NCBI GenBank assembly: GCA_012517325.1
Contig: JAAYVF010000073.1
Location: forward strand, 1 to 64,000
Reading direction: 5' to 3'
Length of the DNA: 64,000 nt
Origin: Myxococcales bacterium
Lineage (GTDB): Bacteria > Lernaellota > Lernaellaia > Lernaellales > Lernaellaceae
Shown here in pieces: positions 1 through 64,000 of this stretch. Within the stretch, counting starts at the first letter, position 1. Each line of letters starts with the position of its first letter. Under the pieces are notes generated by a model. The model searched no databases, was not told where the DNA came from, and worked only from the letters and a program-made list of their open reading frames with translations. The position numbers were made by a program, and so were the translations under genes.

Positions 1-471
1 CGGATTGGTTTCGCTGACGCGCACGAAGCCGTCGCTGACGGCGGCGGACGCGGTGAAGGAAAACGGCTCGCTTTCGACGGATTCGTCGCCGGTTGCCGCG
101 ACCAGGTGCGCCGTGTATTCGCCTTCGGCCGACGGCGCGTAGCGCACGCGCCAGCGGCCCGCGCCGTCGGGGGTGAAGACTTCCAGATCGCCGACCAGCG
201 AGCGCGTGTACGGTTCGTACCAGAAGGCGTCGGCCTGGACGGTTTCGCCGCCGGGGGTGGTGATGACCGCCCGGACGGCGATCTGCGCCGGGTCGTACGG
301 ATTGTCGTAGGCCGTGTCGAATTCCGCGTCGATCTCGGCCGGTTCGTACACCGGCGTCGCCGCGGCCGGCGGCGTCACGGAAACGAACGAAAAGGCCCAA
401 CCGGTCGCGGCCGTGAGGCCGATGCCGAGCAACGTCAGGAGCGCGGCCTGGAGGATCCGAGTTCGCTGCAT
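1..471 (-). CDS. DUF5060-type exported protein, N-terminal fragment
   Basis: Only the first 157 residues are present; the gene runs off the left edge without a stop. It starts at the ATG read leftward from 471. Residues about 5-27 form a hydrophobic signal or anchor segment (ILQAALLTLLGIGLTAATGW). A beta-sandwich-like stretch follows, with DNPYDPAQ, AFWYEPY, GRWRVRYAPSAEGEY and, at the edge, GFVRVSETNP. This succession resembles the DUF5060 domain that normally precedes a DUF4038 or glycoside-hydrolase-like barrel, usually extracellular and acting on polysaccharide. The catalytic part would lie outside the window, so the enzyme activity is inferred. It is divergent from the methyltransferase gene that begins at 624. 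Confidence 0.7.
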   Translation of the reverse strand, partial: MQRTRILQAALLTLLGIGLTAATGWAFSFVSVTPPAAATPVYEPAEIDAEFDTAYDNPYDPAQIAVRAVITTPGGETVQADAFWYEPYTRSLVGDLEVFTPDGAGRWRVRYAPSAEGEYTAHLVAATGDESVESEPFSFTASAAVSDGFVRVSETNP

Positions 472-623
472 CTTCGGGCTCGTTTGAAAAGTGGTTCGCT
501 GCACCCGCGGGTATGATAAATCAGGAGGCGGCGCGGGGTCCAGCGACGCGACGGCCTGGGCCGGCGCCCGGTGGCATCTTCGTTTCGATTGTGTATGCTG
601 AACCGATTTTCGACGAGGACGGG

Positions 624-1367
624 ATGGCGAGCGATTACAACAAAGCCCTGAAGGAACCGCAACAAGTCAAAGCGCTGTTCGACGACCTGGCGCCGCGCTA
701 CGAATTCACCGACCACGTTTTCTCGCTCGGCCTGGACGCCTGGTGGCGCCGCCGCACCGCGAAAGCCCTGGCGCCGCAGGCGGCCGGCCCGCTGTTCGAC
801 GGCGCGACGGGCAGCGGCCAGTTGGCGCTTTCGTTGGCGAAGCGGTACCGCGAGCGGCGGGTGGTCGGGCTCGACTTTTCGTCCGGCATGCTGGCCCAGG
901 CGCAACGCCGGATCGCCGCGGCTGGGGCCGGCGGACGGATCGGCCTGATCGAGGGCGATCTGACCGGCTTGCCGTTGGCCGGCGGCGTTTTCGGCGCCGC
1001 CACCGTGGCCTTCGGGGTGCGCAACGTCGCCGATCGCCGGGCCTGCCTCGCCGAGTTTTTCCGCGTGCTCCAGCCCGGCGGCCGCTTGCTCGTGCTGGAA
1101 TTCGACCTGCCGACGCTTCCGGTGATCGGATTGTTGTATCGCTGGTATTTCGGACACGTCATGCCCTGGATCGCCAGACGGCTGCGCTCGTTCGAGGCCT
1201 ATCGATATTTGTTCCAGTCGGTGCGGGCGTTTCCGCCGCCGGAGACGTTTTGCCGCATGCTGGAAAGCGCCGGCTTCGTCCGCGTGCATTCCCGCGCCAT
1301 GACGCTGGGAACGGTACGGCTCTATCAGGGCGAGAAACCCGCCGCGCCGTCCGGCCAGGCTTCCTGA
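624..1367 (+). CDS. UbiE/MenG-type quinone C-methyltransferase
   Basis: A class I SAM-dependent methyltransferase of 247 residues, the usual UbiE/MenG length. Such enzymes add the ring methyl group of menaquinone or ubiquinone at the membrane. Visible motifs are LFDDLAPRYEFTDHVFSLG (residues about 18-36, the family N-terminal signature), the SAM loop GATGSGQLAL (about 56-65), AFGVRNVADR (about 128-137), FRVLQPGGRLLVLEF, and a C-terminal GTVRLYQGEKP. An upstream in-frame start at 513 exists, but homology begins near MASDYNK and a GACGAGGAC purine-rich stretch precedes the ATG at 624. The tail overlaps the convergent glycosyltransferase gene by 43 bp. Which quinone is made cannot be told from here. 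Confidence 0.82.
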   Translation: MASDYNKALKEPQQVKALFDDLAPRYEFTDHVFSLGLDAWWRRRTAKALAPQAAGPLFDGATGSGQLALSLAKRYRERRVVGLDFSSGMLAQAQRRIAAAGAGGRIGLIEGDLTGLPLAGGVFGAATVAFGVRNVADRRACLAEFFRVLQPGGRLLVLEFDLPTLPVIGLLYRWYFGHVMPWIARRLRSFEAYRYLFQSVRAFPPPETFCRMLESAGFVRVHSRAMTLGTVRLYQGEKPAAPSGQAS

Positions 1368-2893
1368 CCCTCCGGCCCGACGCGAAACAGGACAAAGAGC
1401 GGCTTTCGATCGGTGTCGGCGATGACGCTCACCGTCGCGTAGCGCCAGCCCAATTCCGCGATCCGTTCCGCGACGTGTCGCCGTGGCCAGGAAAAGATTT
1501 CCCGCGGCGGCGCATGCGCGATGAACAACGCGCGGTCGCTTTGCAACAGCGCGTCCAGACTTTGCCGCGCCGCCGGATCGAGTTGCGGGCCGTTGAGGCG
1601 CCAGAACAACTCCTCGGGCGTCCGCTGACCGGACAAGGCCGCCAGCGGGCGCGTCATTCCCCAATCGAGCAGCACCGGGCGATCGCCGGGGCGGCCGGCC
1701 GCGCGGGCCAGATCGGCGAGGCGCGGCGACCAGAGGCCGGCGCCGCCCTTCCGGCGCAGCTTGTCCGATGTTTGCCAGGACGCGATGAGGCCGGTGATCA
1801 GCAGCGGAACTATCACCATTAGCGCGGCCGCTTTCGCGGCGCGGCGATCGGCAAAGGCGGTATCCAGAAAGAAAAAAACCAACCCCGCGATCGCCAGGTG
1901 AAACGCAGGCGCGAGCGTGAAGAAATGCGCACTGTCCAGGTCGTAGGGCAGGGCCAGCAGCGCGGCGCTTTGCAGCAGCACGGTCGCCGTCAGGAAAGGC
2001 AGCTCGACCGTCGACGGACGCGCCCGATCGCGGCGGTAGAGCGCCGGCAGGGAAATCACGCCGCCGAGAAAAACGACCGGCAGCAAGGTGGTCTTGGTGA
2101 CGATGAACACCGCGCCCAACATTTGGTGAACCGGATAGGCGCCGCAGGTCGTTTCGTACAGCGCGCCGATTTTTTCCGCGAAGCCGACCCACGACCAGCC
2201 AAGAAACGGCGCGGCATAGGCGCGAACATCCGCCGGGTGTCCCAGCCAGTACATCCAGGCCGGGGCCGACCCGACGAGAAAAGCCGGCGCCGCCATCGCC
2301 CAGGCTCGTTTCCCGCCGGCCCGCTCGGCGGACGGAGGGAAAATCGCGCCGGCTGCCAGCGCCGCGCCGAGGAAAATCGAAAAGTCGAATTTCGTCCACA
2401 CACCGAGTCCGGCGATCAGGCCCGTCCAGGCAGCCGTCGAGGAGCGGCCGGTTTGCCGGTAGGACAGCAACGCCAATAGGAAAAGGATCCGCAGCACGAA
2501 CGGCAGAGCCGACGGGCCGTAATCCTCGCGGAAGTGATGCATCATCGCCGGGTCCAGAGCAAGCAGCCAGATCGCCAGCAGCGCGGTGCGGCGGCCGAAA
2601 AACCGCCGGGCGGTAACGTAGGTCAGCAGCAAGCCGACGATGCCCAGCACCAGCATGGGCGCGCGGATCCGCGTCGGAGTCGTCGGAAAATCGCCGAGCA
2701 GCGGGACGTAGAGCAGGCTCTTCAATCCGCCGAGGTACGGCGTCAGCATCCAGGCGGTTCGCCCTTCAAGGAGCGGCGCGAGGAAGAAACATTCGTCCTC
2801 GTTCAGGCCGGGCCGGTCCAAACCCGGCAAGCCGACGGCGAGAAACCAGACCAGAGCGAGGAGCACGAGCAGGGGGGCGACGGCGCGCGCCAT
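1325..2893 (-). CDS. GT-C / family 39-like membrane glycosyltransferase
   Basis: A polytopic inner-membrane protein of 522 residues. About ten hydrophobic segments cover residues 5-370, followed by a soluble tail. The first periplasmic loop carries GLNEDEC (residues 29-35), matching the acidic motif of GT-C enzymes (ArnT/PMT type) that transfer sugars from polyprenyl-phosphate donors. Acceptor and sugar are unknown. It is the last gene of a leftward run, 5 bp after ftsK, and collides tail to tail with the methyltransferase. The C-terminal half, with RPVLLDWGMTRPL and the stretch around HVAERIAELGWRYATV, is a periplasmic-looking domain common in such proteins. Confidence 0.72.
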   Translation of the reverse strand: MARAVAPLLVLLALVWFLAVGLPGLDRPGLNEDECFFLAPLLEGRTAWMLTPYLGGLKSLLYVPLLGDFPTTPTRIRAPMLVLGIVGLLLTYVTARRFFGRRTALLAIWLLALDPAMMHHFREDYGPSALPFVLRILFLLALLSYRQTGRSSTAAWTGLIAGLGVWTKFDFSIFLGAALAAGAIFPPSAERAGGKRAWAMAAPAFLVGSAPAWMYWLGHPADVRAYAAPFLGWSWVGFAEKIGALYETTCGAYPVHQMLGAVFIVTKTTLLPVVFLGGVISLPALYRRDRARPSTVELPFLTATVLLQSAALLALPYDLDSAHFFTLAPAFHLAIAGLVFFFLDTAFADRRAAKAAALMVIVPLLITGLIASWQTSDKLRRKGGAGLWSPRLADLARAAGRPGDRPVLLDWGMTRPLAALSGQRTPEELFWRLNGPQLDPAARQSLDALLQSDRALFIAHAPPREIFSWPRRHVAERIAELGWRYATVSVIADTDRKPLFVLFRVGPEGQEAWPDGAAGFSP

Positions 2894-2898
2894 GGCCG

Positions 2899-5316
2899 TC
2901 AGTCGTCGTAGTTCGTTTCGGGCAGGTAGATCTCGCGCGGACGGCTGGTGCCGTCGCTGGTGGAAATCATGCCTTCCCGTTCCATCCGTTCGATGATCCG
3001 GGCGGACCGGTTGTAGCCGATTTTCAACCGCCGCTGGATGTAACTGACCGAGGCCTTGCGTTCGCGGGCGACGATGTCGACGGCCTTGTCGAACAGGCCT
3101 TCGTCGACGTCGCCGTCGTCGTCGTCGAGGTTCACCTCGTCGAGGCTGGCGTTGTTCAGGTCGGTGCCGGTCGCGGTGCGGATTTCGGCGTATTGCGGCC
3201 GCGGATTTTTTTCCTTCAGGTGGTGCACGATGCCTTGCACCTCCTCGTCGGAAACGAAGGCCGCGTGGAAACGCGAGATCTTGGCGGCGCCGGGCGGCAG
3301 GAAGAGCGCGTCGCCCATGCCCAGCAGGTTGTTCGCGCCGGTTTCGTCCAAAATGGTGCGGCTGTCGACGCGGGTCCGCACCTGGAACGAAATGCGGCTG
3401 GGGAAGTTGGCCTTGATGACGCCGGTGATGACGTCGACGCTCGGCCGCTGCGTGGCGATGATCAGGTGGATGCCGGCGGCGCGCGCCATCTGCGCCAGGC
3501 GGGCGATGAATTCCTCGACCTCCTTGGCGGCGATCATCATCAGGTCGGCCAGTTCGTCCAGGATGATGACGATGTACGGCAGCTTTTCGGGGATCGGTTC
3601 GGCTTCCTCGCCCGTCAGCTTGCCCTTGCGCGGCGTCTTGGCGATGGCCTTCTCGATTTTCGCGTTGTAGCTGTCGATGTTGCGGACGCGCTGCTCGGCC
3701 ATCTTGCGGTAGCGATCCTCCATCTCGGCCACGGCCCAGCGCAGCAGCAGCGCGGCTTTTTTCGGTTCGGTGATGACCGGGTGCAGCATGTGCGGCGTGT
3801 CGGTGTACATGCTCAGTTCGAGCTGTTTGGGGTCGACCATCAGCAGCCGCACCTGATCCGGCGTGGTCTTGAAAATGAGCGACATGATCACGCCGTTGAG
3901 AAACACGCTCTTGCCGCTGCCGGTCGTGCCGGCGACCAGCAGGTGCGGCATCCGCGCCAGATCCTGCACCATCGGCCGGCCGGTGCTGTCCTTGCCGAAG
4001 GCGATGGTCAGCGGGGACTTGGCCTCGTTGAATTCCTTGCTTTCCAGAATTTCGCGCAGGTAGACGATCTCGCGGCGCAGGCTCGGCACCTCGATGCCCA
4101 CGGCGCCCTTGCCGGGAATCGGCGCGATGATGCGGATTTTTTCGGCCTGCAGCGCCATCGCCAGGTCGTCCTCCAGGTTGGCGATGCGCGAAATCTTGAT
4201 GCCCGCCGAGGGCTCATACTCGAACATCGTGATGACCGGGCCGGGATAGATCTCGACGACCTTGCCGGTGATGCCGAAGGTTTCCAGCTTGCTTTCCAGC
4301 GCCACGCTCTGCGCCAGCAGCGCCTCGCGGTCGAGGTCCTTGTCGCCCTTTGACGCCCGCTGGAAAAGGTCGAGCGGCGGCCGCGAGTAGGCGTCGCTCA
4401 ACCCGGAGAACGAAATCTGGCGTGCCGTTTCCGTTTCGGCCTTCTGGTGAATCGTGATGACGTCGGCGTCTTTGGCCTTGCGGGGCGGCGGCGGCGGGGG
4501 TGGCGGCGCCGGTTCGAATTCGTCGACCGCGAACGGTTCGGGCGTGGGTTCGGGAACCTGGTCGAGCCGGGTGGTGCGAACCGGCGCGTCGGCCTTGCGG
4601 TGTTTCTTCGCTTCCTTGGCCAGTGGCTCGGCGGTTTCAGGGATGCCGTGGCGGATGATCGGGGCGGGTCGCTCGGGACCGGCGCCGGTTTCGACCGCCC
4701 GTTGATCGCGGCGCTGGCGGCGGCGGCGCGCCTCGCGGCGGATCGTCCAGCGCGAACGGAGGGTGTCGACGAGGCCGGCCAGATAGGCCCGGAAGCCGCG
4801 CAGCATTTTGATAAACGAGAAATCAACGCTGAGAATCAGCGCGACGATCGCCAGACCGCCGACCAGCAGCAGGCCGCCGACCCGGCCGAGGAAATCGGTC
4901 AGCAAATCCGCCAGGGCCTTGCCGGCGATGCCGCCGCCTTCCTGGCCGAGGAACATCGCCAGAATGCAGGCGACGACGATCATCAGGATCAGGTAGCCGA
5001 AAATCTGCCCCAGGGCGGGTTTGAACAGGCGCCGCCGGTACAGCAGCAAGCCGATGAAGACCAGCATCAGCGGCACCATCACGCTGGCGATGCCGCCGAT
5101 TTGCAGCAGCAGGTCGGAGGTGTGGGCGCCGAACCGGCCGATCATGTTTTGCGGATAGGTGTCGGGAATGGCGACGGTGTTGTAGGACGGATCGCTGACA
5201 TAGTGCGAGAGCAGCGCGAGGCCGAGCATGGCCGCGAGAATGATCACCAGGACGCCGGCGATCTCCATGCCTTTGCCCGGTTGACGGTTTTCCTCGCCGA
5301 CGGTTTTTTTCGCCAA
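2899..5316 (-). CDS. ftsK: DNA translocase FtsK/SpoIIIE
   Basis: An 805-residue septal DNA pump that clears and resolves chromosome termini during division. Four membrane segments lie in residues 15-175, then a charged Pro-rich linker (with a run of prolines near residue 270), then the RecA-like motor with Walker A AGTTGSGKS (about 462-470), Walker B VIILDELADLMM and ATQRPSVDVITG, and a C-terminal gamma winged helix (ASVSYIQRRLKIGYNRSARI) that would read polarity sequences such as KOPS. The start is TTG at 5316; a GGAGG lies about 12 bases upstream, and an ATG 16 codons in is the alternative. It follows rnj by 8 bp, so it is probably cotranscribed with it. Confidence 0.95.
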   Translation of the reverse strand: MAKKTVGEENRQPGKGMEIAGVLVIILAAMLGLALLSHYVSDPSYNTVAIPDTYPQNMIGRFGAHTSDLLLQIGGIASVMVPLMLVFIGLLLYRRRLFKPALGQIFGYLILMIVVACILAMFLGQEGGGIAGKALADLLTDFLGRVGGLLLVGGLAIVALILSVDFSFIKMLRGFRAYLAGLVDTLRSRWTIRREARRRRQRRDQRAVETGAGPERPAPIIRHGIPETAEPLAKEAKKHRKADAPVRTTRLDQVPEPTPEPFAVDEFEPAPPPPPPPPRKAKDADVITIHQKAETETARQISFSGLSDAYSRPPLDLFQRASKGDKDLDREALLAQSVALESKLETFGITGKVVEIYPGPVITMFEYEPSAGIKISRIANLEDDLAMALQAEKIRIIAPIPGKGAVGIEVPSLRREIVYLREILESKEFNEAKSPLTIAFGKDSTGRPMVQDLARMPHLLVAGTTGSGKSVFLNGVIMSLIFKTTPDQVRLLMVDPKQLELSMYTDTPHMLHPVITEPKKAALLLRWAVAEMEDRYRKMAEQRVRNIDSYNAKIEKAIAKTPRKGKLTGEEAEPIPEKLPYIVIILDELADLMMIAAKEVEEFIARLAQMARAAGIHLIIATQRPSVDVITGVIKANFPSRISFQVRTRVDSRTILDETGANNLLGMGDALFLPPGAAKISRFHAAFVSDEEVQGIVHHLKEKNPRPQYAEIRTATGTDLNNASLDEVNLDDDDGDVDEGLFDKAVDIVARERKASVSYIQRRLKIGYNRSARIIERMEREGMISTSDGTSRPREIYLPETNYDD

Positions 5317-5324
5317 GGTCCGGC

Positions 5325-7046
5325 TCAGACCTCCATGATTACGGGAATGACGATCGGGCGCCGGCCGATGCGTTTGGCGAACAGGCGGCGCACCGCGCGG
5401 GCGATTTCCTGCTTGGCGTCTTCCTCGCTGAAGGCGTTGTCGGTCCGCAGGGTCTGCATCGTTTCCAACACCAGGTTTTTCGCCTCGTCGATCAGTTCGG
5501 CGTATTCCGGCTCGTAGACGACGCCTTTGCTCTTGAAGTGCGGCCCGGAGACGATCATGCCGTCACGATGGGCCAGCGCGCAAGTGATGGTGCCGTCCTC
5601 CGACAGCAGCCGGCGGTCGGTCAGGACGATGTTGCCCACGTCGCCGATGCCGTGGCCGTCGACGTAGACGCGGCCCGACGGCACGCGGTCGCCGGCGCGC
5701 AGAGCGCCATCGACGGCGATGATCGAATCGCCGCTTTCCAGCACGTGGATGTTTTTCGAGGCCACGCCCATTTTTTTCGCCAGCTTGGCGTGTTGCACGA
5801 GTTGCCGGTACTCGCCGTGAATCGGGATGAAATGCTTGGGCTTGCACAGCCGCAGCAGAACCTTGAGTTCCTCCTGGTAGGCGTGGCCGCTGGTGTGGAT
5901 CTTGCTGATGGTCTCATAGACGACGTCGGCGCCTTTGCGGTACAGTTCATTGATGATGTTGGTGACGGCGCGCTCGTTGCCGGGGATGATCTTCGAGGAC
6001 AGGATCACCGTGTCGCCCGCTTCGATTTCGATGTGCTTGTGGTTGTTTTCGGCGATGCGGGTGAGCACGCTCATCGGCTCGCCCTGGCTGCCGGTGCACA
6101 GGATGACGATGCGGCTGGGGTCCAGCTTCTCCAGGTCGTTGAGGTCGCCGAGCAGGTCGTCGTCGATTTTCAGCACGCCGAGCTGCCGGCCGATCCGGAT
6201 GCTTTCCACCACGCTCCGGCCGTTGAGCACGATCTTGCGGCTGAACCGGGAGGAAATGTCGAAGATTTGCTGGATGCGCTGCAGGTTGCTGGCAAAGAGC
6301 GTGACGATGATCCGGCCCGGGCAGTCGTGGAAGATGTTTTCCAGTTCCAGGGCGATGTCGCGTTCGCTGATCGTGTAGCCCTCGCGCTCGACGTTGGTCG
6401 AATCCGACAGCATGCACAGCACGCCCTGATCGCCGAATTGCGCGAAGCGGTTCATGTCGGTCATTTCGCCGTCGAAGGGCGTGAAATCCAGCTTGAAGTC
6501 GCCGGAGTGGATGATCAGCCCTTGCGGCGTCCGGATCGCCAGCGCGAAGCCGCCGTGGATCGAGTGGCTGACCTGGATGAACTCGACGGTGAACGGCCCG
6601 TAATCGCGTTTATCCCCGGCCGCGACCGTTTCCATCCGCACGTCGGCAAAGCCGTTGCCGTTGCCGTTGGCATGGCCGTTGCCGCCGCCGTTGCCGTTGC
6701 CGGAGACGCGGCTGTGCGCCAACTCGTATTCCAGAAAAGCCAGCGTGATCTTCGAGCCGACGACCACCGGTTTGTGGTGGCGCAGCAAATACGGCACGGC
6801 GCCGATATGGTCCTCGTGCGCGTGCGTCAGCAGCAGCGCGACGATGTCGTTGGAACGGCCCGCCAGGTACGTAAAGTCGGGGATCACGATGTCGACGCCC
6901 AGCATGAAATCCTCGGGGAACATCAGGCCGCAATCGATCAGCAGGATTTTCCCCTCGCATTCCAGGGCCAACATGTTCAAACCGATCTCACCCAGTCCTC
7001 CCAGCGGGATGATTTTCACGGCTTGATGTTCATTCATGGCTGTCAT
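5325..7046 (-). CDS. rnj: Ribonuclease J
   Basis: A metallo-beta-lactamase/beta-CASP ribonuclease of 573 residues that performs endo- and 5'-3' exonucleolytic RNA decay and rRNA/mRNA processing in the cytoplasm. The zinc motif HAHEDH is at residues 75-80. IHSGDFKLDFTP, SDSTNVEREG, STG-type CTGSQGEP, and SGHAYQEEL with IHGEYRQL follow, then the usual C-terminal domain. I chose the ATG at 7046, since GGAG sits 10 bases upstream; ATG 7037 and TTG 7052 are alternatives. It overlaps the end of plsC by 17 bp, which suggests translational coupling. The oddity is a Gly/Asn-rich insertion at residues about 114-133, encoded by a hexanucleotide repeat described separately. Confidence 0.95.
   Translation of the reverse strand: MTAMNEHQAVKIIPLGGLGEIGLNMLALECEGKILLIDCGLMFPEDFMLGVDIVIPDFTYLAGRSNDIVALLLTHAHEDHIGAVPYLLRHHKPVVVGSKITLAFLEYELAHSRVSGNGNGGGNGHANGNGNGFADVRMETVAAGDKRDYGPFTVEFIQVSHSIHGGFALAIRTPQGLIIHSGDFKLDFTPFDGEMTDMNRFAQFGDQGVLCMLSDSTNVEREGYTISERDIALELENIFHDCPGRIIVTLFASNLQRIQQIFDISSRFSRKIVLNGRSVVESIRIGRQLGVLKIDDDLLGDLNDLEKLDPSRIVILCTGSQGEPMSVLTRIAENNHKHIEIEAGDTVILSSKIIPGNERAVTNIINELYRKGADVVYETISKIHTSGHAYQEELKVLLRLCKPKHFIPIHGEYRQLVQHAKLAKKMGVASKNIHVLESGDSIIAVDGALRAGDRVPSGRVYVDGHGIGDVGNIVLTDRRLLSEDGTITCALAHRDGMIVSGPHFKSKGVVYEPEYAELIDEAKNLVLETMQTLRTDNAFSEEDAKQEIARAVRRLFAKRIGRRPIVIPVIMEV
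6651..6705 (-). repeat. GCCGTT-type hexanucleotide microsatellite inside rnj
   Basis: Degenerate tandem copies of GCCGTT on the + strand (AACGGC in the coding direction) encode alternating Asn-Gly in RNase J, broken by one Gly-Gly and one His-Ala step. The repeat unit is a multiple of three, so gain or loss of copies would keep the frame. It lies between the strand ending LAFLEYEL and the strand containing VAAGDKRDYGPF, a surface loop in the family. Confidence 0.85.
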
Positions 7047-7749
7047 TTTCAATTAGCTCCCTCACCGCTTCTTGGGTCTGCCGCAATAATGTATCGCGAT
7101 CATCGTAGGTCAGCCGTTCGGTGATAATCGGCCGACCGATGCGAATGGTGATGGTACCCGGGCGCGGAAAAAAATCGCCGATGCCGTGCAAGGCCGCCGA
7201 GCCGACGATGCCCACCGGCACGACGGGGATGTGGTGTTGGGTCGCCAGCACGAAAGCGCCCTTTTTCCATTCGCCCAGGCGTCCGTCGGCGGCGCGCCGG
7301 CCGCCGGGGAAAATGCAGATGTTCTTGCCTTGGCGAAATTTTTCGGCCATCAACTCCAGGCGACCTCGCTGCGCGTTTTTCTTCCGGCGGTCGATGTACA
7401 CGTGATCCAGGGTGTAAAAGGCGATCCCGAAAACCGGCACCCAGACCAAGGTTTTCTTCGCCAGAAAACGCAACTGAACCGGAAAGTCGTTATAGAGCGC
7501 CAGGACATCCAGGTAGCTCACGTGATTGGAAACGAAAAGATAAGGACCGCCATTCCGGATATTTTCCTCGCCGTAAACGTGAATTTTGATTCCCAGAATC
7601 CGCTTCCAGGCCCCAGTCCAGATTCTTCCGATGCGATTGACCTTGGCGCGAGCCGGGTCAAACGGCGCTATCAGCAGCACCACAAAGTACAAAATGTGCG
7701 CCAAAACAAAGGCAACCAATACGGCTGCCGCAAAACGCAATACTCGCAT
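7030..7749 (-). CDS. 1-acyl-glycerol-3-phosphate acyltransferase (PlsC-like)
   Basis: A membrane-bound acyltransferase of 239 residues that would acylate lysophosphatidate during phospholipid synthesis. There is an N-terminal membrane segment (residues about 4-30), the catalytic NHVSYLD motif (HX4D), FLAKKTLVWVPVFG (substrate block) and VPVGIVG near the end. The third block, normally FPEGTRS, reads FPGGRRA, so the conserved Glu and Thr are replaced. The ATG at 7749 has a GGAGG four bases upstream and is preferred over a TTG 12 codons earlier. It sits between the SGNH gene and rnj on the same strand and probably shares their transcript. Confidence 0.85.
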   Translation of the reverse strand: MRVLRFAAAVLVAFVLAHILYFVVLLIAPFDPARAKVNRIGRIWTGAWKRILGIKIHVYGEENIRNGGPYLFVSNHVSYLDVLALYNDFPVQLRFLAKKTLVWVPVFGIAFYTLDHVYIDRRKKNAQRGRLELMAEKFRQGKNICIFPGGRRAADGRLGEWKKGAFVLATQHHIPVVPVGIVGSAALHGIGDFFPRPGTITIRIGRPIITERLTYDDRDTLLRQTQEAVRELIENDSHE

Positions 7750-7798
7750 CGGGCCTCCGCCCCAATCCAATAAGTTTAACCGCAATCAAGGAAAATAA

Positions 7799-8932
7799 TC
7801 AATTGGCCTTTGCCGTCTCTCGGCGGGAAAATTGCAATTGGTCGCTGTTATTGAGAATGAGTTTGGTTAATTCCTCCGCCGCCAGTGAATGCCCATTCCC
7901 ATTGAAATGCACCGGGTCGACGAACAATTTCTTCCCTTCGCGCTCGGCCGCCAAAAACGCGGGTAACAGATCAAGGAACAACAAATTTTTCTTTTGGCAG
8001 AAGTCCGCCGTCAAGTCGCGGAACGAGTCGTACAGCCGTTCCGAAGGCATGATTTCCCGCGACGGGTCTTTTTCTTGATCCAGCCTGGCATCCAGGATGA
8101 TTTGCGTCAGGTGATAGACCAACAGCAATTTGACGCCGGCTTCCCTGGCGTCGCGCGCGATGTTTTCGAGATCTTCCCTGAAACCGTCCCGGCACCAGGC
8201 CGCTTCCACGCTGAAATCGCCCAACCGCGTCCGGGTCGTTTGGATTTGCGACGCGATCATCGCCCGTTCGCTGCCTTTTATTTCACGTCTCAGCAGGCGA
8301 TAGAGCTTGAGATCGCGCAGGCCGCTTTGCAGTCGAACCAGCAGATTATCCCGCCCTTCGTCGTGCTTTTTTTCCAGTTGGCGAAGGATTTCGATGTTGG
8401 GATCGCTGTTGAACAACACATAAAGAATCACCAAATCCGGCCGGTAGTTGCGTAATTTCCGCTCGAAAAGCAGGCGGTGCGAATAAATTGTCGTGCCGGG
8501 AATGCCGGCATTGAGCACCTCGACCGGCTGCGACGAAGCCGCGCGTAATTTCGTCTCCAAAAGGCGCGGGAACGTTTGCGGCTCGGGAACCAGCACACCG
8601 AAAGCGGTGGAATCGCCCACCGAGATGATCCGATACGCCCCCGCCGGTTTGCGGTCGGCGAATTCGGGTCCGCGAAAGCCGGCGTGGTTGGTCGGATCGT
8701 CCGGTAGGTCGTGGTTGCCGAACGGTACGCGAACCCCCGGCAGGAGTTCGTAGGCCGCTTCGAAAATGTCGGTATAATACCGTTCGGCGGGCGCTTTGGC
8801 CAAACCGGTCAGCCGTAAGGCCATTTCGGCGAGGATGACGAAGCAGAAAAACGCGGCCAGCGAGAAAAGGACTTTATGTCGACAGGAGATCCGGACTCGG
8901 TTTTTTCCAGATGCTGAATTCATTCTCGCCAT
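7799..8932 (-). CDS. Membrane-anchored SGNH/GDSL hydrolase
   Basis: A 377-residue protein with one N-terminal signal anchor (KVLFSLAAFFCFVILAEMAL, residues about 20-39) and a periplasmic SGNH esterase-like domain. Block I is ISVGDSTAFG with the nucleophile Ser, an oxyanion Gly appears in NAGIPGTTIYSHR, and block V is VDPVHFNGNGH with the Asp/His pair. Such proteins add or remove acyl groups on envelope glycans; the substrate is unknown. Two ATGs (8932 and 8923) compete; a GGAG lies just before the first. It is divergent from the sigma-54 activator and is the first gene of the leftward lipid/RNA/division run, 49 bp before plsC. Confidence 0.75.
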   Translation of the reverse strand: MARMNSASGKNRVRISCRHKVLFSLAAFFCFVILAEMALRLTGLAKAPAERYYTDIFEAAYELLPGVRVPFGNHDLPDDPTNHAGFRGPEFADRKPAGAYRIISVGDSTAFGVLVPEPQTFPRLLETKLRAASSQPVEVLNAGIPGTTIYSHRLLFERKLRNYRPDLVILYVLFNSDPNIEILRQLEKKHDEGRDNLLVRLQSGLRDLKLYRLLRREIKGSERAMIASQIQTTRTRLGDFSVEAAWCRDGFREDLENIARDAREAGVKLLLVYHLTQIILDARLDQEKDPSREIMPSERLYDSFRDLTADFCQKKNLLFLDLLPAFLAAEREGKKLFVDPVHFNGNGHSLAAEELTKLILNNSDQLQFSRRETAKAN

Positions 8933-9048
8933 CCGCTCCGCCGACTCCGGTCTTTTGCTGTTCGATCCGCAAAATACACTAGCGTAAACTACGCGGCTAA
9001 AAAAGCTGCTTGTTTGTATTGATTCTGTATCGATCCCCGGCTTTTTTC

Positions 9049-9076
9049 TTGACACTACGTGCCGAAAGTTCATAAG
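9049..9076 (+). promoter_or_regulatory. Candidate sigma-70 promoter for the activator/glycan cluster
   Basis: A perfect -35 TTGACA (9049-9054) is followed after 16 bp by CATAAG (9071-9076, 4 of 6 to the -10 consensus). It lies 50 bp before the ATG of the sigma-54 activator, in the 193-bp divergent gap. A GGGGG ribosome site lies 5 bases before that ATG. Confidence 0.5.
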
Positions 9077-9125
9077 TATGCAGAGGGTCAGTCGGTAAAA
9101 ATGTAAACTTTTCCTGGGGGCACGA

Positions 9126-10097
9126 ATGACCTCCGCCGGCGATGTGTCGGAAATCATCGGCCGTAGCAAACCGATGCAGGATATCCTGCGGTTGGTCGAG
9201 CGCGTGGCGCCCTTCAAATCCACGGTATTGATCGGCGGCGAAAGCGGCACCGGCAAGGAAATCATCGCCCGGGCGATTCACGACAAGAGTCCGCGCCGAA
9301 GCGAACCTTTCGTCGCGGTGAACTGCGGCGCCATTCCCGAGAACCTGATCGAGGCCGAGCTTTTCGGTCACGTCAAAGGCGCCTACACCGGGGCGGTCGC
9401 CACCCGCGAGGGTTTTTTTGAAAAAGCGCAGAAGGGCACGCTGTTTCTCGACGAAATCGGCGACCTGCCGTTGTCGCTGCAGGTGAAAATCCTGCGCGCC
9501 CTGCAGGAAGAGGAGATCGTGCGCGTCGGCGACCGGCGGCCGATCAAGCTCGACATCCGGTTCATCGCGGCGACCAACCGCAACCTGGACCAGGACGTCC
9601 ACGAGGGCCGGTTCCGGGCCGACCTGTTTTACCGGCTGAACGTGGTGAGTATTCAGGTGCCGCCGTTGCGCGAACGGCTCGATGATCTGCCGCTGTTCGT
9701 GCACCACTTCGTGCAGTCGATCTGCCGGCGCCTGGGCAAGCGCCTCGAGGGCGTCAGCCGCGAAGCGATCGGCATGATGCGCAACTACGAATGGCCCGGC
9801 AACATCCGCGAACTGGAAAACGTGCTCGAACAGACCATTTTGATGATGGATGACGACCAGCTCCTTGAACCGCGGCATCTGCCGTTGTTCATGGAGCGCC
9901 GCGGGGCCGAACGCCGCCGCCGCATGTGGGAAGAGGCGCTGGATCGCAAGTTGTCGCTCGACGAATACGCCCGCGAATTCGTCGTCCGTTTTCAGGAACA
10001 GCACACGGAAAAGGAATTGGCGAACTTTCTCGGCATTACCCCCAAAACGCTGTGGGAAAAGCGAAAAAAATGGGGCCTGCCGCGGACGCGCCACTAA
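9126..10097 (+). CDS. Stand-alone sigma-54 enhancer-binding activator
   Basis: An AAA+ bacterial enhancer-binding protein of 323 residues that would remodel sigma-54 RNA polymerase using ATP. Walker A is GESGTGKE (38-45), the sigma-54 contact loop is GAYTGA (85-90, Tyr instead of the usual Phe), Walker B is GTLFLDEIGD (105-114), arginine-finger region FRADLFYRLN, and sensor II NYEWPGNIRELEN. A Fis-like helix-turn-helix closes the protein (TEKELANFLGITPKTLWEKR). There is no N-terminal receiver, GAF or PAS domain, as in PspF-like activators, so control must come from a partner or from expression level. It begins a same-strand series of glycan genes, 6 bp before the fusion gene. I found no clear -24/-12 site in its own upstream region. 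Confidence 0.9.
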   Translation: MTSAGDVSEIIGRSKPMQDILRLVERVAPFKSTVLIGGESGTGKEIIARAIHDKSPRRSEPFVAVNCGAIPENLIEAELFGHVKGAYTGAVATREGFFEKAQKGTLFLDEIGDLPLSLQVKILRALQEEEIVRVGDRRPIKLDIRFIAATNRNLDQDVHEGRFRADLFYRLNVVSIQVPPLRERLDDLPLFVHHFVQSICRRLGKRLEGVSREAIGMMRNYEWPGNIRELENVLEQTILMMDDDQLLEPRHLPLFMERRGAERRRRMWEEALDRKLSLDEYAREFVVRFQEQHTEKELANFLGITPKTLWEKRKKWGLPRTRH

Positions 10098-10103
10098 ACA
10101 ACG

Positions 10104-13100
10104 ATGAAACAGCAACGCGCCGTCGTCGTCACCTGCGCCGCCCAGAACGCGGCCCTCGCCGCCATTCGCAGCCTGCACGACGCGGGTTGGCGGGTGATCG
10201 CAGTCGATCACAACCCGCGGGCGAAGGGGTTCGTCAGCCGGGGATGCGACGAGCGCTGGTTGTCGCCGGTTTCGCCGGCCAGCAAACCGGCCGCCTATGC
10301 CGCCTGGTTGCTGGAGCAGTTGCGCGCCAAACCCGCCGAAGTGCTGGTGCCGGTCACCGACGCGGCGATTTTCGCCCTGTTGCCGCGTCGGGATGAATTG
10401 GAAGCCCTGACGGCCGTGCCGTGGCCGAGCACCGCGGCGCTGGAGGAAGCGGCCGATAAGAACCGCACCTTCGCCCTGGCGGCGGAACTGGGGCTGGCGA
10501 TACCGCCGCAGGTCGTCTGGCGACGCGAGGAACCGTTGCCGCCGGCGATGACGTATCCGACGGTGATCAAGCCCCTGCGCAGCATGATCGACGGCGGCAA
10601 GATCGCGGTCGCCTATGCCGCCGACGAGGCGGAACTGCGCGCGCGCACGGCCGATTGGCCCGCCGCGGCGTTTCCGGTGCTGTTGCAGGAACGCGTGGTG
10701 GGCGCGGGCGAGGGCTATTTCGGCGTCTGGCGGCACGGCGAACCGGTGGTCGAGTGCGCCCATCGCCGGCGGCGCGAAATGCCGCCGTCGGGCGGCGTCA
10801 GCACGCTGCGCGAGGCGATCCCCCTCACCGACGATCTGCGCGAACCCGCCCGCCGGTTGCTCGCGCATTGGCGCTGGCACGGCCCGGCGATGGTCGAATT
10901 CAAGCGCGGCCATGACGGCCGCCCCTACCTGATGGAAGTCAACGGCCGGCTCTGGGGCAGCCTGCAACTGGCGGTGGACGCGGGCATCGACATCCCGCTG
11001 GCCAGCGTGTTGGTGGCGGTCGGCGAATCGGTGCCGCCGATGACCTATCATCCCGGCGTGCGTACGCGCTGGGAATTGGGCGACCTCGACGCGCTGATCA
11101 CTCGGCTGTTCAAACGCGACCGCGACCTGAAACTGCCGCCGAACGCGCTGTCGCGCGGGCGCTGGATTTGGGATTTCGTCGCCGACTTTTTTCGGGCCGG
11201 CGTGCGAACGGAACTGTGGCGGCGCAACGACACCCATCCGTTCTGGCGCGACCTGCGCAACTGGATGGTCAACAAGCGCTGGATGGTCGCCAAACGGGTG
11301 AAAACGCCCGCCGCCACACGGGCGGTGTCGCACCTTCATTCGACGATCAGCTACGACGGCGAGATGTCGGTCGCCGCGATCGCGACCTTGCTGCACCTGC
11401 GCGGCGTCCACGTCGGTTTGATCGCCGAGCACGTCAACAACCTGACCCAGGCCGACGTCGACCGGCTGGCCGCCGAATGCCGGCGGTACAGCGAGGCCGA
11501 CCTCTTGCTCGTGCCCGGCCTGGAATTCGCGACGGCCGAGGGCTGCCACGTGCTCGGCCTGGGTTGCGCGAAGCTGATTGAGGAAACCGACCCGGCCCGG
11601 CTGACCGCAGCGATTCGCGCCGCCGGCGGGCTGGCGGTGCTGGCGCATCCGCATTCGGAATGCCTGACCGCCGATTCGCCTCTGGTGCGCTCGCTGGACG
11701 GCGTGGAAATCTGGAACACGATGCACGACGGCGCTTACGTGCCCAATCCGCAAAGCGTCGACCGCTGGCTGGAACTCGGGCGCCGCGGGATCGACCTGGC
11801 GCCGCTGCACGGCAACGATTTTCATTGCCGCGATCATTTCAAACGCCCGCGGCTGGAATTTCCGGACCTGAAGGAACGGCCGCTCGATTGGCCGACGGTG
11901 CGCGAGGCGATTCGCGCCCGCCGTTACCGGCTGTCCAACGACTGGCTGCAAGTGCCGGCCGACCGGCGGCTGGCCTGGTGGAATCCGCTTTTCCACTTGC
12001 TCAAGGCGGCGCAGCGGACGGTTTCGAAACTGAAGCAGCGCTTGACCGCGGGCCGGGTGACGCCGTGCTGGGAATACCTCGGGTGTGAAGCGGACGCCTG
12101 CTGCGTGGCGCGCGAACAAGGATCGTCGGGCCTGCAGTGCTGGCGGATCGTCGGCACGTTCGCCGGCCAGGACCGCCGCGGGCCCTGCTGCCGCCACCTC
12201 CCCGATTGCCGCGAGTGCGAGTATTACCGGTTCCGCAACGCGCCCGGCGACGCCGGTCGGCCGCGCCGGATTCTGCATCTGATCGAGACGGTCAATCCGG
12301 GCGGCGCCGAGTTGATGATGCTCAACCTGATCGGCGCGCTGGACCGGCGGCGGTACACCAGCCACGTCGTGCTGATCAAGCACGGATGGTTGGAAACGCG
12401 GTTGCGCGAAATGGGAGTGCCGGTCACGGTGCTGCCGCTGCAACGGAAGCTGGATTGGCGATTCGCCCGGGCGGTGGCGCGCCTGGCCCGCCGCCGGCAT
12501 TTCGATCTGCTGCACAGCCACGAATTCACCATGAACGGCTATGCCTTTTTCGCCGGCCGGCTGGCGCGCAAGGCGACGGTCGCCACGGTGCACGGCAATC
12601 TGGAGTACCTCGCCCAGAAGCGCCGCCGGCAATGGTTCTATTGGTGGATCGCCGGCCGCTCCGGCCCGATGGTGACGGTCAGCGAGGAACTCAAGCGGCG
12701 GTTGTCGGCGGACTTCAAGCTGTCGGCCGAGCGGTTGACGGTGATTCACAACGGCGTGGCGCTTCCCGCCGCGGAGCCCGACGCGGCCCGGCGGCGCGAG
12801 CTGCGCGGCGAACTGGGCCTGCCCGCGGACGCGACGCTCCTGGGGGTGATCGGGCGGTTGCATCCGGTCAAAGGGCAGGACGTCCTGCTGGCCGCGCTGC
12901 CGGAACTGCGCGCCCGTTTTCCGCGCGTCCACCTGGGCATTGTCGGGCAGGGCCTGCAACAGCCGTTTCTGGCCGAACGGGTTCGCGAACTGGGCCTGAC
13001 CGACGCCGTGACCTTCGCCGGTTACCGCGAAAATATCCGCGAATACCTCGGCGCTTTCGATTTGATCGTCGTGCCCAGCCGGTACGAGGGCTTGTCGCTG

Positions 13101-13376
13101 TTGCTGATCGAAGCGATGGCGGCCGGGCGGCCGATCGTGGCGACGCGGGTCGGCGGCAATCCCGAAGCGATCGCCGACGGTGTTTCCGGGCTGCTGGTGC
13201 CGCCGGACGATCCTGCCGCGCTGGCGGCGGCCGCCGGGCGGATTCTCGGCGATCCGGAACTGGCCGCGGGTCTGGGCCGCGCCGCCCGGGCCCGGGCGGA
13301 AGAGAGTTTCAGCATCGCCGCCATGCTGGCGGCTTACGACGAATTGTATCGACGCAAAATGGAGCAGCGTTCATGA
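10104..13376 (+). CDS. ATP-grasp / PHP / Cys-rich / GT4 glycosyltransferase fusion
   Basis: One continuous 1090-residue frame with four parts. Residues 1-400 are an ATP-grasp ligase: an N-terminal Rossmann-like VVVTCAAQNAALAAIRSLHD, the core YPTVIKPLRS and the metal site YLMEVNGRLWGS. Residues about 410-620 are a PHP domain with HLHSTISYDG, IAEHVN, VLAHPHSE and HGNDFHCRDHF, metal ligands of phosphoesterases of this fold. Residues about 655-712 hold a Cys-rich segment starting CWEYLGCEADACC with a second CW and a CRHLPDCRECEYY end, resembling two-CW metal-binding motifs. Residues 721-1090 are a GT4 (GT-B fold) transferase with NPGGAELMMLNL and the EX7E motif EGLSLLLIE. It might ligate, trim and glycosylate one acceptor, which is inference. 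Its stop overlaps the next ATG (ATGA). Confidence 0.85.
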   Translation: MKQQRAVVVTCAAQNAALAAIRSLHDAGWRVIAVDHNPRAKGFVSRGCDERWLSPVSPASKPAAYAAWLLEQLRAKPAEVLVPVTDAAIFALLPRRDELEALTAVPWPSTAALEEAADKNRTFALAAELGLAIPPQVVWRREEPLPPAMTYPTVIKPLRSMIDGGKIAVAYAADEAELRARTADWPAAAFPVLLQERVVGAGEGYFGVWRHGEPVVECAHRRRREMPPSGGVSTLREAIPLTDDLREPARRLLAHWRWHGPAMVEFKRGHDGRPYLMEVNGRLWGSLQLAVDAGIDIPLASVLVAVGESVPPMTYHPGVRTRWELGDLDALITRLFKRDRDLKLPPNALSRGRWIWDFVADFFRAGVRTELWRRNDTHPFWRDLRNWMVNKRWMVAKRVKTPAATRAVSHLHSTISYDGEMSVAAIATLLHLRGVHVGLIAEHVNNLTQADVDRLAAECRRYSEADLLLVPGLEFATAEGCHVLGLGCAKLIEETDPARLTAAIRAAGGLAVLAHPHSECLTADSPLVRSLDGVEIWNTMHDGAYVPNPQSVDRWLELGRRGIDLAPLHGNDFHCRDHFKRPRLEFPDLKERPLDWPTVREAIRARRYRLSNDWLQVPADRRLAWWNPLFHLLKAAQRTVSKLKQRLTAGRVTPCWEYLGCEADACCVAREQGSSGLQCWRIVGTFAGQDRRGPCCRHLPDCRECEYYRFRNAPGDAGRPRRILHLIETVNPGGAELMMLNLIGALDRRRYTSHVVLIKHGWLETRLREMGVPVTVLPLQRKLDWRFARAVARLARRRHFDLLHSHEFTMNGYAFFAGRLARKATVATVHGNLEYLAQKRRRQWFYWWIAGRSGPMVTVSEELKRRLSADFKLSAERLTVIHNGVALPAAEPDAARRRELRGELGLPADATLLGVIGRLHPVKGQDVLLAALPELRARFPRVHLGIVGQGLQQPFLAERVRELGLTDAVTFAGYRENIREYLGAFDLIVVPSRYEGLSLLLIEAMAAGRPIVATRVGGNPEAIADGVSGLLVPPDDPAALAAAAGRILGDPELAAGLGRAARARAEESFSIAAMLAAYDELYRRKMEQRS

Positions 13377-14524
13377 TCTGGCCCTGGCTGGCGATGTGGC
13401 TCATCGGGCTGGCGGCGTTCGCCTTCCCGTACGCGATTTATCCGTGGTTGCTCGGCCGGCGCGGTGCCCGTTACGCGGTCGGGCAGACCGTCACCCCGGA
13501 AAAGTGGCCCGCCGTTTCGGTGATTCTGGCCGCCTTCAACGCCGAGGACCGAATCGAGGCGAAAATCGCTGAACTGCTGAAACTGGAATACCCCGGCCAA
13601 GTGGAAATCGTCGTGGTGGACGACGGCAGCACCGACCGCACGGCGATCCGCGCCAAGGCGGCCGGAGCGCACCAGGTGCTGCGGCTGCCGGAACGCAGCG
13701 GCAAGAGCGAGGCGCAGAACGCCGGCGTCCAGAGCGCGCGGGGCGAGGTGCTGGTGTTCACCGATGTTTCGGTGGTCGTCCGCGAAAACGCGTTGCGGCA
13801 ATTGATTCCGGCGCTGCTGGTCGAAGGCGTGGGCTGCGTGACGGGCGTGGACGTGTCGGTGGCGGGCGCGGCGGGCGATCCGGCGCAGGAGGCCGGATTT
13901 TATACCCGGTTCGAGATCGCGCTCCGACGCCGGGAGGCCGAGGCGGGGACGCTGTTCGGGGTCAACGGCTGTCTGTTCGCGATCCGCAAAGCGCATCGGG
14001 CCCCCGTGCCGCGTGACTGCGTCGACGACCTGTACGTGCCCCTGGCCGTGCAGGACCGCGGCCTGCGCGTCGCGCTGCAACCCAAGGCCGAGGCCGTGGT
14101 CTTTCGCCCGCAAAGCCTGGCCGAGGAATACCGGCGCAAGGTGCGGACCTTCACCGGCGGTCTGTTCACCCTGCGGCGCGCGATGGACGATCTGCCGCGG
14201 GCCTACCGCCGTTTGCGTTGGCGGCTGATCGGCCACAAATGGCTGCGCTGGCTGGGGCCGTTCTTTCTGCTCCTGGCCTTCTACGGCAGCATCGGGCTGG
14301 TCCGGCGTTCGGCGCTGGGCTGGCCGATCGTCATTCTCGAGGCGCTGTGGCTGGCGCTCGCGCTGCTGGGCACGATCCGGACCGGCGCGGGGCGGCCGAC
14401 CTCGCGGGTGGTGCGATTGGCGGCCTTCATCCTGTGGGTCCAGGCGGCGCTGCTTCATGCCTGGTGGCGGTTGGCGACCGATCGCCCCTTCGTCGTTTGG
14501 CGGCCGACGCGGCGAGGTCTGTGA
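13373..14524 (+). CDS. GT2 family membrane glycosyltransferase
   Basis: A processive-type GT2 enzyme of 383 residues. There is one N-terminal membrane segment (residues 3-22), a cytoplasmic GT-A domain with SVILAAFNAEDRI, VVVDDGSTDRT and VFTDVSV, the acid motif CVDDLYVPLA, a KVRTFTGGLF segment in the acceptor region, and three C-terminal hydrophobic segments. It would use a nucleotide sugar at the inner membrane face. Product sugar is unknown. The ATG at 13373 overlaps the preceding stop by 4 bp and it abuts the next gene directly, so translation is likely coupled. Confidence 0.85.
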   Translation: MIWPWLAMWLIGLAAFAFPYAIYPWLLGRRGARYAVGQTVTPEKWPAVSVILAAFNAEDRIEAKIAELLKLEYPGQVEIVVVDDGSTDRTAIRAKAAGAHQVLRLPERSGKSEAQNAGVQSARGEVLVFTDVSVVVRENALRQLIPALLVEGVGCVTGVDVSVAGAAGDPAQEAGFYTRFEIALRRREAEAGTLFGVNGCLFAIRKAHRAPVPRDCVDDLYVPLAVQDRGLRVALQPKAEAVVFRPQSLAEEYRRKVRTFTGGLFTLRRAMDDLPRAYRRLRWRLIGHKWLRWLGPFFLLLAFYGSIGLVRRSALGWPIVILEALWLALALLGTIRTGAGRPTSRVVRLAAFILWVQAALLHAWWRLATDRPFVVWRPTRRGL

Positions 14525-15646
14525 ATGATCCGCTTGCTGCTCATCGCCGAAGGCGCCCGCTTCGCCGGCATCGAAGGCCATCTGGTGACCCTGCTGCGCG
14601 CGCTGCCCGCCGACGAGGTCGCGCCGCAATTGGCGGTATTCAATCGCGGCCCCCTGGCCGAACGCGTCGCGGCGCTCGGCGTGCCGGTGCATTTCATCGA
14701 ACGCCAGACCAAGTATGATCCCGGCGCGATCCGCCGCGTGGCGCGACTGGTCGCGGAGACCGGCACCGGGATCGTCCATACGCACGGCTACCTGGCCAAC
14801 GTGATCGCCGCCCGGGCGCTGGCCGACGGCCGCGTGCCGCTGGTCACGACGGTGCACGGCGCGCCCGAACCGTTCGGCGGCTGGGCCGGTTTGAAGATGA
14901 AAATCAACCTGGCGCTCGATCGCCGGGCGATGAAACGGGTTTGCCGGCGGGTCATCGTGGTGGCGACCCATCTGGCGGAGGCGTTGGCGCAACAGGGCGT
15001 GCCGGCCGAAAAGATCAAGGTCATTTACAACGGGTTGCCGCCGTGGAGCGCCGAATCCGCGCAACGTTACCAAAGCCGCGGCCGGTTGGACCTGGCGCCC
15101 GACGCCCTGGCTGTCGCGTTCGTCGGCCGGCTCGAGCCGGTGAAGGATCCGCTGGCGTTCGTCGAATTCGCCCACCTGGTGCACGATTACCATCCGAACA
15201 CCACGTTTTTAGTCGCGGGCCACGGGCCGCTGCAGGAAGCCATGTGCCGGCGGGTCCAGGAACTCGGTTTGTTGCCGCACGTGCGGTTCCTCGGTTTCGT
15301 GGACGACATGGATTCGCTGCTGGCGGCCGCCGACCTACTGGTGCTGACCAGCCGTCACGAGGGCATTCCGTTCGCGGCGCTGGAAGCCATGCGAGCGGGG
15401 GTGCCGGTCGTCGCGCCGGCCGTGGGCGGTTTGCCGGAACTGCTGGGCGGTTTGGACGGTTTGCTGTCGCCGGCGCACGATGTACGGCAACTGGCGGCGC
15501 TGGCCGTTCGCCTGCTCGGCGACCGGCCGCGCTTGGCCCAGGCCGGCGCGGAAGTCACGGCTCGTTTCGACGAGCGGTTCACGGCCGCCGGAATGGTGGA
15601 AAAACTGCTCGGCGTTTACCGGGAAATCCTCGCGGAGGTCGCGTGA
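14525..15646 (+). CDS. GT4 family glycosyltransferase
   Basis: A 373-residue GT-B fold retaining glycosyltransferase. The N-terminal acceptor half has GARFAGIEGHLVTLLRAL and VHTHGYLANVIAARAL; the donor half has VAFVGRLEPVKDP, VAGHGPLQEAM and the EX7E motif in SRHEGIPFAALEAMRAG. These enzymes use nucleotide sugars to extend lipid-linked glycans. It is cytoplasmic with no membrane segment. The ATG follows the previous stop without a spacer, and the next gene starts at a GTG overlapping its TGA. Donor sugar cannot be told. Confidence 0.88.
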   Translation: MIRLLLIAEGARFAGIEGHLVTLLRALPADEVAPQLAVFNRGPLAERVAALGVPVHFIERQTKYDPGAIRRVARLVAETGTGIVHTHGYLANVIAARALADGRVPLVTTVHGAPEPFGGWAGLKMKINLALDRRAMKRVCRRVIVVATHLAEALAQQGVPAEKIKVIYNGLPPWSAESAQRYQSRGRLDLAPDALAVAFVGRLEPVKDPLAFVEFAHLVHDYHPNTTFLVAGHGPLQEAMCRRVQELGLLPHVRFLGFVDDMDSLLAAADLLVLTSRHEGIPFAALEAMRAGVPVVAPAVGGLPELLGGLDGLLSPAHDVRQLAALAVRLLGDRPRLAQAGAEVTARFDERFTAAGMVEKLLGVYREILAEVA

Positions 15647-16824
15647 TTCTCTGGCATGTTGGGTTGACGTTGTTTTCGCTGCTGCTGTTGCTGGCGGCCA
15701 TCCGCTACGCGTTTTTCGCGATCTTGTCGCGCGTGCAGCCGCCGCCCGTCTTACCGCCGCGGGCTGCCGCGACCCGCTTCTGCGTGCTCGTCCCGGCGCA
15801 CAACGAAGGCGCGAACGTCCGGGCCACCGTCGAGGCGGCGCGCCGCTTCACCTATCCGGCCGACCGGTTTCGCGTCGTCGTGCTGGTGGACAACTGCGAC
15901 GACGACACCGCCGCCCAGGCGCGGGACGCGGGCGCCGAGACGATCGAGCGGCGGCAGCCGGAAGCGCCGGGCAAGGGGCAGGCGGTCGCGTGGGCGATCG
16001 CCAACCATCTGCGGCCAGACGAGGCGCTGGTCATCTGCGACGCCGACAGCCGGCCCGCTCCCGATTACCTGGATTGGATGAACCGGGCGCTGGCCTCCGG
16101 TTACGGGGCGGCGCAGGGTTTCAACGGCTCGGCCAACCCCGAGGAAAGCGGGCTGGCCGCGCTGGCCGCGGTGACCAGCGGCATGAAAAACGCCTTCCAT
16201 TACACCGGCAAGACGGCCGCCGGACTGCCCGCGCCGTTAATGAACGGCCTGACCCTCGCCGCCGCGACGTGGCATGCCCATCCGTGGCGGGCGTTTTCGA
16301 TCGTCGAGGATTTCGAAACCTACCTGAATCTGGTCGCCGCGGGAGTGCCGATCCGCTTCGTGCCCGAGGCGAAAATCCTCAGCCCCCGGGCGAGCGGTTT
16401 CCGGGCGGCTTCCTCGCAGAAGCAACGCTGGAGCGGCGGCCAAAGCAAACTGGCGCGCGAAGTCGCCTGGCCGCTGGCCCGGCGGGGGCTGCGCGAGTGG
16501 TCGTGGGCCAAGCTGAGCGCCGCGCTCGACTTGCTGGCGCCGGGCTACGCGCCGACCACGGCCTGGCTGCTAATCACGGCGATCGTCGGCCGATGGTCGT
16601 TCGGGCCCACGGCTCATCCGGCCGTCGGTCTGGCGCTGGCGGGATTGCTGTTGATGGGCGGGCAGTTCGTCGCCGGCCTGGCGCGCCTGCGCTGGACGCC
16701 GCGCCTGGCGCTGGCGGTCCTGCTGGCGCCGGTGTATCTGGTTTGGAAAATGGCGCTTTCGCTGCGGGCGTTCCGGCGCGCGCCCGACCGCTGGCAGCGG
16801 TCCGCGCGGCCCGGGGACGAATAG
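15643..16824 (+). CDS. GT2 family glycosyltransferase, IcaA/NodC-like layout
   Basis: A 393-residue membrane GT2. One N-terminal segment (residues 2-27), then the GT-A domain with CVLVPAHNEGANV, VVLVDNCDDDT, the DxD site ICDADS, the catalytic IVEDFETYL, and the QxxRW-like motif QKQRWSGGQ, which is typical of processive synthases. Three or four C-terminal hydrophobic segments follow. The start is a GTG at 15643 within GTGA, overlapping the previous stop, with GGAGG upstream. It is the last gene of the rightward glycan cluster and meets the SRPBCC gene tail to tail after 9 bp. The polymer is unknown. Confidence 0.86.
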   Translation: MILWHVGLTLFSLLLLLAAIRYAFFAILSRVQPPPVLPPRAAATRFCVLVPAHNEGANVRATVEAARRFTYPADRFRVVVLVDNCDDDTAAQARDAGAETIERRQPEAPGKGQAVAWAIANHLRPDEALVICDADSRPAPDYLDWMNRALASGYGAAQGFNGSANPEESGLAALAAVTSGMKNAFHYTGKTAAGLPAPLMNGLTLAAATWHAHPWRAFSIVEDFETYLNLVAAGVPIRFVPEAKILSPRASGFRAASSQKQRWSGGQSKLAREVAWPLARRGLREWSWAKLSAALDLLAPGYAPTTAWLLITAIVGRWSFGPTAHPAVGLALAGLLLMGGQFVAGLARLRWTPRLALAVLLAPVYLVWKMALSLRAFRRAPDRWQRSARPGDE

Positions 16825-16833
16825 CGAGGCGGT

Positions 16834-17358
16834 TCAGGCGCGGCCGGCCAGAAAGCGTTCCAACCCCCGATTGCCTTCCACCAGGTTTTTCTGCACCGAC
16901 GAAACCACGAATTTTTCGATGGTCGGCACGAACTGTTTCGCCAGGATAGTCGGGATGCCGGTCAGCTTTTTCGGGTCGATGACGATCCGGCCGTTGATCG
17001 TCATCCGGGTGTTCGCCCCGTCGGTGGCGAAGCGGTTCAGTCCGCTGACGGAAACCGCCTCGGTGAACACCGGCACGGTGATCCGCCATTCGACCGTGTG
17101 GGCGCCGGCGTCCCAGGTGGCGACGTCCTTCCAGCGGCGGCCGTTGAGCGGCACGAGCTTTTCGAGCGGGCCGGGCAGCTTGGCCTTGGCTTCCCACTGC
17201 GCGACCTGATGGACGATCGGGCCTTTTTCGTCGCGCGATTCCAGCGTGATGCGTTCGATGTTCGAGTAGAACGCGGCCAGTTCGGGCAGGTTGTCGCGCA
17301 TCGCGGCGTAAACCTTCTCCAGCGGGTAGCGGATCGTATCGGTTACGGTGAATTCCAT
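16834..17358 (-). CDS. SRPBCC / START-like protein
   Basis: A 174-residue single-domain protein with the helix-grip pattern of the SRPBCC superfamily (similar to DUF2505 or polyketide cyclase-like proteins). It opens with FTVTDTIRYPLEKVYAAMRD, followed by alternating beta strands, and ends in a long amphipathic helix (residues about 140-170). Such proteins bind small hydrophobic ligands; no catalytic residues can be named. It has no signal peptide, so it is cytoplasmic. It lies 28 bp behind the propeller lipoprotein gene and ends the leftward run that starts at pdxA. Confidence 0.65.
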   Translation of the reverse strand: MEFTVTDTIRYPLEKVYAAMRDNLPELAAFYSNIERITLESRDEKGPIVHQVAQWEAKAKLPGPLEKLVPLNGRRWKDVATWDAGAHTVEWRITVPVFTEAVSVSGLNRFATDGANTRMTINGRIVIDPKKLTGIPTILAKQFVPTIEKFVVSSVQKNLVEGNRGLERFLAGRA

Positions 17359-17386
17359 CGTCGCCTCCGTGTCCCGGCGCCGGGAG

Positions 17387-19678
17387 CTATTGAATGAATT
17401 GGTGGTAACGGGCCATCCAGTAAGGCAATAGCCAGTAGGTTCCCGCTTCCTCGCTCATGCCGAAGCCGCCGTCGTCCAGGACGAACGGATCGCGATGCCA
17501 TTCCATGATCACGCGCTCGTCCGGCGGCAGCGGCGGCAGCGTGGTGGCGGAGATTTTCTTGCCGTATTGGTTGGGGAAGGGGTCGATCGTCACATCGGCG
17601 CGCTGGCTGTTTTGCATCAGCCAATCCAGCAGATCCAGCGGGATGTTGCGCAGGGAATCGACCGCCGACGGCAGGCCGAAATCCGTCTTCGCCGCGGTCA
17701 GGGCGCCGAAGATCGTGTTGAACAGGCTGTTGTTTTCGATCCGGGTGTATTCCCAGGCGCGTTCGAGGCTGCGAACGTATTTCGCCAGCCGGGCTTCGTC
17801 CGTTTCGTATTGCAGCAGCGGGTAATAAGAGAGATAGAGCAGCTCGAACGTTCCGTGGTTGGTGACCATCGGGAAGTAGACGGCGGCCTCGACCGCCAGG
17901 TCGTCGAGCGAATGGTCGCGAATCAGGCTTTCGTAGGCCCGCTGGAAGCGCGCTTCGCCGGTGATGTGAATCGCCGTCTGCAGGTACGACAGGATTTCCA
18001 GGCTGTTGGGCAGGATCGGCCCGGCGTACTGGAACGCCGCGACCGGATTGTATTGGATCAGCTTGTACCATTCCCACAGGAAGGTGGGGTTCCAGATGCC
18101 CCAGGTCGTCGATTGCCCGTCCCAATCGATCAGAAAGTAGTTGTTGTCGACGATGTATCCCATCAGGTTGGAAACGAGTTCGCGCACCTGGGCGCGGTGC
18201 GTTTCGTCGGCGGCGAGGTCGTAATAGACGGCATAGGCGAAGAAGTGGCCGGTGATTTCGTCTGAGCCGGTGTCGCTCTTCCAGTCGTAACCCAACTCGG
18301 GGTTGGCCTGCCATTGGCAGAAGGGCGTGCAAGCGGGATCGTTGCTTTGGGAATACAGCGGCGCGACCGAACGCGCCACCAGGCCGGGAATGCCCGTCAC
18401 TTCCTGAAGCAGAGCCAGCGCCGCGAAGTGGCGATCGGCCAGTTCCTTGATTTGCGGATCGCCGGTCACCGCGTATTGGAAACTGAGCGCGGCCACGTAC
18501 AGGCCGGTCGAGAGGCCGTCGTTGTCCGATTCCTTGGTGCGGTAAGTGCTCAGGTCGCCCGGCAGATCGAGGTCGCAGGCCGACACCAACCCGTCGCGGT
18601 CGTGCCGCTTTTCGTTGATTTCCTGATACCGCGCGGCCTTGTCGGCCAGGGTGTAGGAAGCGAACGTCAGGTGCGAAACGCCGTTGCCCGTCGCCAGCCA
18701 AACGCCGGCGCCGCCGTCGAACACCAGATCGTTGACGTAGTCGTTCGGCAGCCAGCGCCGCCCGGCGTAATAGTTCCAGACGACCCCGTCGGTCCGCACG
18801 GCGCCCCACGAGGTGCCGATCCACAAGCCCGCCGCCGGGCCCGTCTCGGCATAGGTCAGCCGATTGACGGTGAGCATCGGCAGCCCCTGGCGGCCGGTGT
18901 AGCCGGTCAGGAAACCGTCGGGATCCATGACGTTCAGGCCGGCATCGGTGCCGATCCATAAGTTGCCGGCCGGGTCGAGCGCCAGCGCCCGCACCGAATC
19001 GGAAAGCAGAAAGCGTTCCTCGGTCCAGTGGTCGGTCACCGCGCCGTCGGTCAGTACGTAGAGACCTTGATGGGTGCCGACCCACAGTCGGCCGGCGGGA
19101 TCGGCCAGCAGATCGAAGACGAAACGGCCGGCGAAATCGGCGACGAGTTCCAGGCGTTGATCCTGTTGGACGAACAGGCCGTCCTCGGTGCCGGCGTAAA
19201 GCCGGTCGCCGGCCAAGGCCAGCGCCCGCACCTTGCCGGCGATCGCCAGCGGCCATTCGTCCGTTACCTCGCCGGCGCGGACGAGCAGCACGGCGTCGGC
19301 GGCGGCGGCGTACAAAACGTCGCCGGCGGCCAGCAACCGTTGGATGGCGCGATCGGCCACCAGCACCGTCCAGGAGTCGTCGCGAAATTCGTACAAGCCG
19401 CTGTCGGTGGCCGCATACACGGCATCGTTCCCGACAGCGATGCCGTTGACGGGGTTGGGCGGTTGCTTGGAATCGCTGTAGTAACCTTCGATATCGTTGC
19501 GGAGATATTCGTCGCGCGTTTCCTGGTAGAAAGGCTCGTCGGTCACCTGGGCGACGAACTCCGCCGTCGCCGCGTCGTGATCGTCCTGATCTTCTTCGTC
19601 TTCGCAGGCGATGAGCAGGCATAACAGTCCGGCCAAGGCCAGCCGCAGGAAAATTCGAATAACCGATCCGCCGTGCAT
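17387..19678 (-). CDS. Lipoprotein with beta-propeller and helical C-terminal domain
   Basis: A 763-residue lipoprotein. The ATG at 19678 has GGAGGG five bases upstream, and a signal peptide ends in LIAC (Cys25), followed by an acidic EDEEDQDD stretch. Residues about 60-350 carry repeated blades ending in motifs such as GRLWVGTHQGLYV, GNLWIGTDAGLNV and GLWIGTSWGAV, the two-component-regulator-propeller type. Residues 380-763 are largely helical and Tyr/Trp-rich (ITGHFFAYAVYYDLA, WDGQSTTWGIWNPTFLWEWY), which looks like an alpha/alpha toroid. No family name can be given for that half. The protein should sit in the outer membrane or periplasm. It lies 34 bp after the membrane-propeller gene. Confidence 0.72.
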   Translation of the reverse strand: MHGGSVIRIFLRLALAGLLCLLIACEDEEDQDDHDAATAEFVAQVTDEPFYQETRDEYLRNDIEGYYSDSKQPPNPVNGIAVGNDAVYAATDSGLYEFRDDSWTVLVADRAIQRLLAAGDVLYAAAADAVLLVRAGEVTDEWPLAIAGKVRALALAGDRLYAGTEDGLFVQQDQRLELVADFAGRFVFDLLADPAGRLWVGTHQGLYVLTDGAVTDHWTEERFLLSDSVRALALDPAGNLWIGTDAGLNVMDPDGFLTGYTGRQGLPMLTVNRLTYAETGPAAGLWIGTSWGAVRTDGVVWNYYAGRRWLPNDYVNDLVFDGGAGVWLATGNGVSHLTFASYTLADKAARYQEINEKRHDRDGLVSACDLDLPGDLSTYRTKESDNDGLSTGLYVAALSFQYAVTGDPQIKELADRHFAALALLQEVTGIPGLVARSVAPLYSQSNDPACTPFCQWQANPELGYDWKSDTGSDEITGHFFAYAVYYDLAADETHRAQVRELVSNLMGYIVDNNYFLIDWDGQSTTWGIWNPTFLWEWYKLIQYNPVAAFQYAGPILPNSLEILSYLQTAIHITGEARFQRAYESLIRDHSLDDLAVEAAVYFPMVTNHGTFELLYLSYYPLLQYETDEARLAKYVRSLERAWEYTRIENNSLFNTIFGALTAAKTDFGLPSAVDSLRNIPLDLLDWLMQNSQRADVTIDPFPNQYGKKISATTLPPLPPDERVIMEWHRDPFVLDDGGFGMSEEAGTYWLLPYWMARYHQFIQ

Positions 19679-19712
19679 GATTCCCTCCGCGTCGGAAGCG
19701 GTCGTATCGCCG

Positions 19713-21362
19713 CTAATCATTGACCAGAACGCCGGGCAATTCAAGGATCCGCACCCGCACCAGACCGCGCGCCGTCGCCAGCAAAACCGTGGCCGATTCC
19801 GGATGATAATCGAGCGAGCGAATTCCCGGACCGATCTCGACGCGCGCCAGGTGCGCCCCGGTTCTCAGCCGGTGAACGGCCAGGACGCCCTCGCGCGGGC
19901 TGGCGGCAACCAGCAGCTTACGCGACCAGTCGATCCGGATGAATTCGACTCCCGGCAACAGCGGCACCTGGTTGATCCGCGCCAGATTCTGGCCGTCGAT
20001 CGCCAACAGGCCGCCGGTGGCGGGCAGTGCGATGAAAACCGTGGCGTTGAGCGGATCGTAATCCCAGCCGCCCAATTCGCTTTCCAGGTCGGCGAGGCGT
20101 AGCGGGTTGCCGGACACGACGTTGACCAGGATCAGGTGACCGCCGGCGCGCCACCGGCCGTTTCCCTCGGCGACCAGCGCCAGGCTGAAGGGTTTGATGA
20201 AATCGATCCGCGACGGATCCGCGAGGGGTAGAAAGTGCTTTTGGCATTGGGAGAGGTTGGGCGGAAAGTCATTCGCCGCGCTTTGGCTCGGCGGGCATTG
20301 GTAGAAATTGTCGATTTTGCCGGCGCCGCTCAGGAACATATACCGGTCCGTCAGGGCGATGGCGGTCGCGCGGAAATCACCGTCGCCGGCGATCGAGCCG
20401 CGCGGCGCAAAACCATCGGCGGCGAACACCAACACCCGATCGAGTTTTTCTTGCTGCAGCGCCAGGGCCAGGGTGGAACGTTCGGCGTTTTGGGCCGCCA
20501 GGGCGATCGGCTCGTCCGGCGAGCGATAAAGAACGGTTTTGTCGCCGTCGGCGAGCCGGACTTGCCAGAATTCGCGCGGTGCTTTCGCCGGCAGGACGAA
20601 AGCGGAGCGGCCGTCGGCGGCGAACATCGCCTGCCGCAAAGGCTCTTCCATCCGCAGGATCAGTTGGGCGGGCCCGCTGCGCAAATCGCCGCGCCCGGCG
20701 AAGTCGGCCGGCGCCAGGAACCAGTCGGCGAAGACAAACAACGCCAGCAGCCATCCCAGCCGGTAGGCGCGGGAAAGGCGAGATTCGCGCGCCGCCGGCA
20801 GGAGCACGCCCAGATGCAGCGTCAGGACGAAAAGGATCAACGGTTCGAGGCGGACGGTGGTGTTACCCCGGTGGACAATGAACGCGATCAGCGCCAGAGC
20901 CGCCAGATCGGCCGCGACGACGAGCGACCATTTCAGGATCCGGCGATACGGGGTCGATCCCGCAAGCCGCGAAGCAAGCGCGGCGAGGATCGTCCAAACG
21001 ACGGCGATCCGCAGGGAAAGCCACTTGTTGGCCAGGAAGTCCGGGTCGACGATTTGCCAGGCGGCGAGGAGGGGAAAAATTCCCCAGGCAAGACGGCCGA
21101 AATATACAACGATCGCCCGGCGGTCCGGCCGGCGAAACGGACGGACAAGCGGATCAACGGCGGCGACCAGCCAGCCGGCGGCCCAAAGGCCGGCCGCGAA
21201 TAGTCCGTAGCGACGAAGCGGATCGCCGGCGGTGGGCAGGGGCGGCCAGGGAAAGCCGGCGGCGGCCGTTCCCGGCAGGCAGCAAACCGCCAGGAACAAG
21301 CCCGCGGCCAGGGACCGCGCGGCCTGCGTCGTGGCCGATTTCGGCCCGCTCAAGGCCGTCAC
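19713..21362 (-). CDS. Membrane protein with C-terminal propeller-like domain, unknown
   Basis: A 549-residue protein I do not recognise. Residues 15-37 are a signal or first membrane segment, and about five further hydrophobic segments run to residue 215. The remaining 330 residues alternate short beta strands with phrases such as [41 protein letters not shown] and [18 protein letters not shown], which read like WD/NHL-type propeller blades placed outside the membrane. The start is a GTG at 21362 that overlaps the uvrA stop as GTGA, so it is translationally coupled to uvrA. No enzymatic motif is seen. Confidence 0.6.
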
Positions 21363-24211
21363 CCCGCGCGCCGTTTACGCTTGTGGTTGTTTTGCGGCAG
21401 CACCTTGCTCAAGAACATCCCCGTAAAACTATGTTCGTCGGCCGCGACTTCCTCCGGCGTGCCGGCGGCGATCACCCGCCCGCCGTTGTCGCCGCCTTCC
21501 GGCCCCAGGTCGATGAGATAGTCCGCCGTTTTGATCACGTCCAGGTTGTGCTCGATGACGATCACGGTATTGCCGGTCTCGACCAGCCGGTTGAGGACGA
21601 CGATCAACTTGGCGATATCGTCGAAGTGCAGGCCGGTGGTCGGTTCGTCGAGAATATACAACGTCCGGCCGGTGGCGCGGCGGGATAGTTCGCGGGCGAG
21701 CTTGATGCGTTGCGCCTCGCCGCCCGACAGCTTGGTGGCCTGCAGGCCGAGCGGCAGATAGCCGAGCCCGACTTCCTGGAGCGTCCGCAACTTGTCCATG
21801 ATCAGCGGGAAGCTGGCCAGAAACTCGGCCGCCTGGTCCACCGTCATGTCCAGCATGTCGGCAATCGATTTCTGCTTGTACTTGACCTCGAGCGTGTCGC
21901 GGTTGTAGCGCCGGCCGTGGCACTGGTCGCAGACCACGTACACGTCGGGCAGGAAGTGCATTTCCACCTTGATCAGGCCGTCGCCCTGGCAGGATTCGCA
22001 GCGGCCGCCCTTGACGTTGAACGAGAAACGGCCGGCCTTGTAGCCGCGGACCCGCGATTCGGGCAGCTCGGCGAAGAGTTCGCGGATCGGCGTGAACAGG
22101 CCGGTGTAGGTGGCCGGGTTGCTGCGCGGCGTGCGGCCGATCGGGCTCTGGTCGATGTCGATGACCTTGTCGATGAAGTGCAGCCCACGGATTTCGCGGT
22201 GCGCCCCGGCGCGCTCCTTGCTGTGATGAAGCCGTTGCATCAGGGCCTTGTATAGGGTATCGAGGATCAGCGAGCTCTTGCCCGAGCCGGAAACGCCGGT
22301 CACGCCGATGAACAGGCCGAGCGGGAACCGCACGTCAATTCCCTTCAGGTTGTTTTCACTGGCGCCGCGGATTTCGATCCACTTGTCGTTGGGCGCGCGC
22401 CGCTTCGCCGGCGTCGGAATCTCGCGCTTGCCCGTCAGGTACTGGCCGGTGAGGCTGTGTGGGTCGGCCATGATTTCGGCCGGGGTGCCCTGCGACACGA
22501 TGCGCCCGCCGTGGATGCCGGCGCCCGGCCCCAGGTCGATGACGTGATCGGCGGCGAGGATCGTTTCGCGGTCGTGCTCGACGACGATCACCGTGTTGTC
22601 CAGGTCGCGCAGGCGGCGGAGCATCTTCAGCAACCGGTCGTTGTCGCGCTGGTGCAGGCCGATCGACGGCTCGTCCAGAATGTACAAAACGCCCACCAGG
22701 CTCGAACCGACCTGCGTCGCCAGCCGGATGCGCTGGCTTTCGCCGCCCGAGAGGCTGACGCCGCCGCGGCTGAGCGCCAGGTAATCGAGGCCCACCGCCT
22801 CCAGAAAACCGAGGCGGTCGTTGATTTCCTTGAGCAGCCGGCGGGCGATTTCGGCGCGCCGCGGATCGAGCGTCAACCCGCCGAAAAAGCGCACGGCTTC
22901 GCGGATGCTCAGGTCGGATACCTCGGCGATGTTCTTGCCGCCGACGCGCACTGCGAGCGTTTCCCGCCGCAAGCGGGCGCCCTTGCATTCCGGGCAGGGG
23001 CGGACGCTCATGAAGCGCTGCAGTTCGTCGCGGATCATTTCGCTTTGCGTTTCCTGGAAGCGCCGGCGCAGGTTGCCGATGACGCCCTCGAAGCCCTTGG
23101 TGTATTCGTACCGCCGGTCTCCCTGGTCGTAGTAAAATCGGATTTCGTCGTCGCCGCTGCCCCACAGCAGCGCATCGCGGACCTTGGCCGGCAACTCGCG
23201 CCATGGCGTGTAGATCGAAAAATCGTAGTGCTTGGCGAGGCTCTCCAGCATTTGCGAAAAAAAGACCGAATGCCGGTTTTCCCACGGCAGCAGGGCGCCC
23301 TCGCGGATCGACAGGTTCGGATTGGGCACCACCATCTCCGGGTCGAATTCCATCTTGTAGCCCAGGCCGTCGCATGCCGGGCAGGCGCCGTAAGGATTGT
23401 TGAAGCTGAACAGGCGCGGCTCCAATTCGGGCAGGCTGAAGCCGCACTCGGTGCAGGCGAACCGCTCGGAATAGACGTGGACGACCGCGTCGGCCAGCGT
23501 CTCGATTTTCACCAGGCCGTCGCCGAGCTTGAGCGCCTGTTCGACCGAATCGGTGAGGCGCCGCTGGATGCCGTCCTTGATGGCCAGCCGGTCGACGAAC
23601 AGGTCGATGTCGTGCTTCTTGTTCTTGTCCAGCGCGATCTCGTCTTCCAGCAGATGGACCTTGCCGTCGATTTTGACGCGGGCGAAGCCGTCCTTGCGGA
23701 ACCGCTCGAGTTCCTTGCGGTACTCGCCCTTGCGGCCGCGCGCCACCGGGGCCAGCACGTGGATTTTTTTCTCGTCGCCCAGGCCCATGATCTGATCGAC
23801 GATCTGCGGCACGGTCTGCGCCGCGATCGGCCGGTCGCAATTCGGGCAATGGACCTCGCCGACGCGGGAGTACAGCACGCGCAGGTAATCGTAGATTTCG
23901 GTGATGGTGCCGACGGTCGAACGCGGGTTCCGCGAGGTGGTCTTCTGCTCGATGCTGATGGCGGGCGAAAGGCCCTCGATGCTGTCCACGTCCGGCTTGC
24001 CGAGCTGTTCGAGGAACTGGCGCGCGTAGGCGGACAGGCTCTCGACGTAGCGGCGCTGGCCCTCGGCGTAGATCGTGTCGAAGGCGAGCGAACTTTTTCC
24101 CGAGCCCGACACGCCGGTGATGACCACCAGCTTGTTGCGGGGCAGGGTGACGTTGAGGTTGGCCAGGTTGTGCACCCGGGCGCCTTTGATGATCAACTGG
24201 TCGCTGCTCAT
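21359..24211 (-). CDS. uvrA: Excinuclease ABC subunit A
   Basis: The damage-recognition ATPase of nucleotide excision repair, 950 residues, full family length. Two ABC modules are present: Walker [10 protein letters not shown] near residue 33 and again in [15 protein letters not shown], signatures [12 protein letters not shown] and [12 protein letters not shown], and Walker [12 protein letters not shown] and [11 protein letters not shown]. Zinc motifs [34 protein letters not shown] and [18 protein letters not shown] are intact, as is the [12 protein letters not shown] zinc-finger entry. It acts with UvrB, which is not in this window. The ATG at 24211 overlaps the pdxA stop (ATGA). Confidence 0.98.
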
Positions 24212-25215
24212 GATGTCGAAACGCTCCCGGCGCGCGCGGCGAATTCGACCGCGGCGCGAATGGCGTGAAACGCGCTGCACGAATCGGCCCGGCCTTGCCA
24301 GGCGATGTCCCGGGCCGTCCCGTGATCGGGCGAGGTCCGGATGATCGGCAGGCCGAGCGTGGTGTTGACCCCGCAGGCGAAGTGCCGCTGCTTGAGCGGA
24401 ATCAGGGCCTGGTCGTGGGTCGGGCACAGGATGACGTCCCAGCGGTCGGGGAAGGCGAACGCGCTGTCGGCGGGCACCGGACCCTCGGCGTCGATGCCCT
24501 CCCGGCGGGCCTGGGCGACGGCCGGCGCCAGGACGTGGATTTCCTCGGTGCCGAACAAGCCGCCTTCGCCGGCGTGCGGATTGAGGCCGCAAACCCCGAG
24601 TCGCGGTTTGGGGATGCCGAAATACCGGCTGACGTCGCGCCGCACCACCCGAAGCGTTTCCAGCACCAGGTCGGCGCGCAACAGGTCGGGCACCGCCCGA
24701 AAAGGCACGTGAACGGTGATCGGCACGACGCGCAAATCGGGGCCGAACAACAGCATTACCGGCCGGACGCAGCCGCAGAGATCGGCGATCAGTTCGGTAT
24801 GCCCGGGAAACGTGACGCCGCAGGCCTGATTGGCCCGCTTGTCGATCGGCATGGTCACCATCGCCGCCGCCCGGCCGTTTCGGCAGACGGCAACCGCGGC
24901 TTCGATCGCCCGGACTTGAACCTCGCCCCGCTCGCGCAGGTGGCTGTCGTTCAAAGTCGCCGGGTCGGCCAGGCAAGCCGCCGTCTCTCCGTCCGCGGCC
25001 GGCCAGACCGGCCACCCCGAACCCTCCATCGGGCCCTCGATTTCCGGCACGACGAAGACATCGACGCCGACCAACGCGGCGGCTCGCCGCCAAACGACGG
25101 GGCTGCCCACCAGCACCACCGGTCGATCCGCCGCGGCGCCGTCTTGTAGGGCTTTCAGCGCGACTTCGGCGCCGATGCCGGCCGGGTCGCCGATCGTGAC
25201 GAGGAGCGGTTTCAT
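24208..25215 (-). CDS. pdxA: 4-hydroxythreonine-4-phosphate dehydrogenase
   Basis: PdxA oxidises 4-phosphohydroxy-L-threonine with NAD+ in the DXP-dependent pathway to pyridoxal phosphate. The 335-residue length fits the family. Visible motifs are the N-terminal [20 protein letters not shown], the metal-binding [30 protein letters not shown], and the C-terminal [13 protein letters not shown] with the third metal His. It is first in a leftward operon with uvrA behind it and is preceded by an extended -10 promoter. Confidence 0.96.
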
Positions 25216-25260
25216 TCACGAACCTTTCCGCTTTGACGCACCGCGTAAAAGCAATCGAGG

Positions 25261-25292
25261 ATTATAGCATAAAAGATTCAGATTGTCCGCAA
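25261..25292 (-). promoter_or_regulatory. Extended -10 promoter for pdxA-uvrA operon
   Basis: Reading leftward there is a perfect TATAAT (25266-25261) preceded by TG one base upstream, the extended -10 arrangement, which tolerates a poor -35. A TTGCGG (25292-25287) lies 20 bp further up. The -10 is 45 bp before the pdxA ATG. Confidence 0.68.
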
Positions 25293-25357
25293 TAATTCGG
25301 GAAGGAAGGGCTCTCGCGACCGTTGAACGCGGGCCGGCGGTTTTGGGGGGCGGGTTT

Positions 25358-26275
25358 TTATTCGGGTTTCGCCGCGGCCGGCGCCAGCAATTTATCGGGG
25401 CTGGGAACGGCGTTGCCGGAATCGGCGGCGTCTTGATTGGCCGCCTGACCGGCGTTCTCGCCGGTGAATTTCGATTGGAGGAACAATGACACGCGGCGGT
25501 TACGGCCGTCGAGCGGGTCGACCCCGGCGAGCGGCATGCGGTCGGCCAGGGCGCGCACTTCGGTGATGCGGCCGGCGGAAACGCCGTCCTGGAGCAGAAC
25601 GCGCCGGGCGGCGTTGGCGCGGTCGGCGGAAAGTTCCCAGTTGGAATAGCCCTTGTCGCCGCTGAGGAAAGGCCGCGCGTCGGTATGGCCTTCGACGGTG
25701 ATGGCGTTGTCGAGCGGCGGCAGCGAGGAAATGATGGCGCCGATCGCTTTTTTCAGGTTTTCTTTCGGTTGGGCGCTGCCGATTTCAAAGAAGGTGCCCT
25801 CGCTTTTTTCCATCAGTTCGATGCGCATGCCCTGGTCGGTCATTTCGACCTTGATCGAGTCGGCCAGGTCTTTCAGTTCCTGGCTTTCCATGAATTTCTG
25901 GGTGATGCGCTGCACGGCCTTTTGCATGGCCTGCTTTTCTTGTTGGGCGTTTTGAATCGGCTCGACGTAGGACGGGCCGGAACCTTCGCCGCCGGACGGG
26001 CTGACGGTGGGAAGCTTGTCGAGCACCCCGGCGCCCTTGTTGTCGAGCAGCGAATTCTTCTGCTGGGTCATCGGGATGCCTTGCGGGTCGAGGAAATAGG
26101 CGGAGATCGATTCCTTGACTTCCGGGCTCTGGCCGAGGATCCACAAGACCATGAAGAGGGCCATCATCGCGGTGACGAAGTCGGCGTAGGCGACCTTCCA
26201 GGCGCCGCCGTGGTGACCGCCCTTCTTGATTTTTTTGATCAATTTGGGGCGGGGGCGTTTGCTTTCCTCGGCCAT
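25358..26275 (-). CDS. motB: Flagellar stator protein MotB
   Basis: The peptidoglycan-anchored stator subunit, 305 residues. A basic N-terminus leads to the single membrane helix YADFVTAMMALFMVLWIL, in which Asp32 matches the proton-binding Asp of E. coli MotB at the same position. After a plug and linker, the OmpA/MotB peptidoglycan-binding domain covers residues about 140-275 (ITVEGHTDARPF, LSADRANAARRVL, GRNRRVSLFL). An Ala/Asn-rich tail closes it. It follows motA by 31 bp. Together they would form the proton-driven torque generator; no other flagellar genes are in the window. Confidence 0.95.
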   Translation of the reverse strand: MAEESKRPRPKLIKKIKKGGHHGGAWKVAYADFVTAMMALFMVLWILGQSPEVKESISAYFLDPQGIPMTQQKNSLLDNKGAGVLDKLPTVSPSGGEGSGPSYVEPIQNAQQEKQAMQKAVQRITQKFMESQELKDLADSIKVEMTDQGMRIELMEKSEGTFFEIGSAQPKENLKKAIGAIISSLPPLDNAITVEGHTDARPFLSGDKGYSNWELSADRANAARRVLLQDGVSAGRITEVRALADRMPLAGVDPLDGRNRRVSLFLQSKFTGENAGQAANQDAADSGNAVPSPDKLLAPAAAKPE

Positions 26276-26306
26276 GCGATCCTCGCTACAGCGGCCGCGG
26301 GGGCGG

Positions 26307-27143
26307 CTACTTGCCGCGCACCGTGTCTTCCATCAGCTTGAACGTCGGCCGATCCGTTTCCGGAATGGCGCGGCGCGCCGATTCGCAGACCATCAGGGGG
26401 TTGGCGCCCATCGACAGGCCGATGATGCCGATTTTCGCGATGCGCATCAGCACCAGGCCGTGCATCATTTCGGATTTGACCACGTGCGCCAACGGCCCGA
26501 CAAAACCATAGGACAAAAGCACGCCCAGAAAGGTTCCGACCAGCGCCGCGGCCACGTGCTTGCCGACCTCCGCGGTGTCGCCGCCGATCGAACCCATGGT
26601 GATGATGATGCCGAGCACCGCGGCCACGATGCCCAGGCCGGGAAGCGCGTCGGCGACCGTCGACAGGGCGGTGCCCGGTTCCTCGGCTTCCTCTTCGCGC
26701 GTTTCCAGGTCGACTTCGAGCATGCCCGACAATTCCTCGAATTCGATGCCGATCAGCACCAGGCGGAGCGAATCGCACATGTAGTCGAGCAGATCCTTGT
26801 GCTTCGACAGGTTCGAGAGGATCGGGCTGGAATCGGTGTTTTCGACGTGATTTTCCAGCGCGAGAATGCCCTCTTTCCGGACCAGGGTGGCCAGGTCGAA
26901 GAGCACTTTCAGCAAATTGAGGTATTGCGGCGCGCTGGATTTGCGTTTGATGCCGCCGGCGATGGCCTTGCCCATCTGTTTGATGGTCGAGCGGGGCGTG
27001 CTGATGAACAAGGAGCCGAGGGCCGCGCCGCCGATGATGATCAACTCGGCGGGCTGGTACAAAACAGCGAGGTTGCCATGGGCGAATAGATAGCCGCCGA
27101 TGACGCAGATGACGACGAAAACGAGACCAAAAACGATCTGCAA
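26307..27143 (-). CDS. motA: Flagellar stator protein MotA
   Basis: The ion-channel stator subunit, 278 residues, with four membrane segments. The N-terminal segment aligns closely with E. coli MotA: GGYLFAHGNLAVLYQPAELI. The cytoplasmic loop between segments 2 and 3 carries the charged residues that contact the rotor. Segment 3 has VADALPGLGIVAAVLG with the channel Pro, and segment 4 follows VGKHVAAALVGTFLG. The start is a TTG at 27143: an in-frame stop lies three codons upstream and the N-terminus matches the family from there. A promoter lies 34 bp upstream. Confidence 0.95.
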   Translation of the reverse strand: MQIVFGLVFVVICVIGGYLFAHGNLAVLYQPAELIIIGGAALGSLFISTPRSTIKQMGKAIAGGIKRKSSAPQYLNLLKVLFDLATLVRKEGILALENHVENTDSSPILSNLSKHKDLLDYMCDSLRLVLIGIEFEELSGMLEVDLETREEEAEEPGTALSTVADALPGLGIVAAVLGIIITMGSIGGDTAEVGKHVAAALVGTFLGVLLSYGFVGPLAHVVKSEMMHGLVLMRIAKIGIIGLSMGANPLMVCESARRAIPETDRPTFKLMEDTVRGK

Positions 27144-27176
27144 AGAGGGTTACGCCCTTTCGGTTGATTTCGCTCT

Positions 27177-27204
27177 ATTATTGTCTTTAGGGTATCCAAG
27201 TCAA
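27177..27204 (-). promoter_or_regulatory. Sigma-70-type promoter for motAB
   Basis: Leftward -35 TTGACT (27204-27199, 5 of 6) and -10 AATAAT (27182-27177, 5 of 6) separated by 16 bp, 34 bp before the motA TTG. It is not a sigma-28 or sigma-54 flagellar promoter by sequence. Confidence 0.65.
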
Positions 27205-27303
27205 GCAATTATTCCCGCTCGACTTTTCCGCTCGCACCGAACCGATATCGAATCGGTCGGAAGAATCCGGCGATTTCTTTAGTATTTTTTACCGGCGGCG
27301 TTT

Positions 27304-28989
27304 TTACCGCTCGCGCTCCCGCGCGATCGTCCCCCAAGACCGCCAGACTTCGGGGTGCTCGGGATTGAACGGCGGCGGATCGCGCCAGGCCGGGCTGGCC
27401 GGGGCGAATCGGGCGGTTTTCAACCGGCTGACCGCCGACAAATCCGGTCCCGAATGCTCGGCCGGCCAGCTGACGGTGTTCGTGCCGGAATTGTAAGCCA
27501 GCAGCGCGCCGCCGGAGACCTGGAACGGGGCGGCCAGGTCGACGTTGCCGTCCGGATCGATGCCCGCATAGAGGATGTGTGCGCCCTGCGTGCCCGGATA
27601 ATTGACCAGATCGTCGTCCAGCAGGAAGATCGCGCCCGCGTACGGCTCCAGGTCGACCGAATCGTAACCGGCCGGCACCGTCGGAGCCGTGCCCGCGGGG
27701 AAGGACAACAGGCCGTTGAAGCTGTAGGGGCCGGAATCGTCCTGCACCCAGATGGCCAGCTCGTTCTGCAGGACCGTCGTGGGCATGTCGGAACCCCAGG
27801 CGTCGTCGATCAAGGCGGTCACCTCTTCCGGGTCGCCGTTTTCCAGGTTGAAAATGTCGGCCAGGTGATCCAGCCCGCCGAGCCGGCCGGCCAGGTAGAT
27901 CCACCACAGATAGGCTTGCACGTAGCTGTCGTAATCGGCGTAGGTCCAGTGAACCAGCGACCGGCCCCGACCGATCGAGCCCGACGGATCGGACAGGTAA
28001 TAATCGAGCGAATACTGGTTGATGCCGTAAACGGCGTGCACCGCGGTTTCGGCCAGTCCCTCGTCGTGGTAATCCCAATAGACGTTCTGCCAGCCGTGTT
28101 TTTCGTGATACAGCAGGTGCTGGAACTCGTGCGGGATGACGTGCACCGGCTCCAGCGAACCACCGTCGGCGTTGATGTAGATGATTTCCATTTCGTTCGA
28201 ATGCAGGCCCCACATGCTCAGGGCGTCCGCGTTCGATTCGGCGTTGACGCCGAAGAAATACCCGCCGTAGTAGATCCCGCCGCTCAGGCTCAGCAGGGTG
28301 ATGCGATCGTTGCCGTCGAAGTCCGGGGCGGCGATGAACAGTTCGGTCTCGATGGGATAGATCTGCTCGTCGAACGCCGCGATGGTTTCAGCGACGTCGG
28401 CGACGTTGCTGCCCTGCTCGACGTAGATCACGCAATGCTCTCCCACGCCGGCGCGGTTGGCGGTCAGTTGGTATTCGTCCTCTTCGGCGAAATCCCAGGC
28501 CCAGAAAGCGGCGGTGTCGGCCGCCGTGAATTGCGCCGTCAGAGGCGCTTTTTTAGCGGTAGGCGGGGTGACGGTCAGCGTGTACTCGACGCCCAGTTTT
28601 TGTTTGCGGGTTTGCAGGGTGACGAGCTTGGTTGGCGCGTCGTACTGCGCCTGGGTGATTTCCAGGTCGCCGTTGTCCGAGGTCACGGCGTAGAGCGCGG
28701 CCTCGCCCGCCTCGGCGCCCGGATCGGCGCTGAGCGTCACGAGGATGCTGTATTCGTTCGGCGCATTGACGCTGGCAATCGTCACGCCCGACCAGCCCGC
28801 GCCGGGAGTGGAATCGTCGTTGTCGTCGTCGCCGCTGTCGTCGTCGCCGGCCGCGTCGTCGTCATCGTCGCCGTTGCTGTCGTCGTCCGCGGAATGATCG
28901 TTGTCGTCATCGTCGTCATCGCCGGAATTGCCGCCGCAGGCGGCCAGGGCGAGGCACAGAATCAGGAGCCAGGGGAAGATGCGCTTCAT
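27304..28989 (-). CDS. Asp-rich lipoprotein with HExxH metallopeptidase motif
   Basis: A 561-residue lipoprotein. The signal peptide ends in LAAC (Cys18), followed by about 45 residues that are mostly Asp with Gly, Asn and Ser. A beta-sandwich-like stretch (residues about 65-160) precedes the catalytic-looking region, where IPHEFQHLLYHEKHG holds HEFQH at 287-291 and the downstream HDEGLAETAVHAVYG supplies a candidate third-ligand Glu or His. This arrangement resembles the M30 (hyicolysin) family of zinc peptidases, so an outer-membrane surface protease is likely but unproven. It lies downstream of the neighbouring hypothetical gene on the same strand. Confidence 0.75.
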   Translation of the reverse strand: MKRIFPWLLILCLALAACGGNSGDDDDDDNDHSADDDSNGDDDDDAAGDDDSGDDDNDDSTPGAGWSGVTIASVNAPNEYSILVTLSADPGAEAGEAALYAVTSDNGDLEITQAQYDAPTKLVTLQTRKQKLGVEYTLTVTPPTAKKAPLTAQFTAADTAAFWAWDFAEEDEYQLTANRAGVGEHCVIYVEQGSNVADVAETIAAFDEQIYPIETELFIAAPDFDGNDRITLLSLSGGIYYGGYFFGVNAESNADALSMWGLHSNEMEIIYINADGGSLEPVHVIPHEFQHLLYHEKHGWQNVYWDYHDEGLAETAVHAVYGINQYSLDYYLSDPSGSIGRGRSLVHWTYADYDSYVQAYLWWIYLAGRLGGLDHLADIFNLENGDPEEVTALIDDAWGSDMPTTVLQNELAIWVQDDSGPYSFNGLLSFPAGTAPTVPAGYDSVDLEPYAGAIFLLDDDLVNYPGTQGAHILYAGIDPDGNVDLAAPFQVSGGALLAYNSGTNTVSWPAEHSGPDLSAVSRLKTARFAPASPAWRDPPPFNPEHPEVWRSWGTIARERER

Positions 28990-29106
28990 GGGTGGTCCTT
29001 AAGGGTGTAAGTGGGCGAAAATTCGACGAGGCCGCCCTGGAGCGGCCTCACGATGGATTGCCTGATAAATAACCCTCATGTCGATTTGCCGAGACATCCG
29101 ATCGCG

Positions 29107-29718
29107 TTATTCGATCATCGCCCCGGGATCCTCTTCCTGAGCCGGTTCTTCCTCGGAGGGGTAGGCTTCTCCCTCGTTGCCCAGTTCCTCCAGGGGCTCG
29201 ATTTCTTCATTCTGCTGGACGTTCTCTTCGCCGGGGTTCTGCCTGCCGTGCAGATTGCGGTTGGGACCCAACGGCCGGCCGATCGGGCTTTTGCGCCCGG
29301 GGCGGGTGGGCCGGGTCAGTTCGCCTTCCTCGCCGCCTTGTTGTTCCTGGCCGCCGCGTTGTTGCAACGCCTGGCGGCGGCGGGCCAACCGCTCCTCGCG
29401 GCGCTTCTTCGCGGCTTCGCGGCGTTCCTCGGGCGTCTTGCGGATCTGGCGGGTGGAGGCGCCGGCCGCCCCCTTCTCTTCCGTCGGATTTGGTTGGCCG
29501 GGCTTCACGGCGCGCCGCTGTTGGGCGGGCGTCGCGGTTTTTTCCTCAGAGGCGGTCAGGGTCAGTTTCGGGCGCGTCAGGTTGGCCATTCGCGGACCGG
29601 GCATTTGAAAATAGGACCAGGAGGCGAACAAGAAGATCGCCAACCCGCCGGCCAGGAAGGCATTCCGCCACCGGCCGGTCAACAACGCCTGCAATTTTTT
29701 TAGTCGATTCATGTTCAT
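29107..29718 (-). CDS. Single-pass membrane protein, highly charged, unknown
   Basis: A 203-residue protein I do not recognise. A basic N-terminus (MNMNRLKKLQALLTGRWRN) precedes one membrane helix (FLAGGLAIFLFASWSYF, residues about 20-36). The rest is periplasmic or exposed, of low complexity: an Arg/Lys/Glu-rich helix predicted as coiled coil (TPEERREAAKKRREERLARR), then Gly/Arg/Pro and finally a very acidic end. Two ATGs (29718 and 29712) precede it; AGGTGGG lies upstream. It may be a scaffold or secretion accessory, but nothing in the sequence decides this. Even codon usage and a plausible ribosome site support it as real. Confidence 0.6.
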   Translation of the reverse strand: MNMNRLKKLQALLTGRWRNAFLAGGLAIFLFASWSYFQMPGPRMANLTRPKLTLTASEEKTATPAQQRRAVKPGQPNPTEEKGAAGASTRQIRKTPEERREAAKKRREERLARRRQALQQRGGQEQQGGEEGELTRPTRPGRKSPIGRPLGPNRNLHGRQNPGEENVQQNEEIEPLEELGNEGEAYPSEEEPAQEEDPGAMIE

Positions 29719-29767
29719 AGTCTAACCCACCTGGCTATCAGACAACAAGAACGCCCATTTGGTTACA

Positions 29768-31513
29768 TCAGTGGCGCAAAACCGAGCCGGCCAAAGCGTT
29801 TCTGTCGTACCGATCACCGTCCACCACGATCTTTCCATTGATGGCCACCAGGTGGATGCCGTCCGGGTTGCGACGCGGCTCCTGGAAAGTCGAGTGGGTG
29901 CGGATCGTCTTCAGGTCGAAGAGCACCAGGTCGGCGAAATAGCCGGGCTTCAGGTAGCCACGGCGTTCGATGCCGAGGGAATCCGCCGACAAGCCGGTGC
30001 ATTTGCGGACGCCGGCTTCGAGAGAAATCACTTTTGTTTCGCGCACATAGCGCTGGAAAAACTTCGGGTAGCAGTCGTAGAACAAGTGGCTGGGCCGGCC
30101 GAAACCCATCAGGATCGAATCGGTGACGATGGAGACGTTCGGGTCTTTCATCGAGGTGACGACGCTGGTTTCCATCAGGTCGTCGCCCGGATAGGTCAGC
30201 GTTTCGAAGACCAACACCCGGCCGTTTTCCTGCAACAACAATTCGCAGGCGGCGTCGAAGGGGTGCATTTTCCACATTTTGCCGATTTCGATCAGGTTCT
30301 TGCCTTCCAGGTGGCGATTTTTTTCGCTGGGCACGCTCATCACCGAAACGCTGCCCCAGCCCATGATTTTGAAGAAATTCATCGACCAGGTGTCGTTGCG
30401 ATCGTGCGGCCAGGCGAAGGTGTCGCCCTTTTCGATGTCGCGCAGCATCCGGCGGCGCGCTTTTTTGTCGCGCAACCGGCCGAGAATCTCGTCGATGTTC
30501 TTGCCTTCCAAGGCCCACGGCGGGAAGAAGGCGATCAGGTGCGTGAACCCGGCGCTGGTCGGCATGGCGTCCACGTGAACGCGGGCTTTTCCGGCGCGGC
30601 GCAGCCGATCGATGTTGTGCAACACCCGCGAGGCGGCCGAATCGGACGGCACCGGGAACTTGACCCGCTCGTAGACCTTGCTGGTCACCTGGATCAGCGC
30701 CCGGAACGCGGCGTTGAGCGCCGGGCCGAAATCGGGCAGCCAGAACAGGTGGCTGATCTGCACCGGCACCTCGGCTTCCTGGGAAACGGTCACCGCTTCC
30801 TGCACGGCCTGGTCCAGCGTCGCGGAGTACGAACGCAGGTGGCTGGTGAAGCAGGCGCCGTGACGCGACACCACGCGCGCCAGATCGACCAGTTCGCCGG
30901 TGTCGGATTGGCTGCCGGGGAAATATTGCAAGCCGGTGGACAGGCCGAGCGCGCCTTCGCCCAGGGCCTGGTCGAGCCAGCGGCACATGCGGCCGATCTC
31001 GTCGCGCGTCGCGTGGCGGGTGGCCGGGCCGACGGCCGACAGGCGCAGAATGCCGTGGGGCGCCAGCAAGCCGGCGTTGATCGGGACGCCCTTCCGGTCC
31101 AGGAAGTTCATGAATTCGGCCATGGACGACCATTTGATGTAGGGACGCAGTCGGTCGGCCGTGAAGGCGTACATGAAGGCGTCGATGAAGTCGTTGTTTT
31201 CCGTATCCGGCAACGGCGCCATGCCCAGGCCGCAGTTGCCGCCGACGAACGTCGTGATGCCCTGGCGGATCAGCGGCTCGAACAGGTCGGGCGCGGCGTC
31301 GCGGAACAGCACGAGATCGCCGTGGGAATGGATGTCGATGAAACCGGGGCACAGCACGAGACCGTCGGCGTCGACGACCCGCGCGGCCGTGGCGCCGGTC
31401 AGCTTGCCGATCGCGGCGATCCGGTCTTTTTGGACGGCGACGTCGGCGACGTAGGGCAGGTGGCCGCTGCCGTCGACAACGGTGGCGCGCTGGAACAGGA
31501 TGTCGAATTCCAT
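29768..31513 (-). CDS. N-acyl-D-amino-acid deacylase family amidohydrolase
   Basis: A TIM-barrel amidohydrolase of 581 residues. The family cleaves N-acyl groups from D-amino acids, with relatives acting on dihydropyrimidines and D-peptides. Visible are the opening VVDGSGHLPYVADVAVQKDR, the metal site GFIDIHSHGDL, the Cys ligand in FVGGNCGLGM that is typical of D-aminoacylases, SHLRSYS, VQISHL, and the closing beta-sandwich GYLKPGYFADLVLFD. No signal peptide, so cytoplasmic. GGAACC precedes the ATG. The MarR gene ends 16 bp upstream on the same strand and probably shares the transcript. The exact substrate is not fixed. Confidence 0.85.
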   Translation of the reverse strand: MEFDILFQRATVVDGSGHLPYVADVAVQKDRIAAIGKLTGATAARVVDADGLVLCPGFIDIHSHGDLVLFRDAAPDLFEPLIRQGITTFVGGNCGLGMAPLPDTENNDFIDAFMYAFTADRLRPYIKWSSMAEFMNFLDRKGVPINAGLLAPHGILRLSAVGPATRHATRDEIGRMCRWLDQALGEGALGLSTGLQYFPGSQSDTGELVDLARVVSRHGACFTSHLRSYSATLDQAVQEAVTVSQEAEVPVQISHLFWLPDFGPALNAAFRALIQVTSKVYERVKFPVPSDSAASRVLHNIDRLRRAGKARVHVDAMPTSAGFTHLIAFFPPWALEGKNIDEILGRLRDKKARRRMLRDIEKGDTFAWPHDRNDTWSMNFFKIMGWGSVSVMSVPSEKNRHLEGKNLIEIGKMWKMHPFDAACELLLQENGRVLVFETLTYPGDDLMETSVVTSMKDPNVSIVTDSILMGFGRPSHLFYDCYPKFFQRYVRETKVISLEAGVRKCTGLSADSLGIERRGYLKPGYFADLVLFDLKTIRTHSTFQEPRRNPDGIHLVAINGKIVVDGDRYDRNALAGSVLRH

Positions 31514-31529
31514 GGTGGTTCCTTAAAGG

Positions 31530-31946
31530 CTAGGAAAGTTGGTTGACGACCTTCTGAATGGCATGCATCACGATTTGCCCGTCTTCCGGCGTCAGCACGC
31601 CCAGCGCCGTCTTGGCGACCAGGTCGAAGATCGAATAATGGGCTTTGATCGCCGCCCGGCCGGTGCGGGTCAGGGTGAGCAGAATCGCCCGCCGGTCGTG
31701 CGGATCGGTTTTCCGCGCCAGGAGCTTGCGGCCGACCATCTTGTCCGCGGTCCAACTGACCGTCGAAAGCGGCAGGTTCACTTGTTGCGCCAGTTCCTTG
31801 ACGCGCGTGGGACCGTGTTCCTCCACCACGAGCAGCAAGCCCAGTTCCTTCGGCGTCACCTGCAGCATTTCGTCGTGAAAGACGTCGACGTGGCGGTAGA
31901 TTTCGCGCAAGGCCCGCGCCAATTGCTCGGCCAAGGGAGTTTCCAA
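31530..31946 (-). CDS. MarR family transcriptional regulator
   Basis: A 138-residue winged-helix regulator. The DNA-recognition helices are in GPTRVKELAQQVNLPLSTVS, followed by the wing DPHDRRAILLTLTRTGR, the family signature. MarR proteins are dimers that usually repress their own operon and release DNA on binding a small ligand or after oxidation. The start is a TTG at 31946, six bases after a strong GGAGGT. The gene is directly upstream of the D-aminoacylase gene, which is its likely target along with itself. No operator can be pinpointed. Confidence 0.9.
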   Translation of the reverse strand: METPLAEQLARALREIYRHVDVFHDEMLQVTPKELGLLLVVEEHGPTRVKELAQQVNLPLSTVSWTADKMVGRKLLARKTDPHDRRAILLTLTRTGRAAIKAHYSIFDLVAKTALGVLTPEDGQIVMHAIQKVVNQLS

Positions 31947-32013
31947 AACAGACCTCCATCGTTTCGTCGCCGCCGGGGTCCGAACGAAAGCGCCCTCCCT
32001 GGCGGCGTCCGGT

Positions 32014-33273
32014 CTAGCGGCGTTTGGTTCGGGTCGTCCTTTCCGGTTTCGCCATCTCGCCCCAGCCGCGCGAGATCGCCCGCCAGGAGTTGCCGTACAG
32101 GATGGCGTCGACTTCTTCCCGGGAGAATTCGCGGCTCATGGCGTCCGCGAGGCGCGGCAGGTGCGACGGGTTGTAACAGTCTTTGAAGGGATGCGTCAAA
32201 CCGTCGAAGTCGGTGCCGATGCCCAGGCAGGAAACGTCGCCCACGAGGTCTTTGACGTAGCGCATGATGTCGATCAACAGGGGGATGCCGATGTTGTCGT
32301 CCTTGTAGCGGGCCACGGCGTCGACCAGCAAGCGCTTGGAAATGATCAGGCCGATGACGCCGCCCAGGCGGTGGACGCGTTTGATCTCTTCGTCGGCGAG
32401 GTTGTATTCGTGGTCGTGCCACTTTTTCAGGCCGACGTGCGAAACGATCACCGGCCGGTGGTATTCCTCGCACAAATCGTAAACCCGGTGCCGCGCTTCT
32501 TCCTGGACGTGCGAGAGGTCGCACAACATGCCGATCGACAGCATCTCGCGGACGAGTTTTTCGCCCAGGTCGTTCTTCTCGCCGAATTTCCAGTCGGCCC
32601 GTTTCATTTCGAACAGCAGGTCGTCGCGTCCCGCGACCACCTTGCCGTTTTTCTTTTTCGGGATCATTTCCACGGCGTCGGTCTGCGGCACGAACGGATT
32701 GTCCCAGAAGTGGGCGAGGGTCAGCATGACCACGCCGCGCTCCTTCAGGTAGTGCAGGCGCGAGCGGGTGCGCTCCCAGAAAGCGTCCGGCGAGAGCCCC
32801 TCGGCTTCGGGATCGCCGAAGACGTGCGCCCCCTCGACGGCGTGGATGACCGCGATTTCCTTTTCGCCGAGCAGGGAGATGTCCTGCGGCGAACGCGCCA
32901 GGCGCAGTTTGGGATCGTCGCCGAACACGAGGTAATTGGTGTTGCGAATCGCCTTTTCCAGGCCGTTCATCTGGGCGATGAGCGTGTTCCAGGGCTCGGC
33001 GGCGCGCATCTTGTGGTAGTGATAGGGTGCGACCGACCAGAGCAGGGCGCGCGAGAACCAGCGAATCCCCTGTTTCAAGAACCCTTGCTCGACGATGTAA
33101 TGCGTATTGAACAGGATCTTCACCGGGCTGCGTTTCAAATTAATGTACTGATATTCGAGCGATAGCGGGTTCCAGACGCCGTTGGTGTAAGTGTAGGCGT
33201 GGAAGCTGTTGGGCAGAAACGGGAGGTTCGCGATTTTTAAATAGGGGTGGGCGTGGAGATCGATCATCCGCAT
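32014..33273 (-). CDS. M19-family membrane dipeptidase-like metallohydrolase
   Basis: A 419-residue TIM-barrel hydrolase of the renal dipeptidase (M19) family, which cleaves dipeptides, including D-residue-containing ones. Seen: the first metal site MIDLHAHP, AVIHAVEGAHVFG with the bridging Glu, MLCDLSHV and PVIVSHVG for two His ligands, and GIGTDFDGLTH. No signal peptide is visible from this start. I chose the ATG at 33273, since it begins right before the first conserved strand and AAGG lies upstream; an ATG at 33351 would add 26 unconserved residues. Together with the neighbouring D-aminoacylase it suggests catabolism of D-amino-acid peptides. Confidence 0.82.
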   Translation of the reverse strand: MRMIDLHAHPYLKIANLPFLPNSFHAYTYTNGVWNPLSLEYQYINLKRSPVKILFNTHYIVEQGFLKQGIRWFSRALLWSVAPYHYHKMRAAEPWNTLIAQMNGLEKAIRNTNYLVFGDDPKLRLARSPQDISLLGEKEIAVIHAVEGAHVFGDPEAEGLSPDAFWERTRSRLHYLKERGVVMLTLAHFWDNPFVPQTDAVEMIPKKKNGKVVAGRDDLLFEMKRADWKFGEKNDLGEKLVREMLSIGMLCDLSHVQEEARHRVYDLCEEYHRPVIVSHVGLKKWHDHEYNLADEEIKRVHRLGGVIGLIISKRLLVDAVARYKDDNIGIPLLIDIMRYVKDLVGDVSCLGIGTDFDGLTHPFKDCYNPSHLPRLADAMSREFSREEVDAILYGNSWRAISRGWGEMAKPERTTRTKRR

Positions 33274-33512
33274 GGTGCTGTCGCCTTTCTTGTTGTCGTC
33301 GCCCGACGAAAATGTTCCGGTCCGCCCCAAAAACATCCAACCTTTAGACATTCCAAAAGTTAGACCATTTTTGTCCGTTTGTCAAACCCGCGGGGAAGCA
33401 AACGGGGTACTGCGATGAAATTCCAAAAGCGCGGGAAATGGATGGATTTGCGCTCTATCGGCGGATTTTTTTTGTTGTTACAATGCCGCGTCATTTTTCC
33501 AGGAGGACCGTC

Positions 33513-35681
33513 ATGTCGTCTCGCCGTTCGTCTTTCCCCATGCTGCTTCTGGCGCTGCTCGCCCTGGCAATGCCGGCGGTCGCCGCCGAACACATGTATG
33601 CCGTATCGCCGGGCCAACCCGCGCGGGTCGATCTCGTCGAGCGCGGCGCCGAACGCCTCGTGGCGCGCGTCGCCCTGCCGGAATTGCAATGGGGCGAGGC
33701 GGAGGCCGGCGGCGAGACCTGGGATGTCGTCGCGGTCGATAACCTCGGCACGACCAGCCGGGTCGGCGCGCCGATGCTGCCGGTGCTGACGCGCCTGGTG
33801 GCCGTGGACGCCGCCGAGGGGATCGCGGTCCGCCTGGCCGCGACGGAAACCGAAACCGTCGCCGGCGTGCGCGTGCTGCCGTTCCAGCCCAAGGTGGACC
33901 GCAACGCCGTCACCCTGCCGCCGTTCGCCATCGACGAAGACATTTACGCCTATGACGAATGGTGGCCGAGCCAAACCCTGACGACCGATAAACCGATCAT
34001 CATTCACGGCCGCCGGTACGTTCCGGTTCACTACTATCCGGTGCAGTACAACCCGGTGCGCGAATCCATCCGGGTCAGCCGGACGGCCGCGCTGGAAATC
34101 ACCGGCGGGCTCCGTAACGCGGAAAACCGCCTGACGCGCGCCTTGCCGCCGAGCACCGCGTTCGCGCCGCTGACCGCCGATTGGACGTGGAGCTTCGACC
34201 GCAAGGGCGATCCGCAGGGGAACTGGATACCGCAAGACGGCGCGATCCTGGTCATCGTTTACGACAATTTCCTCGCCGGGACGCAGCCGTACATCGACTG
34301 GAAAACCCGCAAGGGCCTGCCGGTCGAGGTGGTGAAGACCAGCGAACTGACCGGCGCCGGGCAGGACGCGATGGCGATCAAGCAAATGCTCTATCAGCGT
34401 TATCACAACGCCGACCTACCGCCGCTCGATTACGTGCTGATCGTCGGCGACTACGAACAGGTGACGACGCTGTTCGGCCTTTACGGTTGCAGTTCCGATT
34501 CCAAATACGTGACGCTCGACGGCGACGATTACTTCCCCGACACGATCATCGGCCGCCTGTCGGTCAAGAACATCCAGCAACTCGCCAACGCCGTCAACAA
34601 AATGGTCAATTACGAAAGCGCCCCGAACCTGACCGACACGAGTTGGTACCTGAAGGGCCTGACCGTCTCGAGTTCCGAATCGCAGGACAACCAGAACGCC
34701 TCGTTCGTCGGCGACATCCTGGAAAACGAAGCCGGCTTCAACAAAGTCGACTATTTCTTCATTTCGAACGGCAACAGCACGCGGGCCAACGTCAACGCCG
34801 CGCTGAACGACGGCCGGAGCTGGCTGGCGTACTTCGGCCACGGCGCCGCCACGAGTTGGGCGAGCATCGTCCCGAATTACACCAACCAGGACGTGATCGG
34901 GCTGGCCAACACCGATAAGTTGCCGGTCATCACCGACATCGCCTGCGACAACGCCCATTTCGACATGACGGCCGACTGTTTCGCCGAGGTCTGGATCAAG
35001 AACGACGAGCATACCGGCGCGGCGGGCATCTTCGCCGCCAGCCGCAACACGCCCTTCGGCTGGACCGACCAGCTCGGCCGCGGCGTGGCGGTCGGTCACT
35101 TCCGCCAGGGCTACCTGACCTTCGGCGCCGCCAGCTACTTCGGTAAGATTTACATGTATCACTTCTATCCCGAGAGCGCGGGCGGCACGACCGAGGAAGT
35201 GATGCAGCACTACCTCGTGTTCGGCGACCCCGAACTCAATATCTGGTCCGACGTGCCGGTGCTGCCCGACGTCGAACGGCCGGCGGAAATCGAATTGGGC
35301 GCGACCGGTCCCTTAACAATTCGCGTCACCATCAATGGCGCGCCGCTGGCGAACGCGCTGGTGCACGTCTGGCGCGACGAGGAATGGAGCTTCGCCAAGC
35401 GCACCGACGCGACCGGCCAGGTGAATCTCGTGCTCGATCCGTCGCTCGACCTGGGCGCGCTGCAGGTGCTGATCACCGGCCCGAACGCTTTGCCCTATGA
35501 GGACGAAATCGAGATCGTGCCGGCCGGCGCCGACGACGACGCTGCCGACGACGACGCCGCCGATGACGACGCGGCCGACGACGACGCGACCGACGACGAC
35601 GCCGCCGATGACGACGCGGCCGATGACGATGCCGGCGGCGACGACGATGACGACGACGACAGTTCCGGCGGGTGCAACTGA
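33513..35681 (+). CDS. Gingipain-like (C25) cysteine protease with Asp-rich C-terminus
   Basis: A secreted protease of 722 residues. The ATG at 33513 has AGGAGG six bases upstream and gives a signal peptide cleaved near AVAA (residue 25). A pro-region spans about 26-210. The catalytic domain has ILVIVYDNF, DYVLIVGDY, the His in LAYFGHGAATSW (His443) and the Cys in ITDIACDNAHFD (Cys478), the C25 dyad, and ends near EEVMQHYLVFGDPELNIW. A small beta-sandwich follows (residues about 590-670). The last 50 residues are seven DDDAA-type repeats, a run of Asp and the end SSGGCN. The terminal Cys may be a sorting or anchoring signal. Confidence 0.88.
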   Translation: MSSRRSSFPMLLLALLALAMPAVAAEHMYAVSPGQPARVDLVERGAERLVARVALPELQWGEAEAGGETWDVVAVDNLGTTSRVGAPMLPVLTRLVAVDAAEGIAVRLAATETETVAGVRVLPFQPKVDRNAVTLPPFAIDEDIYAYDEWWPSQTLTTDKPIIIHGRRYVPVHYYPVQYNPVRESIRVSRTAALEITGGLRNAENRLTRALPPSTAFAPLTADWTWSFDRKGDPQGNWIPQDGAILVIVYDNFLAGTQPYIDWKTRKGLPVEVVKTSELTGAGQDAMAIKQMLYQRYHNADLPPLDYVLIVGDYEQVTTLFGLYGCSSDSKYVTLDGDDYFPDTIIGRLSVKNIQQLANAVNKMVNYESAPNLTDTSWYLKGLTVSSSESQDNQNASFVGDILENEAGFNKVDYFFISNGNSTRANVNAALNDGRSWLAYFGHGAATSWASIVPNYTNQDVIGLANTDKLPVITDIACDNAHFDMTADCFAEVWIKNDEHTGAAGIFAASRNTPFGWTDQLGRGVAVGHFRQGYLTFGAASYFGKIYMYHFYPESAGGTTEEVMQHYLVFGDPELNIWSDVPVLPDVERPAEIELGATGPLTIRVTINGAPLANALVHVWRDEEWSFAKRTDATGQVNLVLDPSLDLGALQVLITGPNALPYEDEIEIVPAGADDDAADDDAADDDAADDDATDDDAADDDAADDDAGGDDDDDDDSSGGCN
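35532..35660 (+). repeat. 15-bp tandem repeat encoding DDDAA units
   Basis: Seven imperfect 15-bp units of the type GACGACGACGCCGCC encode DDDAA (one DDDAT, one DDDAG), then a run of Asp codons, at the C-terminus of the C25 protease. Synonymous GAT/GAC changes between units suggest the peptide rather than the DNA is conserved. Confidence 0.9.
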
Positions 35682-35720
35682 TCGCCGGCCGTTTTCGCGA
35701 TTGAGTCAAACGAATTTGCG

Positions 35721-35750
35721 CGGGCGGGAGCGATCCCGCCCGTCTTGTTT
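35721..35750 (+). terminator. Intrinsic terminator after the C25 protease gene
   Basis: A perfect 9-bp stem CGGGCGGGA / TCCCGCCCG with a GCGA loop, followed by TCTTGTTT, 40 bp after the protease stop and before the MBOAT gene. Confidence 0.8.
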
Positions 35751-35778
35751 CCGGCGTGGAGTTGGTGAAGGATAGCGC

Positions 35779-37185
35779 ATGCTTTTCCCGAGCCGTGAGT
35801 TCCTGTTTTACTTCCTGCCGATTCTGCTCGCGGTGTATTACCTGATTCCCAATCGCGCGCGGCGCCTTTGGCTGGCCGTCGGCAGTTACTTTTTCTACGG
35901 CTGGTGGAACCCGCGTTACATCCCGTTGCTGCTGGTTTCGACGCTGCTCAATTATTACGCGGCGATGGCCATCGCGCGCCTGGGCGATCGGCCGTTGCGA
36001 CGGACGATTTACGTGGCGGCGATCGTCGCCAACCTGGGGCTGCTGGGCTTTTTCAAGTACTTCATGTTCGCCAACCGCTCGCTGGCCGAACTGTTCGGGC
36101 TGGTGGGCGCGACCTATCCCGAGTCGCTGTTGCGGATCGAGGTGCTGCTGCCGATCGGCATCAGCTTCTTCACGTTCCAAGCGATGTCCTACACCATCGA
36201 CGTGTACCGGGGCAAAGTGGGAACGGCAGCCGGGTTGATCGATTTCGCCTGTTTCAAATCGCTGTTTCCGCAACTGATCGCCGGGCCGATCGTCCGCTAC
36301 ACCGACCTGGCGGATCAACTGCGACACCCCCGTTTTTCGTGGCGGCGCACTTACGCCGGCCTGACGTTTTTCATTCTCGGGCTGGCGAAAAAGGTTTTGC
36401 TAGCCGACAACATCTCGCCGCTGGTGAATCGTTTTTTCGACGCGACGGACCTGGCCGGCTTCGGCGCGGTGGACGCGATCACCGCGACGATCGCCTACAG
36501 CCTGCAGATCTATTTCGACTTTTCCGGCTATTCCGACATGGCGGTGGGCCTGGGCTATTTCCTGGGCTACCAATTCCCGCAGAATTTCAATTCGCCCTAC
36601 AAATCGGTCGATATCAGCGAATTCTGGCGCCGCTGGCACATGACCCTCTCTTACTTTTTGCGCGACTATCTCTACATCGCACTAGGCGGATCGCGCGGCG
36701 GCCGCTGGCGTACCTACCGCAACCTGGCGCTGACCATGCTGCTGGGCGGCTTGTGGCACGGCGCCAACTGGACGTTCGTCGTCTGGGGCGCCTGGCACGG
36801 CGCCTGGCTGGTGATCGAGCGCCTGGCAGGTAAACGCTATCCGTTGCGTCACGCGCCGCGCGTCGTCCGGATCGGCGTCACTTACGGATTGGCCTGTCTG
36901 GGCTGGATTTTCTTCCGCGCCAAGGATTTGAGCACGGCGCTGGCGGTCTTCGGCAAGCTGGGCGACTGGCGCGGCGGCGGCATCCTGCTGACGGCGGCCG
37001 AAAATCGTCTGCCGCTGCTCATGTCCGTGCTGGGTCTGGTGCTGGTGTTCGGACTGCGCAATACCTGGGAGCTGAAACAGGAAGCCGGCGTCCCGAGAAC
37101 CCTCGGGCTGATCGCGCTTTTCCTGCTGTGCCTGGTGTTTCTCTTCGGCATGGTGACGCATCCGTTTTTGTATTTTCAGTTTTAA
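35779..37185 (+). CDS. MBOAT family O-acyltransferase (AlgI/DltB-like)
   Basis: A polytopic inner-membrane O-acyltransferase of 468 residues with about eleven hydrophobic segments. Such enzymes move acyl groups, often acetyl, across the membrane for envelope or exopolysaccharide decoration. Signature regions are the N-terminal FPSREFLFYFLPILL, PIGISFFTFQAMSYTIDVYRG, QLIAGPIVRYTDL, YFDFSGYSDMAVGLG, NSPYKSVDISEFWRRWHMTL and GLWHGANWTFVVWGAWHG, which holds the catalytic His (327) and a second His (340). GAAGGA lies upstream of the ATG. The next gene, 15 bp on, encodes an SGNH/AlgX-like partner, the usual two-component arrangement. No alginate genes are present, so the acceptor is unknown. Confidence 0.92.
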   Translation: MLFPSREFLFYFLPILLAVYYLIPNRARRLWLAVGSYFFYGWWNPRYIPLLLVSTLLNYYAAMAIARLGDRPLRRTIYVAAIVANLGLLGFFKYFMFANRSLAELFGLVGATYPESLLRIEVLLPIGISFFTFQAMSYTIDVYRGKVGTAAGLIDFACFKSLFPQLIAGPIVRYTDLADQLRHPRFSWRRTYAGLTFFILGLAKKVLLADNISPLVNRFFDATDLAGFGAVDAITATIAYSLQIYFDFSGYSDMAVGLGYFLGYQFPQNFNSPYKSVDISEFWRRWHMTLSYFLRDYLYIALGGSRGGRWRTYRNLALTMLLGGLWHGANWTFVVWGAWHGAWLVIERLAGKRYPLRHAPRVVRIGVTYGLACLGWIFFRAKDLSTALAVFGKLGDWRGGGILLTAAENRLPLLMSVLGLVLVFGLRNTWELKQEAGVPRTLGLIALFLLCLVFLFGMVTHPFLYFQF

Positions 37186-37200
37186 CGAGGGCGCGACGAG

Positions 37201-38379
37201 ATGGACGGCGAATTGAACCTACGGCAAACCAGGCGGCTCCGGCGGCACAGCGGGGTCATCCTGGCCGTCTGGCTGCTTTTGCTGGCGATCCAGCAGTTGT
37301 CGCCGTTTTTCCTCTCCGAGCGCTTTTTCTGCTTCCGCGAGTGGGAATGCGTGGTGGCCAACGACCGGCCATTCAAACCCTGGGTCCGGTGGCAGGGCAT
37401 TTCCTACGGCGACCTGGCCAACACCGCCGGCGTGCCGCAGCTCAAGCATTTTCACCCGGAGTCCTTTACCGCCGACGAGTACGGTTTCCGCAATCCGCCG
37501 GGCCAGTACGCCAAAGGGCCGCAAGTGGTGATCGTCGGCGATTCGTTCGCCGCCGGTTCGCAGTTGTCGGACGACGAGGTGCTGCCGGCCCTGATCGAAA
37601 AGGAACTGGGCATTCCGGCCTACAACTACGCCAACAACAAACTCCCCTCGTACTTCGGCGACCGGCGGTTCATCGCGCGGCCGCCGCGCGTGGTGCTCGC
37701 TTTTCACGTCGAACGCGAAACCGACCCGGCGCTGTTTCAAATCCCCGACGATCTGCAACCGTTCGATCCCGTCCGTTTCGCCTCGTTCGACGACTACCGG
37801 CAACGGACCGGCGGCGGCACCGATCGGCGGCTGCGGGCGCTGGTCAAGGCGATCCGGCGCGACAATCTTTTCGGTTGGGTCGGCGAACGGTTGCTGAAGG
37901 GCGGCCTCTGGTCGCTCGGCCTTTACGCGCTGCCGGAGCAGATTTTCTATTACCAGCCGCGGACCGGGTACCTGTTTTCGGAAAAGGGCGGCCGGGCCCA
38001 TCTGGATTTGTCGAAACTGCTCGGCAAGATCGAGCCGACCGTCGCGGCTTTGCGGGACGCGAAGGAAAAACTGGCGGCGCGCGGCACCCGGCTCATCGTG
38101 CTGATCGCCCCCGACAAGGAAACCGTTTACCACGATCAAATCCCGGCGCTGCGCGATAAAAACGTCGGCGAATTCCTCGCGCGGTTCAACGCCGCGCTCG
38201 ACGCGGCGGGGGTCGAAAACCTCCCGGTGCTGCCGTTGTTCGCCGCCGATCGCGCCGCGCATCCGGACGAGGATTTGTATTTCCCCGACGACACCCACCT
38301 GACCGCGCGGGGCCAGCGGGTCATTTTCGACGCCCTGCGCGACCGACTGGCCGCCGGCGGCGCCGCGGAAACCAAATAG
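37201..38379 (+). CDS. SGNH/AlgX-like protein, partner of MBOAT acyltransferase
   Basis: A 392-residue protein with one N-terminal signal anchor (ILAVWLLLLAIQQLSPFFLS, residues 20-39) and a periplasmic SGNH-like domain. Block I is VVIVGDSFAAGS with the nucleophile Ser, and the C-terminal block FPDDTHLTARG has the Asp and His. NYANNKLPSYFGDRR may take the place of block III. In alginate-type systems such proteins receive the acyl group exported by the MBOAT partner and place it on the glycan. GAGGG precedes the ATG. It is directly downstream of the MBOAT gene and surely cotranscribed. Confidence 0.8.
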   Translation: MDGELNLRQTRRLRRHSGVILAVWLLLLAIQQLSPFFLSERFFCFREWECVVANDRPFKPWVRWQGISYGDLANTAGVPQLKHFHPESFTADEYGFRNPPGQYAKGPQVVIVGDSFAAGSQLSDDEVLPALIEKELGIPAYNYANNKLPSYFGDRRFIARPPRVVLAFHVERETDPALFQIPDDLQPFDPVRFASFDDYRQRTGGGTDRRLRALVKAIRRDNLFGWVGERLLKGGLWSLGLYALPEQIFYYQPRTGYLFSEKGGRAHLDLSKLLGKIEPTVAALRDAKEKLAARGTRLIVLIAPDKETVYHDQIPALRDKNVGEFLARFNAALDAAGVENLPVLPLFAADRAAHPDEDLYFPDDTHLTARGQRVIFDALRDRLAAGGAAETK

Positions 38380-38393
38380 CCACAACCTTTTGG

Positions 38394-38433
38394 TTGACAG
38401 AGCGGCCCGCGACACCCTAGGTTTAGGGGTGTC
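38394..38433 (+). promoter_or_regulatory. Candidate -35 box and inverted repeat before the AAA ATPase gene
   Basis: TTGACA at 38394-38399 is followed by an inverted repeat GACACCC (38411-38417) / GGGTGTC (38427-38433) with a 9-bp spacer, located where a -10 should be. No good -10 hexamer is seen. The repeat could be an operator or a weak hairpin in the leader, 31 bp before the ATG. Confidence 0.35.
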
Positions 38434-38464
38434 AATCAACCTTCGCCAAACATAGGTGCAGGCA

Positions 38465-39952
38465 ATGGAACTACCGTCGGCGCTCGAACCGGTCAAATCG
38501 CATATCGAAGCCAAATACCCGCTGCTTTACTTGCTGACGTGGGAAGAGGCGCGGGTCTGCGGCCATCTGATGTTGCTCACGACGGAACTCAAACCGCCGC
38601 GCCTGATGTATTTCTGGTCGGTGACCGAGGGTTACTCGGGCCAGGCGGAAGGGCAGCCGGTCGCGATGAACGATCCGCTGGCGGCGATCGACTACGCCAT
38701 CGAGACGACCGAATCCGCGCTGTTCGTTTTGAAGGATTTTCACCCCTACCTGCGCGACGATCACCGGGTGATCCGGCGCTTGCGCGACGCCTACCAGGCG
38801 CTGCAGGGCACGGGCAAGACGCTCATCCTGCTCGGGCCGATCCTGAGCGTTCCCACCGAACTGGAAAAAGAAATCACCGTCCTCGATTACCCGCTGCCGG
38901 ATTTCCTCGAGGCCAACCAGATCCTCGTCGACGTCGTCGAGGCCGAACAACCCGGAGCGCTGACCCAGCTCGACGCCCGACAGAGCGAGGCGCTGGTCCG
39001 CGTTTTTCTCGGGCTGACCGCCGATGAAATCGCCGCGGTCGCGCGCAAGGTCATCTCGCGCCGCAAATCGTTTTCCGTCAATGCGATGGAGGAGGTGATC
39101 GAGGAAAAGCGGAACATCCTGCGCAAGTCGGAGATCCTCGAATTCATCATCAACAAGGTGCGGATTCGCCAGGTGGGCGGCCTGAAGAACTTCAAGCGTT
39201 GGGCGAAACTGCGCGCCAACGGCTTCACCAAGGAAGCGCGCGAGTTCGGGCTGCCGGTGCCCAAGGGCGTGCTGATCACCGGCATCTCGGGCTGCGGCAA
39301 GAGCCTGGTCATTCAGGCCCTGGCCGATCTGTGGCACCTGCCGCTCCTACGGCTCGACATGGGGCGCGTGTTTTCGGGGTTCGCCGGGACGCCGGAGGAA
39401 AGCCTGCGGCGGGCGATCCTGACCGTCGAAGCGGTGGCGCCGGCGGTGCTGTGGATCGACGAGATCGAAATGGGCGTCAGCGTGTTTTCCGATTCGATCC
39501 AATCCGGTTCGACCAGCCGCATCTTCGCCTCGTTCCTGACCTGGATGCAGGAAAAGAAAGCGCCGGTGTTCATCGCCGCCACGGCCAACGACATCGACCG
39601 TCTGCCGCCGGAATTCATCCGTAAGGGGCGGTTCGACGAGGTGTTTTTCGTCGATCTGCCCAAGTCGGAGGAGCGCGCCGAGATCGTGCGCATTCACCTG
39701 GAAAAGCGGGGTAAGCGGGCCAGCGACGTCAGCATCGAGGGCCTGGTGAAGAGCACCGAAGGGTACACCGGCGCGGAAATCGAACAGGCCATCATCACCG
39801 CGCTGTTCGAGGCGTTCGGCCAGAGTCGCGAAATGGAGATCAACGACATCTACCGCGCGCTCGGCAACATGGTGCCGCTGTCGGTGACGATGAAGGAACA
39901 GATTACCAAACAGAAACGCTGGGCCGACAACCGCGCCGTCCGCGCCAACTAA
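38465..39952 (+). CDS. Ycf46-like AAA+ ATPase
   Basis: A 495-residue AAA protein. Residues 1-240 form the N-terminal domain typical of Ycf46-like ATPases (TWEEARVCGHLML, FVLKDFHPYL, KTLILLGPILSVPTELEKEI), partly like an inactive P-loop fold. The AAA domain follows: Walker A GVLITGISGCGKSLVIQAL, Walker B AVLWIDEIEMGV, sensor 1 FIAATANDIDRLP, an arginine finger FIRKGRFDEVFFVDLP and a C-terminal lid EGYTGAEIEQAI. In cyanobacteria Ycf46 affects CO2 and photosynthesis-related control; here the role is open. The ATG at 38465 has AGGTG six bases upstream. The last 4 bp overlap the convergent membrane-protein gene. Confidence 0.85.
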   Translation: MELPSALEPVKSHIEAKYPLLYLLTWEEARVCGHLMLLTTELKPPRLMYFWSVTEGYSGQAEGQPVAMNDPLAAIDYAIETTESALFVLKDFHPYLRDDHRVIRRLRDAYQALQGTGKTLILLGPILSVPTELEKEITVLDYPLPDFLEANQILVDVVEAEQPGALTQLDARQSEALVRVFLGLTADEIAAVARKVISRRKSFSVNAMEEVIEEKRNILRKSEILEFIINKVRIRQVGGLKNFKRWAKLRANGFTKEAREFGLPVPKGVLITGISGCGKSLVIQALADLWHLPLLRLDMGRVFSGFAGTPEESLRRAILTVEAVAPAVLWIDEIEMGVSVFSDSIQSGSTSRIFASFLTWMQEKKAPVFIAATANDIDRLPPEFIRKGRFDEVFFVDLPKSEERAEIVRIHLEKRGKRASDVSIEGLVKSTEGYTGAEIEQAIITALFEAFGQSREMEINDIYRALGNMVPLSVTMKEQITKQKRWADNRAVRAN

Positions 39953-40932
39953 TCCGGCCGCGCCGCGCCGCGCCGGCGATAGAGCAGGCCGGCCAGCGCC
40001 GCCCGCGTCAATTGCGTCAGCAGCGTGACCACCACCGCCCCCGAAGCCACCGCCTTTTCGTCGTAACCCAGCAGGGTGATCACCATCGTATAGCCGATCG
40101 CGCCCACGCCGATGCCGCCCGGAATGAAACTGGCGATCGACGCGACGCAGGCGAAGAGGGTCGCCGTGGCGCTGTCGAGATAGCCGAGTTCCGGTAGAAA
40201 GGCGCGGATGACCAGGTAGCCGGTGGCGATGTCGAACATCCAGGAGGCGAAGGTCAAACAAAGGTTCGGCGCCAAGACGCCCCTGCGGCGCAGCGGCGTC
40301 AGGGCTTGTTGAAACGAGCGCAAGAGCGCCGTCAGCCGGGCGCTGATTCGGCCGGGCCGCTTTTCCAGCCGGGCGACGGCCCACGGCAACCGCGCCAGAA
40401 CGATCAGCAGCGCGAGTAGCGCCCCCGTCACGATCGCGGCGGCCGCGAAGCCCGCGTGCCGGTAGGCGGCCGACGCGGCGGGCACGAGGCGGCCCAGGTT
40501 CCAGGCCGCCAGGCAGAACAGGCTCAGGATCGCGACCACGTCCAGCAAGCGATCGACGACCACGATCGCCAGGCTCGTCGCCGCCGGGACGCGGTACTCG
40601 GCCAGCCAGATCGGCGCCAGCATTTCGCCGCCGCGGGCCGGCGTCAGGTTGCCGAGAAACGCGTTGAGGACGTAAGCGCGGAGGCAGGCGAAATAGGGCA
40701 CGCGGTGCTCCGTCGCGCGGAGAAAGATCCGCCACTTGAGCGCGCGGACGAAAATGCCGCCCGCGAACACCAGCGCCACCGCCACGATCGGCGGCTTGGC
40801 CGCCTGCCGCCAGGCAAGCCACAGGCGCTCCGGGCCGATCCGCGCGATCAACAACGCCAACAGCGCAAAACCCAGCAGCAACAGCACGTACGGCAAACGG
40901 CGCGGTCGGCGGACGGCGGACGGTTCGTGCAG
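39949..40932 (-). CDS. UPF0104/AglD2-like membrane protein (LPG synthase TM fold)
   Basis: About 327 residues with eight hydrophobic segments of the family that includes the flippase half of lysylphosphatidylglycerol synthase and archaeal AglD-like proteins. Family-like motifs: FLGNLTPARGGEMLAPIWL near residue 90 and ASIASFIPGGIGVGAIGY near residue 265. It probably moves or presents a lipid or lipid-linked sugar. No ATG, GTG or TTG stands near the expected start; a strong AAGGAG lies 7 bases before a CTG at 40932, which I take as the start. A TTG at 40896 is the alternative. It is divergent from the GT-C gene. Confidence 0.78.
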   Translation of the reverse strand: MHEPSAVRRPRRLPYVLLLLGFALLALLIARIGPERLWLAWRQAAKPPIVAVALVFAGGIFVRALKWRIFLRATEHRVPYFACLRAYVLNAFLGNLTPARGGEMLAPIWLAEYRVPAATSLAIVVVDRLLDVVAILSLFCLAAWNLGRLVPAASAAYRHAGFAAAAIVTGALLALLIVLARLPWAVARLEKRPGRISARLTALLRSFQQALTPLRRRGVLAPNLCLTFASWMFDIATGYLVIRAFLPELGYLDSATATLFACVASIASFIPGGIGVGAIGYTMVITLLGYDEKAVASGAVVVTLLTQLTRAALAGLLYRRRGAARPD

Positions 40933-41010
40933 GCGGCTTCTCCTTAATGGCGTTGGGTTTGCTCGGCGGCCTATGATAGCATGAGCGCCGAAATTTTCTC
41001 CCAGGGAAAA

Positions 41011-42510
41011 ATGAACCGGAAACAAGTCGCCTTCTGGATTTTCCTGCTGGCGTTGCTGACCGCGCCGACCTGGTTCTATCCCTATTTCCCCCGCTTCGAT
41101 TCCGGCGCCTACCTGATGGGCATCCGCTGCCTCGCCGCCGGGCAATGGCCGAAAGTGCTTTCGCATCCGCTGCAACCGCCGGCCACTTATCCGCCGGTGA
41201 CGATGCTGTTGCTGGCGCCGGTCCACCGCCTGTTCGGCGGCAACACCGTCGCCTTGCGCCTGGCCTTGTCGGCCTGCTGGTTGCTGGCGGTCGGGCTGAT
41301 CTTCCGGTGGTGGGATCGCGAGCCACCGCTGCGGCGCGTCTGGTTGGCGGTGCTGGCGGGCTCGGGCTCGGTCTGGCTTTATTGCGGGCGGATTCAAAGC
41401 GAGATTCCCTACCTGCTGATTTCGGTCGCGGCGCTGGCGGCGCTGGACCGCTGGAAACGCGCTGAACGGTTTTGGGGAGGCGGGTGGGGGCCGGCAGCAC
41501 TGGCGCTGGTCGCGCTGGCGGGGCTGACACGGCAGATCGGCCTGATGCTGGCCGCCGGCGGCGCGATTTATCTGTCGTTCGACCAGCGGCGCTGGAAGCG
41601 CGGCCTGGCGGCGGGAGCGCTGCTTCTGGCGATCGGCCTGACGCCGGGCGTGGCGCTGTATTCGGTCACTCAGCCGGGGCAGTTTTCACCGGAGAAAAGC
41701 AGCCTGATGCGGCGCGACGGCTGGAACCCGGAAAAAGGCCAGATCCGCCCGGCCTCGCGCGAACTGCTGGGGCGCCTCAAGAGCAACGTGGCCGAATCGC
41801 TGACACTGGCGCCGGCCTCGCTGTTCGTGCGGGACTTCGCGCCGGCGACGCGCGTCGGACGCTGGTCGCTGTTGCCGCTTTCGCTGCTGCTGGTCATCGG
41901 CTATTTCCGGCGCTGGCGAAGCGAGCCGGCGGCGGCGGAATTTTATCTGCCGTGCTACCTGGCGTTGTTGTGGATCACGCCCTGGTTGGTGGAAACGCGG
42001 TTTTTCACCGTGCTCGTCCCGTGGCTCGTCTTGTATTTGTACGAGGGGACCGAATGGTTGGCGTTGCGGGTCGCGCGCCGCGAGCCGGTGGCGCGGCATT
42101 TCGCCACGGCGGTCGTCCTGCTGCTGGCGGGCGTCAACCTCGTTTCGATCGGGCAGTATCGGTTCGTCGATCGGTGGAGTCTGATTCAAAACGACGAAGC
42201 CGAGGCGTACCAGTTGTACGCCAATTGGCTCGATCCGCGGGATGTCGTTTTGACGCACGACCCATTTGCCTTTTTCATGATGACCGGCATCCGCGCGATG
42301 AGCTACACGGCCGGCGAGCAAAAGTACCAACCGCCTTATCGGCTGCCCGCGTACCTGCAAAACGGCGGCCGGGTGAACGCGATTTTGTATCCGGACGCCG
42401 ACGCGGAAGCCGTGAAAAAGTTGCTACAAGCCCAGGGCTGGGAGGTGAAAAATCCGCAGTCGCAAAAGCACTGGAATTTCGGTCGATTGGACCAGCAGAA
42501 ACCGCTTTAG
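41011..42510 (+). CDS. GT-C family membrane glycosyltransferase (ArnT-like)
   Basis: A polytopic membrane protein of 499 residues with about ten hydrophobic segments and a short soluble C-terminal domain. The first outside loop has PRFDSGAYLMG, whose Asp fits the catalytic position of GT-C enzymes that use polyprenyl-phosphate sugars. A PATYPPVTMLLLAPVHRLFGG stretch and IQSEIPYLLISV follow, as in many dolichyl-type mannosyltransferase-like proteins. The ATG at 41011 has an AGGG just upstream and replaces an ATG 10 codons earlier. It is next to, and divergent from, the flippase-like gene, so both may act on lipid-linked sugars. The sugar is unknown. Confidence 0.75.
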   Translation: MNRKQVAFWIFLLALLTAPTWFYPYFPRFDSGAYLMGIRCLAAGQWPKVLSHPLQPPATYPPVTMLLLAPVHRLFGGNTVALRLALSACWLLAVGLIFRWWDREPPLRRVWLAVLAGSGSVWLYCGRIQSEIPYLLISVAALAALDRWKRAERFWGGGWGPAALALVALAGLTRQIGLMLAAGGAIYLSFDQRRWKRGLAAGALLLAIGLTPGVALYSVTQPGQFSPEKSSLMRRDGWNPEKGQIRPASRELLGRLKSNVAESLTLAPASLFVRDFAPATRVGRWSLLPLSLLLVIGYFRRWRSEPAAAEFYLPCYLALLWITPWLVETRFFTVLVPWLVLYLYEGTEWLALRVARREPVARHFATAVVLLLAGVNLVSIGQYRFVDRWSLIQNDEAEAYQLYANWLDPRDVVLTHDPFAFFMMTGIRAMSYTAGEQKYQPPYRLPAYLQNGGRVNAILYPDADAEAVKKLLQAQGWEVKNPQSQKHWNFGRLDQQKPL

Positions 42511-42579
42511 AAAATTTCCCCGGCAGCCGATAACTCTTTGAGTCAGAATATTGCATTGAATTTTATTTTGGCAGGCGCG

Positions 42580-43605
42580 ATGCAGCAAAATCTCCGGATC
42601 CAGGTCGTTTCGGAAGGCAATCTTGCCCAGCGGTTGTTATGCCGTTCCCTCGAAAAACAAAACGGCGTCGAGCTGGAAAAAACCACTTTGCGAATCGAGG
42701 ATTTGAAGAATCTGACGGAAGACCAGCGTCCCGATTTGTTCGTGGTCAGCTTCAACAGCCAGCGGGAAGAATTGACGGCCGTCATTCAAATCTGCAAAGG
42801 AATGGACCATCCGGCACTGGTGTTTTCTTCGTTGTTGCCCGACCCGGATTACGTGGTGAAATTAAAGCAATTAGGGGCGTTCGAAGTTATTGAAAAGACG
42901 GCGCCCGACAATGCCGGAGATAGTTATTATCGCTATTTGGGAACCAAAATCAGCGTTTTATCGCAGGGCGCGGTCACACAATGGAAGCGAAAAAGCGCCA
43001 AACCGCAAATTGTCGCCCATATGTCCAACTCCAATAAATTGCCCCTGACCGGCATTCCGGCCAAAATCGTCGTCGCGATCGGTCTGGAAGGGCAGAATTC
43101 CCTGCCGCTGGTCAAGCTGCTGCATGATATGAACCGCCTGCCGGACATCGCTTTTGTGGTCGCGCATCGGATTACCGACGAACGGCTGCTGAAAAAGTGG
43201 GCTTCCGAGCTCAACGAACAAAGCGGTTATCACGTGGCCGTCGCCGGTCACGGGTCGCCGGTCTACGAAAACAGCGTCCTGCTCGCGCCGGTCGGCAAGG
43301 TCTTGATGGTGCACGGGAAAAAGGCGGCGCTGGACGAAGCCGACGAAAAAGACTCGGACCAGTTGTTCGATTTTCTGTTCGATTCGGCGGGCTCGTGCTA
43401 CCACGACCGGTCGGTGGGCGCGATCATCGGCGGCTTGCCGCAAAACGGCCACGAGGGCATGGAAAAAATGCGCTCGTTCGGCGGCGTCAGTTTTCATGAG
43501 ATACCCGACAATGAAAAGCCGACTCATTTCAGCAACAACCGGCGGATGCCGTTTCCCTTGTTGGTGCTGATGCTGCGCCGTCATCTCCAGCAACTGAAGC
43601 AGTAA
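42580..43605 (+). CDS. Degenerate CheB-like protein (pseudo-receiver plus pseudo-methylesterase)
   Basis: A 341-residue protein with CheB layout. Residues 1-125 look like a receiver domain, but the phosphoacceptor Asp position is Ser57 (DLFVVSFNSQ). Residues about 160-341 match the CheB methylesterase fold: VVAIGLEGQNSLPLVKLL takes the place of the IGASTGG loop with Glu170 where the nucleophile Ser should be, the His in VVAHRITD (His196) is kept, SVLLAPVGKVLMVH matches the G-x-LLAPG strand, and VGAIIGGLPQNGHEGM has Asn289 where the catalytic Asp stands. It therefore should not hydrolyse glutamyl esters. The first 400 bp are AT-richer than the neighbours. A GCAGG lies just upstream of the ATG. 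Function unknown. Confidence 0.72.
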   Translation: MQQNLRIQVVSEGNLAQRLLCRSLEKQNGVELEKTTLRIEDLKNLTEDQRPDLFVVSFNSQREELTAVIQICKGMDHPALVFSSLLPDPDYVVKLKQLGAFEVIEKTAPDNAGDSYYRYLGTKISVLSQGAVTQWKRKSAKPQIVAHMSNSNKLPLTGIPAKIVVAIGLEGQNSLPLVKLLHDMNRLPDIAFVVAHRITDERLLKKWASELNEQSGYHVAVAGHGSPVYENSVLLAPVGKVLMVHGKKAALDEADEKDSDQLFDFLFDSAGSCYHDRSVGAIIGGLPQNGHEGMEKMRSFGGVSFHEIPDNEKPTHFSNNRRMPFPLLVLMLRRHLQQLKQ

Positions 43606-43638
43606 GCGCCACCCCCCTTTCGACCGGCGAAATGTCGA

Positions 43639-43667
43639 TTGACAGCCGGGCCGTCGCCGGATAAAAA
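43639..43667 (+). promoter_or_regulatory. Sigma-70-type promoter for the PurC-like gene
   Basis: Perfect -35 TTGACA (43639-43644), 17-bp spacer and -10 TAAAAA (43662-43667, 4 of 6), 36 bp before the ATG at 43703. An AAAGG ribosome site lies upstream of the start. Confidence 0.7.
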
Positions 43668-43702
43668 ACCTGACACCTTCCACGCAATCGAAAGGTAAAG
43701 CC

Positions 43703-44905
43703 ATGGTCGACGTCAGCCGTTTCAAGACGATTTATACCGGTTCGGTGAAGAATTTGCGGGCGAAAATCCGGCCCACGAAAAGCAATCCGGGCGTGTACCT
43801 GTTCGAGTTCACCGACGACTTTTCCATCTTCGATTACGGCAAGATGCCCGACTCGATTCCCGGCAAGGGCGCGGCGATGGCGATCTGTTCCGCCTACTTC
43901 TTCGAACGCGCGGCCAGCGCCGAGGCCTGGCGCGAACTGGCCAAATCCACCGCCTGGTCGAAGATCAAGGACAAGGAACTGCGCGAGTCCCTGCTCAACA
44001 GCAAGGCGATTCAGTTGCTGCAGAAAAAGGGCATGCCCACCCACTACCGCGGCATCGTCAACCAGGACGGCAAGACCGTCAGCCTCGACCGGCTGAAGGA
44101 ACCCAGCAACGTCATCGAGGTCAATTCGGTCAACATCCTACACCCCGACCCCATGCTGTTCGGCGCCCGGCGGATCTGGAACTACAACCACGTCCACACC
44201 GGCCTGACCAACTACCTCGTGCCGCTCGAATGCGTGTTCCGTTTCGGCATGCCGGCGGGCAGCAGCCTGCTGTCGCGCCTGGAGAAAAACCCGCACTACC
44301 ACCTGGATCTGGGTTTGAAGCAGAAGCCGGAAGGCGGCGGCATGCTGCCGCGCCCGGTCGTCGAGCTGTTTTCGAAGCTCGAACCGGCCGACCGCCTGCT
44401 CGGCAACGAACTGGCGCTCAACATTTCCGGCCTGGTGAACGAAGACTTTTTGCTCGTCTATCACTACACCCTGTTGCTGGCGATTTTCCTCCAGCACGAA
44501 TTCGCCAAGGCGCGGGTGACCCTGTGGGACGGCAAATTCGAGTTCGTCCACCTCGATCAGATCGCGCTGGGCGACACCATCACCCACGACGAACTGCGCC
44601 TGACGATGAAGGGCATTCAGCTTTCCAAAGAGCCGGTGCGCCAGTATTACCGCAAGTACGCGCCCGAGTTCGTGGCCGCGATGGACAAGGCGAAAAAGAT
44701 CGCCGAGAAGATCGACCGACCGCTGGCGCGCATCGTCAACGAAGACCTCAAGACGCCGCCCCCGCGGATGGACACGACCTTCCACGCCGCGGTCAGCGAG
44801 ATGTACATCGGCCTGACCGAGGCGTTGTGCAAAACCGGCCTGTTCGGCGCGGCGCCCTCGCTGGGCAAGGTGATGAAGGCCTACCAGAAATACGGAATCG
44901 CCTGA
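43703..44905 (+). CDS. SAICAR synthetase-like (PurC-family) protein
   Basis: A 400-residue protein similar to PurC, which joins aspartate to CAIR in purine synthesis. Shared features: the opening YTGSVKNLRA in place of the YEGKAK loop, YLFEFTDDFSIFD (strand with the catalytic acids), DSIPGKGAAMAICSAYFFE, VHTGLTNYLVPLECVFRF, LWDGKFEFVHLDQIALGDTI (metal-binding region) and LSKEPVRQYYRKY. It is longer than bacterial PurC (about 240 residues), with insertions between residues 90 and 240. No other purine gene is nearby, so it could be a paralogue acting on another acid. It overlaps the next gene by one base (TGATG). Confidence 0.72.
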   Translation: MVDVSRFKTIYTGSVKNLRAKIRPTKSNPGVYLFEFTDDFSIFDYGKMPDSIPGKGAAMAICSAYFFERAASAEAWRELAKSTAWSKIKDKELRESLLNSKAIQLLQKKGMPTHYRGIVNQDGKTVSLDRLKEPSNVIEVNSVNILHPDPMLFGARRIWNYNHVHTGLTNYLVPLECVFRFGMPAGSSLLSRLEKNPHYHLDLGLKQKPEGGGMLPRPVVELFSKLEPADRLLGNELALNISGLVNEDFLLVYHYTLLLAIFLQHEFAKARVTLWDGKFEFVHLDQIALGDTITHDELRLTMKGIQLSKEPVRQYYRKYAPEFVAAMDKAKKIAEKIDRPLARIVNEDLKTPPPRMDTTFHAAVSEMYIGLTEALCKTGLFGAAPSLGKVMKAYQKYGIA

Positions 44906-45363
44906 TGGCCGACGGCCCGAGCAACCGTTTCGCGGAACTGGATCTCTCGATCGACCGCGACGGACTGTGGCGGCACCAGGGCGAGGAGATCACCCATCCG
45001 GGTCTGCTGGCGGCCTTGTACAACGCGCTGCAACGGATCGACGGCGACTGGTTCGTCTGCGCCGAAAACCTCAAGGTGCCGGTGAAGGTGGCCGACTGCC
45101 CCTACGTGGTGCTGTCGGTGCGCCATTACGAAGACCGGATCGAGCTTTTGCTGACCGACGGCCGGCACGTCGCGCTGGACCCCGCAACGCTGACCGTCGA
45201 CCGGGAAAACGTGCCGCGTTGCGCGATCGCCCCGACCGGCCGGCCGGTTCGTTTTTCGCGGACGGCCTGGCTGCAACTGGCCGAGGCGATCGAGGAAAAC
45301 GCCGACGGCTCGTATACCCTGGTCGCCGGCGGGCGCCGGCATCCGCTTCGTTTCACGGCTTGA
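44905..45363 (+). CDS. DUF1285-like protein
   Basis: A small cytoplasmic protein of 152 residues that resembles the DUF1285 family. It opens with LSIDRDGLWRHQGEEITHPG (the RDGxWxHxGxxI pattern), then LLAALYNALQRIDGDWFVC, a PYVVLSVRH strand and LLLTDGRHVALDPATL. The family has known structures but no settled role. Its ATG lies within the PurC-like stop (TGATG), so translation is almost certainly coupled and the two products may work together. It is followed at once by an intrinsic terminator, so the two genes form a bicistronic unit with their own promoter. Confidence 0.68.
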   Translation: MADGPSNRFAELDLSIDRDGLWRHQGEEITHPGLLAALYNALQRIDGDWFVCAENLKVPVKVADCPYVVLSVRHYEDRIELLLTDGRHVALDPATLTVDRENVPRCAIAPTGRPVRFSRTAWLQLAEAIEENADGSYTLVAGGRRHPLRFTA

Positions 45364-45365
45364 AC

Positions 45366-45384
45366 GGCGCCGCGCGCCTTTTTT
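45366..45384 (+). terminator. Intrinsic terminator after the PurC-like/DUF1285 unit
   Basis: A GGCGC / GCGCC stem (45366-45370 and 45374-45378) with a three-base loop and a run of six T (45379-45384), 2 bp after the stop of the DUF1285-like gene. Confidence 0.65.
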
Positions 45385-45396
45385 CCGCGGACGGCC

Positions 45397-46593
45397 TCAC
45401 CACCGTTGTTCGGAATACTCGACGAAGCCGATCAGGTCGTCGACCTGGACGACGGTGCCGTCGTCCTTGATCATGGTGCCGGAAAAGCGGCCGTAAACCT
45501 TGTCGACCAGCATCCCCAGGTCCAGAACCATCAGGCCGATCGTTTGATAGTAGAAGGGCGTCAGCGTCAAATCGAAGGTGCCGTTGTCGCTGTCGATCCG
45601 CATCGGTTCCATCATGGCGTTGATGTCGTAATCGAAATAGACGTGATACAGCTTGTGCAGGACGCCGTCCATTTTCATGGCGTTGGCCGTGCCCAGTTCG
45701 CTTTCCCCCATGCCGTCGCCGATATTGAAGCCGACCAGTTCGCCGTCGACGTATCCGGCCGCGACGCCCCAATGCCACTTGGTGACGTGGGGAATGACGC
45801 CGCGCACCCAGTCCAGGTAACCGAACGAATCGGCCGGATCGAAGGTGTAGGTCTTGCCGTCCACCGTCACCGACCCGGACGCCAGCATGCCGACGATCTT
45901 GTTTTCGTAGAAGAAGGTGCCCTCGCGGTTATACGGCGCGGCGGCGGCCACGTCCTCCTCGTTCGGATCCTGGGTCAACGAGATTTCCGCTTCCCACGCC
46001 GGCGAGAGCAGGGTTCGGGCGAAATTCGCGCTGATCGTCCGGATTCCTTCGTTGTATTCAAGATGGAATTGATTGTCGCGGCGCTGGTAGTCGATCGGGC
46101 CATACAGATCGGTCGGCAGGAAACCCAGGCTGCCCAGGCGCAGTTCGAGACCAGTCGTATCTTTTCCGGTGGCGAAATCGATCAGTTCGAAGCTGATGAA
46201 GGAGGCGATCCGGATATCGGAAACGGTCACGCCGAACATGAATTCCGGTGTGATGATGATATAGGCGTCCCACTCCTTGACGCGGAGCCGGTCGGCGTCG
46301 GCGATGTATTCCGGATTGTAGACCATCAGCGGCCGCCGCGCCCAACCCCGGGCATACAGCGAGCCGTCGATGTCAAGCAGCGGCGTCAGTTCGGTGATCT
46401 CGTGCTGCGGATCGACGAAATCGTCGTTGTCGTCGTTGTCGTCATCGTCGGCGGCGGCGTCATCGTCGTCGTCCGGGTTTTGCTGTTGGTCGGGACAGTC
46501 GCAGTCCTGGTCCTCGTCGTCGCAACCGGCGAGCAACGGCAGCGAAATCAGCGTCAGCAGAATCAGCAGCGAATAAAGCCGGTGACCTTTCAT
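45397..46593 (-). CDS. DUF2804-family lipoprotein with Asp-rich linker
   Basis: A 398-residue protein. The signal peptide ends in LAGC (Cys24), then comes an Asp-rich spacer of about 35 residues (with CDCPDQQQ near its start), and the rest matches DUF2804: ITELTPLLDIDGSLYARGWA, RRPLMVYNPEYI, VKEWDAYIIITPEF, and later KWHWGVAAGYVDGELVGFN. The family is of unknown function and normally lacks a signal peptide, so a lipidated form is unusual. The Asp spacer probably lifts the domain off the membrane. The gene is convergent with the DUF1285-like gene. Confidence 0.78.
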   Translation of the reverse strand: MKGHRLYSLLILLTLISLPLLAGCDDEDQDCDCPDQQQNPDDDDDAAADDDDNDDNDDFVDPQHEITELTPLLDIDGSLYARGWARRPLMVYNPEYIADADRLRVKEWDAYIIITPEFMFGVTVSDIRIASFISFELIDFATGKDTTGLELRLGSLGFLPTDLYGPIDYQRRDNQFHLEYNEGIRTISANFARTLLSPAWEAEISLTQDPNEEDVAAAAPYNREGTFFYENKIVGMLASGSVTVDGKTYTFDPADSFGYLDWVRGVIPHVTKWHWGVAAGYVDGELVGFNIGDGMGESELGTANAMKMDGVLHKLYHVYFDYDINAMMEPMRIDSDNGTFDLTLTPFYYQTIGLMVLDLGMLVDKVYGRFSGTMIKDDGTVVQVDDLIGFVEYSEQRW

Positions 46594-46664
46594 TTTCCTC
46601 TCCTACCGCGAAGCCTCAAGTTGTGAATGCCGATGGTGTTTCCACGCTGCGGCGGATGCCGCGC

Positions 46665-47744
46665 TTATGAACGAACCCGCAAGATGCCGACCAGGCCGAC
46701 CGCGCCGAACAACAGGTGCGGCGCCCACGCCGAGACGATCACCGGCAACGCGCCAGACCGCCCCAGCGCCAGCGAAAAGCCCAACACGATCCAGTAGGCC
46801 ACGCCGATGATCACCGCCACGCCGATGCCGAACGCGACGCCGCCCTGGCGCCCGCTTTTGATCGCCCACGGAATGCCCAGCAGCGCCATGATGACCGTCA
46901 CCAGCGCGAAGCTGATCTTGCCGTGCAGATCGACCTCGTACTTGCGCACGTCGTACCCTTCCGTCCGCAGTTCGCGCACGTAGCCGGACAGCTCGCGGAA
47001 GCTCATCTGCTCCGGATCGCGCTTGTAGACCTTGAGCCGATCGGGCGTTTCGGGCAGTTCCAGGCCGGTTTCGGCGAATGGCGTTTCCGCGGTCAGCGCG
47101 CCGGCGGCGAAGGCGCGCCGGATGCCGTTGAACGCCAGCCACCGGCCGTTGGCCCATTGGGCGCTTTCGGCGTCCAGGCGCTCGGTCAGGGCGAAGCGAT
47201 CGTTGAAGCGAAAGACCTGCAGGCCTTCCAGCCGGCCGAGCGCCGGGTCGAAGTTGCGGATGTGGTAGATGGCGCCGGGGCTCTTGTACCACAGGTTCTT
47301 GTCGCGCAGCTTGATCCGCCAGTCCTGCCCCTTGATGTGCACGGTCTGGATGTACTTCATTTGCGTGGTCGCCGCCGGAACGACGAACTCGTTGACGGCC
47401 AGCGCCCCGCCAGCGATCAGCACCGACAACAGCACCAGCGGCGCCACCAGCCGCGGCACCGAAACGCCGCCCGCCTTCATCGCCGTGATCTCGCTGTTGC
47501 GCGACATGTTCGCCAGGTTGAGCAACACCGCCAGCAGCACCGACACCGGCACCAATTGGAAGACGATCGTCGGGATCTTGTAAACGTAATACAGCAGGAC
47601 GTGCAGCAGCGAGGGATCGCCGCGGAAGAAATTGCCCGCCCGGTCGATGAAATCGAACACGAGGTAGATCAGGATCAGCGCCGTCAGGCACAGGGCGAAG
47701 AGCTTGAGAAATTCCCGCGAAACGTAGCGCGTCAGGATGCTCAT
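46665..47744 (-). CDS. lptG: LPS export permease LptG
   Basis: One of two half-permeases of the LptB2FG ABC transporter that extracts lipopolysaccharide from the inner membrane. 359 residues with six membrane segments, three at each end, and a periplasmic beta-jellyroll between (residues about 130-260). Family motifs are the first coupling region LFALCLTALILIYLVFDFID, VPVSVLLAVLLNLANMSRNSE with EITAMKAGGVS, and IPWAIKSGRQGGVAFGIG near the end. Its ATG overlaps the lptF stop (ATGA). LptB is not in the window. Assigned G, not F, from being second in order and resembling YjgQ. Confidence 0.9.
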   Translation of the reverse strand: MSILTRYVSREFLKLFALCLTALILIYLVFDFIDRAGNFFRGDPSLLHVLLYYVYKIPTIVFQLVPVSVLLAVLLNLANMSRNSEITAMKAGGVSVPRLVAPLVLLSVLIAGGALAVNEFVVPAATTQMKYIQTVHIKGQDWRIKLRDKNLWYKSPGAIYHIRNFDPALGRLEGLQVFRFNDRFALTERLDAESAQWANGRWLAFNGIRRAFAAGALTAETPFAETGLELPETPDRLKVYKRDPEQMSFRELSGYVRELRTEGYDVRKYEVDLHGKISFALVTVIMALLGIPWAIKSGRQGGVAFGIGVAVIIGVAYWIVLGFSLALGRSGALPVIVSAWAPHLLFGAVGLVGILRVRS

Positions 47745-48952
47745 GACCCCTCCGGTTGTTCGGGGTCGTGGAATCCCGCCTTGCGCCGCAGCCATTGCAT
47801 CGCCCGTCGGCCGGATTCGGAAACCAGGTCGAGCAGCCACACGGGGCGTTCGCCGGCTTTTTTCACCAGCAGGTACACGCCGACGGCCAGCAGGATGGCG
47901 ATCGGCAACCACATGGCCGCGGCCGGATGCAGCACGCCCTTCCAGCCGAGGTTTTCGCCGGCGCGGAACAGCAGGTAGAAAACGCAGAGCATGACGATAC
48001 TGGTCGAGAACCCGCGGCTGCGGCCGCTGCGCGGCGGGCTGACGCCGAGCGGCAGGCCGATCAGGCCGAAGGCCAGGCAGGCGAAGGGCATGGCGAACCG
48101 GCGGTGGTACTCGACCCAGGCGCGGCGCATGTCGTAGGTATCGCCCTGCTTCCGCAATGTTTCGACGTACTGGCGCAGTTCTCCCAAGCCCATTTCCAGG
48201 TAAGTGCGCTTGAGCTTGCCTTCCTTCATCGTCTGGGTCAGATCGACGCGCAGGCGGTATTTCTTGAACTGCACCGTCTCGTAGACGGTCGGATCGGCCG
48301 GATCGGTGCGGTGCATGACGCCGTTGGTCATTTCCAGTTGCATCGCGCTGTCGTCACCCGAGAGGATCCGCCCCGCTTCGGCGATGACGAACAGCGGCGC
48401 GCCTGGCTGGCGCTCGTCGGCGAGAAACAGCCCTTCCAACCGGTCTTCCTCTGGCACCAGGTGGTGCACGTAGAGGGTCATGTCGTCGAGCGAATCGTTG
48501 AAGACGTGCTCGACGATGCCGATCGTCGCCTTTTCCTTGCCAAGTTGCAGCAGCAGATTCTTGAAGCTGCTTTTGCCCCAGGGGTCGGCGTACAGGGCCA
48601 GGCCGGCCGTGGCCAGGGTCATAACCAGGCTGAGCAGCAGGATCGGCGGGTAGATCTGGTAGAGGCTGATGCCGCCCGCTTTCATCGCGGTCAGTTCGCT
48701 GTCGGAGGAAAGCCGGCTCACCGCCATCAGCACGGCGAGCAGAAAGCTCATCGGGACGGTGAAGGTGAAAAACGGCGGGAAGATGTACACCAGGATCCGG
48801 CCGACGTCGCCCAGGCCGACGCCGTAGGAGACGATCAGCTCCGTCAGCTTGAGGAGTTGAAACATCAGCAGCACGAAAGTGAGGATGACCAGCCCGATGG
48901 CGAACGGCCCCAGCACTTCGAGCAGCATGTACCGGAAGAGAGTGCGCTTCAT
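47741..48952 (-). CDS. lptF: LPS export permease LptF
   Basis: The partner half-permease, 403 residues. The same six-helix plus jellyroll layout: RYMLLEVLGPFAIGLVILTF at the start, VPMSFLLAVLMAVSRLSSDSE with ELTAMKAGGISLYQI, and a C-terminal bundle starting RRFAMPFACLAFGLIGLPLG. The 40-residue cytoplasmic tail (residues 365-403, basic) is longer than in E. coli. It is translationally coupled to lptG and lies 61 bp after dnaB on the same strand. Presence of LptFG supports an LPS-bearing outer membrane. Confidence 0.92.
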   Translation of the reverse strand: MKRTLFRYMLLEVLGPFAIGLVILTFVLLMFQLLKLTELIVSYGVGLGDVGRILVYIFPPFFTFTVPMSFLLAVLMAVSRLSSDSELTAMKAGGISLYQIYPPILLLSLVMTLATAGLALYADPWGKSSFKNLLLQLGKEKATIGIVEHVFNDSLDDMTLYVHHLVPEEDRLEGLFLADERQPGAPLFVIAEAGRILSGDDSAMQLEMTNGVMHRTDPADPTVYETVQFKKYRLRVDLTQTMKEGKLKRTYLEMGLGELRQYVETLRKQGDTYDMRRAWVEYHRRFAMPFACLAFGLIGLPLGVSPPRSGRSRGFSTSIVMLCVFYLLFRAGENLGWKGVLHPAAAMWLPIAILLAVGVYLLVKKAGERPVWLLDLVSESGRRAMQWLRRKAGFHDPEQPEGS

Positions 48953-49013
48953 TGGCCGGCAGTGTAGCGGATTTGCGGTCGCCGTGACAAATCGCCCCGC
49001 GGACGGGAGCGGA

Positions 49014-50411
49014 TCAATATTCGCGGGTCGTGTAGCCGTCGAACCGCGTCAGTTCGCCGCGGAAGGTCAGGAAGATCGTGTCGGTCGGGCCGCTGCGCTG
49101 CTTGCCGATGATCAGCTCGGTCTTGTTGGGTTCGAGCATTTCCTCTCGTTCCTCGTCGGTCTTGTAAATCCAGTCACGGTAGAGGAAGAGGATCAGATCG
49201 GCGTCCTGTTCGAGGGAGCCCGATTCGCGCAGGTCCGAGGGGCGCGGCCGTTTGTCGGGCCGGCTTTCCAGGGCGCGGTTGAGTTGCGACAGCGCTAGCA
49301 CTGGGCATTCGAGTTCCTTGGCGATCATTTTGAATGACCGGCTGATGGCGGCGATTTCGCGCTCGCGGCTTTCGAGCTGTTTCACGCCTTGCAGCATCTG
49401 GATGTAGTCGATGATGATCAGGCCGAGCTTCCCCTGGTCGGCCTTCAGGCGGCGGGCCTTGGCGCGGATGGTGTTGGGATTGATGCCGCCGCTGTCGTCC
49501 AGATAGAAGGGCACTTCGTTCAGATAGCCGCAGGCGTCCGCCAGCGTTTTGTGCTCGGCGTCGCTCAACTGGCCCTTGAAGATGCGGCTGATCGAAACCT
49601 GGCCGAAGCTCGACAGCAGGCGCAGGCCGATCTGCACCGCGTTCATTTCGAGCGAGAACATCAGCACCGGCAGGCGTTCCTGCATCGCCAGGTTGAGGCC
49701 GATGTTCAGCGCCAGGCTGGTCTTGCCCATCGCCGGCCGGGCGGCCAGCAGAATCAGTTCGCCGGGTTTGAAGCCGTTGGTCTTGTCGTCGAGGTCGGCG
49801 AAGCCGGTCGAATAGCCGGCGAGCGATCCCTGCGAGGTGATCCGCTCGTCGACGAATTTCATCGACTGGAAAATCACGTCGCCCAGGCTCTCGTAAGGGC
49901 TGCGCACGGTTTCGCGCGCCACCTCGAAAATCCGCTGCTGGCTGCGGTCGATGATCTGCTCGACATCGAGCGCCTCGCCGTCGTCGGCGCGGCCCTCGTG
50001 GACCATGCTTTGGATTTCGTAGGAGGCGTTGAGCATGCGCCGGAGTAGCGCCTTGTCGGCGACGATCCGGGCGTACTGCTCGATGTTGGCGGTGGTGTGG
50101 ACCTCGTCGAGCAGCTTTTCGAGGTAGGCGGCGCCGCCGACCTCGTCGAGCCAGCCCCGGCCCTTGAGCTCGTTGCGCAGGGTGACCGGGTCGATGCTTT
50201 CGCCCCGGTCGTAAATCGCGCAGGAAGCGAGAAAGATGCGCTGGTGGTGGGGATGGTAGAAGTCCGGCGGGTCCAGCAGGTCGCGGACCAGGTCCAGCGC
50301 GTCGTTGCGCAGCAGGACGCCGCCGAGCACGGCCATCTCCGCTTCCAGGCTGTTGGGCGGAGTTTTGCGCTCGAGATTCGGATCGGACGAACCCTTGACC
50401 GGCCCGGCCAT
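49014..50411 (-). CDS. dnaB: Replicative DNA helicase DnaB
   Basis: The hexameric 5'-3' helicase that leads the replication fork, 465 residues. The N-terminal domain (residues about 15-125, NSLEAEMAVLGGVLL) binds primase; the RecA-like domain has Walker A AARPAMGKTSLALNIG, Walker B LIIIDYIQML, and FSLEMNAVQIGLRLLSS, with the arginine finger region KQRSGPTDTI. No intein is present. It is 29 bp downstream of rplI on the same strand, the common bacterial arrangement. GGGAG precedes the ATG. Confidence 0.97.
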   Translation of the reverse strand: MAGPVKGSSDPNLERKTPPNSLEAEMAVLGGVLLRNDALDLVRDLLDPPDFYHPHHQRIFLASCAIYDRGESIDPVTLRNELKGRGWLDEVGGAAYLEKLLDEVHTTANIEQYARIVADKALLRRMLNASYEIQSMVHEGRADDGEALDVEQIIDRSQQRIFEVARETVRSPYESLGDVIFQSMKFVDERITSQGSLAGYSTGFADLDDKTNGFKPGELILLAARPAMGKTSLALNIGLNLAMQERLPVLMFSLEMNAVQIGLRLLSSFGQVSISRIFKGQLSDAEHKTLADACGYLNEVPFYLDDSGGINPNTIRAKARRLKADQGKLGLIIIDYIQMLQGVKQLESREREIAAISRSFKMIAKELECPVLALSQLNRALESRPDKRPRPSDLRESGSLEQDADLILFLYRDWIYKTDEEREEMLEPNKTELIIGKQRSGPTDTIFLTFRGELTRFDGYTTREY

Positions 50412-50440
50412 CGAATGCTCCCTCGCGGCGCCGCGGCGCG

Positions 50441-50905
50441 CTATGCTTGCGCGGCCGGCTCTTCCTCGGCCGTCACCCAGACCTTCACGTTGGCGTTGAT
50501 GTCGGCGTGAATCTTGATCGCCACGGTGAAGACGCCGGTGCTCTTGATCGGCTCGTCAAGCTGAATCTTGCGCTTGTCGATGTCGAAGCCCTTGGCGGTC
50601 AACTGCTCGGCGATCATCGTCGTGGTGACCGAACCGTACAACTTGTTTTCCTCGCCGACCTTGGCGACAATGCGCACCTGCGCCTGTTCCAGCTTTTTGG
50701 CCAGCTCTTCCGCCGCCATCTTTTCCTTGCGGCGTTTCGCGTCCACGCGTTGCCGGTCGTGTTCGAGCTGCTTGACGTTGCGGGTGGTCGCCTCGAGGGC
50801 CAGCTTGTTGGGCAACAGGTAGTTGCGCGCGTAACCCGGCTTGACGTTGACCAGGTCCCCGATGTGTCCCAGTTCCGGCACATCCGCGTTCAGAATCACT
50901 TTCAT
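50441..50905 (-). CDS. rplI: 50S ribosomal protein bL9
   Basis: A 154-residue bL9. The rRNA-binding N-terminal domain reads MKVILNADVPELGHIGDLVN and GYARNYLLPNKLA, then a long connecting helix and the C-terminal domain ending near NVKVWVTAEEE. The last residues are Ala-rich. GGAGGCGAG precedes the ATG. It is located between the DUF2232 membrane-protein gene and dnaB. Confidence 0.97.
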   Translation of the reverse strand: MKVILNADVPELGHIGDLVNVKPGYARNYLLPNKLALEATTRNVKQLEHDRQRVDAKRRKEKMAAEELAKKLEQAQVRIVAKVGEENKLYGSVTTTMIAEQLTAKGFDIDKRKIQLDEPIKSTGVFTVAIKIHADINANVKVWVTAEEEPAAQA

Positions 50906-50924
50906 CTCTCGCCTCCTGAATATC

Positions 50925-51920
50925 TCAAATCGTGTTTTTGTCGTTTTTATCCGTTTCCGGTTTGGCGGCCGCCCTGCCGCGCCAATCGGTCCAGAATTCC
51001 ATCAACCCCAAGGCGGGCACCAGGGCGAACAGGCCTTGCGTCAGCACGAACAAGTAGGTCAGCCCGCGCAAGAACCGCGGAAACCGCCAGCGCTTCATGA
51101 AAAAGGACATGATGCCCAGGCCCTGCATCACGTACGGCGCCAGGGCGATCAGCACGACGTTCAAACTGAGGTAGAACGTCGCGGTGAAACGCGCCGCGTC
51201 GCGCCCCAACAACGGCAGGAGCAGGTACGGCACCAAGCCCAGCGCCGGCAACAGCACCAGCCAGATCGCCGCGTCCGGCGCGCGCCATCGGTTCAATTCC
51301 AGCCCGACCACCGCCGGCAGCAACCGCCGACTGAGCAGCAGGTTGAGCAGCACCAGCGTCACGCAACTCCAGGCGATCAGCGCGGGGGACAGGTTGAAGA
51401 TCATCGTCACCAGGGCGCCCTGCTGGTCGCGCAGGGCTTGGACGTTGCTCAATCCTTCGCCGCCGATCTGCTGGGAAAGCAGAACCAGGTATTGGTCGAA
51501 CGATTGGCCGATTTGCCGGAGCCAGTACTCGCCGATGTCCACCGGGCTCAGGCCGGCCGACATTTGAGCCAGCCCGTAAGGCCCGACCGCGGCGACGAAA
51601 AACAGCGCCGTCCAACCGGCGAACAGCCGGCCGATCGACAGGGGTTGATTGCCATAATGCCAAAGAGCGATTCCCAAACCGCCGAAGCCGCCGCCGGCCG
51701 TCAGCGCGACCGCCAAACCGCCCCGCCAATCGCCGGGGCCGGCCAGCCACGCCAGGCCGCCGCCGGCCAGGCCCAGCAGCACCGCCGCGCCCACTCCGAA
51801 CCGTCCGCCCCGCCGGGCGCATCCGGCGACGATGATCGTCGGCACGACCAGCAGGCCGGCCAGGACGAAATTCAGGACGAGGTAAGCGATTACCTCGGCG
51901 GACGGCAGAGCCGCGGCCAT
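50925..51920 (-). CDS. DUF2232 family membrane protein
   Basis: A 331-residue polytopic membrane protein with about nine hydrophobic segments. The DUF2232 family (YybS-like) is encoded between rpsR and rplI in many Deltaproteobacteria and Firmicutes, which is also its position here. Function is unknown; relatives have been likened to ECF-type substrate-binding membrane proteins. A short basic C-terminal tail ends in DKNDKNTI. It is 19 bp from rpsR and 19 bp from rplI. Confidence 0.82.
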   Translation of the reverse strand: MAAALPSAEVIAYLVLNFVLAGLLVVPTIIVAGCARRGGRFGVGAAVLLGLAGGGLAWLAGPGDWRGGLAVALTAGGGFGGLGIALWHYGNQPLSIGRLFAGWTALFFVAAVGPYGLAQMSAGLSPVDIGEYWLRQIGQSFDQYLVLLSQQIGGEGLSNVQALRDQQGALVTMIFNLSPALIAWSCVTLVLLNLLLSRRLLPAVVGLELNRWRAPDAAIWLVLLPALGLVPYLLLPLLGRDAARFTATFYLSLNVVLIALAPYVMQGLGIMSFFMKRWRFPRFLRGLTYLFVLTQGLFALVPALGLMEFWTDWRGRAAAKPETDKNDKNTI

Positions 51921-51939
51921 GGCGTGATCCCGGCGGCCG

Positions 51940-52179
51940 TCAAACGGTCGAGCTGGAATACGGCATCAACGCGATGTGGCGGCTGCGCTTGATTTCCAAG
52001 GTCAGTTTGCGCTGGTGTTTGGCGCACACCCCGGTGATGCGGCGCGGAATGATCTTGCCCCGCTCGGTGATGAACCGCGACAACAGCTTGGTGTCCTTGT
52101 AATCGATTTCGATCGTGGCATCGGCGCAGAACGGGCACACCCGCCGCCGGCCAAAGCTCTTTTTGCGAGTCCGCAACAT
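51940..52179 (-). CDS. rpsR: 30S ribosomal protein bS18
   Basis: A 79-residue bS18. It contains [15 protein letters not shown] with a CxxC pair plus a later Cys in [11 protein letters not shown], the zinc-binding (C+) form of the protein, then [16 protein letters not shown] and a [11 protein letters not shown] end. It pairs with bS6 in the ribosome platform. AGGAGGT lies six bases before the ATG. Confidence 0.97.
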
Positions 52180-52223
52180 GATCCACCTCCTGCGGCCGTT
52201 TCAGGCCGGGAATAAGCAATCGG

Positions 52224-52652
52224 TTAGAACGGAATCTCGTCGTCGCCGAGCGGCGGTGGCGCGTCGCCGCCGCGTTCGCTCGCCTCGGCGCCGCTTTCGC
52301 CGCGGCCGCCGCCGGATCCGATGAACTGGATGTTGGTGGCTTGAATTTCCACCTTGCTGCGTTTCTGGCCTTCCTGGCTTTCCCAGCGACGTTGCACCAG
52401 TTCACCCTCGACCAACAACTGCCGTCCCTTGGCGAGATATTGGGCCGAGTTTTCCGCCGTTTTCCCGAAGGTCACGACGTCGAAAAAGCTGGCTTCGTCT
52501 TCCCAGTTATCGCCCTTCTTGACGCGGCGGTTGACCGCCACCGAGAGCGTGCAGACGGCCGTACCGCCGCCGGTATAGCGCAATTCGGGATCGCGCGTTA
52601 GACGACCCAGCAAGATCACGCGATTGAAGTTCGACAAAGTGAAACTCCCCAT
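52224..52652 (-). CDS. ssb: Single-stranded DNA-binding protein
   Basis: A 142-residue SSB. The OB fold starts at FNRVILLGRLTRDPELRYT and continues through FFDVVTFGKTAENSAQYL and GRQLLVEGELVQRRW; a Gly/Glu/Pro-rich linker follows and the protein-interaction tip ends DDEIPF. The ATG at 52652 has no good ribosome site, while a GGGGAG sits seven bases before a TTG at 52637, so translation could begin there. Located between rpsF and rpsR. Confidence 0.95.
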   Translation of the reverse strand: MGSFTLSNFNRVILLGRLTRDPELRYTGGGTAVCTLSVAVNRRVKKGDNWEDEASFFDVVTFGKTAENSAQYLAKGRQLLVEGELVQRRWESQEGQKRSKVEIQATNIQFIGSGGGRGESGAEASERGGDAPPPLGDDEIPF

Positions 52653-52685
52653 GGTAGGGCCGGGGCGCTCGTCCCCGGAATCGCT

Positions 52686-53195
52686 TTAATTTTCCTGGTC
52701 CTCGTCGGCGTTCGCGTCGTCGGATTCGTCGGAGATTTCGCCTTCGATGTCCTCTTCCTCGTCTTCATCGCCTGCGCGGCGGGCCGACTTTTCCTCTTCC
52801 TCTTCCGCGTCCTCTTCCTTCGGCATATTCGCCTGTTCCTGGGCGCGACGGCCGAGTTCGGCTTCCCAACGCTCTTTCTCGGCCTTTTCGGCTTCGAGGT
52901 CGATCTTGTCGGTCAGCTTGACGGTGAGGTAGCGCAGCACTTCGCCGTGAATCTTCAGGTTGCGCTCGATTTCCGCGATCAGGGTCGGATCGGCCAGGAA
53001 GACCAGCAGGACAAAGATGCCCTTGGAGTATTTTTTCACGTCAAAGGCGAGCTTTTTCTTGCCCCACACGTCTTCCTTCACCAACAGGCCGCCGCCGTTG
53101 TTGATGATGTCGCGAAACTTGGCTTTGGCGGCTTCGGTTTTTTCCGGGGGACTGTCGTGCTTAAGGATGTAGAGTATCTCGTACTTCCGTAACAT
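52686..53195 (-). CDS. rpsF: 30S ribosomal protein bS6 with acidic extension
   Basis: A 169-residue bS6. The core (residues 1-100) starts MLRKYEILYILKHD and includes DVWGKKKLAFDVKKYSKGIF and RNLKIHGEVLRYLTVKL. The remaining 65 residues are Glu/Asp-rich (runs of Glu and Asp near the end), longer than the usual tail that RimK extends in some bacteria. The ATG at 53195 follows AAAGGAGGAACC, an excellent ribosome site; an upstream in-frame start is not supported. First gene of the S6-SSB-S18 unit. Confidence 0.96.
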   Translation of the reverse strand: MLRKYEILYILKHDSPPEKTEAAKAKFRDIINNGGGLLVKEDVWGKKKLAFDVKKYSKGIFVLLVFLADPTLIAEIERNLKIHGEVLRYLTVKLTDKIDLEAEKAEKERWEAELGRRAQEQANMPKEEDAEEEEEKSARRAGDEDEEEDIEGEISDESDDANADEDQEN

Positions 53196-53440
53196 GGTTC
53201 CTCCTTTCGGTCGTTTGGCCCTTTCGCCGGAAGTGGGCTGGAGGGCAAGGAGCATTTAAAATGTTCTCTCGATCGTTGCCGAATCAAGAGGGCGAGAACA
53301 TACACCAAGCCAAATCGTTTGGCAAGCAGGCCCACGACAACGCGCAAGTACTTGGAAAATAAGAAAAACAGGCCAAAGCGGCGCCGGTTGGTCCGGGCGA
53401 AGGCGAAAAAATCCGCCCGCGATTCGCGGGAAGCGGACGT
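53196..53440 (-). promoter_or_regulatory. rpsF leader region with candidate S6:S18 hairpin
   Basis: The 245-bp gap between pth and rpsF. Close to the rpsF start the transcript would contain GCCCACTTCCGGCGAAAGGGC, which can pair GCCC with GGGC around a loop containing CCG (about 53217-53238). Leaders of rpsF in many bacteria carry a hairpin with an exposed CCG that binds the S6:S18 complex for feedback control. The match here is only by eye. No convincing -35/-10 pair was found. Confidence 0.3.
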
Positions 53441-54010
53441 TCAAGCCAGACCGTTGAATTGGTTCATGGCCGCGGCAACTCCGTCAGTCAACCATTTCAG
53501 CACGGCGTCGGCGGCGAGGGCGAATCGTTCCTCGTGGAACCGGCGATCGGCGACGGACAACTCTTCCAGCACGAAATCGGCGAGATCGATCCGTGGGTCG
53601 GCGGCGCGGCCGACGCCGTAGCGCAGCCGGCAGAAATCGGCGCTGCCCAGATTCTCTTGAATGGAGATCAAACCCTTGTGGCCGGCGGTGCCGCCGCCCA
53701 CCTTGAGGCGAATGGCGCCGGGGGGCAGATCGGCGTCGTCATGAACGACCAACAGCTCGTCGGCCGCGAGCTGGAAAAAATGCATCGCCGGGCCGATCGC
53801 TTCGCCCGAACGATTCATATACGTCTGCGGTTTGAGCAACAGGACGGTTTCCCTGCCGCAACGGGCCGAGGCCGCCAGCGACCGGAACCGATTGCGGTCG
53901 AAAGAGGAACCAAGGCGCGCCGCCACCTGATCGCCGATGAGAAACCCGACGTTGTGACGGGTGTTGGCGTAACGCGCCCCCGGGTTGCCCAAACCGCAGA
54001 CGAGCTTCAT
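53441..54010 (-). CDS. pth: Peptidyl-tRNA hydrolase
   Basis: Releases tRNA from peptidyl-tRNAs that drop off the ribosome. 189 residues. The opening LVCGLGNPGARYANTRHNVGF holds the catalytic Asn and His, KPQTYMNRSGEA the substrate Asn, VVHDDADLPPGAIRLK the Asp, and GGGTAGHKGLISI the glycine loop, one residue shorter than the usual GGSxGGHNGL. The ATG shares one base with the rplY stop (TAATG), so both are coupled. Confidence 0.96.
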   Translation of the reverse strand: MKLVCGLGNPGARYANTRHNVGFLIGDQVAARLGSSFDRNRFRSLAASARCGRETVLLLKPQTYMNRSGEAIGPAMHFFQLAADELLVVHDDADLPPGAIRLKVGGGTAGHKGLISIQENLGSADFCRLRYGVGRAADPRIDLADFVLEELSVADRRFHEERFALAADAVLKWLTDGVAAAMNQFNGLA

Positions 54011-54699
54011 TACTTGCCTTTGTCCTGGCCTTCCTTCTTTTCCTTGTCGCCGGCGGCGGGAGCAGCGGCGGCGGCGCCTTCGGCGGCGGCGCCTTCAGCG
54101 GTCGCGGCGGCGGCCGCGGGCTCGGTCGACACTTCGCGCGGAATGATGGCCGAGCAGATCGGATAATCGGGAGCCAGATCGGTTTCGACGCCTTCCGGCA
54201 GGGTGATGTCTTTCAAATGCATCGTGTGGCCGATTTGCAGCGCCGTCGCGTCGACCTCGATTTTCGACGGGATCTTGGTGACGAAGCACTTGATGGCCAG
54301 CGTGCGGTGCTGGATTTCCAGGATGCCGCCCAGTTTCTTGATTTCCGCGGCGCCTTTGACTTCCAACGGCACTTCGATTTTGATTTTCTGGTCCAACCGA
54401 ACGGCGACCAGATCCAGGCTCAGCGGATGATAATCGATGTGATGGCGCTGAATCTCGCGGATCATGAAGTACTTGTCGACGAACAGGGCCGGGTCGTCGG
54501 CTTCCAACTTGACCAGATTTTGATTCCAGTTCGGCTGGTGCAGAAATTGATCCACCACTTCCTCGCTGACGGCGATGGGGGTGGCGGGCACGTCGCGGCC
54601 GTAGGCCACGGCGGGAAGGTTGCCGGCGCAGCGCAGTTTGCGGGCGCCGCCCTTACCCTTGCTTTTACGTACGGTCACTTTCCAGGTCACTTCACTCAT
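54010..54699 (-). CDS. rplY: 50S ribosomal protein bL25, CTC type
   Basis: A 229-residue long-form bL25 that binds 5S rRNA. The N-terminal domain opens with TWKVTVRKSKGKGGARKLRC and LPAVAYGRD; the TL5/CTC C-terminal domain includes HIDYHPLSLDLV, IKIEVPLEVKGAAEI and LKDITLPEGVETDLA. The last 35 residues are Ala/Glu repeats ending DKEKKEGQDKGK. It is paired with pth behind and separated from prs by a 158-bp repeat element. Confidence 0.96.
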   Translation of the reverse strand: MSEVTWKVTVRKSKGKGGARKLRCAGNLPAVAYGRDVPATPIAVSEEVVDQFLHQPNWNQNLVKLEADDPALFVDKYFMIREIQRHHIDYHPLSLDLVAVRLDQKIKIEVPLEVKGAAEIKKLGGILEIQHRTLAIKCFVTKIPSKIEVDATALQIGHTMHLKDITLPEGVETDLAPDYPICSAIIPREVSTEPAAAAATAEGAAAEGAAAAAPAAGDKEKKEGQDKGK

Positions 54700-54786
54700 C
54701 GGATTTCCTCTCTTGCCCGAATACCGCGGCGGCGGCGCGTCCGCGGGACCTCGGGGTTCGTTGGCCGGCGGGTCCGGCGACCCGTC

Positions 54787-54944
54787 CTAGCAGTCTGTTG
54801 AAAAAGGTCGTCCTGGCCTTTTTCAACCGCGCTCAACAAAAAGCGTGGTTTTTATTTCGCTTCATTTTCGGCAACTTCGGAAGTTGCCGAAAATGGCGAT
54901 CCATCCCTGGATCGCACGCCGGGTGTTTTTCAACACCCGGCTAG
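54787..54944. repeat. 158-bp MITE-like element with terminal inverted repeats
   Basis: Both ends carry CTAG followed inward by a related 17-bp sequence: the left reads CTAGCAGTCTGTTGAAAAAG, the right, on the other strand, CTAGCCGGGTGTTGAAAAAC; 16 of the first 21 bases agree. Inside are three near-perfect palindromes: GTTGAAAAAGG/CCTTTTTCAAC (54797-54807/54817-54827), a 16-bp arm pair centred on 54879 starting CATTTTCGGCAACTTC, and GCCGGGTGTT/AACACCCGGC (54918-54927/54932-54941). The TGTTGAAAAA end resembles ends of IS1182-like elements. No transposase frame is present. The right end supplies the prs stop codon TAG. Confidence 0.65.
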
Positions 54945-55972
54945 TTATAAGCTTCCACGTCGGGGAAGAGGCTCGAAACACTGCCGCGACCGTGGATGTT
55001 GGCGATCGCCTCGGCCAGCAGATGGCTGACCGACGCCACTTTGATCTTGCCGCATTCCTGCGCGTCCGGGCGCAGCGGCACGGTATCGGTGACGATCAAC
55101 CCGTCCAGCCGGTCGATGGTCGGATCGATCGTGCATTTCTTGCCCAGGTTCTGAATCGCCGGCGGGCTGAGAATCGGGTGCGTGATGCAGGCGTAAACGC
55201 CGACCGCGCCCTCGTCGCGCAATTTGTCCGCCGCGACCGACATCGTGCCGGCCGAATCGACGATGTCGTCGACCATGATGGCCGTTTTGCCGTTCACCGA
55301 GCCGACCAGGTTGACTTCGGCCACCTTGCCGGGGCCCGAGCGCCGCTTGTCGATGATCGCCAGGCTCGCCTCGCCGCCGATGTGCCGGCCGAGCAAGTGG
55401 GCCAGGTAACGGGCGCGGCGCACGCCGCCGGCGTCGGGGCTGACCACGACGATTTCGTCGAGCGAGCATTCGCGGCATTGCCAGAAAGCGTCGACCAGAA
55501 CCTGCGCGGCGTAGAGATTGTCGACGGGCACGTCGAAGAAACCCTGAATCTGGCCGGCGTGCAGATCGACGGTGATCACGCGATCGGCGCCTGCGGTGGT
55601 GATCAGGTTGGCGACCAGCTTGGCGGTGATCGGCGCGCGGGGCGCGACCTTGCGATCCTGCCGCGCGTATCCGTAATAGGGGATGACGGCGGAAATGCGG
55701 TCGGCGCTGGCCCGGCGGGCCGTATCGATCATGATCAGCAGTTCCATCAGGTTGCGGTTCACGTCGGGGCTGGTCGACTGCACGATGTACACGTCCTTGC
55801 CGCGGACGCTTTCGCCGAGCTTCACCTCGATTTCGCCGTCGGCGAAGCTGCGGACCGAGCTTTTCGCGAGGCTCAGGCCCAACTGCCCGGCGATTTTTTC
55901 CGCCAGCGCGGGATGCGCGTTGCCGGTGAAAATTTTAATGTCATCCAGATCGGGAATCGTTTGCGGCGTCAT
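54941..55972 (-). CDS. prs: Ribose-phosphate pyrophosphokinase
   Basis: Makes PRPP from ribose 5-phosphate and ATP for nucleotide, His and Trp synthesis. 343 residues, slightly longer than the usual 315, the extra being at both ends. Seen: IKIFTGNAHPALAEKIA, RSFADGEIEVKLGESVRGKD, the flexible loop VIPYYGYARQDRKVAPR, VVVSPDAGGVRRARYLA and the PRPP-binding MVDDIVDSAGTMS. GGAG lies upstream of the ATG. Follows tRNA-Gln on the same strand; its TAG stop lies in the end of the repeat element. Confidence 0.97.
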   Translation of the reverse strand: MTPQTIPDLDDIKIFTGNAHPALAEKIAGQLGLSLAKSSVRSFADGEIEVKLGESVRGKDVYIVQSTSPDVNRNLMELLIMIDTARRASADRISAVIPYYGYARQDRKVAPRAPITAKLVANLITTAGADRVITVDLHAGQIQGFFDVPVDNLYAAQVLVDAFWQCRECSLDEIVVVSPDAGGVRRARYLAHLLGRHIGGEASLAIIDKRRSGPGKVAEVNLVGSVNGKTAIMVDDIVDSAGTMSVAADKLRDEGAVGVYACITHPILSPPAIQNLGKKCTIDPTIDRLDGLIVTDTVPLRPDAQECGKIKVASVSHLLAEAIANIHGRGSVSSLFPDVEAYN

Positions 55973-56090
55973 TCATCGATCTCCTGTTCGAAATCAACGA
56001 AGTTACTTTTTCGGACCGGCCGAGGCCGGTTCACCGCGATCAAACGGCCGGCAGATCCACTGTTTGCCCCGTCGGTCGATTAAATAAAAG

Positions 56091-56162
56091 CTGGGGCGGT
56101 AGGACTCGAACCTACAATAGCGGGTTCCAAAGACCCGTGGCTTACCATTAGCCAACGCCCCA
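56091..56162 (-). tRNA. tRNA-Gln(TTG)
   Basis: 72 nt. The acceptor stem pairs TGGGGCG with CGCCCCA, with G as discriminator. The anticodon stem CGGGT/ACCCG encloses the loop CTTTGGA, so the anticodon is TTG (56130-56128). The T arm is GTAGG/CCTAC with TTCGAGT. CCA is not encoded. It lies between spoVG and prs, a common deltaproteobacterial neighbourhood. Confidence 0.97.
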
Positions 56163-56255
56163 GCGGATATCCTTTCAACTGCCGGCGCGGCGCCGGTAAT
56201 ATACGTCTCTCGTTGAGGGAGGAAAGCCGGAAAGGGAACGCGATCCGATCGTTCG

Positions 56256-56543
56256 TTATTCGTCTTCTTCGGTCGAAACGGGCGTGCCTTCTTTGATGGC
56301 GCGATAGTACTCGTCCAAGACCGCGGTTTCGATCATGGCCCGCGTCTCCGCGTTCAGCGGATGCGCCACTTCGCCAAAGGTGCCGTCCCGCTTTTTCTTG
56401 CTCGGCATCGCTACGAACAGACCCTTGTTGCCGAAGATTACCTTCATGTCGCGAACGATGAAGCAGTTGTCGAAGGTAACCGTCGCAAAGGCTTTGAGCC
56501 TTTCTTCTTCGCGGGGGAAGATCCGGACATTGGTGACTAGCAT
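56256..56543 (-). CDS. spoVG: Septation/RNA-binding regulator SpoVG
   Basis: A 95-residue SpoVG. The family signature is clear: VTNVRIFPREEERLKAFATV, TFDNCFIVRDMKVI, GLFVAMPSKKKRDG and VAHPLNAETRAMIETAVLDEY. SpoVG proteins bind nucleic acid and affect septation, metabolism or virulence genes; they also occur in non-sporulating bacteria. The ATG at 56543 has GGGAGGA six bases upstream. It lies 22 bp after ispE. Confidence 0.96.
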   Translation of the reverse strand: MLVTNVRIFPREEERLKAFATVTFDNCFIVRDMKVIFGNKGLFVAMPSKKKRDGTFGEVAHPLNAETRAMIETAVLDEYYRAIKEGTPVSTEEDE

Positions 56544-56565
56544 CGTGTGTCCTCCCTTTGCGGCT

Positions 56566-57399
56566 TCACCGAGTGGAGCACGCAAACGCCCACCAACCCT
56601 GCCTCTTGGCATCATCACAGGCCTGGACCGCTTCCTCCTGCCGGTTGAAAATGCCAAAGATCGTCGGTCCGCTGCCGGACATCTGCACGCCGGTCGCGCC
56701 CTGGTCGCGCAACAACTTTTTACCGTCGGCGATCCGCGGCAAAAGCGCTTCCGCCGGGGCTTCCAGGTCGTTGCGCAACCATGCACAAACGGTGTGCAGG
56801 TCTCCCAAAGAGGCGGGTAGATTATGGGCCTTTCTATGGTGTGTCAAGGGCCAGTTGAGGGCTTGATAGACTCGCGGCGTCGACAAGCCTTCGGCCGGCT
56901 TGATCAGCGCCACGGGCAAGCCCGACGCTACCGTATATTTCGAAACCTTTTCGCCGATGCCTTCCACGAGGCAAGCGGAACGATAAAGAAAAAAAGGCAC
57001 ATCGGCGCCGAGGCCGGCCGCCAAATCATGCAGACGTTCATCGCTGATCGCCAGGGAAAACAAGTCGCGCACACTCATCAAGGTCGTCGCGGCATCCGAG
57101 GAACCGCCGCCCAGGCCAGCGGCGCTCGGGATGTTCTTGTCGAGGTGGATTTTGACGCCGCGCGAGCATGAGGCGGCGCTCAGTATGGCTTTGGCGGCGC
57201 GCACGACCAGATTGTCGTCGCCGGTCGGCAGCCCCGGATCGGAACAGGTAAATTGCACCCCGGTTGCCGCCGGAGAAAAAGTCAGTTCATCGTACAGACT
57301 GATCGGGACCATCACGGATTGAAGTAAATGATAACCGTCCGGACGCCTTCCGATGATCTCAAGACGCAGGTTAATCTTAGCTGGAGCAAGCTGGATCAT
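56566..57399 (-). CDS. ispE: 4-diphosphocytidyl-2-C-methyl-D-erythritol kinase
   Basis: The GHMP kinase of the MEP isoprenoid pathway, 277 residues. The N-terminal LAPAKINLRLEIIGRRPDGYH has the catalytic Lys; PSAAGLGGGSSDAA is the ATP loop; LGADVPFFL holds the catalytic Asp; and VQMSGSGPTIFGIF closes it. Supplies isoprenoid precursors for undecaprenyl carriers and quinones. Heads the leftward block ispE-spoVG-tRNA-Gln-prs. Confidence 0.97.
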   Translation of the reverse strand: MIQLAPAKINLRLEIIGRRPDGYHLLQSVMVPISLYDELTFSPAATGVQFTCSDPGLPTGDDNLVVRAAKAILSAASCSRGVKIHLDKNIPSAAGLGGGSSDAATTLMSVRDLFSLAISDERLHDLAAGLGADVPFFLYRSACLVEGIGEKVSKYTVASGLPVALIKPAEGLSTPRVYQALNWPLTHHRKAHNLPASLGDLHTVCAWLRNDLEAPAEALLPRIADGKKLLRDQGATGVQMSGSGPTIFGIFNRQEEAVQACDDAKRQGWWAFACSTR

Positions 57400-57968
57400 G
57401 ATCTCTAGTTACAACAAAAAATTTCCCGGGTCAATTATATACCCAGAAAAAATAAAATTGAGTAATCGCTCAATATCGAGGGATTGTGTTGAAAATCCAT
57501 AACCCACTGAAATTTACGGTGAAAATGAAAAATCCTCGGTGGTTTAAGCTGAATATCCGGGCCGATGGTCGCGATCAGTCCGATTTTGTCATTTTTCAAT
57601 TCCATTCTCGTTCGCCGATAATTGGAAAATTCCCGGAACGGCTCGCATCCAAAATGAATCCAAGTGATTGAAGTGAAGCCGGGATTCGCCCGGTATCCGT
57701 CGTTTTTTGATTTTTTAACCGGCGACCAACTCGGATCGTTGCCGTCAAGCGAGGTCTCGCCAGGGAGCGAAACAATCCTCAATCCGAGATTTTCCAACGA
57801 ACCTGGAGGAAGCCGATAATTTTCTTCGCTTGACGAAACCTGGAAATCTGCTAATTTCGATACGGTCGATTCATTGTCAAAAGTTCTTTTATCGGGGAGG
57901 AGGCGCGAAATAACGTTAAAGCGGTCGGATGCAGGATCCGAGTCGCTGATTAAGGGGGCAACGAAGCC
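57400..57968. other. 569-bp AT-richer gene-free region
   Basis: The only gap over 300 bp. It separates the divergent ispE and DUF4388 genes. It is visibly richer in A and T than the surrounding coding DNA, with A/T runs between 57415 and 57550. A small frame (57435-57797, minus) has no ribosome site or recognisable motif and is not called. A TATAAT reads leftward at 57439-57434, 35 bp before ispE, without a good -35. I see no RNA gene, repeat or attachment site in it. Confidence 0.6.
57434..57439 (-). promoter_or_regulatory. Candidate -10 box for ispE
   Basis: A perfect TATAAT in the leftward direction, 35 bp upstream of the ispE ATG. No -35 close to consensus stands at 16-18 bp, so support is weak. 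Confidence 0.35.
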
Positions 57969-59300
57969 TTGAACCGCACGATTCTATTAGTGGGCGAAAA
58001 ACTGGAAGTCCTGGCCAAGGTCAGTGCGTTCTTGGAAGATTTGGGACACCTGGTCCAAACCGCCGATTCCCGCAAGGAAGCTTTATCGAAAATCCGCGCT
58101 TTCGATCCCGGATTGATTATCGCCAGTTTCAAATTGACGGACGGCAACGGCTTTGAGTTGATCGAGGAACTGCGTACCTATTATCAAAGCAAGGCGCCGG
58201 TCGTCCTGATGGCGCCCCTCAATCGACTCGATCAACTCGGCCGCCGGCCCGAAGCCAAAGCCGTGCAGGCCTGGATCAAATGGCCGATCGAGCAAATGGA
58301 GTTGTACAACGTCATCGGCGAATGGCTGGGCCGGGAAGTCACCGTCAAAGCCGCGCCGGTTCGGCAGGCCAACCTGCCCGATGAAAGCGCGCGCCCGCGG
58401 CCGCGCTCGAAAACGCCGATCCTCGAGGCGCTGAAAAAACCGGCGCGAACCCACACCGGACCCGCTCCGGTTTCCACGCCGCCGCCGCCCACTGTCAAGC
58501 CGGCCGCCGTTTTCGTCCCGCTCCGTCCGCAAACCGCGAAACCGAAGCGTTTGGCCGACGAAGATCGTCAAGGCGAGATCATCGGCAACCTGGCTCGCAC
58601 GCCGATCGCGCATTTGCTTTTTCAACTCGGGCAACGCGAGGAAACGGGCCTGCTGACGATGAACTATTCGCCGAACAAGATGAAAGTGCATTTCGAGGGC
58701 GGTTTCATCGTTCAGGTGGAAAGCAATTACATCCCCGACCTGTCCTTGGGCGTGATCCTGGCCAAACGGGGCGACATCACTCCGGGCGAACTGGCCGGCG
58801 CCCGGAAAAGATGGGAGCGCGACGGCGGCTTGCTGGGACAAACGCTGTTGGCGCTGCAGTTGGTCAACGAGCCGACGCTCGAGCGCGCGCTCTTGGAGCA
58901 GCGGTTGAAAAAAGTCTTGTCGCTTTTCACCTGGCAGTGGGAACGCGGCACCTATGTCTTTACCCGCGGCGCGGAAAAAATCGAACCGCAGGCGGGTTTT
59001 CGGCTGCGCGTCGAGCCGGCGATCATTGAGGGCATTCACACTTGCTACGATCTGGAGCGGTTGAACGGCGCCTTCAACAAAAATCAACGGCTGAATTTAC
59101 CGCTGACGCTGGCGAAGATCTCCGCCGAGGAACTGCTGGGCCGCATGGATCATTCCGAATTGCAGCAAGTCATCAATGCCTTGCGCACCAGCCGGACCCT
59201 CGGCCAGGCGATGTCGGTCACCGCGTTGGACGAATTGACTTTTTTGCAATACACCTATGCGCTCTATGTTCTGGATCTGCTTCGTTTTCGCGAATATTGA
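57969..59300 (+). CDS. Asp-less receiver plus DUF4388 (PATAN-like) protein
   Basis: A 443-residue protein. Residues 1-120 look like a response-regulator receiver (ILLVGEKLEVLAKVSAFLED, then DPGLIIASFKLTDGNGFELI), but the phosphoacceptor position is Ser53 and the acidic pair before strand 1 is reduced to Glu10. A Pro-rich linker (about 125-195) precedes a DUF4388 domain, residues about 200-300 (GEIIGNLARTPIAHLLFQL, EETGLLTMNYSPNKMKVHFE), then a helical C-terminal part. DUF4388/PATAN proteins act in gliding, motility or signalling scaffolds in Myxococcota and others. The start is TTG at 57969, 10 bases after GGGGG. Confidence 0.75.
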   Translation: MNRTILLVGEKLEVLAKVSAFLEDLGHLVQTADSRKEALSKIRAFDPGLIIASFKLTDGNGFELIEELRTYYQSKAPVVLMAPLNRLDQLGRRPEAKAVQAWIKWPIEQMELYNVIGEWLGREVTVKAAPVRQANLPDESARPRPRSKTPILEALKKPARTHTGPAPVSTPPPPTVKPAAVFVPLRPQTAKPKRLADEDRQGEIIGNLARTPIAHLLFQLGQREETGLLTMNYSPNKMKVHFEGGFIVQVESNYIPDLSLGVILAKRGDITPGELAGARKRWERDGGLLGQTLLALQLVNEPTLERALLEQRLKKVLSLFTWQWERGTYVFTRGAEKIEPQAGFRLRVEPAIIEGIHTCYDLERLNGAFNKNQRLNLPLTLAKISAEELLGRMDHSELQQVINALRTSRTLGQAMSVTALDELTFLQYTYALYVLDLLRFREY

Positions 59301-59373
59301 TACCGCCGAGAGGCGCGCGGGAAATTCGTTCGAATATCCATTTTCGGCGATTTTCCGCCGCGCGCATTAAAAA

Positions 59374-59400
59374 GGGCTGTTAGGGCAACGGCCCGTCTTT
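59374..59400 (+). terminator. Intrinsic terminator after the DUF4388 gene
   Basis: Stem GGGCTGTT / AACGGCCC (59374-59381 and 59387-59394, one T-G wobble), loop AGGGC, tail GTCTTT, 73 bp after the stop. Confidence 0.6.
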
Positions 59401-59407
59401 AACGCTG

Positions 59408-59436
59408 AAAAAAGTCCCGCTATCAAAAGAGCGGGA
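59408..59436 (-). terminator. Intrinsic terminator after the AT-hook gene
   Basis: Leftward stem TCCCGCT / AGCGGGA (59436-59430 and 59421-59415) with an 8-base loop and then CTTTTTT. It begins 3 bp after the stop of the AT-hook winged-helix gene. Confidence 0.82.
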
Positions 59437-59438
59437 GT

Positions 59439-59936
59439 TTATTTCCCCGCGGTGAATTTTCCCCGCGCGGCCTTGGCGACCATACCGCTCTTTTCGATGC
59501 GATGCAGGGTTTTGTAGACCATGCCCTGCGGATCGCCCGAATTGGTCTGCCAGCCTTTTTTCTGCAGTTGCGCCAGAATTTCCTTGGCGTTCATGGGCTG
59601 GCCGGCCTTTTTCAGGGTATCGACGATTAACAGGGGAAGCGTATCCTCGCCCTGACGTTTGCGACCCGGGCGCGGCCCGGCCTTCGGCCGGCCGGCCTTT
59701 TTCGCTTTCGGTTTCGGCCCCGGTTTCCGGCCGCGTTTGGCCGGTTTGTCGGCGGGCTTCTTTTCGGCGGCCGGTTTACGGCCCCGTTTGCGCATGGTCG
59801 ACAGGCCGAGCGCCGCCAACAGGGCTTCCAATTTATCCATCATCTCTTTTTTCACGGCCAATTCTTTTTCCATTCCAAGAATCGACTTTTTCAGACGTTC
59901 CAGTTCTTTCTTTGCTACGTCGAATACGTTTTTCAT
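59439..59936 (-). CDS. AT-hook, winged-helix DNA-binding protein (H1-like)
   Basis: A 165-residue basic protein. Residues 1-45 form a coiled coil (KKELERLKKSILGMEKELAV). Residues 50-97 are Lys/Pro/Gly-rich with AT-hook cores (RGRKPA, RGRKPG, AGRPKA) that insert in the minor groove of AT-rich DNA. Residues 98-165 look like a winged helix of the HARE-HTH type (TLPLLIVDTLKKAGQPMNAK, EILAQLQKKGWQTNSGD). This is the layout of bacterial nucleoid-associated, histone H1-like proteins. It has its own promoter, a GGAGGG ribosome site and a terminator, so it is a one-gene unit that may be well expressed. Confidence 0.78.
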   Translation of the reverse strand: MKNVFDVAKKELERLKKSILGMEKELAVKKEMMDKLEALLAALGLSTMRKRGRKPAAEKKPADKPAKRGRKPGPKPKAKKAGRPKAGPRPGRKRQGEDTLPLLIVDTLKKAGQPMNAKEILAQLQKKGWQTNSGDPQGMVYKTLHRIEKSGMVAKAARGKFTAGK

Positions 59937-59992
59937 ATAGCCCTCCGTTAAATTAATTACATAGGATGCCGCGGCTTGTGTTGTTCATCACA

Positions 59993-60022
59993 ATTGTAAG
60001 AATCGGACCTTTCCCTTGTCAA
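59993..60022 (-). promoter_or_regulatory. Strong sigma-70-type promoter for the AT-hook gene
   Basis: Leftward TTGACA (60022-60017) and TACAAT (59998-59993, 5 of 6) with an 18-bp spacer. The -10 lies 56 bp before the ATG. Confidence 0.78.
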
Positions 60023-60107
60023 TGATCTTTTCGTAAAATTTCGGAAAAATGATGTTTTTCGATTATCCACAATGAGGCGGACGATTTATTTTTATGGATT
60101 GATGTTC

Positions 60108-60127
60108 CGGGGCGGATCGGCGCCCCG
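60108..60127 (-). terminator. Possible hairpin after the PfkB gene
   Basis: A 7-bp stem CGGGGCG/CGCCCCG (60108-60114 and 60121-60127) with a 6-base loop, 4 bp after the pfkB-type stop. No T-run follows, so it may be Rho-assisted or only an RNA-stabilising hairpin. Confidence 0.35.
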
Positions 60128-60131
60128 AAGT

Positions 60132-61091
60132 TCACTCGTTTTCTTCCAGGGTCACCAGGCGTAGCGGATCCAGCGGCGGCAGATCGCCGTAATGGCGGTC
60201 GACCAGGTCCAACAATTCCTTTTTGGTATATCGTAGGCTCGTGCCACCCGGCGCGGTCGCGGCCAACGAACCGGCGGCGTTTCCCCAAGCCAGGCATTCG
60301 TTGATCAACTTGCCGTCGAGTAGGGCGGCGGTGAGGGCGGCGAAGAAGTTGTCGCCGCAACCGGTGAAATCGACGGGCGTCGTGGGAATAGCCGGCAACT
60401 GGACGTCGCCGAACGGAAAAAAGGCCCGCGAACCGCGCGCGCCGAGCTTCAAGGCGATGACCGGCACGCGGGCTTTCAGAATTTCGAGCGCATCTTCCAG
60501 GCGATCCCGGCAGGCGAGCCGCATCGCCTCGCGTTCATTGAGATTGAGAACGTCCAGTTGCGCCAGCAGTTCATCGAACCCGGGGACGGCGAGCGTCGGC
60601 GCGTTGTCCGAGGCGTCGGCCAATCGGAGCGCCCCGACGCGACGCGACCGGCGCAGGGTTTCCAGGAGCGGTTCGCCCAGGCGCAGGCCGTCGATCAGGA
60701 CCGCGCGCGGCCGGTAGCGGTCCACCAGGTCCGGATTCGGCAGCGGCGTCGGATGCTCGTAAGAGAGAAAACTGCGGTCGTTCTGGTGATTGTAAGCGAC
60801 GGTCACGCAGGCGCGCGCGTCGTCGTGGATGGTGACCGCGTCGGTCGGCATGCCTTCGTTTTCCATCGTTTCGATTAAAAAGCGGCTGGCGAAATCGCGG
60901 CCGAGATGGGCTTCGTAGAGGACCTTGTAACCCAGGCGCGTCAGGACGACGGCCGAGGTCAGGCTGCCGCCGGCGACGATGGTCACGTTTTCGGCGATCA
61001 CGTCCTCGCCGGGCGCCGGCACGTGCGGCAGACCGGTAAAAATGATATCGACGAACGGATTGCCGCTGCACGGGACGAGAACGTCGATCAT
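60132..61091 (-). CDS. PfkB-family carbohydrate kinase
   Basis: A 319-residue ribokinase/PfkB-fold kinase. Motif 1 reads IVAGGSLTSAVVLTRLG (GG with substrate-binding Asn-like positions altered), and motif 2 TPVDFTGCGDNFFAAL contains the anion hole and catalytic Asp. NLNEREAMRLA is the typical NxxE region. It would phosphorylate a sugar or nucleoside; which one is not evident. Its ATG overlaps the stop of the GH4 gene (ATGA), so both are translationally coupled, and the two products should act in one catabolic route. Confidence 0.86.
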   Translation of the reverse strand: MIDVLVPCSGNPFVDIIFTGLPHVPAPGEDVIAENVTIVAGGSLTSAVVLTRLGYKVLYEAHLGRDFASRFLIETMENEGMPTDAVTIHDDARACVTVAYNHQNDRSFLSYEHPTPLPNPDLVDRYRPRAVLIDGLRLGEPLLETLRRSRRVGALRLADASDNAPTLAVPGFDELLAQLDVLNLNEREAMRLACRDRLEDALEILKARVPVIALKLGARGSRAFFPFGDVQLPAIPTTPVDFTGCGDNFFAALTAALLDGKLINECLAWGNAAGSLAATAPGGTSLRYTKKELLDLVDRHYGDLPPLDPLRLVTLEENE

Positions 61092-62443
61092 CGGTATGCC
61101 CCAATGGTTTCGGGGTGGGCGCGGGCGAACTCCTCGTAAATGCGGTCGATGACGGCGGCGTCGCCGATGAGCGGATGGGTGGCCAGCGCCCATTTGGCCG
61201 TCTGGCGATTGCGATGCCGGACCGCGAGCACGGTCAGCGTTTCGAAAATCTTCACTTGCCGCACCAGGGGCGCCAGCCGGTCGGGAATCGCGGGCGGGGC
61301 GAGCGGCGTGACGCCGGCGGCGTCGACGCGGCAGGTCACCTCGATGACATCGGAATCCGACAGCCAGGGAATCGCGCCGCGGTTCGGGTGTGAAATCGCC
61401 AGTTCGGTGGGCCGGCGCCATTTCGCTTCCAGCACGTCCAGCGCCACGCCGGCGTAACCTTCGCCCTCGGCCAGGCTGTGGTCGGGCCGTTGTTTGGCGT
61501 CGGTGTCCTTCCAGGCGTATTCCATGTACGAGTTGGAACGGTCGGCCATGCAGGCGGCGTGCAGTTCGAGCAAGCGCGCCGGCTGGTTCGCAAGCGACGG
61601 ATCCTTGGCGCCGGCGAAAAAGCGATCGGTGATCCGCTTGACCTTCTGGCCGCGCGTTTCCTTTTCGGCCAGCACACTCTGCCGGGCCCGTTCGGGGAGC
61701 AGGTAGTAAAAGAGATATTCGTTGGGGAACGCGCCCAGGCGGCGCACCAGGTCGCGGCCGAAGATGCCGAACCATTTGTCGATGAATTCGTCGTCGGCCA
61801 TCAGTTCGCGGGTGACGTCGCGGTCGTCGATCCAGACTTGCATGGTGGCCGAAAGATGATTCAGGCCGAAAACCCGCAGGCGGATGCGTTCGGGCTCGAC
61901 GCCGCGGCTGATCGCCACGTATTCCTTCACGTTGTCGGCGCTGTCGCAAATGCCGATCACTTGATGAAAACCGGCGTCGTGCAGCGCCTGGGTGCAAATG
62001 CCCGACGGGTTGGTGAAATTCAGAATCATCGCTTGCGGCGCCAAGGCGCGGGCGCGGGCGGCGATCGCCGTCAAATCGACGATGGATCGGGCGGCCATCG
62101 CGAAACCGGCGGCGCCCACGGTTTCCTGGCCGAGCGAACCGGCGCGGGCGCAAATCAATTCGTCGGCGATGCGGCCGTCCTCGAAGCCGGGCCGGATCGT
62201 GGTGACGACGGCGTCGGAGCCCGGCAGGGCGCGATCGAGGTCGGTTTCGATTTCCACGCGGAGCGGCAGTTCCGCTTGTTCGATCAGGTACCGGGCCAGC
62301 CGGCCCATGATTTCCAGGCGCTCGGGGCGGATGTCCGTCATTGCGAGGGTGGCGATATCCGCGCCTTTTTTAATCCGGCGGATGAGGCTGCGCACGAAAA
62401 GGGGCATGCGAATGCCGCCCGCGCCGACAACCGTGAGTTTCAT
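61088..62443 (-). CDS. Glycoside hydrolase family 4 (6-phospho-glycosidase type)
   Basis: A 451-residue NAD+- and Mn2+-dependent hydrolase of GH4, which cleaves glycosides by oxidation at C3 and elimination. Seen: the NAD loop KLTVVGAGGIRMPLFVRSL, TTIRPGFEDGRIADE, ILNFTNPSGICTQAL, GICDSADNVKEY with the metal Cys and GLNHLSATMQ with the metal His. Subfamily resembles 6-phospho-beta-glucosidases, but no PTS or phosphosugar transporter is nearby, so free glycosides are possible. The ATG at 62443 has GGAGAG five bases upstream. Coupled to the PfkB kinase gene downstream. Confidence 0.88.
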   Translation of the reverse strand: MKLTVVGAGGIRMPLFVRSLIRRIKKGADIATLAMTDIRPERLEIMGRLARYLIEQAELPLRVEIETDLDRALPGSDAVVTTIRPGFEDGRIADELICARAGSLGQETVGAAGFAMAARSIVDLTAIAARARALAPQAMILNFTNPSGICTQALHDAGFHQVIGICDSADNVKEYVAISRGVEPERIRLRVFGLNHLSATMQVWIDDRDVTRELMADDEFIDKWFGIFGRDLVRRLGAFPNEYLFYYLLPERARQSVLAEKETRGQKVKRITDRFFAGAKDPSLANQPARLLELHAACMADRSNSYMEYAWKDTDAKQRPDHSLAEGEGYAGVALDVLEAKWRRPTELAISHPNRGAIPWLSDSDVIEVTCRVDAAGVTPLAPPAIPDRLAPLVRQVKIFETLTVLAVRHRNRQTAKWALATHPLIGDAAVIDRIYEEFARAHPETIGAYR

Positions 62444-62527
62444 CGTTCTCTCCGTTATTGCGGTTCGCAAAGCGGGGTGATTCTACTGAGCCGGCGCGCG
62501 AAAGAAAAGCAGGCCGGCACGGACCGG

Positions 62528-63691
62528 TCAGGGGGCCGGAGTGGACGGATTTTCAGCGGGCGGCAACCCTTCCGGCGACGGTGTCGGCATGAGCGGCGCG
62601 GCTTCGCCGGTGGGCGGGGCCTGTTCCGTGTCGATTTCCACCTCGATCGCCGGCAGATCCGGGTTCGCCGGCGTCACGACCGGCGGCGGGGTCGAGGCCG
62701 GCGGCGCGAATGAAGCGCGATTCGTGAAGCGGTGAATCAGCAATACCGCGGCGATCGCGGCAAGCAGCAGGATGAGCAGCATCGTGCCGAGTTGCCGATT
62801 GGGCTGGGGAGCGATCGAGGAGCGGACCTCCGGCAGGGTCGGCGGGACGGCGGCCGGCGCGGGCCGCGGCTGGTCCGGTTCGATCGGCGGCGGCAGCGGT
62901 TGCTTGCCGGGGCCGTGATAATCTTCGTCGGCGAGGATGATGAGGCTGATGTTGTCGGTGCTGCCGCCGTGGTAGGCGGCCCGCAACAAAAACTGGCCGA
63001 GGGTCGCGCTGTCCGGGCAATCGGCGACGATTTCGGCGAGGGGTCCGTCGGCCAGGCCGCCGGTCAAGCCGTCGCTGCAAAGCAGCAACGCGCCGCCGGG
63101 CGGCAATTGATGCCAGCCGGACGGCTCGGGGAACACGTCCGCTTCCAACTCGGCCCCGGAACCGACCGCCCGGGTCAGGGCGTGGGCGAAGGGGCTGCGG
63201 CTGGCTTCCTCGTCGGTCAGTTTGCCCAAGCGGACGGCTTCCTCGCGGAGGGAATGATCGCGGGTCAGGCGGCTCAATCGGCCGGGTTCCGGATCCCACA
63301 GATAGGCGCGGCTGTCGCCGACGTTGACGACCAAGAATTGACCGTCCTTTGCCAGCGCTGCCACCAGCGTGGTGCCCATGCCGCGCTTTTCCGGCTCGTC
63401 GAGGCCTTCCTGATACACGGCGCGATGCGCCTTTTCCACCGCGGACGCCAGGAGCTTGCGCAGGAATGTTTCGTCGGGCGCCCCCGTGGCCAGCCCGCTT
63501 TTCATCGTGGCCAGAAAAATTTGCGAAGCCAGTTGGCTGGCCCGATCGCCGGCGCGCATGCCGCCCATGCCGTCCAATACCGCCACCAGGTGCAACGGCC
63601 CGATTCCGGAATCGATCAAGCTGTTGATGACGGTGTCCTGATTGACCCGCCGCCGTCCTTGGTGGGTGACGCTGACGACTTTTGGATGCAT
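62528..63691 (-). CDS. PP2C-family Ser/Thr protein phosphatase, membrane-anchored
   Basis: A 387-residue PPM/PP2C phosphatase. Residues 1-250 carry the catalytic motifs: VTHQGRRRVNQDTV, VAVLDGMGGMRAG (two metal-binding Asp/Gly), RGMGTTLVAALAK, VNVGDSRAYLW, LLLCSDGLTGGL and GGSTDNISLII. A Pro-rich linker leads to one membrane helix (MLLILLLAAIAAVLLIHRF, residues about 304-322) and a Pro-rich outer tail. The catalytic domain is cytoplasmic, and it should reverse Ser/Thr kinases, none of which is in the window. GGAAGGG precedes the ATG. Upstream, it is divergent from tRNA-Gly. Confidence 0.9.
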   Translation of the reverse strand: MHPKVVSVTHQGRRRVNQDTVINSLIDSGIGPLHLVAVLDGMGGMRAGDRASQLASQIFLATMKSGLATGAPDETFLRKLLASAVEKAHRAVYQEGLDEPEKRGMGTTLVAALAKDGQFLVVNVGDSRAYLWDPEPGRLSRLTRDHSLREEAVRLGKLTDEEASRSPFAHALTRAVGSGAELEADVFPEPSGWHQLPPGGALLLCSDGLTGGLADGPLAEIVADCPDSATLGQFLLRAAYHGGSTDNISLIILADEDYHGPGKQPLPPPIEPDQPRPAPAAVPPTLPEVRSSIAPQPNRQLGTMLLILLLAAIAAVLLIHRFTNRASFAPPASTPPPVVTPANPDLPAIEVEIDTEQAPPTGEAAPLMPTPSPEGLPPAENPSTPAP

Positions 63692-63800
63692 CGGCCCTTC
63701 CGACAGGTGTATTTCGGTACCTTATGGGGTCCGGCTGTTCATTGCAAGTGGAAGCCGCGAGAAAATCGAATCGATGGCGGGGAAGAGGCGCGAAGGGCTT

Positions 63801-63837
63801 GACATTCTAAGGCTTTCACGGCTAAGGATAGAATGTC
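63801..63837. promoter_or_regulatory. Inverted repeat between PP2C gene and tRNA-Gly
   Basis: GACATTCTA (63801-63809) and TAGAATGTC (63829-63837) are perfect inverted 9-mers separated by 19 bp. The left arm overlaps a rightward TTGACA (63799-63804), so a regulator or promoter element is possible. No good -10 follows. Confidence 0.35.
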
Positions 63838-63923
63838 TTGCGAAGGATCCTTGGCGTAGCGATTCCCCCCCGTTGGCGTGGGGTTTGGGACGAGTGAACG
63901 TATCGTCGTTTTTTCATTTGTCT

Positions 63924-63996
63924 GCGGGCATAACTCAGTCGGTAGAGTGCGAGCTTCCCAAGCTCGGAGTCGCGGGTTCGAACCCCGTTGCCCGCT
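63924..63996 (+). tRNA. tRNA-Gly(CCC)
   Basis: 73 nt. Acceptor GCGGGCA pairs with TGCCCGC; discriminator T. The anticodon stem CGAGC/GCTCG encloses TTCCCAA, giving anticodon CCC (63957-63959). T arm GCGGG/CCCGT has one mismatch/wobble with TTCGAAC. CCA is not encoded. The window ends 4 bp later. Confidence 0.95.
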
Positions 63997-64000
63997 TTGG

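Follow-up and report, generated by a model that had tools for sequence, protein, structure and literature searches.

An ATP-grasp, PHP and GT4 fusion protein from a candidate EPS-type operon, and the apparently interchangeable phosphatase partners of its ATP-grasp family

Phosphatases described from polysaccharide loci include the LMW-PTPs Wzb and Etp of Wzx/Wzy capsule loci and the PHP proteins CpsB, YwqE and Php1. The LMW-PTPs of EPS loci are usually taken to act on BY-kinases. For the PRK06849/PRK12767 group of carbamoyl-phosphate-synthase (CPSase)-like ATP-grasp proteins we know of no characterised member. In P. gingivalis, the PHP protein Php1 and the LMW-PTP Ltp1 both dephosphorylate the BY-kinase Ptk1, and Php1 activity requires an arginine in motif III (H-x-x-R) (PMC6759763). 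In the open-licence literature we found no description of an ATP-grasp protein associated with a PHP protein or an LMW-PTP in polysaccharide loci. Here we describe a gene in the window (the whole stretch of 64,000 nucleotides that was analysed) in which ATP-grasp, PHP, Cys-rich and GT4 parts are fused. The gene, its parts and its neighbours are as follows.

9126..10097, + strand: sigma-54 activator, directly upstream of the fusion (PF00158, 2.4e-72)
10104..13376, + strand: fused gene (ATP-grasp, PHP, two-CW, GT4), a single frame of 1090 aa with uniform codon-position GC
10104..11288, + strand: ATP-grasp part, residues 1-395 (PF15632, PRK06849; profile and model matches to 2pn1 and CPSase)
11316..11963, + strand: PHP metallophosphoesterase part, residues ~405-620 (NF038032, 5e-15; profile matches to 2anu and 7ug9; model)
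12054..12239, + strand: two-CW Cys-rich insert, residues 651-712 (weak NF045718 match; only in this family's fusions)
12264..13373, + strand: GT4 glycosyltransferase part, residues 721-1090 (PF13692, 1.7e-40; EX7E)
13373..14524, + strand: GT2 glycosyltransferase (PF00535, 3.4e-20; 4-base ATGA overlap with the end of the fusion)
14525..15646, + strand: second GT4 glycosyltransferase (PF13692, 6e-31)
15643..16824 (start approximate), + strand: GT2 glycosyltransferase, EpsU-like (PF13641, 4.8e-19)

An earlier sequence-only reading had proposed one uninterrupted frame with the four parts, and this is borne out, with 10104-13376 (1090 codons) as the correct coordinates. The catalytic residues expected of the ATP-grasp, PHP and GT4 enzymes are all found in the 1090-aa protein. 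GC content by codon position is ~0.7/0.5/0.85 in each 109-codon block of 10104-13376(+), and this constancy over all blocks gives no hint of a shift in frame where the domains meet. It is thus exceedingly improbable that separate genes were joined through an assembly or sequencing error; the source genome is a draft of 134 contigs, but fused frames are present in four other genomes from independent assemblies. We rejected an assembly artefact because of this recurrence; the fusion is genuine and has been conserved.

A search for the same order in other genomes found G001 and G002, both of the same family, with the four parts likewise fused in a single frame (55% identity). The four-part combination is therefore not a one-off. 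Two further members of the class, G004 and G005, fuse ATP-grasp, PHP and GT4 but lack the Cys-rich part. In a further genome of the class, G006, the fusion is split; both of its fusion loci (L043, L046 and L057, on G006:C12 and G006:C2) are broken over several frames, which suggests indel errors in its assembly more than a pair of pseudogenes. In the GT4 tree the five fused parts group as a single clade (SH-aLRT 95.9), making a single fusion event the simplest reading, and the fusion probably arose once.

Nine loci from Gemmatimonadota, Acidobacteriota and Zixibacteria (L062, L065, L079, L082, L096, L113, L115, L123 and L131) carry ATP-grasp, PHP and GT4 as separate genes on the same strand. 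Their domain starts are offset by 0 (ATP-grasp), ~1.2 kb (PHP) and ~1.96 kb (GT4), near the spacing in the fused gene; at L070, L081 and L111 the order differs (ATP-grasp, GT4, PHP). The fusion is thus a welded operon. Three consecutive genes, for an ATP-grasp ligase, a PHP phosphoesterase and a GT4, would have been joined in an ancestor of this class, and one family would have acquired the two-CW insert, unless the other lost it. G005 and G004 also encode a second ATP-grasp–PHP fusion without GT4 (L044:8739-11339(+) and L045:10051-12492(+)). In this paralogue the HxH metal site of the PHP part is lost, and it is possibly a pseudoenzyme that retains the fold without catalysis.

The ATP-grasp and PHP parts were aligned as separate domain models. 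PF15632 matches residues 1-390 over its cut-off (1.6e-9), PRK06849 (carbamoyl-phosphate-synthase-like) matches at 2.3e-16, and the profile of the ATP-grasp family finds the CPSase-like structure 2pn1 (1.8e-14). The AlphaFold2 model of this part (pLDDT 94) has fold matches that include 2pn1, CPSase and PylC. K119, K156, E265, E278 and N280 are invariant in 44 ATP-grasp members and present in the window protein, which has the fold, the nucleotide-binding lysines and the Mg-binding Glu/Asn of the superfamily. In fold, catalytic residues and length the part is like the PRK06849/PRK12767 proteins (PF15632 region; 2pn1), but it scores far under their equivalog cut-offs and, unlike them, is fused to PHP and GT4.

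The Pfam PHP model has no match in the window protein and reaches 1.7e-5 on one relative. Because Pfam is blind to this part, a family profile was needed; it finds TM0559 (2anu, 9e-17) and RNase AM/YciV (7ug9, 3e-13). Profile searches thus reach known structures for both the ATP-grasp and the PHP part, as the sequence-only reading would lead one to expect. The model of the PHP part (pLDDT 90) has 2anu as its top fold match (E 1.8e-10). The metal ligands in the window are H410, H412, H443, E474, H482, H515, D572 and H574, and this set (HxH, H, E, H, H, DxH) is kept across the PHP family; the part has both the distorted TIM barrel and the metal ligands of the PHP superfamily. By sequence and modelled fold it groups with TM0559 and RNase AM/YciV, not with CpsB/YwqE. 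It has its fold and metal ligands in common with TM0559 (2anu) and RNase AM/YciV (7ug9, 9etk) at ~18-23% identity, and differs from them in lying, within one fused protein, between a ligase and a transferase.

Neither CpsB nor YwqE is among the profile matches (E<=0.01) or the fold matches (E<=0.001). The motif-III arginine is not conserved across the PHP family, and the window protein has a Ser at H+3. A tyrosine phosphatase of the CpsB/YwqE type was rejected on both counts. The analogy with these proteins drawn in the sequence-only reading may hold as a functional likeness at best: a phosphatase role is backed by the swap with LMW-PTP and DSP described below, but the PHP part falls with TM0559 and RNase AM and lacks the arginine. 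What it has in common with CpsB, YwqE and Php1 is the PHP fold, an EPS-type gene context and exchange with LMW-PTP; in contrast to these, the window-type PHP is coupled to an ATP-grasp, not to a BY-kinase.

The best named model for the PHP part is CehA/McbA (NF038032), and the part could accordingly be another kind of hydrolase, one that cleaves an amide or ester in the manner of CehA/McbA and so edits what the ligase makes. The score is below the cut-off of that model, however, and recurrent replacement by true phosphatases points to phosphate removal, so we consider an editing hydrolase very improbable.

The Cys-rich part has nine cysteines in residues 655-705, where the two-CW model NF045718 matches weakly (E 1.7e-5, 25.1 bits, against a cut-off of 35 bits). 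The first CW cysteine is missing from the G001 copy, and the part is absent from the same-class fusions (G004, G005); none of the other ATP-grasp loci that were searched has it either. It appears to be a lineage-specific insert with eroding cysteines. The Cys-rich segment of the sequence-only reading is present in the frame, but it matches two-CW weakly and occurs in one family only. Since it is so limited and eroding, the module does not depend on it, and a general role for it was rejected on the same grounds.

The GT4 part is complete, with both Rossmann halves (PF13439, PF13692) and the EX7E motif at E995-E1003. Its top named family is TIGR03088 (PEP-CTERM/XrtA system glycosyltransferase, stp2), which at 204.8 bits outscores MshA and BshA by a wide margin and yet is far below the 409-bit cut-off of that model. 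Unlike the PEP-CTERM/XrtA systems, the host genome of the window has no exosortase; PF09721 was sought in it and in its class relatives and was absent. An exosortase is present in 15/15 other sampled genomes reached via ATP-grasp loci from a PHP-containing query, and an XrtA-system deacetylase, over its cut-off, is one neighbour at ATP-grasp loci. Over a broad genome sample the enrichment is modest (9/28 vs 51/358, p 0.018). Since the window genome and its class lack exosortase, the module is independent of it.

Downstream of the fusion, the EpsU model NF041865 matches the GT2 at 15643..16824 at 5e-53, below its cut-off, and the window locus looks like a small five-gene EPS-type operon. The sigma-54 activator at 9126-10097(+) has an AAA+ domain and a weak Fis-type HTH match; a sensor domain was sought in it and none was found. 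At its 5' end it shares bases with a GDSL-hydrolase frame on the opposite strand (7799-9265). Elsewhere in the same genome, a 1651-aa open frame (G000:C85:103921-107862, L007) has GT4 part matches at four places and appears to be a multi-GT4 protein; it lies ~6 kb from a BY-kinase-type gene (C85:97169).

Across genomes, the ATP-grasp family appears to be the hub of the module, with an interchangeable phosphatase partner. In many loci of Nitrospira the ATP-grasp gene is followed not by PHP but by a gene for an LMW-PTP (PF01451) with an intact CxGNxCRS motif. G030 (L047) and L097 keep the plan of the separate genes but with another phosphatase, running ATP-grasp, LMW-PTP, GT4. In Nitrospira and others an LMW-PTP as in Wzb/Etp occupies the same position by the same ATP-grasp, although its fold is unrelated to that of the window PHP and its catalytic mechanism is different. 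Further partners are fused to the ATP-grasp.

L088:9971-11857(+), L100:9905-11770(+) and L125:9917-11776(+): ATP-grasp with a C-terminal LMW-PTP, first clade
L175:1405-3219(+), L176:958-2823(-) and L177:1015-2736(-): ATP-grasp with a C-terminal LMW-PTP, second, distant clade
L182:1468-3132(+): ATP-grasp with a dual-specificity phosphatase (DSP), HCRQGISR motif intact
L109:9245-12364(+) and L124:9980-12292(+): ATP-grasp with a FemAB-type GNAT (PF13480), Acidobacteria

A FemAB-type GNAT, as in the last two fusions, is often the upstream neighbour of the ATP-grasp elsewhere.

Co-occurrence was counted at 108 non-redundant ATP-grasp loci, most of them from metagenome assemblies, and a partner had to lie no more than 9 kb away on the strand of the ATP-grasp. 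We made our own gene calls and built the profiles for PHP, PTP, GNAT and BY-kinase from small seeds. PHP is near the ATP-grasp at 26/108 loci and LMW-PTP at 28/108, with both at 0/108. At the remaining 54/108 neither lies within 9 kb, although where contigs are short the genome may still have one; a phosphatase is thus not obligatory in the operon. The Fisher p for non-overlap is 1e-4 with no correction for kinship; kinship makes the exclusivity look stronger than it is, and the non-overlap is due in part to phylogeny. On the ATP-grasp tree the label changes ~10 times for PHP and ~12 times for PTP. One set of loci favours PHP because its query contained the PHP part; an ATP-grasp-only query returned, in 23 genomes outside the class, 5 PHP, 6 LMW-PTP and 1 DSP as neighbour or fusion. 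The likeliest reading is that PHP occupies a slot for phosphatases in glycan assembly, and the pattern suggests phosphate removal as an unrecognised shared step at this ligase.

LMW-PTP and DSP enzymes act mostly on phosphoproteins, which counts against a metabolite as the substrate in this slot. The partner could instead be a regulatory phosphatase which, like Wzb, CpsB or Php1, acts on a tyrosine-phosphorylated EPS protein (a BY-kinase or its targets) and, through its fusion with the ligase and transferase, ties phosphorylation state to precursor supply. Two of the three swapped types, LMW-PTP and DSP, are classic tyrosine-phosphatase folds, strong matches of BY-kinase type are found in 7/7 genomes of the class, and Php1 and Ltp1 act on one BY-kinase, Ptk1, in P. 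gingivalis (PMC6759763). The phosphatase gene, however, adjoins the ATP-grasp and not BY-kinase genes, which occur at 10/71 loci and lie 7-12 kb off where a phosphatase is also found. Together with the grouping of the PHP part with TM0559/RNase AM and the unconserved Php1 arginine (Ser at H+3 in the window), this makes a regulatory phosphatase possible but rather unlikely. We therefore modestly favour a phosphorylated metabolite over a phosphotyrosine protein as substrate, both because the phosphatase gene follows the ATP-grasp and because the PHP part is not of the CpsB/YwqE type and lacks the arginine.

Neighbours at ATP-grasp loci include GT2, GT4, Wzy_C, FemAB-type GNAT, deacetylase and aminotransferase genes. 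Mycothiol is made by a GT4 that attaches a sugar to an acceptor bearing a phosphate, followed by a phosphatase, an amino-acid ligase and a GNAT. The same kinds of enzyme (GT4, phosphatase, ATP-grasp ligase, FemAB-type GNAT and deacetylase) occur together here, so that the product could be a small glycoside made in the same way, by GT4 transfer to a phosphorylated acceptor, dephosphorylation, ATP-dependent ligation and GNAT acetylation. Wzy_C, several GT2/GT4 genes and EPS-type neighbours would be superfluous for such a product, though, and the GT4 part is closest to TIGR03088, with MshA and BshA well below. We regard a small glycoside as improbable.

Sequence comparisons establish the domains with their catalytic residues, the origin of the fusion from an operon, and the interchange of PHP with other phosphatases beside or fused to the same ATP-grasp; we give about an even chance to the function that they would serve together: a three-enzyme fusion from an EPS-type glycan assembly operon, its genes welded, that performs ATP-grasp ligation, phosphate removal by PHP and transfer by GT4. 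The ATP-grasp part would spend ATP on joining a carboxylate to a glycan precursor through an amine or similar group. The PHP part, presumably in the role that LMW-PTP and DSP parts have elsewhere, would take phosphate off the substrate or product of the ligase step before the GT4 part adds a sugar to the lipid-linked repeat unit as it grows. With the three fused, an intermediate that is phosphorylated or unstable would stay inside one complex. The suggestion of the sequence-only reading that ligation is coupled to glycan assembly on one scaffold is backed by the family searches, models, operon order and EPS-type neighbours. As that reading also proposed, the ligase may link an amino acid to a sugar.

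More tentatively, and at less than even probability, we propose that the window protein is the most integrated form of an undescribed polysaccharide-assembly module found in many phyla, in which the ATP-grasp is, in many lineages, paired with a phosphomonoesterase of one of three unrelated folds (PHP, LMW-PTP, DSP) and may make or use a novel phosphorylated glycan intermediate. The fusion links three gene families that databases annotate apart and vaguely. Three unrelated phosphatases swapped beside the same ligase lead to the specific prediction that phosphate removal is needed at this step. If the phosphatase partner acts on a metabolite, the assumption that the LMW-PTPs of EPS loci act on BY-kinases would fail for this set.
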